Shown here: in pieces, positions 1 through 33,954 of the stretch
How the letters are laid out: every line of letters begins with the position of its first letter
Numbering within the stretch: position 1 is the first letter of the stretch
DNA from: Planctomycetaceae bacterium
Lineage (GTDB): Bacteria > Planctomycetota > Planctomycetia > Pirellulales > Pirellulaceae
Direction: 5' to 3'
Assembly (NCBI GenBank): GCA_947463915.1
Contig: CANHVO010000026.1
Location: forward strand, 1-33,954
DNA: 33,954 nucleotides
The notes under the pieces: model-generated
Told to the model about the DNA's origin: nothing
The model's input: the letters and a program-made list of their open reading frames with translations, nothing else
Database searches by the model: none
Translations under genes and position numbers: made by a program

Positions 1-328
1 ACACACCGGAACCGTTGTTAAAGAACTGATAGAACCCTCCATTGTCGATGTCGGATTTGCCATGGTCCATTGCAGACAAAAGCTGGATGTCTCTGGGTAT
101 AGGAGAGCGAGTTGGATCGTAACCGTCGTCTGTCCAGCATTCAAAGGGACAAACATCATGCTGCGCTCGCCATTGTTCATGAAATGGCGTCACGTCAACT
201 TGAGCGTTTGAGGCGATGTAATCCTCACTCCATTTCATTGCGAGTGCATGTTCTTCTTGCGTCGCAATCCCATTTTGAATGCGATCCCAAATCTTAAGCT
301 TGAACGCGAAGTCGTGATTGGGTTCCAT
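1..328 (-). CDS. DUF4375 / DMP19-like protein, N-terminal part (cut by window edge)
   Basis: The reading frame is open from an ATG at 328 down to base 1 with no stop, so the 3' part lies outside the window. The 109 visible residues start MEPNHDFAFKLKIWDR and end in DIDNGGFYQFFNNGSG. That end matches the hallmark 'NGGFxQFFxN' motif of the DUF4375/DMP19 family, which is named after a Neisseria DNA-mimic protein; most members have no known function. An AGAGAG stretch precedes the ATG. A ~157 bp repeat begins 30 bp upstream, the same arrangement as for the gene at 648-1067. Small soluble proteins of this kind often sit in accessory or immunity-like arrays. The family call rests on one motif, so it is fairly but not fully secure. 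Confidence 0.72.
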   Translation of the reverse strand, partial: MEPNHDFAFKLKIWDRIQNGIATQEEHALAMKWSEDYIASNAQVDVTPFHEQWRAQHDVCPFECWTDDGYDPTRSPIPRDIQLLSAMDHGKSDIDNGGFYQFFNNGSGV

Positions 329-357
329 AGCTCTCTTGGCAAAACTTGTAATTCCCA

Positions 358-515
358 GGCGCGGTGCCGGTAAGCACATTTACAGTGTACCCCATCTGGC
401 CGTTTGATTGGGCTTGGCGTGCTGCTTGGAGTTGAATGTTTGGCTTGGTGCGGAGTAAATACCGGCGCTCCGGCGTGTCAAACCGGAGCGAGTTGGGCAG
501 GGGTGGTCTGGTCGG
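358..515. repeat. dispersed repeat copy A with core hairpin
   Basis: This stretch aligns base for base over most of its length with 1099-1255. Shared blocks include the GCCGGTAA start, CCCATCTG, GAATGTTT and CTCCGGCGTGTCAAACCGG. The core at 466-490 is an 8 bp perfect inverted repeat, CGCTCCGG / CCGGAGCG, around the 9-base loop CGTGTCAAA. It lies just upstream of the minus-strand gene that starts at 328. The rest of the 329-647 gap holds only a short open frame (572 to 294) that runs through the repeat; I do not regard it as a gene. Confidence 0.8.
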
Positions 516-647
516 AAGCAAGAGCGACGCAGGCAAACCCAAAAATACAGAAAAAGCAACTTGCCAGCTCATGGGCTCTCCCGGAAGGATAAACGTCTCC
601 GATAATCCAGCGGCGGCGAAAAAAGTTAATTGCAGGAAACGCTCGAT

Positions 648-1067
648 TCACCGTTTGGGTTCATCGGTTTTGTTTGGAAGTGTTGTGTTAAGCAGCAAAT
701 TCGAGTCGCCAATAGATATGGTTTCCACCCTGGCAACTCGAGTTCTTGGGCTGAGTTCGATGTCTCGCGTCACGAGCAATCCTCTTTCGTTGAGCATCCT
801 TACAACGGACTCGGTGCTTGAATCAAGGTAAATGTCAACTGTAGCGTCCGGAAAAGCATCCCGCGCATCACGAATGAGTTCCATTGCACGTGAAGCAGTG
901 GTAAATCGCCCAAAACTGCCGATCGTAAAATTCCCACAACTGAATCCAGCGGAGGCCTCATCGCACCACCATTCATCGCCACGATGACTGGTCCATCGCA
1001 ATGTCTCCCGCTTTTGAGGGGTTCCTTTCTCACGCGTGCCGAAGAAAAGGTTGATCCAAGACATCAT
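648..1067 (-). CDS. small hypothetical protein, 139 aa
   Basis: I do not recognise the family. The frame begins with two adjacent Met codons (1067 and 1064), preceded at a distance by AAGG. The protein is soluble, with no signal peptide or membrane segment. It shows a mixed alpha/beta pattern: a Trp-rich stretch with WWCDE, then a helix-like region (MELIRDARDAFPDATVDIYL) followed by VVRMLNERGLLVTRDIEL. Residue composition looks like a real protein and is unlike the shadow frames. It belongs to the same minus-strand string of small genes as the DUF4375 gene, and repeat copy B lies 32 bp upstream of its start. It could be an immunity-type or cassette-type gene, but that is only inference. Confidence 0.6.
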   Translation of the reverse strand: MMSWINLFFGTREKGTPQKRETLRWTSHRGDEWWCDEASAGFSCGNFTIGSFGRFTTASRAMELIRDARDAFPDATVDIYLDSSTESVVRMLNERGLLVTRDIELSPRTRVARVETISIGDSNLLLNTTLPNKTDEPKR

Positions 1068-1098
1068 GATTACTTTACCTTCGAACTAGTGATTCTCC

Positions 1099-1255
1099 GG
1101 CGAGGCGCCGGTAAACACGTTCTAAATGTATCCCATCTGCTGTTTGAATTGGCATGCGAGTTGCCTGGAGATGAATGTTTAGCTAGAAGCAGAGCATACG
1201 GCGACGCTCCGGCGTGTCAAACCGGTGCGAGTCGGGCAGTGGTGCCTGGACGTCG
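1099..1255. repeat. dispersed repeat copy B with core hairpin
   Basis: Second copy of the repeat at 358-515, same orientation. The core at 1205-1229 is CGCTCCGG / CCGGTGCG around the identical CGTGTCAAA loop, with one mismatch in the stem. It is 32 bp upstream of the minus-strand start at 1067, nearly the same spacing as copy A to its gene. Between this repeat and the intron-like remnant at 1404, bases 1256-1403 show nothing I can name. Confidence 0.8.
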
Positions 1256-1403
1256 CCAATCCGCGGCCAGCCAAGAGACAACAAAAGACCGTGGCAATCC
1301 CCCAGACCATCGCCAGGGAGTGCGCATGGAAAAGTCTTACGCTGTAAACCCAAACGGGTCTTGAGCCTAAAAACACTCTAGGCAGAGGTTACTCCCTTTC
1401 GTC

Positions 1404-1475
1404 GAACCGCCGTATGCGGCCCCGCGCATATGGTTGTATAGGGAGAGTACCCGGCAACGAGCTTTCTTACCCGGT
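1404..1475 (+). mobile_element. probable group II intron 3' remnant (domain V/VI-like)
   Basis: The stretch begins GAACCGCCGTATGCGG, goes on to a pairing strand GCGCATATGGTTGT, then GGGAG and TTACCCGGT. This is the usual order at the 3' end of bacterial group II introns: domain V hairpin, GGGAG, domain VI, ending near TACCCG. I can pair 12 of 13 positions in the domain V stem, counting G-T pairs, with one C/T mismatch. No reverse transcriptase or maturase frame is present, so it would be a relic. It abuts the 3' end of the truncated DUF5071 gene. Recognition is from memory of the consensus. Confidence 0.5.
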
Positions 1476-1730
1476 CTATCCGCTTTTCCGTTCGCGATTT
1501 TCTACATCGGCAAGTACAGCTGCCGCCACTTCATCGAGTTCTTCGTACCGTTCAGAGTCAGTTGGGTTTGCTGTAAGACGTTCGAGGTCGCGGCGAAAAT
1601 TCTCTGAACATGAAGGTTCCATTTGGCCAATTAGGCGGATGCACCAATACTTCCATATTAGGTCGTCGCCATCGAGTACCTTTCGTATCTCGGGTACAAC
1701 TACGTCACCAAGTGATGCCAGAAAAGTCAT
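1476..1730 (-). pseudogene. DUF5071-type protein, C-terminal remnant
   Basis: The 84 residues carry the C-terminal signature of DUF5071: VVPEIRKVLDGDDLIWKYWCIRLIG, then DLERLTANPTDSERYEELDEVA. Family members are usually longer, with an N-terminal part before the 'VVP.I..VL...D..WKYW' block that is missing here. The frame starts with an ATG overlapping the stop of the upstream chimeric frame by 4 bases. It may still be translated, but as a fragment. It probably lost its 5' half in the rearrangement that brought the pyrD and DUF1592-type ends next to it. Confidence 0.6.
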
Positions 1731-2032
1731 GCTTGTTGGAGATCAGCACCGATGGCCTCGCTCACATTCTTAAACCCATCCTTCAAGAGCAGGCTGCGTA
1801 GCCCTTGGTTGATGTGCGCAATGACGCCGGGGCCTTCATAGATGAGGGCGGTGTAGATTTGCACGAGCGAGGAGCCGAGGCGAAGTTTGCGGTAAGCATC
1901 AGCTGCGGTGAAGACACCACCGGTGCCGATGATGACGTGACGCTGGCGGTTTATCCGCATGGCTAGGCCGGCGATGCAGCGGTTGATCAAGTCTTCGACC
2001 GGTTGGCCAGCCACGGCACCGGGCAGCTGCTC
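1727..2032 (-). pseudogene. pyrD: dihydroorotate dehydrogenase (PyrD) C-terminal fragment
   Basis: The last ~100 residues of the frame match the end of class 2 dihydroorotate dehydrogenase. They include VIIGTGGVFTAADAYRKLRL and the FMN-phosphate-side sequence SLVQIYTALIYEGPGV, then the helical tail to GADLQQA and a stop. The N-terminal three quarters of the enzyme are absent: no FMN-binding beta strands, no catalytic Ser/Asn region. Upstream, the same frame continues without a stop into a DUF1592-family C-terminus, so this is a chimeric open frame rather than a working pyrD. An intact pyrD is expected elsewhere in the genome. Confidence 0.8.
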
Positions 2033-2677
2033 CCATGCACTGCGTGGTGTGGTGAGGCGCAGGGTGGCAGGTTTGCCGGGCGGTTGACGCATCAGCTCGC
2101 TAGTCGTGATGAGATATATGATTTCGCGAAGGGCGTAGCCTTTCGCTTTCCAATCGGATTGGAGGCGGCGAAGAGCAGGCTGGTCGGCGAAACCGAGCGG
2201 GCGGCCGAGGGCATAGGTAACGAGGCGATCGGCGAGGTTGTGCGCGAGGAGATCGGGGTGTTGGACGAGATAGGCTCGAATGTCGTTCGGACTGCTGAAG
2301 CGTTGGCCGCGATATTCGCCAGTCGTATCGATTGCAGCTCCACTTGCATAGGCGCTGCGGAATTTGCCAATCGGATCGTAAGCTTCGAGCACGAAGCCAA
2401 GCGGATCGATCTTGGCGTGGCAGTCAGCACAGGCTTGAACATTACGATGTTTCTCTAGCTGCTGGCGAATGGTGGTAGCTCCACGAATGTCGGGCTCAAC
2501 CGGTGGCACATCCGGCGGTGGTGGACTAGGTGGTGTGCCGAATAGTTTTTCAAGTACCCAGACACCGCGTTTCACGGGTGAGGTCTCAACTCCATTCGCT
2601 GTGATCGTAAGGATACTTGCTTGGCCGAGCAATCCGCGCCGTAATGATTCTACTGGCAAGTTAATGCGCTGGTCACG
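2033..2677 (-). pseudogene. DUF1592/1588/1585-type cytochrome, C-terminal fragment
   Basis: From about 2677 the frame matches the last ~200 residues of the DUF1588-DUF1585 end of the family: RRGLLGQASILTITANGVET, the proline run SPPPPDVPPVEPDIRGATT, heme motif CADCH, then NLADRLVTYALGRPLGFAD and LITTSELM. The N-terminal ~600 residues are missing. The N-terminal heme motif, DUF1587, DUF1595 and DUF1592 are absent, although three intact homologues elsewhere in the window have all of them. Between its start and the stop of the sialidase-like gene (2678-2792) lies only repeat-like sequence resembling CCTTTGTGCCTCTGTGAGAG. The 3' end runs in frame into the PyrD fragment. Confidence 0.75.
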
Positions 2678-2792
2678 CCCGGTAACTACCGCCGCAGTCT
2701 CACATCCAGCCAGCGATGATCCTGCGTTGTTCTGGCCTCGAGGTCGTGGCCTAGTGAAGCAGTCTCTCACAGAGGCACAAAGGCACGTAGAT

Positions 2793-5700
2793 TTACTGCG
2801 GCGGAAGTTTGACGCTATAGTGGACGCAGCGATGGCGGTTGTCGTCGAAGGCGAAGTGCAGCCATTGCTTGTCGGCGCTGACGAAGCCATCGGGATAGTT
2901 CATGCGGCCTCCCGGACCGTCGCAGGACTCGGCTTGTAACACGCGCTGATATGGCCAGGTCTTCATGCCGTCGAAGCTAATCCAAAGTGCCATTGGACTT
3001 CGATGCTTGGGATTGGGATTGTGCAGCATGGCTACGCTGTCGCCTCCCAAACTGTAGAGCATTGCCTTGGAACCGGGGTTGGGGATCATGGTCCTCGTCG
3101 CGAACATTGGCCATGTTTGACCGCCGTCGCTCGACTCGGCGTAATAGAGGACTCCGCCGAGTCGGTCCGCGCGGATCACCATCGCAACCCGACCGTCAGC
3201 CAACTCGACGAGACTGTTTTCAGCCCATCCATGATACCGGTCGTCGTCGGTGATGCGGATGTTGCCGTGCTCGGAGAATGTCCTTCCGCCGTCGCGACTG
3301 ATGAGTACTCCGTTACGCGGATTACTAACGTAGTGTACTAACGTCTTGTGCCACGGTTTTCCCTCTTGCGGAGGTTCCGGAGTACCATCCGGAGGTCCGA
3401 GGTAATGTTGGAAAGGGATCAGGATATCGCCATTGCGCTTGATAATGTGCCCACGAATGAATGTCAACTTCGCCAAGCGACCCGGCATCGATTCAGGTTT
3501 GCCCCAAGTTCGACCGCTATCGTTGCTATGCATCTGCCACGATTGCCAATCGCGGCCCCAGGTCTGCGAATGCGTGCTAAAGAACATCGTAGTGCGATTT
3601 CCGATCGTCATGATCTCCGTCGCCCCCTGGCCGCTTGTCACTCCACTATGAGGAAACGTCGTCTCGACGGTTGATAAAGGAGACCAACTGCGGCCTTCAT
3701 CGGTACTGCGTGTGATACCGATGTAGTTCTTCGGCGATGGTTCAAAGTCATCGCCTGCCAGCATCGAGATAATCCACGAGTTATCAGGCATAGGTCGCAG
3801 CGTTGTGTCGCACACCATCTTGTTGGGAGTTATGCCATCGTACGGAATGCTGGTGCGATCTTGTTTCGCGTCTTCGATCGCTTGCAAGGACCACTTATCG
3901 CTTGGACGAATTGCTACCGGTAGACTCGCTTTGTTAGCTAGCATGCGAAGCTTTGCGCCGAGCGAGACGATCTTGCCGGCGAGCACATCCTCTTCACGGA
4001 ATTTCGCCATTAAGATCTCCGCGTCAGTGTGACGGTTCCAATCATAAAGGATGTGGATCAGGCCATCGGGCGATTCGAAACCATCGGGATACGACACCGC
4101 ATTGCGATCATCGAGCAGCAGACCGCCTTTCCACGTCTGACCATCATCCTCGGAAAGCCATGCGCTCAAGTGCGTTCGCTTTTGCAGACGCTCGGTGGGC
4201 GAGCCGTTCTTCACCAACAAGATGCGACCGGACTTCAGTCGACGGAGAAAGAATCTCGCATTGATGTTTTGCACCGTCGCGGCCTGACGCGGTTCACTCC
4301 AGGTTTTACCGCCATCGCTGGAAAAACTCTCGTGTGGCTGGCCCTTCGTACGCGCTAGCATCCACAAGCGGCCATCGCGCAGCTCGACCGTCATATGCTC
4401 GTCGAACTCCCAATCCGGGAACTGCAAGCTACCACGTTCTTTCCAGGTAATGCCTTCATCGATTGAGGCATAAACCCTCGCTGTTTTCTTGTGCCAATCG
4501 GAGACCGGCAACAACCAGTCGCCGCTCTTTAGCACCGTCGGCTTGTTCAGCGTGCAACCCTCGGCGAACTGAATCGGATCGGACCACTTGGGTTCAGCGG
4601 CATCGGGATCATCGCAGCGGATAAACCAGTTCGTGATCCGTTTCTGAGGATCGCCGAGTTGCTGATCGAAGAACAACCACAATCGCCCTTTCGGATCGCT
4701 CCACAAATTGCCCACCAGCGCGCCGCTGAGCTTCTGTTCGGGGGCCGTCCGCGCGCCGACAGCTAGACGCGGTTTCGACCATGTGGTGCCTGCATCATCG
4801 CTTGTTGCTAGCAGAAAGTAACCATCCTTCTTGTCACCCGTGCCAGTCCAGCAACCCCAGATGCGGCCTTTCGGTGTCCGATCCATGCCGATGATCATTG
4901 CGCCCGACCGGGCTTCGTCTTGAAACGACGCACCTGGATCTGAAATCACCACCGGCGCGTTGAGCCCCGGCTTTGAAACAGCCGCACCATCCGCAAGCGC
5001 CAACAGCACCATCTTGTTGAACTTTATTCGCTCGCCACTCTTAACCTCTTTGTGGAAAAGGCTCACACGATTGATCTCGCCGGGGAATAGCTGAACCTCG
5101 GGCACGTCCACTTTGGTGAAGCCCGCTTTGCGAAGCGCTTCCTCTTGGCTCGCGGCCCCTGGTCGAATTGTCGGCGTGAGCGCGAAGAGTTTGCCAGGTT
5201 TGGTGACCTCCACGTCGGTCTTCTCGATGCTCGTACGGAAGAACGGCAGGTCGCGCACCTGCTCGGGAAATTCCTGGATGACGTAGTCGCGGTCGGTGAA
5301 GAGCTTCACACCACCTTTGATGATTGCAGACTCGATGGGAGGGGGCGGTGCCCAAGCGATTCGCTTTTGGCCGGTCTGCGGCTCGAACCGACCAACATCC
5401 TCCAACTTACCGAACATGATACGGTCGGAGGAGCCTCTGTGATCGCTTTGCGTGACGGTGAGCCAAATCGTGCCGTCGTGTACATGGAAGGTCGGATACT
5501 GGAATGAGTGCGGCGACTCGAAGCGGTACTTGCGTTCCCATGTCTTACCATCGCTGGAGATGTCCACGTTGAAGACGCTGCGATTGCAATCGTGGAAGCG
5601 AGTGTTTTCCTGCCAGCCTAGATAATAGACGCCACCGAATTTGTCGAAAGTCGGTTTCGAGTTCAGGCCGTTGGGCACAAACGGCATCGTCTGGCCGACG

Positions 5701-6584
5701 CTCCATGTCTTGCCCTCTTTGCTCGTCGTGAAGTGATAGTTGCCCGCGTCGTTGCGACAGATTGCCATCCAAGTGCCGTCAGGCAAACGGTTCACCGCCG
5801 ACTCGCTGAGCTGCTGCGACTGCGGCTCGTTGTAGTGGCCGATGATCTCGAAAGTGGTGAAGTCATCTTGCAACACGGCAAGGGCGTTTTGCTTGCCCGG
5901 GAAGTTGTTGAGGGCTACGTAGCGGCGACCGTCGAACTCTTTGAATGAATCGAAGATGTAGAGCCCTTCGCGAACCGGCGGCTTCGTGAAGCCATGCGCC
6001 GCTGCGTCAGCATGAAAATGACGCGGCTCCATGTCGAAGGTCCCTGCCGCTGTTTTGAGCTTCGCCTTGTGAATGCTCTCCTCAAAGGTCTGTGTGCGAA
6101 GATCGAAGTCACGAAACCATGTCACTGCCTGTTCCTTGGATGGCTGGCTGCAGAAGTAAGTCCGCAGCGTGTGGTCGTCCTTGCGAATGATGCGCGGCAC
6201 GAAGACCTGCGCCTCCGGCAGGGTGACGTTTGCAAACGCCTGGCCTGCTCGAGCCATTGGGATGGTCTTTTCCACTGCCAGCGTCTTTAGGTTCACTACC
6301 GTCAGTACGCAATACATCGCCGCGCCAGCACCGTGGCCAGGAGCGACATCATTGTCGTGCTCGACGATGTAGGCACGCTCGCCGACGCAAACGAACTCCG
6401 CATCATGCGCTCCCTTAACCTGTGCCGCACTTATCTTGAAAAGACGCTGCATGACAATGTCACCAGCCAGCGCCGCGTCCCAGTTGGCAGGGAGCAACGA
6501 TGGCTTGTCGAGCTTGTTAATGGTCTGTGCCCGTGCATCAGTGACGAAGAGGAACGACGCTAAAAATAGTAGTAGAGTTCTCAT
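2793..6584 (-). CDS. exported sialidase-like protein with three BNR propeller units
   Basis: Start chosen at the ATG at 6584, because MRTLLLFLASFLFVTDARA directly forms a signal peptide; an ATG 33 bases further out would add a charged tail. The 1263-residue protein holds three sialidase/BNR-type regions, roughly residues 30-410, 520-860 and 895-1260. At least eight Asp-box motifs are visible, such as SDDAGTTW, SSDGGKTW, SEDDGQTW, STDEGRSW and SRDGGRTF. The second and third units follow the exo-alpha-sialidase pattern, ending in NYPDGF or SYPDGF plus a hydrophobic strand. The usual job of such folds is hydrolysis of sialic acids or related sugars; real activity cannot be read here, and many planctomycete members are uncharacterised. 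It is last in the minus-strand run, 237 bases after the DUF1501 gene, and may have its own promoter. Confidence 0.85.
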   Translation of the reverse strand: MRTLLLFLASFLFVTDARAQTINKLDKPSLLPANWDAALAGDIVMQRLFKISAAQVKGAHDAEFVCVGERAYIVEHDNDVAPGHGAGAAMYCVLTVVNLKTLAVEKTIPMARAGQAFANVTLPEAQVFVPRIIRKDDHTLRTYFCSQPSKEQAVTWFRDFDLRTQTFEESIHKAKLKTAAGTFDMEPRHFHADAAAHGFTKPPVREGLYIFDSFKEFDGRRYVALNNFPGKQNALAVLQDDFTTFEIIGHYNEPQSQQLSESAVNRLPDGTWMAICRNDAGNYHFTTSKEGKTWSVGQTMPFVPNGLNSKPTFDKFGGVYYLGWQENTRFHDCNRSVFNVDISSDGKTWERKYRFESPHSFQYPTFHVHDGTIWLTVTQSDHRGSSDRIMFGKLEDVGRFEPQTGQKRIAWAPPPPIESAIIKGGVKLFTDRDYVIQEFPEQVRDLPFFRTSIEKTDVEVTKPGKLFALTPTIRPGAASQEEALRKAGFTKVDVPEVQLFPGEINRVSLFHKEVKSGERIKFNKMVLLALADGAAVSKPGLNAPVVISDPGASFQDEARSGAMIIGMDRTPKGRIWGCWTGTGDKKDGYFLLATSDDAGTTWSKPRLAVGARTAPEQKLSGALVGNLWSDPKGRLWLFFDQQLGDPQKRITNWFIRCDDPDAAEPKWSDPIQFAEGCTLNKPTVLKSGDWLLPVSDWHKKTARVYASIDEGITWKERGSLQFPDWEFDEHMTVELRDGRLWMLARTKGQPHESFSSDGGKTWSEPRQAATVQNINARFFLRRLKSGRILLVKNGSPTERLQKRTHLSAWLSEDDGQTWKGGLLLDDRNAVSYPDGFESPDGLIHILYDWNRHTDAEILMAKFREEDVLAGKIVSLGAKLRMLANKASLPVAIRPSDKWSLQAIEDAKQDRTSIPYDGITPNKMVCDTTLRPMPDNSWIISMLAGDDFEPSPKNYIGITRSTDEGRSWSPLSTVETTFPHSGVTSGQGATEIMTIGNRTTMFFSTHSQTWGRDWQSWQMHSNDSGRTWGKPESMPGRLAKLTFIRGHIIKRNGDILIPFQHYLGPPDGTPEPPQEGKPWHKTLVHYVSNPRNGVLISRDGGRTFSEHGNIRITDDDRYHGWAENSLVELADGRVAMVIRADRLGGVLYYAESSDGGQTWPMFATRTMIPNPGSKAMLYSLGGDSVAMLHNPNPKHRSPMALWISFDGMKTWPYQRVLQAESCDGPGGRMNYPDGFVSADKQWLHFAFDDNRHRCVHYSVKLPPQ

Positions 6585-6665
6585 GGATGAAAAGCTAGCA
6601 GGCTTCCGGCGGGGCACGAAAAATCTGAATCGTCAATCACAAATAGCCTACCATAAATCACAGTT

Positions 6666-6697
6666 GATTGATGAGTGGTGATTGATGAGTGGCGATT
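6666..6697. repeat. tandem 14-mer GATTGATGAGTGG repeat
   Basis: Two adjacent copies of a 14-base unit, GATTGATGAGTGGT and GATTGATGAGTGGC, are followed by a partial GATT. They lie in the leader of the sialidase-like gene. Related sequence occurs at 12388-12405, 12477-12503 and 15233-15259, always at gene junctions of the same operon. Confidence 0.75.
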
Positions 6698-6821
6698 TTT
6701 GAAGGACTTGGACTGAGAGATGGTATTGGGCCGGTTCGTTGTTTTGCCTTTTCCTCCGCGGTTTTGACGCTCGACTCAAATGGCCTATGAGCCACATTCG
6801 ATGGGTTGTGCTGTGCGAATA

Positions 6822-8288
6822 CTATGCGAGGATGTCTTCGATGACATGCCCATGCACATCGGTGAGTCGTCGTTCGGTGCCGTTGAAATAGTAGCTCAAC
6901 CGCGTGTGATCAAGACCGAGTAGGTGAAGGAGCGTAGCGTTGAAGTCGTACAGGGTTTTAACGTTTTCAATGGCTTTCCATCCGAGTTCATCAGTGCTGC
7001 CGATGCTGATACCAGGCTTCACTCCTGCTCCCATGAGCCAGCAAGTGAAGCCGTCGATGTTGTGGTCGCGACCTGTGCCGTTGGCCTGCATGAATGGTAA
7101 ACGACCAAACTCGGTGCACCAGACGACGAGCGTTTTGGCGAGTTGGCCTCGCTGCTTGAGATCATTGAGCAACGCGGCGGTTGGCTGGTCGAGTATTTCG
7201 GCGTGCGTCCCATGGCTCTTGACGATTTCGGAGTGGCTGTCCCAATTGAGTTTGCCACCGCTTGCGTACGCGCCATTAAAGAGTTGCACGACGCGCACAC
7301 CTTGCTCCAACAAACGGCGCGCGAGTAGACAATTGCGAGCGTATTCGGCTTTGATTGTGTTGGTGGAGTTCACGCCGTAGCTATCGAGTGTCTTTGCGCT
7401 TTCCTGAGTGAGGTCCATGAGGCTGGGGATGCTGGTTTGCATGCGGCCGGCAAGCTCGTAACTACTGATGCGAGCTGCTAGATCGGTATCCCCCGGGTAA
7501 CGGACCAAGTGTTCGTGATTGAGTTTGGTGAGTAGATCGACAGTCGTTTTGTTTGAACCTTCCTTGAACCCTTGAGCACGAAGGTTCTGTGGTGGCTCTG
7601 ACGCGCTGAATGCCGTCCCTTGAAAGGTTGCAGGCAGAAAACCACTGCCCCAGTTGTTCGGCCCAGCCTGCGAGCGACCACGCGGATCGGCGATTGCGAC
7701 GAAACTAGGTAAGTTTTCATTGATCGTGCCAAGCGCGTACGTCGTCCAAGCACCGAGGCTGGGGTAGCCTTCGAAGGTAAATCCGGTGGAGAGGAAATTT
7801 TCCGCTTGCGTATGAGCGCTGTTCTTCGCCGTGAGAGAATGAATGAAACAGATGTCGTCTGCGAGTTCGGCTAGATGGGGCATGAGATTGGAAATCATCT
7901 TGCCGCATTGACCTCGCGGCTTAAACTCCCAAAAAGGTTGTGCAAGATTGCCGATTGGCCCTTCAAACGTGACTTTCGGCGCATTGGGTGGAACTTGGCC
8001 GTGATGCTTGTAGAGCTCGGGTTTATAGTCCCAAGTATCAATGTGGCTGACTGCCCCGGCGCAGAAGATCATGAGGACTTGCTCCGCTTTCGCTGCGAAA
8101 TGCGGTTGCCGTTTGGCAAATGGGCGAGCTGGATCGATGCTTGGGCGGAATGGAGTTGGCTTTTCTTCGGCAGCATACAGGCCATCGCGAGCGAGCAAAT
8201 GCGACAATGCGATGCCACCGGCCGAGGTGGCGAAATTGGAAAGGAAATTACGACGCCCGAGTTGCTGGACGGGATGCGTGCATTTCAT
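6822..8288 (-). CDS. DUF1501 family protein, Tat-exported
   Basis: DUF1501 proteins have an alkaline-phosphatase/sulfatase-like fold and are hugely expanded in planctomycetes; their reaction is unknown. The N-terminus shows a twin-arginine signal, LGRRNFLSNFATSAGGIALS. The core follows with HIDTWDYKPEL, KMISNLMPHLAELADDICFI, NWDSHSEIVKSHG and VVWCTEFGRLPF. The family-typical end is TLLHLLGLDHTRLSYYFNGT...RLTDVHGHV. I take the ATG at 8288, which has AAAGGA upstream. A GTG at 8309 overlaps the stop of the preceding gene by 4 bases and is the alternative. Its partner directly upstream is a PSD1-DUF1549-DUF1553 protein, the standard planctomycete pairing, which suggests coupled expression and joint function at or beyond the cytoplasmic membrane. 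Confidence 0.9.
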   Translation of the reverse strand: MKCTHPVQQLGRRNFLSNFATSAGGIALSHLLARDGLYAAEEKPTPFRPSIDPARPFAKRQPHFAAKAEQVLMIFCAGAVSHIDTWDYKPELYKHHGQVPPNAPKVTFEGPIGNLAQPFWEFKPRGQCGKMISNLMPHLAELADDICFIHSLTAKNSAHTQAENFLSTGFTFEGYPSLGAWTTYALGTINENLPSFVAIADPRGRSQAGPNNWGSGFLPATFQGTAFSASEPPQNLRAQGFKEGSNKTTVDLLTKLNHEHLVRYPGDTDLAARISSYELAGRMQTSIPSLMDLTQESAKTLDSYGVNSTNTIKAEYARNCLLARRLLEQGVRVVQLFNGAYASGGKLNWDSHSEIVKSHGTHAEILDQPTAALLNDLKQRGQLAKTLVVWCTEFGRLPFMQANGTGRDHNIDGFTCWLMGAGVKPGISIGSTDELGWKAIENVKTLYDFNATLLHLLGLDHTRLSYYFNGTERRLTDVHGHVIEDILA

Positions 8289-8305
8289 CGTTTGGCGCAT
8301 TCCTT

Positions 8306-11098
8306 TCACTGGATAAAGAGAAATTCGTTCGAGTTGAAAAGGGCGCGACAGACGGTTTCGAGGCCGTCCGCCTTAGCCGCAGTGACGCAGGCCTCGAGTT
8401 CGGTTGCTGTCGGTGGACGCCCAAGTGCAAAAGCGAAAGCGTGACGGATTTGCGATTCCAAGCTGCTGGCGGAATCAAGCTGGACGCGTTGGCTAAACTT
8501 CGCTGATTGCTCGAGCACGAACCGGCCGTTGAGCAAGTTCAGTGCTTGCAACGGCGTGGTGGATTCGCTTCGTTTTGCGCGGACTTGGCCACAGTCGGGC
8601 AGATCCAGTGTCTTGAACATGCCGTCGTCGGCGCCTCGCATCTTGGCAAGATAGATCATGCGCCGCCAGGATTCTGGCCCTGGGTCTTCCTTGGGCTTCC
8701 ACTGATCGAAGCTCCCTTTGGGTTTATAGATGTCGACTCCAGGCCCTCCCATCGTGAGATTGAGCGCACCTGAGACCGAAAGCATGGAGTCGCGAATTGC
8801 CTCAGCATCCAGTCGGCGCGGAGGGAAACGCCACAATAGGCGCGAGCTGGCGTCTGCGGCTATAGCCATCTTCTCGGGCTGGCTGGACTGACGATAGACA
8901 GCGCTTGTCACGATCAGTTTGTGCAGATGCTTGATTGACCAACCGTTGGCGATGAACTGACGGGCGAGCCAATCGAGAAGCTGTTGATTTACAGGCCGGC
9001 TACCGACAGTACCGAAGTCGCTTGGCGTATCGACGAGACCTGAGCCGAAATGGTGATGCCATGCACGGTTAACGGCAACACGGGCAGTGAGGAATGCGGC
9101 TTGTGCGGTGAGCCAACGTGCGAACTTGGCGCGGCGTTCGCCTTCCTCAGTCTCAGCGGGGAGTTCGAATCCATCCAAGACGCTCAGCGTACCAGGGCCA
9201 ACAAGATCACGTGGCTGTTGCGGATCGCCCCGCATCAGTATATGGATCGATTCGGGCCCAGTGAACTTGCCCGCGAACACTTGAGGGCGAATACGCAATC
9301 TCGTAGCCGTAACTCTGAGCTTTTCGAATTCGGTTTCAATCTCGCGGCGCTGTGCGATCGCGGATGCATCGAGTCCGATGCTGCGACTTTCATCGACAAT
9401 GGTGCGCCATTCTCCCTCGATTTCCGCAACCTCGATTCGCCAAACCGAAGTCAGTCGAACTGCATGCGCAGCAGGATCGGAGTTTGCGAGATCGCGGTTA
9501 CGACTCCAGAGCAATCGATCGATGAGATAGGGTTGTGTCAGCTCGATTTGTACCCAGACTGGAGGACGTCGGTCGGCGACCCAGGTCGACTTCGCGCCGA
9601 CCTTGTTGTCATTGAGAAACTCGTCTTTGCTGCCGAGTTGCGAAGCTGCTCCGGAACTAGTGGCTTGGCCACCGTTGCTTTGTAGCCCCACGGACTTGGA
9701 TGGAGCATTATCTTGCGCAGCGGTCCATACCTCGATTTCATCAAATGCAGGGCCTTCGCTGGTAGCATCCGTAGACAGAATGCTCATGCGCACCCACTTC
9801 GCCAGCACAGGTTGAAAGTGATCGGTGGTTATCCCGTTGTCGGATTCTCGCCATTGTGGAAATTTCGCAAGTTTCAAACGAAGTTCTACCATGCGGCTTT
9901 CGATTTCCTTGAGCTCCTTCAGACGCTCCTTTTCTTCTCCGCTCCGCCACGGCCGGTTGTCGTATTGCACTCCCGAAAAGACTGAAACGACTCGGTAATA
10001 ATCACGCATCGAAATGGGGTCGAATTTATGATTGTGGCAGCGAGCACAACCGACGGTGAGACCCAGCATTGACGCACCGACATTCTGCACGATCTCATCG
10101 AGTGCGTTGTAACGAGCCTGCTTGATGGCATTCTGCTCTTGGCCAACTTCGGGGGGCGTGGGAAGGGGCGCAGTTACGAGGAAGCCCGTTGCTGGATCGA
10201 TGCCGATCGTGTCTCCTGCGATCTGTTGAAAAAGAAACTGATCGTATGGCAAATCGTTGTTGATCGCTTCGATCACCCAGTCGCGAAACGGCCATGCATG
10301 ATCGCGAAGCGTGTTGAATTCATATCCGCGAGTGTCGGCATAACGAATAACATCGAGCCAATGCTGTGCCCAACGTTCCCCGTATCGAGGCGAGCGGAGC
10401 AATCTTTCGACAAGCTTCTCATAGGCGTCCCTATCTCGATCGTTTAGAAATGTTTCTACTTCCTCAGGCGTTGGGGGCAAGCCTGTGAGATCGAGTGTGG
10501 TGCGACGGGCCAGCGTGCGTCGATCCGCCTCAGGTGACATCGCCAAACCCTTCGTCGCCAACTCGGCACGAACGAATCCATCCACGGATTCATGTTCAAA
10601 GTGGTTCGCAAGTGGCTGAAAGGCCCAATGAGTGTTCGTGATTTTTGACGGTTCGGTTCCCTCCATTTGCCCCGGCCACATAGCTCCCTCTGCGATCCAG
10701 GTTCTGAGCGACTCAATCTCCTGTGCGCTCAAACGATCACCTTTCGGGGGCATCTGCGTGTCCTCGTCCTTCGAGGTGATGACTTCGATCAGATGACTGT
10801 TATCCGGATCACCGGGGATGACGGCCGCGCCAAAGTCCCCTCCTTGGATCAATGCAGCTCGACTGTCCAATCTCAGCGAGGACTCTTGTTTCTTTGTGCC
10901 GTGGCACTCTATGCAATGTTTCTCCAACACCGGCAGTACTTGCTTCGCGAAATCGATCGATTCCGACGCATGCGAGGCAACGGCCATCAGGAAGAGTGCG
11001 AATGCAAAGTAGGACGGCCTTTCCAGACCGTCCCAGATGATTTGAACACGACGGCCTGGAGAGACCGTCCTACGAAGTTGCGATGGCATTCGTCTCAT
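8306..11098 (-). CDS. PSD1-type cytochrome with DUF1549, inserted discoidin-like region and DUF1553
   Basis: The 930-residue exported protein starts with an N-terminal c-type heme motif, HCIECHGTKK (Cys62, Cys65, His66), in a PSD1 domain with MPPKGDRLS. DUF1549 follows at roughly 150-360, ending in the hallmark CARCHNHKFDPI. DUF1553 is C-terminal, with FGTVGSRPVNQQLLDWLARQ and TPLQALNLLNGRFV. Between DUF1549 and DUF1553 lies a beta-rich insertion with KWVRMSILSTD, PPVWVQIELTQPYLIDRLLW and WRIEVAEIEGEWRTI, which looks like an F5/8 type C (discoidin) carbohydrate-binding domain. The ATG at 11098 overlaps the stop of the DUF1552 gene, supporting this start. Residues 9-30 are encoded by a palindromic repeat that separates the basic n-region from the hydrophobic FAFALFLMAVASHA of the signal peptide. 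Confidence 0.88.
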   Translation of the reverse strand: MRRMPSQLRRTVSPGRRVQIIWDGLERPSYFAFALFLMAVASHASESIDFAKQVLPVLEKHCIECHGTKKQESSLRLDSRAALIQGGDFGAAVIPGDPDNSHLIEVITSKDEDTQMPPKGDRLSAQEIESLRTWIAEGAMWPGQMEGTEPSKITNTHWAFQPLANHFEHESVDGFVRAELATKGLAMSPEADRRTLARRTTLDLTGLPPTPEEVETFLNDRDRDAYEKLVERLLRSPRYGERWAQHWLDVIRYADTRGYEFNTLRDHAWPFRDWVIEAINNDLPYDQFLFQQIAGDTIGIDPATGFLVTAPLPTPPEVGQEQNAIKQARYNALDEIVQNVGASMLGLTVGCARCHNHKFDPISMRDYYRVVSVFSGVQYDNRPWRSGEEKERLKELKEIESRMVELRLKLAKFPQWRESDNGITTDHFQPVLAKWVRMSILSTDATSEGPAFDEIEVWTAAQDNAPSKSVGLQSNGGQATSSGAASQLGSKDEFLNDNKVGAKSTWVADRRPPVWVQIELTQPYLIDRLLWSRNRDLANSDPAAHAVRLTSVWRIEVAEIEGEWRTIVDESRSIGLDASAIAQRREIETEFEKLRVTATRLRIRPQVFAGKFTGPESIHILMRGDPQQPRDLVGPGTLSVLDGFELPAETEEGERRAKFARWLTAQAAFLTARVAVNRAWHHHFGSGLVDTPSDFGTVGSRPVNQQLLDWLARQFIANGWSIKHLHKLIVTSAVYRQSSQPEKMAIAADASSRLLWRFPPRRLDAEAIRDSMLSVSGALNLTMGGPGVDIYKPKGSFDQWKPKEDPGPESWRRMIYLAKMRGADDGMFKTLDLPDCGQVRAKRSESTTPLQALNLLNGRFVLEQSAKFSQRVQLDSASSLESQIRHAFAFALGRPPTATELEACVTAAKADGLETVCRALFNSNEFLFIQ
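11009..11073. repeat. palindromic element, type A, inside a signal-peptide coding region
   Basis: Left arm 11009-11032 and right arm 11050-11073 are 24-base inverted repeats of the GTAGGACGGCC...CCAG(G/A)CCGTC type, with few mismatches and a 17-base spacer. The element lies inside the start region of the DUF1549/DUF1553 gene. The frame reads DGLERPSY through one arm, the same peptide as in the copy at 13567-13635. Confidence 0.9.
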
Positions 11099-12450
11099 GA
11101 ATTCAGCCCAGTCAAGGTTCCTGTGCTGCTGCCGAACGTGTCTTCCTCAATGCCGAGGTGCTGAAGCATCGTGACGAATAGGTTACACAGCGGTTTGTCG
11201 TGATCCCGCCGGAAGGCGAGGTGCTGGCCGTGCTTGAAGCCGCCGCCAGCGAGCAGAATCGGCAGGTTGGTGTTGTCGTGCGTGTTGGCGTCACCCATGT
11301 TGCTGCCAAACAGGATCATCGTGCGGTCCAACAACCGGTCTTCACCTTCATGGGTTTCGGCAAGCTGTCCGAACAGCTTGCGGAGTAGCGTCATTTGCTG
11401 ATGATCGGCGTCGATGAGTTGTTGGACCTTCGACTCTGACTGACCATGATGGCTAAGATTGTGGTAGCCATCGGTCGTGTTCTGATCGGGATGCAGGTTG
11501 AAGACCGGAGTTGCAAAGGCATCGACCATCAGCGTGACGATCCGCGTCGAATCCGATTCCAGCGCCAGCCTCGCCATCGATAGCATTAAGTCGAACTTCT
11601 CGAAGAACAACTTCTGGTCGCGAATGTCATCCGGCGGTTGCTGATCAGTTGACGGTTTTGGACGCAGTTCCCATTGGCGAGCTGTATGCAGTCGCTCTTC
11701 GATCTCCCGGACGGATGTGAGGTACTGGTCGAGTCGTGCTTGATCGTCGCGACCAAGATGGCTGCGGAACTGCCGCGTATCATCCAGCAGCGTATCGAGA
11801 ATGCTGCCTCGTTCGTCGAGTTGATGGAGTTGGCGTTCGACTGCAGCCTTATCGCCCTGGACGAACATCTTGCGGAACAAAGCAGAGGCACTCTCTTCCG
11901 CGGGGAGTAGGACGCCATCGCGCGTCCAGGAAAGACTGCGGTTGGCCTTGTCGATGTTCACACCCAGGTTGAGCGTGGGAAACCGAGTCACTGGGCCAAG
12001 CCGTTCAGCGGCGAATTGATCGAGCGAGATCGTATTTCGAAAGCCACTTTTGGTCGGGCCACGTGCTGCAGTGAGAAAGCAGTTCTCCGTGCTGTGACCA
12101 CCGTCTACATCAGGATGTGAGAGACCACTGATCACCGTGAAGTCTGCGCGAAACTCGGCCAGATCTTTCAAGTAGGGAGAAGATTCGTAGTCTCGCCCAG
12201 ATGTCTCCGGAAAGAATTGCTTCGGCAGCACGCCAAGATTGTTCGAGATCAACAGCATCCGCCGCGGCCGTTCCGCTTTCGGTTGCTTCGCCGAAACGGA
12301 ACGCAAACTGTCCAGCAGCGGTAATGCAAGCGTGACACCCGCACCGCGTAGAAACCAACGGCGCGAGACATTGGATCGATGACTGTCGATTGATGAGTGG
12401 TGATTCGTAAAGTGCTGGTAGTTGGGTGTGTGTCTTGAGCGTTTCATCAT
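11095..12450 (-). CDS. DUF1552 family protein, Tat-exported
   Basis: DUF1552 proteins share the DUF1501-like alkaline-phosphatase-type fold region, are exported by Tat, and have no established reaction. Visible here: VSRRWFLRGAGVTLALPLLD as twin-arginine signal (residues 28-47), PRRMLLISNNLGVLPKQFFP, DFTVISGLSHPDVDGGHSTE, FRNTISLDQFAAERLG, YLTSVREIEERL, GYHNLSHHG, LFGSNMGDANTHDNTNLPIL and the end FGSSTGTLTGLN. Length (451) is normal apart from a long N-terminal lead. The lead contains NHHSSIDSH, encoded by the short GATTGATGAGTGGTGATT repeat at 12388-12405. Two adjacent ATGs (12450, 12447) follow AAGGAAGA; the second has the better spacing. Its stop overlaps the start of the next gene. It follows the DUF1592-type gene by 45 bases. 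Confidence 0.9.
   Translation of the reverse strand: MMKRSRHTPNYQHFTNHHSSIDSHRSNVSRRWFLRGAGVTLALPLLDSLRSVSAKQPKAERPRRMLLISNNLGVLPKQFFPETSGRDYESSPYLKDLAEFRADFTVISGLSHPDVDGGHSTENCFLTAARGPTKSGFRNTISLDQFAAERLGPVTRFPTLNLGVNIDKANRSLSWTRDGVLLPAEESASALFRKMFVQGDKAAVERQLHQLDERGSILDTLLDDTRQFRSHLGRDDQARLDQYLTSVREIEERLHTARQWELRPKPSTDQQPPDDIRDQKLFFEKFDLMLSMARLALESDSTRIVTLMVDAFATPVFNLHPDQNTTDGYHNLSHHGQSESKVQQLIDADHQQMTLLRKLFGQLAETHEGEDRLLDRTMILFGSNMGDANTHDNTNLPILLAGGGFKHGQHLAFRRDHDKPLCNLFVTMLQHLGIEEDTFGSSTGTLTGLNS
12388..12405. repeat. GATTGATGAGTGGTGATT repeat inside Tat leader
   Basis: This is the same unit as the tandem copies at 6666-6697. Here it is translated as part of the n-region ahead of the twin-arginine motif of the DUF1552 protein. 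Confidence 0.7.
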
Positions 12451-12476
12451 TCTTCCTTCATCTTTCTTCCTTCACA

Positions 12477-12503
12477 AATCATCAATCATCAATCATCAAT
12501 CAA
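12477..12503. repeat. AATCATC heptamer tract at a gene junction
   Basis: Three AATCATC heptamers and a partial fourth lie at the junction of the DUF1592-type and DUF1552 genes. The minus strand reads GATTGATGATTGATG. The TGA stop of the upstream gene (12496-12498) is supplied by this tract, so its last two residues, Ile-Asp, are repeat-derived. Confidence 0.7.
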
Positions 12504-15129
12504 TTTTCATCCCCACGAACACCGTACTCTGCACCAACGCATGCACAAGATCACGAACTCGGTAACCATCTGCTTCGCAAGCATCGAGAATCGATTCGAT
12601 CTCTGCACGATCCGCAAATCGCAACGGAGTTCCGGTCGCGTACAGCGTGAACTGGTGCAGAAGATTGCGAGCCAATTGCCGAGGATTGCCTGCAAGAATG
12701 GCCTTTAGTTCGTGGATGTCTCGAAAGCGGCGACCATCCAGCAGTTGACCGCTGGCGTCCACCGGTTCAGCAAGTGCGTAGGTGAAATCGTGGCCCGCAC
12801 GGTCTATCCCGGCAATGTGTTCTCCCGCGTCGAGTCCGCGATAACGTGTTCGCCAACTACCAAGGATGTCGAAGTTTTCCAACGCCAGACCAACCGGATC
12901 GAACCTTGCATGACAACCAGCGCATGATTCCAATTTGGCATGCAGAGCCAGCAACTCGCGTATCGTCTTAGCGCCGCGAATGTCAGGCTCGACAGCAGGG
13001 ACGCTCGCTGGAGGTGGCGGGGGTTGCTGGCCGATCAAACGCTCCATGATCCACGCGCCGCGAACGACCGGCGACGTCGATGTGCCGTTGGCGGTCACTT
13101 TGAGAATGGCCGCCTGCGTCAACAGACCGCCGTAGGGACTGTCACCCGGCAATTCAACTTTTTGCATCTTTGACCCTCTGACCGGTGCCAATCCGTAGTG
13201 CCGAGCGAGTCGATCATTTGCGTACACAAAGTCTGCATCGATCAGCACGCTCGACGGCAGGTTGTCTCGAATCATTGAAGTAAAAAACGTCCGGGTCTCG
13301 CGCTGCATCGATTCGATCAGATAGTCATCGAAACGATACTCAGGATGCAGCCGAATGTCGGGCTCGTCGCGTCGGATGTTTCGCAGGTCGAGCCAGTAGT
13401 TGGTGAAGTTCTGAACGAAGCGATCGAAGCCGGGGCTGTCGATCAGTCGTTCGGTTTCGTTGCGGAGCGTCTTGGCATCGCGTAGTTTCCCGGCCGCGGC
13501 AAGTGCCATGAGCGTTGCATCGGGTCTGGTGTTCGTAAGAAAGTGGGACAGCCGTGAGGCGATCGCGTAGGACGGCCTTTCCAGGCCGTCATGTTCATTC
13601 ACTTTCTTTTCGACGGCCTGGAAAGGCCGTCCTACGGGTTCGTGAAGATAGAGGAAGTGGCTGGAGCACAGGAAGGCTTTATAGCCGACGAGCATCGCTT
13701 CAGAGAACGAGCTCCCCTGTTCGAGCCGCTTGAGAATGAGTTGTTCGAACCGGAGCAATGCGTCTTCTGGCACAGGTTCGCGAGAAGCGATCTCTACGAA
13801 ACGCCGAAGAAGTCGTTTGGCTTCCGTGGGATAGGCATCCTGCCTGTCTGGATTTTTCGGCGCATCGACAGGCTGGAAGCCTATCCCACTCTGATCAAAC
13901 AAGACGCGATGTGACGGTGGCGGCCATGAATCCGGACTGATCGGTCCTTCAACTTCCAGCCACTGAAAGGCAACCCCCGGTTGGCCACCATCGGGAAACG
14001 GCGGATAACGATACGTCGGCGGTCCACCGTTGAGATTGCGAGCCAGTGGGACCGGCAGACCTAACAGACTGTACTCAAATGTCTCGGTCGGCAGCAGTCG
14101 AATGGTAGTCTCGTAAACTCTGGGCTCGGGCTGAATGTCGATGATTCCTCCCGTTGCCCGAACATCGCCAGAGACATCCGGGCCAGATGGCTTCCGCGCT
14201 CGAAACGTCATCGGCACCGGATCAGTGGCCGGCTTGAGCTGATAGCCTTCGGTCTGCAACACGGCCCGGGCCGAAAAGCGGACTCGGTACTCTCCCGGTA
14301 GCTTGGCAACGAAGCCGCGGGGATATCCGAAATAGGGCCAATGAGCCGATCTAAACAGCGCGAGTTCAAGTGTCGGATCGTCTTTTAGTTTGTCGAGCTC
14401 CTTCGTTTCAACCGCCTTATTGTCCTTCGCAAAGAACATCGCTTCGCGTTCGCCAAAGGTGTTGGTATCCGAAAACAACTGCGTCCCCGCCGCGCGATAA
14501 CTGGTGACCGGTGGCGGCTCGGGTCCGCCAGCCATCGCCTGTCGCAACGACGTGTCAGCGGCATCGAGGTAGGCAGCCAACTGCACGCGTGACATGTCGA
14601 GTGCGGATGCGGTCTTGTTGAACCGATGGGCTTCTCGATCTGCCGGAAGCATATCGCGAATATCCAGCAGTGGCAGTTGCAGTACGTCCCGCAAATTCTG
14701 TTCGTATTCGTCACGGTTGAGTCGTCGCAAGGGCCCGCGACCGTTGGCCAAAACATCCTCACGATCTGCTTTTGCCACTAGGTCGTTCAATGATCTCTCA
14801 AGTGACTGTCGATCACCGTCTGTGAGACTTGAATCATCAGGCGGCATTTCACCCGACTTGACACGATCATGAATCAGAATCCAACGCTCTCTCAGTCGTC
14901 GGTCATCCAGATCAAAGGCAAGTGACGTCAGGTCCAGTCCACCTTCTGCCGATGTGCCATTATGGCATTCGAAGCAAGTTCGCTGGATCAGTTCGCCAAT
15001 TGGCTTGGGTAGATCCGAAGCGGTTAAATTTGACGCAGCAACGGAGACTAACAGGCACACACTAGGTACAATGGCCGACCTTTGAATTACTGAGGACACA
15101 CAGAATATGCCTACTTTCCAGCTGGTCAT
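12496..15129 (-). CDS. DUF1587/DUF1592/DUF1588/DUF1585 cytochrome-like protein with two in-frame palindromic insertions
   Basis: I take the ATG at 15129, where MTSWKVGIFC begins an export signal; the longer frame from 15225 runs through repeat-like leader. Domain order: N-terminal heme motif CFECH (Cys52), MPPDDSS, DUF1587 (LRRLNRDEYEQNLRDVLQLP), a beta-rich carbohydrate-binding-like middle, DUF1595, DUF1592 (IASRLSHFLTNTRPDATL), DUF1588 with PPPPPASVPAVEPDIRGA and second heme motif CAGCH, and DUF1585 (NLLHQFTLYATGTPLRFAD). The family is typical of planctomycetes, probably periplasmic, with unknown electron partner. Residues 414-435 (start SGIGFQPVDAP) and 499-521 (start VGRPFQAV, end DGLERPSY) are encoded by two different palindromic elements. 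The homologues at 23171 and 29437 lack both. Followed by its usual partner DUF1552. Confidence 0.9.
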   Translation of the reverse strand: MTSWKVGIFCVSSVIQRSAIVPSVCLLVSVAASNLTASDLPKPIGELIQRTCFECHNGTSAEGGLDLTSLAFDLDDRRLRERWILIHDRVKSGEMPPDDSSLTDGDRQSLERSLNDLVAKADREDVLANGRGPLRRLNRDEYEQNLRDVLQLPLLDIRDMLPADREAHRFNKTASALDMSRVQLAAYLDAADTSLRQAMAGGPEPPPVTSYRAAGTQLFSDTNTFGEREAMFFAKDNKAVETKELDKLKDDPTLELALFRSAHWPYFGYPRGFVAKLPGEYRVRFSARAVLQTEGYQLKPATDPVPMTFRARKPSGPDVSGDVRATGGIIDIQPEPRVYETTIRLLPTETFEYSLLGLPVPLARNLNGGPPTYRYPPFPDGGQPGVAFQWLEVEGPISPDSWPPPSHRVLFDQSGIGFQPVDAPKNPDRQDAYPTEAKRLLRRFVEIASREPVPEDALLRFEQLILKRLEQGSSFSEAMLVGYKAFLCSSHFLYLHEPVGRPFQAVEKKVNEHDGLERPSYAIASRLSHFLTNTRPDATLMALAAAGKLRDAKTLRNETERLIDSPGFDRFVQNFTNYWLDLRNIRRDEPDIRLHPEYRFDDYLIESMQRETRTFFTSMIRDNLPSSVLIDADFVYANDRLARHYGLAPVRGSKMQKVELPGDSPYGGLLTQAAILKVTANGTSTSPVVRGAWIMERLIGQQPPPPPASVPAVEPDIRGAKTIRELLALHAKLESCAGCHARFDPVGLALENFDILGSWRTRYRGLDAGEHIAGIDRAGHDFTYALAEPVDASGQLLDGRRFRDIHELKAILAGNPRQLARNLLHQFTLYATGTPLRFADRAEIESILDACEADGYRVRDLVHALVQSTVFVGMKID
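13567..13635. repeat. palindromic element, type A, in-frame within a CDS (69 bp)
   Basis: The arms 13567-13590 and 13612-13635 are perfect 24-base reverse complements, with a 21-base spacer. The total of 69 bases is exactly 23 codons and falls on codon borders of the host gene. On the coding strand it encodes VGRPFQAV, a charged linker and DGLERPSY. In the two paralogues the corresponding position is a short loop between FLFL and (F/Y)ALA(S/A)RLSY. Confidence 0.95.
13825..13890. repeat. palindromic element, type B, in-frame within a CDS (66 bp)
   Basis: The arms GTGGGATAGGC..CC.GCCTGTC (13826-13848) and GACAGGCTGGAAGCCTATCCCAC (13867-13889, shown here as one arm) pair with two mismatches across an 18-base spacer. 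The 66-base unit is 22 codons. It is read as SGIGFQPV...RQDAYPT in the linker just before DUF1595. It resembles type A in layout (GTRGGA..GGC.TTCCAG..) but differs in sequence. Confidence 0.88.
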
Positions 15130-15232
15130 GTTAGGATCTCGATTTGGGGCATGATTGATGATGATGATTTGCGACCGGCGAAGGAGAAACACGAACACAC
15201 ACACACCCAAGTCCCAGCACTTCAAAAATCAA

Positions 15233-15259
15233 CACTCATCAATCGACAATCATCAATCA
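15233..15259. repeat. ACTCATCAATC-type short repeat in leader
   Basis: Reverse-complement members of the GATTGATGAGTG / GATTGATGATTG family lie in the 184-base gap between the S15 hydrolase stop and the DUF1592-type start. A related GATTGATGATGATGATT tract lies at about 15153-15170. No other feature is seen in this gap. Confidence 0.6.
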
Positions 15260-15313
15260 AACTGGGGTTGTGATTGGTGATCGGTGAAGTAATAGGTATT
15301 CGGAATCGTCAGT

Positions 15314-17017
15314 CTACTGTTTTACTGGCAGAACAATCCGGGAACTCTTTAACGACGAGTGATAGACCGACTCCGTTGATATCAATGTCCTGGCGCCGAA
15401 CGGGCCTTCACCAGTATTCGAATTCCGATCATACAGAGGAAACAGAGAACCGCAGATGTCGACTCGAAGTCGATGTCCGTTGGCAATCGTTGCGGCACAA
15501 GGGCCAAGATCCACAGTGATCTCGTACACTTTGCCGGGTTGCAGCGGCGATGGTTCAAGCAACGAGTCTCGATATCGACCTCTAAGAATGCCTGTCGCAA
15601 GATTTTGAGCAAAACCGTCCGGCCGGACATCGACCAGCTTGACTGCCCAATCCGCATCTGGCGTGTCGGCGCTCACAAACAGTTTGGCTTCGACATTGCC
15701 AGCAAAGCTGAGCGACTCATTCAACACATCGCTTGTATAGACAAGCATGTCATCTCTGTCTTCGAGAGCACTCTGATCAACGGGGCCCCATACCGCAGCT
15801 TTCATCGGCCGCGTCGCCGTGACCGGGCAGGCAGGTACAGGATTCGCCGGATCCGCGCGAAACGTATCGGCGGGTTCTTCGCCAGTAGGTTTTTCGCGGT
15901 TCATCTTGCCAGAGCCGCTACGTTTGTTCGCCTTGCTTGCCGAATGAAAGTAGAACGATGTCGCAGAGAAGCCTTCGGGTGGCCAAGCATGCGCATCATT
16001 CCAAACGTTGTCCCCCATAGAAAAATATCGCACGGGCGGATACGGCTTGGCGATCGCGGCGCGATCCTGCTTGAGATAGCGATCGAACCAGTCCACTTGT
16101 AGTGCGAAAGTATCAACTTCAGCATCACGACCAAAATCAACTTCGGCAACCGTTCCCTTGCCAACGGTGCCGTGATCCCACGGACCAAGGACCAGTCGTT
16201 GTTGTTTTCGTGTCTGCGGATCGCGAGCCTTCTGCATGATCATGAAGTTTCCGACAGACTCACGTGAGAAGAAGTCGTAATAGCCCACGACATGCAACGC
16301 GGGCATCTTCAAGTTGGGCAGTTCGTCCGTCAGATCCAGCCGCTTCCAGAATCCATTCGGTTCAGGATGAGTGAGGTACGCATCCAGCCATGGCATTGGC
16401 CAGCCGATCGCCTTATCGACATCGCTCAACGGTAGCTGCAGGAGCGCCTCATTCATATCTGCCGGTTGTACACCTTCTGGCTTAGGAGTGTTGCCCGCCA
16501 GCCAGCTTGAAATCAGCGACAACCGCACGGCACCGCCCAAGTACAGGTTACGATAAAAACTGCTCCACGTTGCCTGAGGAGCAATCGCTGCTAGGCCGGG
16601 CGGATGTTCGGCGGCGGCCTGCCATTGCACAGCGCCCACGTACGAGCCCCCCATCATACCCACACGACCGCTGCACCATCCTTGACGGGTAATCCACTCG
16701 ATGGTGTCAAATCCATCTTGGCCTTCGTTGTTGTAAGGCGCCAGGACGCCTTCCGATTGTCGGGTACCACGACAGTCCTGAATCACGACGACATAGCCAG
16801 CCTCGGCATACTTTTCCGCATTCCCTTTCTGTTTCGACTTGTCATAAGGCGTGCGCATTAAGATGACAGGCGCCTTTGATACTGCGGTATCGCGATAGAT
16901 GTCGGTGGCAAGTCGCACGCCATCGCGCATTTGTATCGTGGTGGTTTCGGTCTGGACATCGGCCATCGCGGTGCTTGTGATCGCCACAGCAACGAGGATG
17001 GTGAAGAGATGATTCAT
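15314..17017 (-). CDS. CocE/NonD family (S15) exported hydrolase
   Basis: An alpha/beta hydrolase of the X-Pro dipeptidyl-peptidase S15 / CocE family, which cleaves ester or amide bonds. The start is at the ATG at 17017, where MNHLFTILVAVAITSTAMAD forms a signal peptide; the upstream part of the frame reads through a palindromic repeat. The nucleophile is Ser125 in GMMGGSYVGAVQ. The acid is probably Asp248 (VVGYYDFFSRES) and the base His282 (VLGPWDHGTVG), giving a complete triad. RDGVRLATDIYRD near the N-terminus and the beta-jelly-roll C-terminal region (about 320-560, with ADWAVKLVDVRPDG and GHRLRVDICGSLFPLYDRN) are family-typical. At 567 residues it is full length. True substrate is unknown. 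It sits between DUF1501 and DUF1592-type genes in the same direction. Confidence 0.92.
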   Translation of the reverse strand: MNHLFTILVAVAITSTAMADVQTETTTIQMRDGVRLATDIYRDTAVSKAPVILMRTPYDKSKQKGNAEKYAEAGYVVVIQDCRGTRQSEGVLAPYNNEGQDGFDTIEWITRQGWCSGRVGMMGGSYVGAVQWQAAAEHPPGLAAIAPQATWSSFYRNLYLGGAVRLSLISSWLAGNTPKPEGVQPADMNEALLQLPLSDVDKAIGWPMPWLDAYLTHPEPNGFWKRLDLTDELPNLKMPALHVVGYYDFFSRESVGNFMIMQKARDPQTRKQQRLVLGPWDHGTVGKGTVAEVDFGRDAEVDTFALQVDWFDRYLKQDRAAIAKPYPPVRYFSMGDNVWNDAHAWPPEGFSATSFYFHSASKANKRSGSGKMNREKPTGEEPADTFRADPANPVPACPVTATRPMKAAVWGPVDQSALEDRDDMLVYTSDVLNESLSFAGNVEAKLFVSADTPDADWAVKLVDVRPDGFAQNLATGILRGRYRDSLLEPSPLQPGKVYEITVDLGPCAATIANGHRLRVDICGSLFPLYDRNSNTGEGPFGARTLISTESVYHSSLKSSRIVLPVKQ

Positions 17018-17037
17018 AAGTGATGCTCTCGGAAAAT

Positions 17038-17097
17038 GTAGGACAGCCTTTCCAGGCCGTCGAAATACCCTAGGACGGCCTGGAAAGGCCATTCTAC
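17038..17097. repeat. palindromic element, type A, in leader of the S15 hydrolase gene
   Basis: The arms 17038-17061 and 17074-17097 are 24-base inverted repeats with three mismatched positions and a 12-base spacer. It ends 20 bases upstream of the ATG at 17017 and lies in the gap after the DUF1501 stop. As RNA it would form a long hairpin directly before the ribosome-binding region. Confidence 0.9.
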
Positions 17098-17138
17098 ATA
17101 TCGGACTGCAGTTAAGGGCAGGCGTTAAACATGCGGCA

Positions 17139-18539
17139 CTAGGACAAAATTTCCTTTACTACCGAGCCATACACATCAGTGAGCCTGAAGTCGCGGCCGA
17201 CATTGCGCCAAGTCAATCGCGTGTGATCGAGGCCTAATAAGTGCAGCATAGTGGCGTGCAAATCGTGAATGTGGACCTTGCCGTTGATGACTTTAAAGCC
17301 CATATGATCCGTCTCGCCATAAGTAAACCCTTGCTTGATTCCGCCGCCGGCCATCCAGGCGCAGAAGCTTTGTGGCTGATGCTCGCGACCGTGTTTGTCG
17401 ATCGGAGCCGTTCCGCTCAAATCCTGACTCCATGGAGTGCGCCCAAATTCGCCAGACCAAAGTACGAGCGTGTCTTCGAGCATTCCTCGGTGTTTCAGAT
17501 CTTTGATGAGTGCGGCAACCGGTTGGTCGGTCTGATTGCAGAGCTTCGGGAGATTGCCGCGAACGTCGCCATGGTGATCCCAGCCATCCATCGTGACTTG
17601 CACAAATCGAACGCCTGATTCGCTAAGCTTGCGGGCCAACAAGCAGGCCCTCGCATTCTTGTCGGTCTCTTTGCCTCCGACGCCGTACATCTTGAGCGTC
17701 TCTTCACTCTCCTTCGAAACGTCGACTAGGTTTGGCGTCTCAGTCTGCATTCGAAATGCCAGCTCCATGTTTTGGATCATCCCTTCCATGTTCGTATCGC
17801 CGTGAAGCTCATCGAGCAAACGCTCGTTCATACGACGAGTAAGATCCAGTCGTTTGTGCTGAACAGCTTCGTTTATCGATGCATTTTTGAGGTTCGCAAT
17901 CGGAGAGCTCTTGCTATCGAGTGGTATGGTTAAAGCCGTCCCTTGATGGATCGCGGGAAGAAAAGCCGAACCATACGTGCGAACGCTCTTCGGATGAATC
18001 GTGATAAAGCTAGGCAAGTTCTGATTCTCGCTTCCCAGTCCATAACTGATCCACGATCCCATCGACGGGCGGACTTCTGTGAAGCTGCCTGTATGAAACT
18101 GATTCTCAGCACTCGCGTGTTGAGGATTGTCCGCGTTCATTCCACGCAACAAACATATGTCATCGGCGATCTCAGCAAGATTCGGCATTAAGTCGGATAT
18201 CATCATCCCCGACTGACCTCGTGGTTTCACTGGAGCCATCGCACCCAACGCAAGAAACTTTTCCGTCCCAACTTGAGTGACGTTGCGGTCCAGTGGAGAA
18301 TCGATTGCCTCGCCATGCTTGCCGCTGATGTACTCTTTGGGATCAAACAGATCCATTTGCGACGGGCCGCCGGCCATGAACAGGAAGATGACCCGTTTGG
18401 CTCGCGGGCTGAAGTCCAGAGCACGAGCCCCCGAAGCCTTATCCGCCGCATGCAGCATGTCGTGCAATGCCAGTGCACCGAAACCACAAGCGGCATGTTG
18501 CAAGCATTGACGACGATTGGGAATGCAATTGTTAATCAT
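17139..18539 (-). CDS. DUF1501 family protein, Tat-exported
   Basis: Start at the ATG at 18539, preceded by AAAGGA at a suitable distance. The leader NRRQCLQHAACGFGALALHD is a twin-arginine-like signal. Family motifs: RVIFLFMAGGPSQMDLFDPK, MMISDLMPNLAEIADDICLL, GWDHHGDVRGNLP, LVLWSGEFGRTPWSQ, HGREHQPQSFCAWMAGGGIK, and the end MLHLLGLDHTRLTWRNVGRDFRLTDVYG. Conserved Asp/His clusters fit an alkaline-phosphatase-superfamily metal centre, but no reaction is known. Length (466) is normal. Compared with the DUF1501 protein at 6822, it keeps the stronger metal-site motifs GRDF and GEFGRTP. It follows a PSD1-DUF1549-DUF1553 gene, as usual for the family, with a palindromic element between the two genes. 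Confidence 0.92.
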   Translation of the reverse strand: MINNCIPNRRQCLQHAACGFGALALHDMLHAADKASGARALDFSPRAKRVIFLFMAGGPSQMDLFDPKEYISGKHGEAIDSPLDRNVTQVGTEKFLALGAMAPVKPRGQSGMMISDLMPNLAEIADDICLLRGMNADNPQHASAENQFHTGSFTEVRPSMGSWISYGLGSENQNLPSFITIHPKSVRTYGSAFLPAIHQGTALTIPLDSKSSPIANLKNASINEAVQHKRLDLTRRMNERLLDELHGDTNMEGMIQNMELAFRMQTETPNLVDVSKESEETLKMYGVGGKETDKNARACLLARKLSESGVRFVQVTMDGWDHHGDVRGNLPKLCNQTDQPVAALIKDLKHRGMLEDTLVLWSGEFGRTPWSQDLSGTAPIDKHGREHQPQSFCAWMAGGGIKQGFTYGETDHMGFKVINGKVHIHDLHATMLHLLGLDHTRLTWRNVGRDFRLTDVYGSVVKEILS

Positions 18540-18556
18540 GGTGGGACAATCCTTTC

Positions 18557-18616
18557 GTAGGACGGCCTTTCCAGGCCGTCTGCAAAAATCGAGACGGCCT
18601 GGAAAGGCCGTCCTAC
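18557..18616. repeat. palindromic element, type A, between DUF1553 and DUF1501 genes
   Basis: The arms 18557-18580 and 18593-18616 are perfect 24-base reverse complements with a 12-base spacer. It lies 10 bases after the stop of the DUF1549/DUF1553 gene and 17 bases before the ATG of DUF1501. A hairpin here could limit read-through or protect the upstream message. Confidence 0.93.
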
Positions 18617-18625
18617 CAATGTGGA

Positions 18626-21289
18626 TCAAAAACGAAATACAAAATGATTCGAAGACATCAAGCTGTGGCAAAGCTCGATCCATGCAAGCGATTCAACGGA
18701 CGCTTTCTTTTCGCTCGCAATGAGCGACTTGGCTTCTTCAAGAAATGAGCTTGCTTCCTGTCGCTCGACGGCTGTAATTGGCCGACCTAGCACACGAACC
18801 CAAAGCTGTTCCAGTCGTTCGTCATGTGACGACGAGCCAGCCAGCAGTTGATCGACTAACGACTTGGCTCGTTTGCGAAACAGGTCGTTGTTCATCAAGA
18901 ACAGCGACTGAGTTGGAACGACCGTTTGATTGCGTTGACCTGCGATCTGCGCCGGATTCACAAAATCGAAGAAGGTCCTGACGCGATCGTCGTTGGTAAA
19001 GCCGGTCCGCATGACGGGTAAATAGACGGTTCGTTCAAATTCCTGAGATGGCCGAGATTTGCGGTGGTTATAGTTGGGAGGATTTACTCCCTTTTGGACC
19101 AAATCCCCAGTGTTTTCGACAACTTCGAGGACCAATGCTGGCCCTCCATAACTTTCCCGTAGTTCACCGCTGACCGCGAGGATTGAATCGCGAATCGCTT
19201 CAGCGTCCAACCGTTGCCGATTCATTCGCCAAAGCAATCGATTGTCCGGATCTCCCATTGTGCCGACATCTTTGGGATTCGCGCTGCTGAGTCGATAAGT
19301 ACGACTAAGGACCAACGAGCGAATCAAGTTCTTTTGCGACCATCCATTTTTCATGAAGCGAGTAGCAAGGTGATCGAGTAACTCAGGATGAATTGGCACT
19401 TCGCCACGAACGCCGAAGTAATCGATTGATCGCACAAGTCCTTCACCGAACAGCTTTTGCCAGATGCGATTGACGGTGACGCGAGCTGTAAGTGGATTCT
19501 TTGCGTCGGCCACCCAATTAGCCAGTTGCAATCGTCCGCTTTGTCCACTGGGGATTTCAGGAAAGTCCTTCCACGAAGCGACTCTTAGTGCGCCTCGCCG
19601 AACGATCTTGCCCGGAGCATACGGGTTTCCGCGAATGTAGACTGGCATGTCAACCGGCATCTCGCCATCGTGCATTGCGAAAGCTTTGGGAACCTTCGAG
19701 GAGAAGAACTCTGCATGCCGGATCTCAGTATCAAGTTTCTTGAGCTTTTCGGTCAGTTCATCTTTTTGCTTAGTCAGCGATTCCAAAGGTGCAGACGCAT
19801 TCCCTGTGCCGTGCACATCAGCGTCTCCTTCCTTCTTGGTCAACTTATCTTCTGGCTCTTTCTCAGAGCCTTTCGGCGGATTCTTTGTTTCTTCTCCGTT
19901 TGGCTGCGACGCAGTAGAAGTGGCTGCTGCTTTTTCGTCGGCAGATGCTTTTTCGAGCTTCGCGATTTGAGCAACGATCGCTTTTTTCTCATCGTTGAGC
20001 TTTGTTTGCTCAGCCTTCCAGCTTGCAATTTTCCCCGTATGTTCTTCTTCTAGCTTTTTCCGTTCGTCAAGCTGCTCAGGAGTTTCAGGAAGCTCGGTCG
20101 CGTTCAGCGTACTCCAGACTCCAAACGGAATTTTGTGTGTCGAGGGCGAACTACGTAGCATCCCCGCGATCCCGTAGTAGTCATCGACTCCAATCGGGTC
20201 GAACTTGTGATCGTGGCATCGCACACAGCCTAAGGTCATGCCAAGGAATGCTGTTCCAATTTTGCTGACCTGCGTATCGATATGATCGGTCTCCATCTTC
20301 GGTTTGTCCGGTTCGACAATCTCGACGTCACCTAGCATCAAAAAACCAGTTGCCGTAATGTTGTTGGCTTTCTCCCGAGGTGTAGAAGCTTCCATCAAAT
20401 CGCCCGCTATCTGCTCGCGAACGAAACGATCAAACGGCTTGTCGTTGCTGAAAGCGTCGATAAGGTAATCGCGATAACGCCAAGCATGTTCAGCGAAAAC
20501 ACTGTTCGATGTGCCGATCATGTCGGCATAACCAGTAAGATCCAGCCAGTGTCGTGCCCAGCGTTCACCGTAGGCTCGTGAATCGAGCAATCGATTAACG
20601 ACTGTCGCGCAGGCATGGGGAGAGTTGTCTCGAATAAACGCATCGATCTCGGTGTGCGTCGGCGGAAGACCTGTCAAATCGAGGCTTACACGTCGTAGCC
20701 ATGTGTAACGATCCGCATCGACCACGGGTTGAATACCAGCCTCTTCTTGCTTAGCAAGAATAAATCGATCCACCGGATCAAGCGGCCACGATTCGTTGTG
20801 TACGGAAGGTGGCTGAGGATCTGCAACCGGTTGAAAGGCCCAGAATTTGCGACCTTCGTCGAGGTTGATCACTCGAGCGGTCGGTAGCTCATCGATCACA
20901 CGCGGATCGGGAGCCCCCATCGCAATCCAAGCTTCAAAATCGGCGATGATTGAATCAGCGAGCTTTCCCTTGGGAGGCATTTCCGTATCCTCGTATCGCA
21001 GCGCCTTGAGAATACCACTATTTTCTGGCTCACTGGGAACAATTGAAGCACCGCTGTCGCCGCCCTTCAGCAATCCGGCCCGATAATCAATACGTAGTCC
21101 AGCTTGGATAATCTTGGCGCCGGCAGCATGACATTCGTAACAGTGTTCGACAAGCACCGGCCGTATCTTCTTCTCAAAGAACTCCAATTGCTCCGGCGTA
21201 ATATCGTCTTCCCCGTGGGCAGTCAAACAAAGTAGTAGGCATACTCCGTTTGCCGTAACCAAGCAACACCAAGCACTTAATCGAGCCAT
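18626..21289 (-). CDS. PSD1-type cytochrome with DUF1549, coiled-coil insertion and DUF1553
   Basis: Start at the ATG at 21289, giving MARLSAWCCLVTANGVCLLL as export signal; the longer frame from 21469 runs into the gap before the GntR gene. Heme motif HCYECHAAG (Cys50, Cys53, His54) in PSD1 with MPPKGKL. DUF1549 follows with RVSLDLTGLPPTHTEIDAFI, RWARHWLDLTGYADM and the hallmark CVRCHDHKFDPIGVDDYYG. A Lys/Glu/Ala-rich hydrophilic coiled-coil stretch of about 120 residues follows (EEEHTGKIASWKAEQTKLN through LTKQKDELTEKLKKLDTEI). DUF1553 completes the protein (NRIWQKLFGEGLVRSIDYFG, VVPTQSLFLMNNDLF). In the paralogue at 8306 the same slot carries a discoidin-like region, so the slot tolerates different modules. 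At 887 residues the length is normal. Partner DUF1501 follows. Confidence 0.9.
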   Translation of the reverse strand: MARLSAWCCLVTANGVCLLLCLTAHGEDDITPEQLEFFEKKIRPVLVEHCYECHAAGAKIIQAGLRIDYRAGLLKGGDSGASIVPSEPENSGILKALRYEDTEMPPKGKLADSIIADFEAWIAMGAPDPRVIDELPTARVINLDEGRKFWAFQPVADPQPPSVHNESWPLDPVDRFILAKQEEAGIQPVVDADRYTWLRRVSLDLTGLPPTHTEIDAFIRDNSPHACATVVNRLLDSRAYGERWARHWLDLTGYADMIGTSNSVFAEHAWRYRDYLIDAFSNDKPFDRFVREQIAGDLMEASTPREKANNITATGFLMLGDVEIVEPDKPKMETDHIDTQVSKIGTAFLGMTLGCVRCHDHKFDPIGVDDYYGIAGMLRSSPSTHKIPFGVWSTLNATELPETPEQLDERKKLEEEHTGKIASWKAEQTKLNDEKKAIVAQIAKLEKASADEKAAATSTASQPNGEETKNPPKGSEKEPEDKLTKKEGDADVHGTGNASAPLESLTKQKDELTEKLKKLDTEIRHAEFFSSKVPKAFAMHDGEMPVDMPVYIRGNPYAPGKIVRRGALRVASWKDFPEIPSGQSGRLQLANWVADAKNPLTARVTVNRIWQKLFGEGLVRSIDYFGVRGEVPIHPELLDHLATRFMKNGWSQKNLIRSLVLSRTYRLSSANPKDVGTMGDPDNRLLWRMNRQRLDAEAIRDSILAVSGELRESYGGPALVLEVVENTGDLVQKGVNPPNYNHRKSRPSQEFERTVYLPVMRTGFTNDDRVRTFFDFVNPAQIAGQRNQTVVPTQSLFLMNNDLFRKRAKSLVDQLLAGSSSHDERLEQLWVRVLGRPITAVERQEASSFLEEAKSLIASEKKASVESLAWIELCHSLMSSNHFVFRF

Positions 21290-21398
21290 GAAACGAAAGA
21301 TCGCTTGGAAAGCTCTATGGTTTATGAAAAAGGCGACACAAGCGGACGGCACACGGAGTGAGCCTGATACTTTAGGACAATTTCGCATTCGTAAACTC

Positions 21399-22088
21399 CT
21401 ATGGCTTAAGCTGATCAAGAACGGCTTGCATATGCTTGCGCATCGCAAGTTCTGCAGCGTCGGGATCATGATCGCGAACCGCTTTCAAGACAGCTTTGTG
21501 CAGCTTACGTCCAAGTTGATTTTCACGCTGGGTTGGTGTCGTGCGAACCATTTGGGTCAACACAAATTCGTAAATCACTTCGATCAGGTTTTGCATCAAG
21601 ACATTTCCAGCGATGTCGATCAACTTTCGATGAAATCGGAAGTCAATTTCAAGCGCTTCTGCATAGGGCAGTTCCTCATCATCCAACTGCTTGAGCAGCG
21701 CCGAGAGTAGTTCGACGTCCTTAGCCGTTGCTTTCTCAGCAGCCTGTCGAGCGGCCTGGACTTCAATTGCCGAACGCAATTCGGCATACGACAACAGCTC
21801 CTGCGGCGAAATCGTCACCGCGGACTGCAGCAATCGCACACAGTTAGCCAAGCTGTTCGTATCCCCGACGAATGTTCCGCGTCCTCGCTGAATGTCGACC
21901 AAACCCAGGCTTTGAAGTCGAGCCAATGCCTCACGAAGCACCGGACGGCTGACCTGCAGCTGTTCCACCAGCTCATGCTCGCCGGGAAGCCGTGAACCAG
22001 CGGCCAGCTTCTGATCTTTGATCACTCGTGCAATCCGGTCCACGACCAAATCTACCGTGGTCCGTCGCTCAATTACTCCCAATTGCAT
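21399..22088 (-). CDS. GntR family regulator, FCD (FadR/VanR) subfamily
   Basis: A 229-residue repressor-type protein. The N-terminal winged helix-turn-helix spans about residues 10-75, with GSRLPGEHELVEQLQVSRPV, LREALARLQSLGLVDIQRGR and GTFVG. The C-terminal FCD ligand domain keeps the metal-binding set Asp149-x3-His153 (DFRFH), His197 (GRKLHKAV) and His219 (AMRKHM). FCD regulators usually sense small organic acids such as sugar acids and release DNA on binding. The ATG at 22088 has GGGAG seven bases upstream; a TTG one codon earlier is less likely. It is first of the minus-strand run and divergent from the plus-strand run, with the gap between as the probable control region for both. Effector unknown. 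Confidence 0.93.
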   Translation of the reverse strand: MQLGVIERRTTVDLVVDRIARVIKDQKLAAGSRLPGEHELVEQLQVSRPVLREALARLQSLGLVDIQRGRGTFVGDTNSLANCVRLLQSAVTISPQELLSYAELRSAIEVQAARQAAEKATAKDVELLSALLKQLDDEELPYAEALEIDFRFHRKLIDIAGNVLMQNLIEVIYEFVLTQMVRTTPTQRENQLGRKLHKAVLKAVRDHDPDAAELAMRKHMQAVLDQLKP

Positions 22089-22111
22089 CAACTATCTCCC
22101 AATTCATGGCC

Positions 22112-22125
22112 ACTTGTTACCAAGT
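22112..22125. promoter_or_regulatory. candidate GntR/FCD operator ACTTG-TTAC-CAAGT
   Basis: A 5 bp inverted repeat, ACTTG/CAAGT, with a 4-base spacer lies 24-37 bases upstream of the regulator's ATG. A third ACTTG half-site follows at 22128-22132. Size and symmetry fit FCD-type operators, which would imply autoregulation. This is inference from position and symmetry only. Confidence 0.35.
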
Positions 22126-22194
22126 CAACTTGTAAGACATCTTAACAGGATGCGGATTCTCGATCAAGCTTCGGCGGAAAGTGAGTCAAGAATT

Positions 22195-22220
22195 TGCTCA
22201 CGGATCAAGATTCGTGAGCA
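22195..22220. other. perfect 8 bp hairpin in the divergent control region
   Basis: TGCTCACG (22195-22202) and CGTGAGCA (22213-22220) are exact reverse complements around a 10-base loop. The site lies between the GntR gene and the coiled-coil gene. It has no T-run, so it is more likely a binding site or leader structure than a terminator. The rest of 22089-22369 shows no other feature I can support. Confidence 0.5.
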
Positions 22221-22369
22221 TGCTCCCTTAAACCAAGGCAGCCCTATCAGACCGTTCGCGACTTGATCTGCTAGAATGTAGTGCCCCAAGTTGCCGAACT
22301 CAACGACTGCCTGAGCAAGGCTATTGTTCTATCATTATGGCCTCAGAAAATGCACAAAAGGACACACTC

Positions 22370-23110
22370 ATGAAATTCACAGCGATTAAAAAAGGGATCT
22401 TCGCACTTTTGCTTATCTATAGCGGTGGCACACTCTTCGCTTCTGAAGTCAACGAGTTGCGGGAACGCGCAAAAGCAATGCGAACCAAAGCGGCCTTTTT
22501 GGCAGATCAAGGGAACGAGGATCAAGCCCAGCGTATCCAGGTGGAAGCTGCAAAACTGCTGGAAAGGGCTGAGCAATTGGAAACGAACTCCAGCGGCAGG
22601 CGAGAAAAGGAATCCGCTCTCAGCATCGACAAAGAAGCCTTCAAGCTCAAGGGCCGGTTGCAGGATTTGCTTACCAAAGAGCGAATCATGCTCAACGAGC
22701 ATGCAGCGGATTCGGAGTTGGCAAAAGTTCGAGGAGAGATCGCCAACATCGAACAAGCACTTCATAAAATTCAAACCCAACATGATGATAGAAGCGGACA
22801 TCGGCCAGAATTCCGAGCTCAAATCGAAAAGCTCGAAAAAGTCGGACAACGCATGCATCATCTGCGAGTTGCAGCGGAAAACCTCAAGTTGGCCGAGGAG
22901 CATGATCTGGCTCACAAGCTCATGACGAAAGCAGAAGACATCGAGCGTGACGTGCATGCCGCCAAAAAGCGATTGGCTGCCGAAATGCACGAAGACTCTG
23001 AACGCCTTGATGCCGATAGGCCCGATATTGTTGCGAAACTGAAAGAAGAGAACGAGCGTTTGAGAGCCGAACTTAGAGAGCTCAAACAGAAATTGGATAA
23101 ACGCAGATAA
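22370..23110 (+). CDS. exported coiled-coil protein, function unknown
   Basis: Start at the ATG at 22370, which has AAAGGA seven bases upstream; an ATG 33 bases earlier lacks this and would bury the signal. MKFTAIKKGIFALLLIYSGG-TLFAS is a signal peptide. The remaining ~220 residues are almost entirely charged heptad-type sequence, for example LRERAKAMRTKAAFLADQG, RIQVEAAKLLERAEQLE and the last stretch LKEENERLRAELRELKQKLD. It should be a long periplasmic helix. Proteins of this type are common near cytochrome/DUF1501-type genes in planctomycetes, perhaps as spacers or scaffolds (inference). It is the first gene of the plus-strand run. A short direct repeat, AAACGCAGATA, spans its stop codon. 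Confidence 0.75.
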   Translation: MKFTAIKKGIFALLLIYSGGTLFASEVNELRERAKAMRTKAAFLADQGNEDQAQRIQVEAAKLLERAEQLETNSSGRREKESALSIDKEAFKLKGRLQDLLTKERIMLNEHAADSELAKVRGEIANIEQALHKIQTQHDDRSGHRPEFRAQIEKLEKVGQRMHHLRVAAENLKLAEEHDLAHKLMTKAEDIERDVHAAKKRLAAEMHEDSERLDADRPDIVAKLKEENERLRAELRELKQKLDKRR

Positions 23111-23170
23111 TAAACGCAGATAGTAGTAGTCGAGAACGCGGTCCCTCCTCAATGTCATTCTCAGATCAAG

Positions 23171-25642
23171 ATGCAAACATCGCGATTTGTTTTCCTTTCA
23201 GCTCTACCTACCACATTGCTCAACGTGTCCACTTTGAAATCTTCCGCAGTTCGGAATGCCGCGAATGTGACGTCGACCTACATTGCCTGCATAGCAATAG
23301 TCTTCGTCACTTCGATCATCAAGGTTGCTGAGGCCGATTTTCCAGGCAAGCAATTGTTTACCGAGCACTGTGAGAAATGTCACTCGGGTGCAAAAGCGAT
23401 GGGGGGCTTCACGGTATCGAGTCTGGCGGACGATTTCACCGAAAAGCAAAACCGCGAACTTTGGCTGACAGTGCTGGAACAACTCAAGGATGGCAACATG
23501 CCGCCCAAGGAGCAGCCTCGACCGCCAGTGAAAGATGTGCAAAGCGTCTTGGACTGGATCACCACACAAGCTGAAAATGCAGAGCGCGTTCGCAGGGAAA
23601 TAGATGGCCGCGTAGTCATGCGGCGTTTGAATCGGGCTGAGTATGCGAACACCGTCCGCGATTTGCTTGGCGTCGAGGTGGATCTGGCCGACCTATTGCC
23701 GCTGGATACGTCGACAAACGGCTTTGATAACAACGCGGAGCAGTTGCACACCTCGTCATTTCTGATGCGTAACTATCTTGATGCTGCGGATCGTGTGCTC
23801 GACGAGGCTATCGCAAATGAGCCGGAGCCGTGGATTCAGAAGAAACGCTTTGACATTAGAGAAGAGAAGTCCGTCAAGGCGACAGGGAGTGTTTACCGTC
23901 ACACCGACGACGGCGTTGCCATCTTCGCAACTTGGGAATCGGCCAACATACGCGTCACCATGTGGAACTTTCGCAGTCACGTTCGAGGCAGGTATCGCTT
24001 TCGCATCTCCGGCTACGGTTTCCAAAGCGAAGGCAAACCCATCGCGTTTCGCGTCACCGCCGGCACACTCAAAGAAGTGACCGAGGAACGCCTCATCGAC
24101 TACTTCGCCGTTCCCGCCGATAGACCGACCGTGGTCGAGTTCACGGAGCAACTCGAACCGGAGAACCGGATCCGCATCCTCGCCGAAGGCTTGCCAGCGC
24201 TCCCTCCTGCGGTTGAAAAAATCGGTGCTGACAAGTACACCGGCCCCGGACTTGTGATCCAATGGGTCGATGTCGAAGGCCCCATTCTTGAGTCCTGGCC
24301 GCCGCCGAGTCACAAGGCGATCTTTGGCGATCTAAAGCAGACTCGCATCTCGCCGGAACGCTTCGAAGTCGTGTCGTCGCAACCTATGGTGGACGCCGAG
24401 CGAATCCTCCGTGACTTCGCTCGTCGCGCTTTTCGCCGCAACATCAACGACGCCGACATTCAGACCTTCGTCGCCCGCGTGAAATCCAAACTGGACCAAA
24501 ACTATCGTTTTGAGCAGGCGATGCGAGTGGGCCTCAAAGGCGTGCTAGTTTCTCCCAACTTCCTTTTCCTGCGCGAGCAAGGCCCCAAGCTCGACGAATT
24601 CGCACTTGCTAGCCGCCTTTCGTATTTCCTGTGGAGTTCGATGCCCGATGAAGAACTCTTTCAACTCGCCGCGGCGAATCGACTCCATGAACCTGACGTG
24701 CTTCGCGAGCAGGTCGAGCGGTTGCTAAGTGACCCAAAGGCCAAGGCTTTCAACACCAACTTCACCGGCCAGTGGCTTAGCCTCCGCGCCATCGACGCAA
24801 CCATGCCCGACGGCACGCTCTACCCCGAGTACGATGACATCCTCAAGACCTCGATGCTCAAAGAGACCTCTCTGTTCTTCGACGAAGTGCTAAAAAACGA
24901 TCTACCTCTGACCCATTTCGTCAGCTCCGATTTCACCTTTCTCAATGCGAGACTAGCGAAACATTATGGCATTCCCGGCATCGAGGGGATGGAAATGCGC
25001 AAGGTGACGTTGCCAACCGACAGTCATCGCGGCGGACTACTTACGATGGGGAGCGTTCTAAAAGTCACCGCCAATGGCACCACAACTTCGCCCATCATTC
25101 GCGGTTCCTGGGTGCTAGAACGTATTCTTGGCACACCGCCCGCCAAGCCGCCTCTGGATGTGGAAGCCATTGAGCCCGACATTCGCGGTGCCACCACGAT
25201 CCGCGAACAACTCGCCAAACATCGCAATGTCGAAAGTTGTGCAAGCTGCCATCGAAAGATCGATCCACCCGGTTTCGCTCTTGAAAGCTTTGACGTCATC
25301 GGTGGATGGCGAGAGCACTACCGCGCCACCGGCGAGCCAAGACAAGTCAACGGCCGCAGAGTCCGCTTCTGGAATGGGCCCGCCGTGGATCCCGGCGATG
25401 CATTGCCCGATGGGCGTAGCTTTCGCGACATCGACGAATACAAGAAACTCATCCTCGAAGACAAAGACCAACTCGCCCGCAACCTCACTGAAAAGCTACT
25501 CGCGTATGGCACTGGTGCAGTGCCAAGTTACGCGGACAAGCCGCAGATCGAAACCATCGTCAGTCGCCTCCGTGACAAAAATTATGGATTCAAAGCGTTG
25601 ATCCACGAAATCGTGCAGAGTCACCTGTTTCAGACCAAATAA
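23171..25642 (+). CDS. DUF1587/DUF1592/DUF1588/DUF1585 cytochrome-like protein
   Basis: An 823-residue protein with a hydrophobic export segment near residues 36-53. The first c-type heme motif is HCEKCHSG (Cys67, Cys70, His71), followed by MPPKEQPRP. DUF1587 follows (VMRRLNRAEYANTVRDLLGV, about 145-195), then a beta-rich carbohydrate-binding-like middle (about 240-390). DUF1595 (ERILRDFARRAFRRNI), DUF1592 (FALASRLSYFLWSSMPDEEL) and DUF1588 (RGGLLTMGSVLKVTANGTTT) come next, then a second heme motif CASCH (Cys690, Cys693, His694) and DUF1585. Complete family layout; a good reference for seeing the insertions in the paralogue at 12496. Probably a periplasmic redox protein with unknown partner. 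The DUF1552 gene follows after 23 bases, so the pair is almost certainly one message. Confidence 0.93.
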   Translation: MQTSRFVFLSALPTTLLNVSTLKSSAVRNAANVTSTYIACIAIVFVTSIIKVAEADFPGKQLFTEHCEKCHSGAKAMGGFTVSSLADDFTEKQNRELWLTVLEQLKDGNMPPKEQPRPPVKDVQSVLDWITTQAENAERVRREIDGRVVMRRLNRAEYANTVRDLLGVEVDLADLLPLDTSTNGFDNNAEQLHTSSFLMRNYLDAADRVLDEAIANEPEPWIQKKRFDIREEKSVKATGSVYRHTDDGVAIFATWESANIRVTMWNFRSHVRGRYRFRISGYGFQSEGKPIAFRVTAGTLKEVTEERLIDYFAVPADRPTVVEFTEQLEPENRIRILAEGLPALPPAVEKIGADKYTGPGLVIQWVDVEGPILESWPPPSHKAIFGDLKQTRISPERFEVVSSQPMVDAERILRDFARRAFRRNINDADIQTFVARVKSKLDQNYRFEQAMRVGLKGVLVSPNFLFLREQGPKLDEFALASRLSYFLWSSMPDEELFQLAAANRLHEPDVLREQVERLLSDPKAKAFNTNFTGQWLSLRAIDATMPDGTLYPEYDDILKTSMLKETSLFFDEVLKNDLPLTHFVSSDFTFLNARLAKHYGIPGIEGMEMRKVTLPTDSHRGGLLTMGSVLKVTANGTTTSPIIRGSWVLERILGTPPAKPPLDVEAIEPDIRGATTIREQLAKHRNVESCASCHRKIDPPGFALESFDVIGGWREHYRATGEPRQVNGRRVRFWNGPAVDPGDALPDGRSFRDIDEYKKLILEDKDQLARNLTEKLLAYGTGAVPSYADKPQIETIVSRLRDKNYGFKALIHEIVQSHLFQTK

Positions 25643-25665
25643 TCCTTGGTCAAAAGAATGCAATC

Positions 25666-26943
25666 ATGAATATTCGCCGTCGCACTTTTATCCGCTCCAC
25701 GGGCATCTCGCTTGCGCTCCCCGGGCTAAACATCTTTGCTGATGACCGCGAGGGCGCGATCGGCACCCTGCAGCCACCGCGCCGCATGATCTGTATCTGC
25801 ACGCCGCTCGGATTGCATCCCGATAATTTCTTTCCGACGCAATCTGGTAAAGACTACGCGCTCTCGCCCTATTTGGACATCCTCAAGGATTACCGGGATG
25901 AGTTCACCGTCATCTCTGGGTTGGCTCATGCGGGCATGGGTTCTAGCTTCGCGCATCAAGCCTCCGCGAGCTTTCTCACAGGAGCGCCAGGAGCAGGCAG
26001 GCCAGGCTTCCGGAACACGATCTCGCTCGACCAATTTGCGGCGGATCATATCGGTAGCCAGACGCGATTCCCCAGTCTCGCTTTGTCCGGAGAAGGCTCC
26101 GGTGGCCTTTCTTGGACACGCACCGGCGCACTGATCGCAGCCGATAACTCTCCGTCCAGAGTCTTCGCCCGCTTGTTCCTCGAGGGCGATACCAAAGACG
26201 TGCAGGAGCAAATTCGCCGCCTCGAGGATGGACGCAGTATTCTCGATGACGTCCGTGATCAAGCCAAGTCGCTGACTTCAGACCTAGGTCGCGAAGACCG
26301 CGAAAAGCTCGAAGAATACCTCACCAGCGTTCGCGATCTGGAGCAACGCATGGTCAAGGACGAAAGCTGGGCCAGGAAACCGAAGCCCAGGGTCAATGCC
26401 GAGCCACCCAAAGATATCCCTAACGCTGCTGACCTCATCGGCCGCACGCGTCTGTTGTTCGATCTCAGCCACCTAGCAATTCAAACCGACTCGACGCGGC
26501 TGATCACTATTATGCTTGCCGGCTCCAGCTTTGCTCCACCGATCGAAGGCGTGTCGCTCGGCCATCACGACCTTTCACACCACGGCAAGGACCCAAGCAA
26601 ACTCGAGCAGCTCAAGATCGTTGAACTGGAGACCATGAAAACCGTCCGCGACCTGCTCGTCAAGCTCAAGCAATCAAAGGAGGACGGCAACAGCCTGCTG
26701 GATCGCACCACCGTCTTCCTAGGTAGCAACCTTGGCGATGGCAGCAGCCACTCCACCAAGAACCTTCCGGTCCTGGTCGCTGGTGGCGGCTTCCAGCATG
26801 GTCAGCACTTGGCATTCGATGCCAACAACCCGCCGCCGTTGTGCAATCTTTACGTCAACATGCTGCAACGACTTGGAATCGAAGCCGACAAGTTTGGCAC
26901 GAGCACTGGGACGTTGACTGGACTGGAATTACGACAGGGATGA
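25666..26943 (+). CDS. DUF1552 family protein, Tat-exported
   Basis: 425 residues. A compact twin-arginine leader opens the protein: MNIRRRTFIRSTGISLALPG. Family blocks follow in order: PRRMICICTPLGLHPDNFFP, FTVISGLAHAGMGSSFAHQA, GFRNTISLDQFAADHIG, LSWTRTGALIAADNSP, YLTSVRDLEQRM, HHDLSHHGKD, VFLGSNLGDGSSHSTKNLPV, GGFQHGQHLAFDANNPPPLC, and the end FGTSTGTLTGLE. The short leader shows what the N-terminus looks like without the repeat-derived extension seen in the paralogue at 11095. It is closely spaced behind its DUF1592-type partner and probably cotranscribed with it. Reaction unknown. Confidence 0.93.
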   Translation: MNIRRRTFIRSTGISLALPGLNIFADDREGAIGTLQPPRRMICICTPLGLHPDNFFPTQSGKDYALSPYLDILKDYRDEFTVISGLAHAGMGSSFAHQASASFLTGAPGAGRPGFRNTISLDQFAADHIGSQTRFPSLALSGEGSGGLSWTRTGALIAADNSPSRVFARLFLEGDTKDVQEQIRRLEDGRSILDDVRDQAKSLTSDLGREDREKLEEYLTSVRDLEQRMVKDESWARKPKPRVNAEPPKDIPNAADLIGRTRLLFDLSHLAIQTDSTRLITIMLAGSSFAPPIEGVSLGHHDLSHHGKDPSKLEQLKIVELETMKTVRDLLVKLKQSKEDGNSLLDRTTVFLGSNLGDGSSHSTKNLPVLVAGGGFQHGQHLAFDANNPPPLCNLYVNMLQRLGIEADKFGTSTGTLTGLELRQG

Positions 26944-27047
26944 ATTCGATACCCTCACGATGACGTCGTTGCCAAAGAAACCATTGGCCCTATTTTTTAA
27001 GTATGAACCGCATATCGAGAGCTCATTCAGAACCGGAAGACGCGAAA

Positions 27048-28187
27048 ATGTTCGATATCCTATTGGCCGAGCAAATATTGACCCAAAAATTGAGAAGTAA
27101 AACGTTCGTCCGCAGGGTTTCATTGCTTGCGGTACTATTGCTCGCGTTACTTTCGTTAGCAAAACTTGCATACGCAGATGACGTTATCGTAGGCGATGCG
27201 GGTTCACTCCGCGAAAGCCTACGCAGTTTGAAATCGGGCGTCACGTTGAAAATTGCATCTGGCGATTACCCGGGGGGATATCATGTAGAAGCGCTGGATA
27301 AACTAACGATTGAGGCATTTGATCCAAAAAACCCACCGCACTTCAAGGGAGGATCCAACGCTTGGCATTTCTCTCGTTGCAACGACTTAGTACTTCGTCA
27401 CCTACAAATCAGTGGCCAAAGTGGCAACGGTCTCAACTTGGATGATGGCGGACGGTTCGATCAACCGGTCCAAGGAATCACGCTGGAACATCTGATTATC
27501 AGCGACATCGGTCCGAAAGGAAATCACGATGGGATCAAATGCTCCGGCCTGGATAATCTGACTATCCGCAATTGCTCGATCTCTGGATGGGGCGGCCAAG
27601 GGATTGATATGGTGGGTTGTCACGATTCGCTGATCTCAGGCTGCAGATTCGTTGGAAAGCCAAACTTTACGGCAACGGCTGGCGTACAGACGAAAGGCGG
27701 TTGCTCCGATATCACGATCGAGAAATGTCATTTCATTCACGGTGGCGAGCGACCAATTAACGTCGGAGGCTCGACCGATTTGCGCCTCTTCCGTCCTACC
27801 GGTGCAAAACACGAAGCCAGGCGCATCGTGGTGCGTGACAACACGATCGAGGGTAGCTCCTGCGCCGCAGCCTTTGTGGGCGTCGATGGGGCGGAGTTCA
27901 TTGGGAACACGATTTTGTATCCGGAAAAGTGGATTTTTCGAGTCCTTCAGGAGACCACTGCGGAGGGTTTTAATCCTTGCCGTAATGTGTTAGTGAGGGA
28001 GAACCGAATTGTCTTCCGCCGTGCGCAAGTACAGGTCGAGGTCAACATTGGCACCGGGACGGATCCGAAAAGTTTTCAGTTCGATAAAAATCAATGGTTT
28101 GCTGAAGACCGTCCCGAATCCTCCAAGCCCCGACTGCCAAACGAGGAAAAGGATGGAGTTTACGGCATGGACCCTCGCAAAAAATGA
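27048..28187 (+). CDS. exported right-handed parallel beta-helix protein (polysaccharide lyase-like)
   Basis: I prefer the ATG at 27048, with GGAAG eight bases upstream; an ATG at 27003 in the same frame is possible. A membrane-type signal RVSLLAVLLLALLSLAKLAYA is followed by short beta-strand repeats typical of a parallel beta-helix: LVLRHLQISGQSGNGLNLDD, GITLEHLIISDIG, LTIRNCSISGWGGQGIDMVG, ITIEKCHFIHGG, RIVVRDNTIEGSS. The opening VIVGDAGSLRESLRSLKSGV-TLKIASGDY resembles the start of PL6/chondroitinase-B-like and pectate-lyase-like proteins. Catalytic residues cannot be assigned with confidence, so lyase activity is only a possibility. It sits between two DUF1592+DUF1552 pairs. Confidence 0.8.
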   Translation: MFDILLAEQILTQKLRSKTFVRRVSLLAVLLLALLSLAKLAYADDVIVGDAGSLRESLRSLKSGVTLKIASGDYPGGYHVEALDKLTIEAFDPKNPPHFKGGSNAWHFSRCNDLVLRHLQISGQSGNGLNLDDGGRFDQPVQGITLEHLIISDIGPKGNHDGIKCSGLDNLTIRNCSISGWGGQGIDMVGCHDSLISGCRFVGKPNFTATAGVQTKGGCSDITIEKCHFIHGGERPINVGGSTDLRLFRPTGAKHEARRIVVRDNTIEGSSCAAAFVGVDGAEFIGNTILYPEKWIFRVLQETTAEGFNPCRNVLVRENRIVFRRAQVQVEVNIGTGTDPKSFQFDKNQWFAEDRPESSKPRLPNEEKDGVYGMDPRKK

Positions 28188-28528
28188 CCGCGTGCATGGG
28201 AATGTAACATAAACAGATGCGTTCGGCTTAAGCCGTCAATCAGGCGTAGTTTGACCTTCAACTACTGATTTTCCCGATTTGTCGATGGCGCTAGCCGGTA
28301 ATCGTTGACTCTTGCTTGCACTTGAATTCAATCCCACCACTTGGCAGGCGATAGGCATCTGTGGGGAAGGCAGAAGTCGCACGCTAGGCGTTTCGCCGAG
28401 ACTCGAAAGATCTGCGTCTCGACTCAGTTGGTGGAGTCGCCCCACCTGAGTCGCGGAACCGATTAGAATTGAAAGCGAGTATCCCACCGTCTTTTGGCTT
28501 CCTACGCATTTTTGCGACTCGACAACCG
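28188..28528. other. intergenic stretch with a 12 bp palindrome and a hairpin
   Basis: No gene I trust lies here. CGGCTTAAGCCG at 28224-28235 is a perfect palindrome 37 bases past the stop of the beta-helix gene. CGACTCAG (28420-28427) and CTGAGTCG (28446-28453) are perfect arms of a hairpin, with further pairing of GGTGG and CCACC inside. This gap probably separates two transcription units. An 83-codon minus-strand frame (28487-28236) crosses it, but its composition is not protein-like. Confidence 0.45.
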
Positions 28529-29437
28529 ATGTACAGAGCGAATTTTCTAGTACTTGCCCTCCTTTTCTCTCAGTCGGTGATTCGCGCTAATGAGGAATGG
28601 GTAACAGTTGGATCAGCTAGAAATCGTCCTGATCGGACCGGATTCGGTGACGTCGCTTACGAATTTCAGATCATGAAGCATGAAGTTACGGTCCGCGAGT
28701 ACGCCGAGTTTCTGAATCTCGTCGCCGCTCATTCCGACCCTCATGAGCTTTGGGTCACAGCGATGGGCGAACACGTCATTACCGACTTAGGGCAAGGAGG
28801 GATTCGGAGCGATGTACCCCAATGCATTCGGCGTGAAGGTCGGCCTGGAGCATGGAAGTACTGCACAGTTCCGGAACGCGAGGAATGTCCCGTCTTCTTT
28901 GTGACTTTCTTCAGTGCGCTCCGTTATGCCAATTGGCTTCATCATGGCGGCCAGAATGGAGACACAGAGACTGGAGCATACGATCTTAGTCAAGGCGAGA
29001 ACGTTTCTCGATCAGCGATGGCGAAGGTTTGGTTACCAAATGAGAACGAATGGTACAAAGCGGCTTACTTCCAACCCGAAGAGTTAGGTGGGCCCGAGGG
29101 TAGCTATTGGCAGTTTCCCGTGAGTACAAACGACCAACCTGTTAAAGCCGAGCCTGGTTCTGATGGAAATCATGCGGCATGCTTCTCTCGAGGATTTGGG
29201 GGAATGGTACCCGTGGGCTCTTATCCGAACGCAAAGAGTCCTTGCGGTGCTTTCGACATGGGCGGAAACGTGTGGGAATGGACGGATACTGCTGTATTCC
29301 ATTCGAAACGCGTCATGCGTGGCGGCTCAGCGCCACACAATGTTGAGAAAATGCGATCGAACGTCCGATCGAATGCCAGTCCCGACCGTTGGTATCCCGA
29401 TACGGGTTTTCGACTCGCAAGGGGGATACAGCATTGA
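28529..29437 (+). CDS. exported SUMF1/FGE-fold protein without the catalytic cysteines
   Basis: Start at the ATG at 28529, where MYRANFLVLALLFSQSVIRA is a signal peptide. The 302-residue protein follows the formylglycine-generating-enzyme (SUMF1) fold in order: FGDVAYEFQIMKHEVTVREY, PVFFVTFFSALRYANWL, VWLPNENEWYKAAYF, GAFDMGGNVWEWTD, VMRGGSAPHN and RWYPDTGFRLARG. In true FGE two cysteines sit between RGGS and the GFR motif; here that stretch has none. It is therefore more likely a structural or ligand-binding SUMF1 relative than a sulfatase-activating enzyme, and no sulfatase gene is near. Its TGA shares one base with the ATG of the next gene (TGATG), so the two are probably translationally coupled. 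Confidence 0.88.
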   Translation: MYRANFLVLALLFSQSVIRANEEWVTVGSARNRPDRTGFGDVAYEFQIMKHEVTVREYAEFLNLVAAHSDPHELWVTAMGEHVITDLGQGGIRSDVPQCIRREGRPGAWKYCTVPEREECPVFFVTFFSALRYANWLHHGGQNGDTETGAYDLSQGENVSRSAMAKVWLPNENEWYKAAYFQPEELGGPEGSYWQFPVSTNDQPVKAEPGSDGNHAACFSRGFGGMVPVGSYPNAKSPCGAFDMGGNVWEWTDTAVFHSKRVMRGGSAPHNVEKMRSNVRSNASPDRWYPDTGFRLARGIQH

Positions 29438-32010
29438 TGACGAACCATGAACCATTCCAGAGCGATGCTCAAATTTCACAAAGCAAATACGCTGCATTGC
29501 TAATAGGTTGTTGGCTCGGTTGCGTAGTGTCCTTTTTCTCAAACACCTCGCATGGTAAGGAAACGGAAGATACTGTCGATTTTTTGTCGCAGCATTGCGT
29601 CGATTGTCACAATGCCCAAACCACAGAGGGCGGGCTAAATTTGCGTGATCTTGATTTGAATCTCGAAGACAACGAAAACATTGCAAGATGGATCAACGTA
29701 TTCGACAAAGTGGACCAAGGGGAAATGCCTCCCAAAGACGAGCTGCAACCCTCTTCCGCATCGCGCACCGATTTCTTGAATTCACTGCGGGCACGACTAC
29801 GAGGCAATACGTTGGATCGGCAAAAAGCTCAGGGGAGAGTGGTGTTGCGCAGGCTGAACCGGTCCGAATTCGCGAACACACTTCGGGATCTTCTTGGCGT
29901 GAGTGCGCCGCTTGAAGAACTGTTGCCCGAGGATGGTAGAGCGGACGGATTCGAGAATGTTGGAGCTGCTCTAAACCTTTCGGTCGCTCACTTGGAACGC
30001 TATCTACAAGCTGCGGACCAAGCGCTCAACGAAGCCACCATTTCATCTCATCGCGCTCCGACGATCACGATACGCACCGACTACGAGGAGAGCTGGCACG
30101 ACTACAATCACGGTTTTCAGAACCTCCAATGGGCTAACGCGAGCGATGGCAGACTTGCGATCCGTTGGACCGATTCAGCTGCGAATGGCACGTTGAGGTC
30201 TTGGCATCCACCCATTCCGGATCGTCGTTATCGATTTCGCATTCGGGCTCGCGCGATGATGCAACGGGATGTGGTTGATGCAAATGGTAAGAAAGGAAAA
30301 TCCTTGGTGCACGACCGACACATCATTGCCAAGGTAGGGATCGGTTCGCTTCTGAAGGACGGTTTAGCTCAAAACGAAGCCTACTTTGAATTGAGCCCAG
30401 ACAAATATCGAGAGTTCGTATACGAAGCCCGCGTACCGGAGGGGCATTCGTTTTCGATCGTTCCGTATCGTCTCATGCCTGAAAAAAAAGGGGATCGCGT
30501 AATGTCGGGCGACATGTTTGTCGTCGTCGATTGGATTGAAATCGAGGGACCGCTTTTCGAAGGGGAATGGCCACCTCGCGGTCACCAGTTATTGTACGGC
30601 GATTTGCCGTTGAAACCGATCGAGTCCGCGGCATCGAATCAACGCCCGCAAGTGGTTTCGCAAAGCCCTGAAGTGGACGCGAGGCGGTTGATTGCAAATT
30701 TCTTGACAGTTGTTTTTCGCCGGCCTGTCGAGAAATCCGAAATTGAGTCACACCTGGATTTGTTCCGTGAGCAATCGAAGCTAGGTCGGCCGTTCGATGC
30801 TTGCCTACGAGCTGCCTACAAGATGGCACTTACGTCGCCCCATTTTCTTTTTCTACAAGAAACGCCTGGCAAGTTGAGCGACTACGCGTTAGCTGCTCGA
30901 TTGAGTTACGGTCTTTGGGGCAGCTTGCCCGATTCAGAGTTAATGCAAATCGCTGCCGAAGGCAGACTGAGTAATCCGAGCATCCTTCGGGAACAAACCG
31001 AGCGCCTGTTGTCCGCACCCAATGCGACAAGGTTTACTCGGCAGTTTTTGGGAGGTTGGCTCAATTTGCGTGATATCGACTTCACTCAACCGGACACGAA
31101 GCTCTATCCCGAATTCGATAGCTACCTGCAGTTTTGTATGTTGGCAGAATCGGAACAGTACTTTGATCAATTAGTGCGTCACAACCTGGGTGTCAGCCAT
31201 ATTGTGGACAGCGAATTCGCCATGCTCAACGAACGCTTGGCCGAACACTATGATCTTGCAGAAGCGTTTCAACGGCCTGATCAAACATCTGCGTCCGATG
31301 GCGTGACCACTTCTGAGCGACTGTTTCCAGCAGAGGGGTCGCGGTTGGTCAAGGTCCAACTTGACAGAGAATCCAAACGTGGCGGTTTCCTGACCCAGGG
31401 AGCGATCCTCAAAGTCAGCGCGAACGGAACGACAACTTCACCTGTGGTGCGTGGTGCTTATGTTTTGGATCGAATTCTCGGCACTCCCCCCGCTCCTCCG
31501 CCGAGCGACGTCCCGTCTGTCGAGCCAGACATACGAGGTGCGACCACCATTCGCCAACAGCTTGCAAAACATCGCGACCAGTCCGTGTGTGCCGGCTGCC
31601 ATGCAAAACTGGATCCGCCCGGATTCGCATTGGAGAATTACGACGTAACAGGACGATGGCGCACGCACTATCGCGCAATTCCTGAGTCGATCGGCGATAA
31701 AGGTGTTAAGATACCTGGCAGTGGCGAGCGTTTGTACTCTCAAGGCCTGCCTGTCGAGTCGCATTATGCGCTCGCCGACGGGAGAGAATTTACAGACATC
31801 GATGGTTTTAAGCAGATTGTGCTCAAGGACCGGCAGCAGTTAGCTCGCTGCGTTGTGAGCAAACTCATAACCTATTTGACTGGTGCAACGCCCGACTTTG
31901 CCGATAGAGAGATCGTGGATCAAATTGTGTCGGAATCGGCCCCAAGCCAATACGGCATGAGGGACTTGATTCATGGAGTCATTCAAAGCCGTGTATTCAC
32001 CCACAAGTAG
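29437..32010 (+). CDS. DUF1587/DUF1592/DUF1588/DUF1585 cytochrome-like protein
   Basis: The ATG at 29437 overlaps the preceding stop by one base and has AAGGGGG about 12 bases upstream. The 857-residue protein has an export segment (YAALLIGCWLGCVVSFFS) and N-terminal heme motif HCVDCHNAQ (Cys54, Cys57, His58), then MPPKDEL. DUF1587 (VLRRLNRSEFANTLRDLLGV) is followed by the beta-rich middle, DUF1595 (LIANFLTVVFRRPVEKSEIE), DUF1592 (YALAARLSYGLWGSLPDSEL), and DUF1588 (KRGGFLTQGAILKVSANGTT) with PPAPPPSDVPSVEPDIRGAT. A second heme motif, VCAGCHAKLDPPGFALENYD, and DUF1585 complete it. A ~25-residue polar insertion follows the HYDLAE segment of DUF1588 (QRPDQTSASDGVTTSERLFP). Partner DUF1552 follows after 30 bases. 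Function: likely periplasmic redox protein, partner unknown. Confidence 0.93.
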   Translation: MTNHEPFQSDAQISQSKYAALLIGCWLGCVVSFFSNTSHGKETEDTVDFLSQHCVDCHNAQTTEGGLNLRDLDLNLEDNENIARWINVFDKVDQGEMPPKDELQPSSASRTDFLNSLRARLRGNTLDRQKAQGRVVLRRLNRSEFANTLRDLLGVSAPLEELLPEDGRADGFENVGAALNLSVAHLERYLQAADQALNEATISSHRAPTITIRTDYEESWHDYNHGFQNLQWANASDGRLAIRWTDSAANGTLRSWHPPIPDRRYRFRIRARAMMQRDVVDANGKKGKSLVHDRHIIAKVGIGSLLKDGLAQNEAYFELSPDKYREFVYEARVPEGHSFSIVPYRLMPEKKGDRVMSGDMFVVVDWIEIEGPLFEGEWPPRGHQLLYGDLPLKPIESAASNQRPQVVSQSPEVDARRLIANFLTVVFRRPVEKSEIESHLDLFREQSKLGRPFDACLRAAYKMALTSPHFLFLQETPGKLSDYALAARLSYGLWGSLPDSELMQIAAEGRLSNPSILREQTERLLSAPNATRFTRQFLGGWLNLRDIDFTQPDTKLYPEFDSYLQFCMLAESEQYFDQLVRHNLGVSHIVDSEFAMLNERLAEHYDLAEAFQRPDQTSASDGVTTSERLFPAEGSRLVKVQLDRESKRGGFLTQGAILKVSANGTTTSPVVRGAYVLDRILGTPPAPPPSDVPSVEPDIRGATTIRQQLAKHRDQSVCAGCHAKLDPPGFALENYDVTGRWRTHYRAIPESIGDKGVKIPGSGERLYSQGLPVESHYALADGREFTDIDGFKQIVLKDRQQLARCVVSKLITYLTGATPDFADREIVDQIVSESAPSQYGMRDLIHGVIQSRVFTHK

Positions 32011-32040
32011 CCAGTGTTTTTCGAGTCAGAAAGCTGAATA

Positions 32041-33306
32041 ATGAACTCAGTCTGCAAAAGCCACCTACCACGACGGACCCTGTTGAAAGCGGCTGGAATA
32101 TCGTTGTCGCTTCCATGGCTTGATTCCATGCAGCCAGCTTTGTCTGCGGAAGCGGTTCAGCCCAAACGATTTCTAGGAGTCCTGAATTACTTTAGTTTTC
32201 ATGCGCCATTTTTCTTTCCAACGGAAACTGGTAGCGACTACACGCCCTCACCCTACTTGGAGCTCTTGAAGGATCATAAGGATGACTTTACGGTCATCTC
32301 GGGGCTCAATCACCCCGATGTTCGTGATGGCCATTCGTCTGACAAATCGTTCTTTACTGGGGCACCTCACCCTGGGGCGCCATCCTTTCGAAACACGGTT
32401 TCCATCGACCAAGTCGCAGCCGAATCGATCGGGCACGCAACGCGATATCCGTCGCTTAACTTTTCGACCAGCGCTTCGTATAGCTGCAGTTACTCGCGAA
32501 ATGGAGTGGCCCTACCGCCTGAAACGAGTCCCGCGAAGGCCTTTGCCAAGTTGTTTATCAACGGATCTGCCGAACAAGTCGCTGAGGAGGTGATGCGAGT
32601 CAAAGAGGGGCAGTCGATTCTCGACCGTATCGGTTCGGAGGCAAAGCGATTGGAGCGTGAAGTTGGCCCAACGGACCGAGATAAACTAGACCAGTATTTT
32701 TCAAGTGTACGAGACTTGGAGAAACGCATGGTCCGCGCCGAGAGTTACGCTAGCCAACCAAAGCCAGATGCACGGACGCTACCGATCGATGATCCGCGTC
32801 CAGGCGAAGACATCGTGCGATTCGGACTGTTGCTCGAGGTAGCACGATTGGCCATGCAAGTCGACTTAACGCGAATCGTGACGCTTTACTACGTAGGAAG
32901 TAGCAAAACGCCTTCGCAGCCTGGGGCAAACTTCGCGTACCACGATCTCAGCCATCACGGCCAGAACTCCGACAAGATCGACCAACTGGCGATACTTGAG
33001 AGGGATCTGTTGCGACAATGGGGCGACTTCTTGAAGCGGATGAAAGAGACGGGTGATGGTCCATCTCGATTGCTGGACCATACGTTTGCGGTGGTAGGTG
33101 CAGGAATGGGGAACGCATCGAGTCATGATGCGACGAATCTCCCGTTGATCGTTTCCGGCGGGAAATTCCGGCATGGGCAACACCTTGCTTACGACCCAAA
33201 GAACCCACCGCCGCTCTGCAACTTATGGGTAGACGCCTTGCAACATCTCGGCTTAGAGTCCGAATCGTTCGGCAGTAGCACGGGAACGCTGCGTGGACTG
33301 AGCTAG
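32041..33306 (+). CDS. DUF1552 family protein, Tat-exported
   Basis: 421 residues, starting directly after the DUF1592-type partner. Leader LPRRTLLKAAGISLSLPWLD is a twin-arginine signal. Family blocks: FLGVLNYFSFHAPFFFPTET, DFTVISGLNHPDVRDGHSSD, SFRNTVSIDQVAAESIGHAT, YSRNGVALPPETSP, YFSSVRDLEKRM, YHDLSHHGQN, VVGAGMGNASSHDATNLPLI, GGKFRHGQHLAYDPKNPPPL and FGSSTGTLRGLS. Length is usual. It is the last gene of the plus-strand run; a repeat arm begins one base after its stop codon. Confidence 0.93.
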   Translation: MNSVCKSHLPRRTLLKAAGISLSLPWLDSMQPALSAEAVQPKRFLGVLNYFSFHAPFFFPTETGSDYTPSPYLELLKDHKDDFTVISGLNHPDVRDGHSSDKSFFTGAPHPGAPSFRNTVSIDQVAAESIGHATRYPSLNFSTSASYSCSYSRNGVALPPETSPAKAFAKLFINGSAEQVAEEVMRVKEGQSILDRIGSEAKRLEREVGPTDRDKLDQYFSSVRDLEKRMVRAESYASQPKPDARTLPIDDPRPGEDIVRFGLLLEVARLAMQVDLTRIVTLYYVGSSKTPSQPGANFAYHDLSHHGQNSDKIDQLAILERDLLRQWGDFLKRMKETGDGPSRLLDHTFAVVGAGMGNASSHDATNLPLIVSGGKFRHGQHLAYDPKNPPPLCNLWVDALQHLGLESESFGSSTGTLRGLS

Positions 33307-33350
33307 AGCCGCGAGAGAGCACAAAGTTCGCGAAAGAAAGACAGCTGATT
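33307..33350. repeat. left arm of a ~44 bp inverted repeat bounding the terminal repeat block
   Basis: This segment, which begins AGCCGCGAGAGAGCACAAAG, is the reverse complement of 33901-33944 with three mismatches over 44 bases. Weaker similarity runs a few bases further inward. It starts at the base after the DUF1552 stop. The AGCACAAAGTTCGCGAAAG wording also resembles a short repeat type common in environmental bacterial genomes. Confidence 0.85.
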
Positions 33351-33634
33351 TGAAAGGAGCGAGTTCGAATCGGGTGCGAATTCTGGTGGACAGAGCTGTT
33401 GGTAAAGGTTTTGTCATGTGATTCTGTCGCTTGGCTTGAACTGCGGAGCAGTGTCATTTGATAGCTACGGATGAAATGAAATCCGTGGTACATGTAGCAC
33501 CGATTTTGCGAGAGTCGCGAAGCGACGGCATTCCCGAATGGTGCGTAAGGAAGACGTAGAAAAACATTACATTGAATGCGGTACTTTTAGTCCAATGTCG
33601 CTCCTTCAGAGCTCTGTCTCAGTTGGGGCATTTT

Positions 33635-33671
33635 ACCTGGGGTTGCGGTCGCATTGCGAACTTACCCCAGG
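33635..33671. repeat. nested hairpin ACCTGGGGT...ACCCCAGG
   Basis: The outer arms CCTGGGGT (33636-33643) and ACCCCAGG (33664-33671) are exact reverse complements. The loop contains a second small inverted repeat, TCGCA t TGCGA (33649-33659). This block and its flank look like a planctomycete intergenic repeat. The surrounding 33351-33900 holds no gene I can support. Confidence 0.65.
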
Positions 33672-33715
33672 CTAAAAACTGCCATCGTATTCGCGATTGA
33701 ATCGCAGCCGCAACT

Positions 33716-33740
33716 CGCACCGGTTTGACACGCCCGAGCG
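33716..33740 (-). repeat. core hairpin of the dispersed repeat, copy C
   Basis: Read on the minus strand this is CGCTCGGG, loop CGTGTCAAA, then CCGGTGCG. Loop and 3' stem are identical to copy B, and the GCGAGT that follows is shared with copies A and B. Only the core and short flanks are shared; the outer sequence differs. The copy lies inside the block bounded by the inverted repeat. Confidence 0.75.
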
Positions 33741-33900
33741 TCCACTTCCAGGTAGCTCGCCCGTCCATTTAACCGGCCATTAAGTGCCTTAGTACTGCTC
33801 TTTTTTTCGCGTCGATAGACCTTCGTCACCCACATCGATTTTTTGTGATGGCCGCAAAAGAACACAGAGAACGCGAAAGATCGATAGCCACATCCGTTCA

Positions 33901-33944
33901 AATCAGCTGCCTTTCTTTTGCGAACTTTGTGCTCTCTTGCGGCT
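33901..33944. repeat. right arm of the ~44 bp inverted repeat
   Basis: Reverse-complement partner of 33307-33350 with three mismatches. Together they enclose about 550 bases of non-coding repeat sequence. A related GCCGCAAAAGAACACAGAG piece sits just inside at about 33851-33869. Confidence 0.85.
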
Positions 33945-33954
33945 AACGCGAAAC

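Follow-up and report, generated by a model that had tools for sequence, protein, structure and literature searches.

The palindrome at positions 13567-13635 of the window (the whole stretch of DNA that was analysed, 33,954 nucleotides) is very probably an F1 REPIN, a non-autonomous mobile element served by a RAYT and tolerated in frame at permissive protein sites. The window is contig C26 of the 7.6-Mb, 618-contig assembly of the host genome (G000). The two arms of the element are complementary at 24 of 24 positions, in line with the 69-base element with perfect 24-base arms described in an earlier, sequence-only reading of this DNA. Each arm possesses GTAG and its own hairpin, an 8-bp stem with a TTCC loop, which makes the element a head-to-head REP dimer, i.e. 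a REPIN. This anatomy agrees with the rule for GTAG-type REPs, in which GTAG or GTGG lies 0-2 nt 5′ of a paired stem of at least 7 nt with a loop of 2-5 nt (PMC6006769). The inverted doublet is predicted to fold as one hairpin, as in other REPINs, with an RNA folding energy of -57.5 kcal/mol (z -10.3), a value equalled by 0 of 200 shuffles. Eight arm matches with up to 3 mismatches were found in the window against 0.00 expected from 100 shuffles, which rules out a chance origin of these matches. The features of the window are listed in Table 1.

Table 1. Host gene and REP elements in the window
Feature	Position	Strand	Basis or remark
Host gene, PSCyt1-PSD3-PSD5-PSD4-PSCyt3-PSD2 protein (DUF1592 type), 909-aa ORF	12496..15225	-	ORF and domain matches
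F1 REPIN, 69 nt (23 codons), head-to-head GTAG REP dimer, site 1 of the DUF1592-type gene	13567..13635	-	between the PSD5 (DUF1595) and PSD4 (DUF1592) domains
First REP unit, GTAG + GACGGCCT-TTCC-AGGCCGTC hairpin	13567..13590	+	read from the sequence
Spacer, 21 nt, between the two REP units	13591..13611	.	partial sequence likeness to G015 copies
Second REP unit	13612..13635	-	exact reverse complement of the first
F2 REPIN of 64 nt (GTGG REP dimer), site 2 of the same DUF1592-type gene, in frame (SGIGFQPV...DRQDAYPT)	13826..13889	-	sequence and alignment
F1 REPIN, 65 nt, in frame near the start of the DUF1549/DUF1553 gene 8306-11098	11009..11073	-	arm search; signal peptide by eye
F1 REPIN, 60 nt, probably between genes and followed by the likely start MNHLFTILVAV	17038..17097	.	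start by eye
F1 REPIN, 60 nt, probably between genes; the DUF1501 gene is likely to start after it, at MINNCIPNRRQCL	18557..18616	.	start by eye

In-frame translation of the element on the minus strand gives VGRPFQAVEKKVNEHDGLERPSY, residues 531-553 of the longest ORF of the host gene, in which the PSD5 (DUF1595) match covers residues 469-529 and the PSD4 (DUF1592) match residues 552-679. The in-frame placement proposed earlier was thereby retained, and the residues 499-521 given with it are valid if the protein starts at the Met at residue 33. The further claim that exactly 23 codons had been added did not hold against the close orthologues. The interval from EP to the AIA-RLSHF motif comprises 23 residues in the host gene and 7 (L148 at this site, L328, L330) or 11 (L324-L327, L329) in insert-free orthologues at least 66% identical to it, so the net gain is 12-16 residues. 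The structure model that had been suggested as a check was of poor quality, with a mean pLDDT of 40.8 for the host protein (five-row alignment), and the coil that it showed at the insert speaks neither for nor against a surface loop. A sequence search against solved structures returned two matches, with E values of 0.55 and 0.78, and therefore no convincing homologue of the host protein.

Both further copies announced by the sequence-only reading, at 17038-17097 and 18557-18616, were present in the window, together with the F2 element and the in-frame F1 copy at 11009-11073, which that reading had omitted. The window thus harbours four F1 dimers within 7.6 kb, whose spacers are unlike in length and sequence, and hence these are not simple copies of one 69-mer. 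The 21-nt spacer at site 1 has the length found in most copies of genome G015. The copy at 11009-11073 follows MRRMPSQL and precedes the hydrophobic stretch of what, as judged by eye, is probably a signal peptide, and the nearest orthologue of its gene, L356 (64%), has no REP at that place. The F2 element reads GTGGGATAGGCTTCCAGCCTGTC; its REP consists of GTGG, an 8-bp stem with one G-T pair, hence not strictly fully paired, and a 3-nt loop. Window positions 12367-12511, close to one end of the DUF1592 gene, also contain short tandem runs of the TCATCAATCATCAATCA type; in G015 (L197) such runs lie upstream of the corresponding gene.

Genome G015 possesses the same block of S15 peptidase, DUF1592 and DUF1552 genes (86-93%), and the core of its DUF1592 gene is 89.7% identical to that of G000. 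Both insertions of the window gene, at sites 1 and 2, are common to G000 and G015 and therefore predate their split. Further in-frame dimers were found as well: G015 harbours an F1 dimer at site 3 between GFV and EYRVRF, with a net gain of exactly 72 nt in frame, and another at the C-terminus with its second arm past the stop, neither of which is present in G000. Locus L140 (SYJG01000174) has F1 copies at site 1, at the C-terminus, with the same junction as in G015, and at site 2, where the copy is nested in F2. Its sister L148 (SXKJ01000288) has F2 at site 2 only and no F1 copies; the two are placed outside the G000/G015 clade. A decayed F2 arm with 5 mismatches was found at site 2 of L328, where the gene is still open, and in the paralogue L160 the site 1 loop harbours an F2 dimer. 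Loci L324-L326 (77-78%), which form the sister group of the window gene, are insert-free.

Across the 35 orthologue loci, which are those fetched and not every search match, REPs were found in five, and no arm was present in L324-L326 and 27 other loci. The six loci dropped by the motif filter contained no arm at up to 6 mismatches. The absence from close orthologues and the copies elsewhere bear out the earlier description of the palindrome as a spreading unit foreign to the protein family. On the gene tree (28 rows, L200 being left out as incomplete), parsimony suggests seven or eight insertions at four positions of the DUF1592 gene, with F1 probably gained twice at site 1 and twice at the C-terminus. 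The F2 at site 2 may have been gained once, plus losses, or twice, the placement of L330 having a support of only 58.

At base level, neither a clean empty site nor a base-exact target was found in the aligned homologues, as native bases are lost or extra at the junctions. The final TAC of the site 1 element stands where relatives mostly encode Tyr or Phe (L328: CAC TAC GCC). At site 3, G000 has AAG CTAC CGG where the G015 element ends in CTAC, and at the C-terminus G000 has GTG GGG against GTA GGA in G015 and L140. These junctions would suit a GTRG/CYAC tetranucleotide as the insertion target, in the manner of IS200/IS605-like enzymes, which is offered as a suggestion only; the cases are few, and other relatives lack the tetranucleotide at these junctions. 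L140 (4820-4900 plus the right flank) shows two copies of CTACGAGACG where its site 1 insert ends on the right, resembling a short duplication.

After insertion, the inserted codons drift almost neutrally. Between G000 and G015, dN/dS was 0.13 in the core (780 codons) and 0.85 in the inserts (45 codons), with values of 1.05 and 0.63 for the two shared inserts and 1.07 for the site 1 spacer (7 codons, six changes). The synonymous and nonsynonymous counts of core and inserts differed significantly (Fisher p 0.007).

The search for the arm in the host genome and in related genomes, as proposed in the sequence-only reading, revealed other copies in both. With up to 3 mismatches, 21 F1-like arms were found in G000. 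The eight arms in the window have TTTCC in the middle, once TCTCC, and the 13 other arms all have TTTTC, most of them in a mixed dimer within a longer MITE-like repeat. All eight arms of the window subtype are confined to this operon region, and F1 is low-copy in G000, with the four window dimers and nine listed mixed dimers elsewhere (two overlapping). The MITE-like repeat, at L005, L008-L013 and L017-L021, consists of a mixed REP dimer with arms GTAGGACGCCC... and GTAGGACGGCC..., and outer ends like GGCTGTGAATAAAT. F2 arms gave 100 matches in G000; the spacer is 12 nt long in 20 of 36 F2 dimers, and many of the dimers lie within a longer repeat with conserved flanks. Near-identical 12-nt spacers were observed at L036, L047, L050, L055, L061, L064, L230, L234, L237, L243, and L252, most of these 11 loci belonging to a longer conserved-flank repeat and several ending near CTAG.

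Dimers were defined by arms with up to 5 mismatches, a spacer of at most 120, and a position not within 60 nt of a locus end. Because scoring of the flanks by codon usage was too weak, the coding context was judged by spanning ORFs, and a dimer was considered deep intragenic when an ORF of at least 180 codons in all spanned it with at least 40 codons on each side. By this definition 2 of the 49 G000 dimers are deep inside an ORF, both in the DUF1592 gene; the copy at 11009 was not counted because it is too near the gene start. With 47 of 49 dimers not deep and the arm numbers given above, the elements of G000 are repeated and mainly intergenic, as is typical of GTAG-type REPs.

RAYT-like genes were located with NF047646 and PF01797, and 83 loci were scanned for flanking arms, including 14 + 19 from G000 (overlapping sets) and 50 from ten other genomes (51/52 matches). 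Head-to-head F1 or F1-like dimers were found on both sides of the RAYT gene in L320 (0 mismatches), L308 (0-1), L302 of Rhodopirellula maiorica SM1 (2-4), and L378 (2-3). F2 dimers occur on both sides in L178 of G000 (0 mismatches) and in L321 (2-3). In L317, which lies close to the end of a contig, one side bears an F2 dimer and the other a weaker arm with 4 mismatches. L379 has an F1 dimer on one RAYT side only, L377 has weak F2 arms only, and L305 has single arms only, with 4 mismatches. None of the 83 reversed-sequence controls had a flanking match. No F1-flanked RAYT was found among the 19 RAYT and 14 Y1 loci of G000 (overlapping sets), nor at the 8 RAYT loci of G015, some loci in both genomes reaching contig ends. 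A RAYT gene flanked by its own REP, or REPtron, is therefore present for F2 in G000 (L178) and for F1 only in other genomes.

The RAYT tree, whose 25 tips are those of 36 RAYT-like domain matches that reached 90 aa and do not include L378, groups L302, L308, and L320 (UFBoot 99), and L178, L317, and L321 (100). The RAYT of G015 in L310, sister to the F1 group (88), is accompanied by another REP, read as GTAGTGTGGGCCTCTGAGCCCGCAC. The RAYT of the Anaerolineae MAG L300 falls outside the F1 group and has F1-like arms on both sides in tandem, not head-to-head.

The F1 REPIN, as two inverted GTAG-tagged REP hairpins, would thus be a miniature element served in trans by a RAYT, a REP-associated tyrosine transposase of the Y1/HuH type. 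F1-group RAYTs would move the REPIN in single-stranded form, probably cutting at GTAG/CTAC tetranucleotides. TnpA_REP of E. coli cleaves REPs and requires a GTAG guide (PMC6006769). Intergenic insertions would be tolerated, and to judge from the survivors, genic ones would survive only if their length keeps the frame, the TAG of GTAG is avoided, and they fall in a loop or terminus that is permissive. The alignment and the tree show that the DUF1592-type gene and its operon repeatedly took up F1 and F2 REPINs in two lineages. Insertion or a later event removed part of the native loop, and the inserted peptide is presumably translated. According to dN/dS, the spacer is free of constraint at the protein level, and purifying selection on the remainder of the protein maintains the frame. 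The F1 copies of the operon may have arrived with it by horizontal transfer, which we consider because the G000 assembly contains neither an F1-flanked RAYT nor another F1 copy of the subtype.

Conservation of the arms is at odds with plain neutral drift, and it is unexplained in a gene for which no cognate RAYT was found: between G000 and G015, 3 of 94 arm sites and 11 of 39 spacer sites have changed (Fisher p 8e-5). These counts agree with a selected decoration in place of tolerated junk, in which a DNA or mRNA hairpin or the arm-encoded peptides would affect operon expression or the protein, and so do the very stable predicted mRNA hairpin and the fact that two REP families have invaded the same places again and again in two lineages. 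Nevertheless, we regard such a function as unlikely, since the spacer codons show a dN/dS of about 1 (only 7 codons at site 1), the gene is still open in L328 with its decayed F2, and the close orthologues L324-L327 and L329 lack any REP. In addition, arms are generally better conserved than spacers in REPINs (PMC3116915), and thus the conservation observed here need not concern the gene. Selection on the arms with a free spacer also belongs to another, improbable reading, according to which specific DUF1592 loops would be recurrent landing sites where RAYT-served REPINs swap native loops for portable peptide modules. The loop-end codons would then supply GTRG/CYAC-like targets that fix the frame, and such native targets are seen as CTAC at site 1 (L328), CTAC at site 3 (G000), and GTGG at the C-terminus (G000).

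Parallel insertions could also reflect shared history and not repeated transposition, if recombination or horizontal transfer had exchanged gene segments bearing the inserts between lineages. Exact F1 arms are patchily distributed, being present in 6 of 396 genomes drawn from the host's order, presumably Pirellulales, with 1 to 84 matches each, all eight G000 arms of the subtype lie in this operon region, and close orthologues of the host gene are rare in the genus genomes searched, all of which would suit such an exchange. However, in L140 the site 1 flanks differ, with SVSA before F1 and ETLYETNPDD after it, the spacer is 33 nt long and not 21, and L140 pairs with L148 outside the clade of G000 and G015, which renders the exchange quite improbable. 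The resemblance to Rickettsia palindromic elements noted by the sequence-only reading stood as far as behaviour is concerned, as a palindrome is placed in frame and encodes a peptide of 20-30 residues. The identity did not, because the element is a GTAG-type REP dimer with relatives around RAYT genes. A planctomycete counterpart of the Rickettsia elements, mobile in its own right and unrelated to RAYTs, is largely refuted by the GTAG tag with its REP hairpin and by the identical or near-identical dimers that flank RAYT genes in four other genomes, and we give it hardly any credence. Rickettsia RPE-4 and RPE-6 are CGTC-type REPs with no known dedicated transposase according to Di Nocera et al. 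2013 (PMC3733652), whereas F1 is GTAG-type and associated with RAYTs; each F1 arm has a CGTC at its inner end too, but as a part of the stem, whereas the CGTC type has it as an unpaired tag beside the stem. Common to F1 and to RPE-1, RPE-4, and RPE-6 is that they are mobile palindromes found in frame in protein genes.

The F1 and F2 REPINs instead resemble the GTAG REPs described by Di Nocera et al. 2013, a work that distinguishes 24 families, in the GTAG or GTGG tag, the short stem-loop, the head-to-head dimers, the mostly intergenic location with some copies in frame, and the association with RAYTs (PMC3733652). That work reports, for other bacteria, GTAG REP dimers which lie in frame inside genes and encode 20-30 residues, with the highest number in Opitutus terrae and with some ORFs hit twice, and names R. 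baltica as a host of GTAG REP families. In comparison with those descriptions, the present analysis traces the invasion across orthologues on a tree and reveals parallel hits at the same places. Similar to the REPINs of Bertels and Rainey 2011 (PMC3116915), F1 and F2 are inverted doublets with a less conserved spacer, one hairpin, and cognate RAYT lineages; the REPINs described there are extragenic, whereas F1 and F2 are found in frame in genes, and also in longer MITE-like repeats (G000, G015).

In-frame intragenic REP dimers are therefore already known, and only the present case is new, with an unusually clear history. The earlier remark that the kind is undescribed for planctomycetes was right in that no planctomycete intragenic in-frame REP was found in the literature, outside the supplementary intragenic table of PMC3733652, which may hold one; the kind itself is known in other bacteria. 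With the help of a tree, the case documents how REPINs have entered one protein more than once, and it makes visible an insert that predates a species split, its near-neutral drift, and its parallel repeats. REPs, named as extragenic elements, supply coding sequence in planctomycetes too, and the insertions mark places of a protein family that accept some 20-40 foreign residues. Two planctomycete REP families are linked to RAYT lineages.

Among the public matches listed, exact F1 arms occur in records labelled Planctomycetia, Pirellula, Thermoguttaceae, Rhodopirellula, and as Anaerolineae and Chloroflexi MAGs. The records with Anaerolineae or Chloroflexi labels are L300, L075, L085, L106, L113, and L152, which may reflect transfer between phyla or binning error. 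From the public loci 107 dimers were taken, and 34 were spanned by a qualifying ORF. Inspection by eye led us to reject most of these 34, as spurious ORFs in GC-rich MAGs or because the real start comes after the REP (for example L074, L088, L116, L142). Plausible intragenic cases by eye are L079, L140, L148, L160, L161, and L169, the last being G015 itself. L079 possesses an F1 dimer before PSCyt1, and in another gene of L140 an F2 dimer of 136 nt directly precedes a DUF6807 domain. L161 is a weak case, its Pfam V_ATPase_I match being below the cut-off and ending before the insert. At L133:5779-5836, an F1 dimer lies in frame in an ORF in which, on inspection by eye, a methyltransferase-like part leads into a prepilin-like start (FTLVELLVV), and this joint ORF is possibly a fusion or due to chance.
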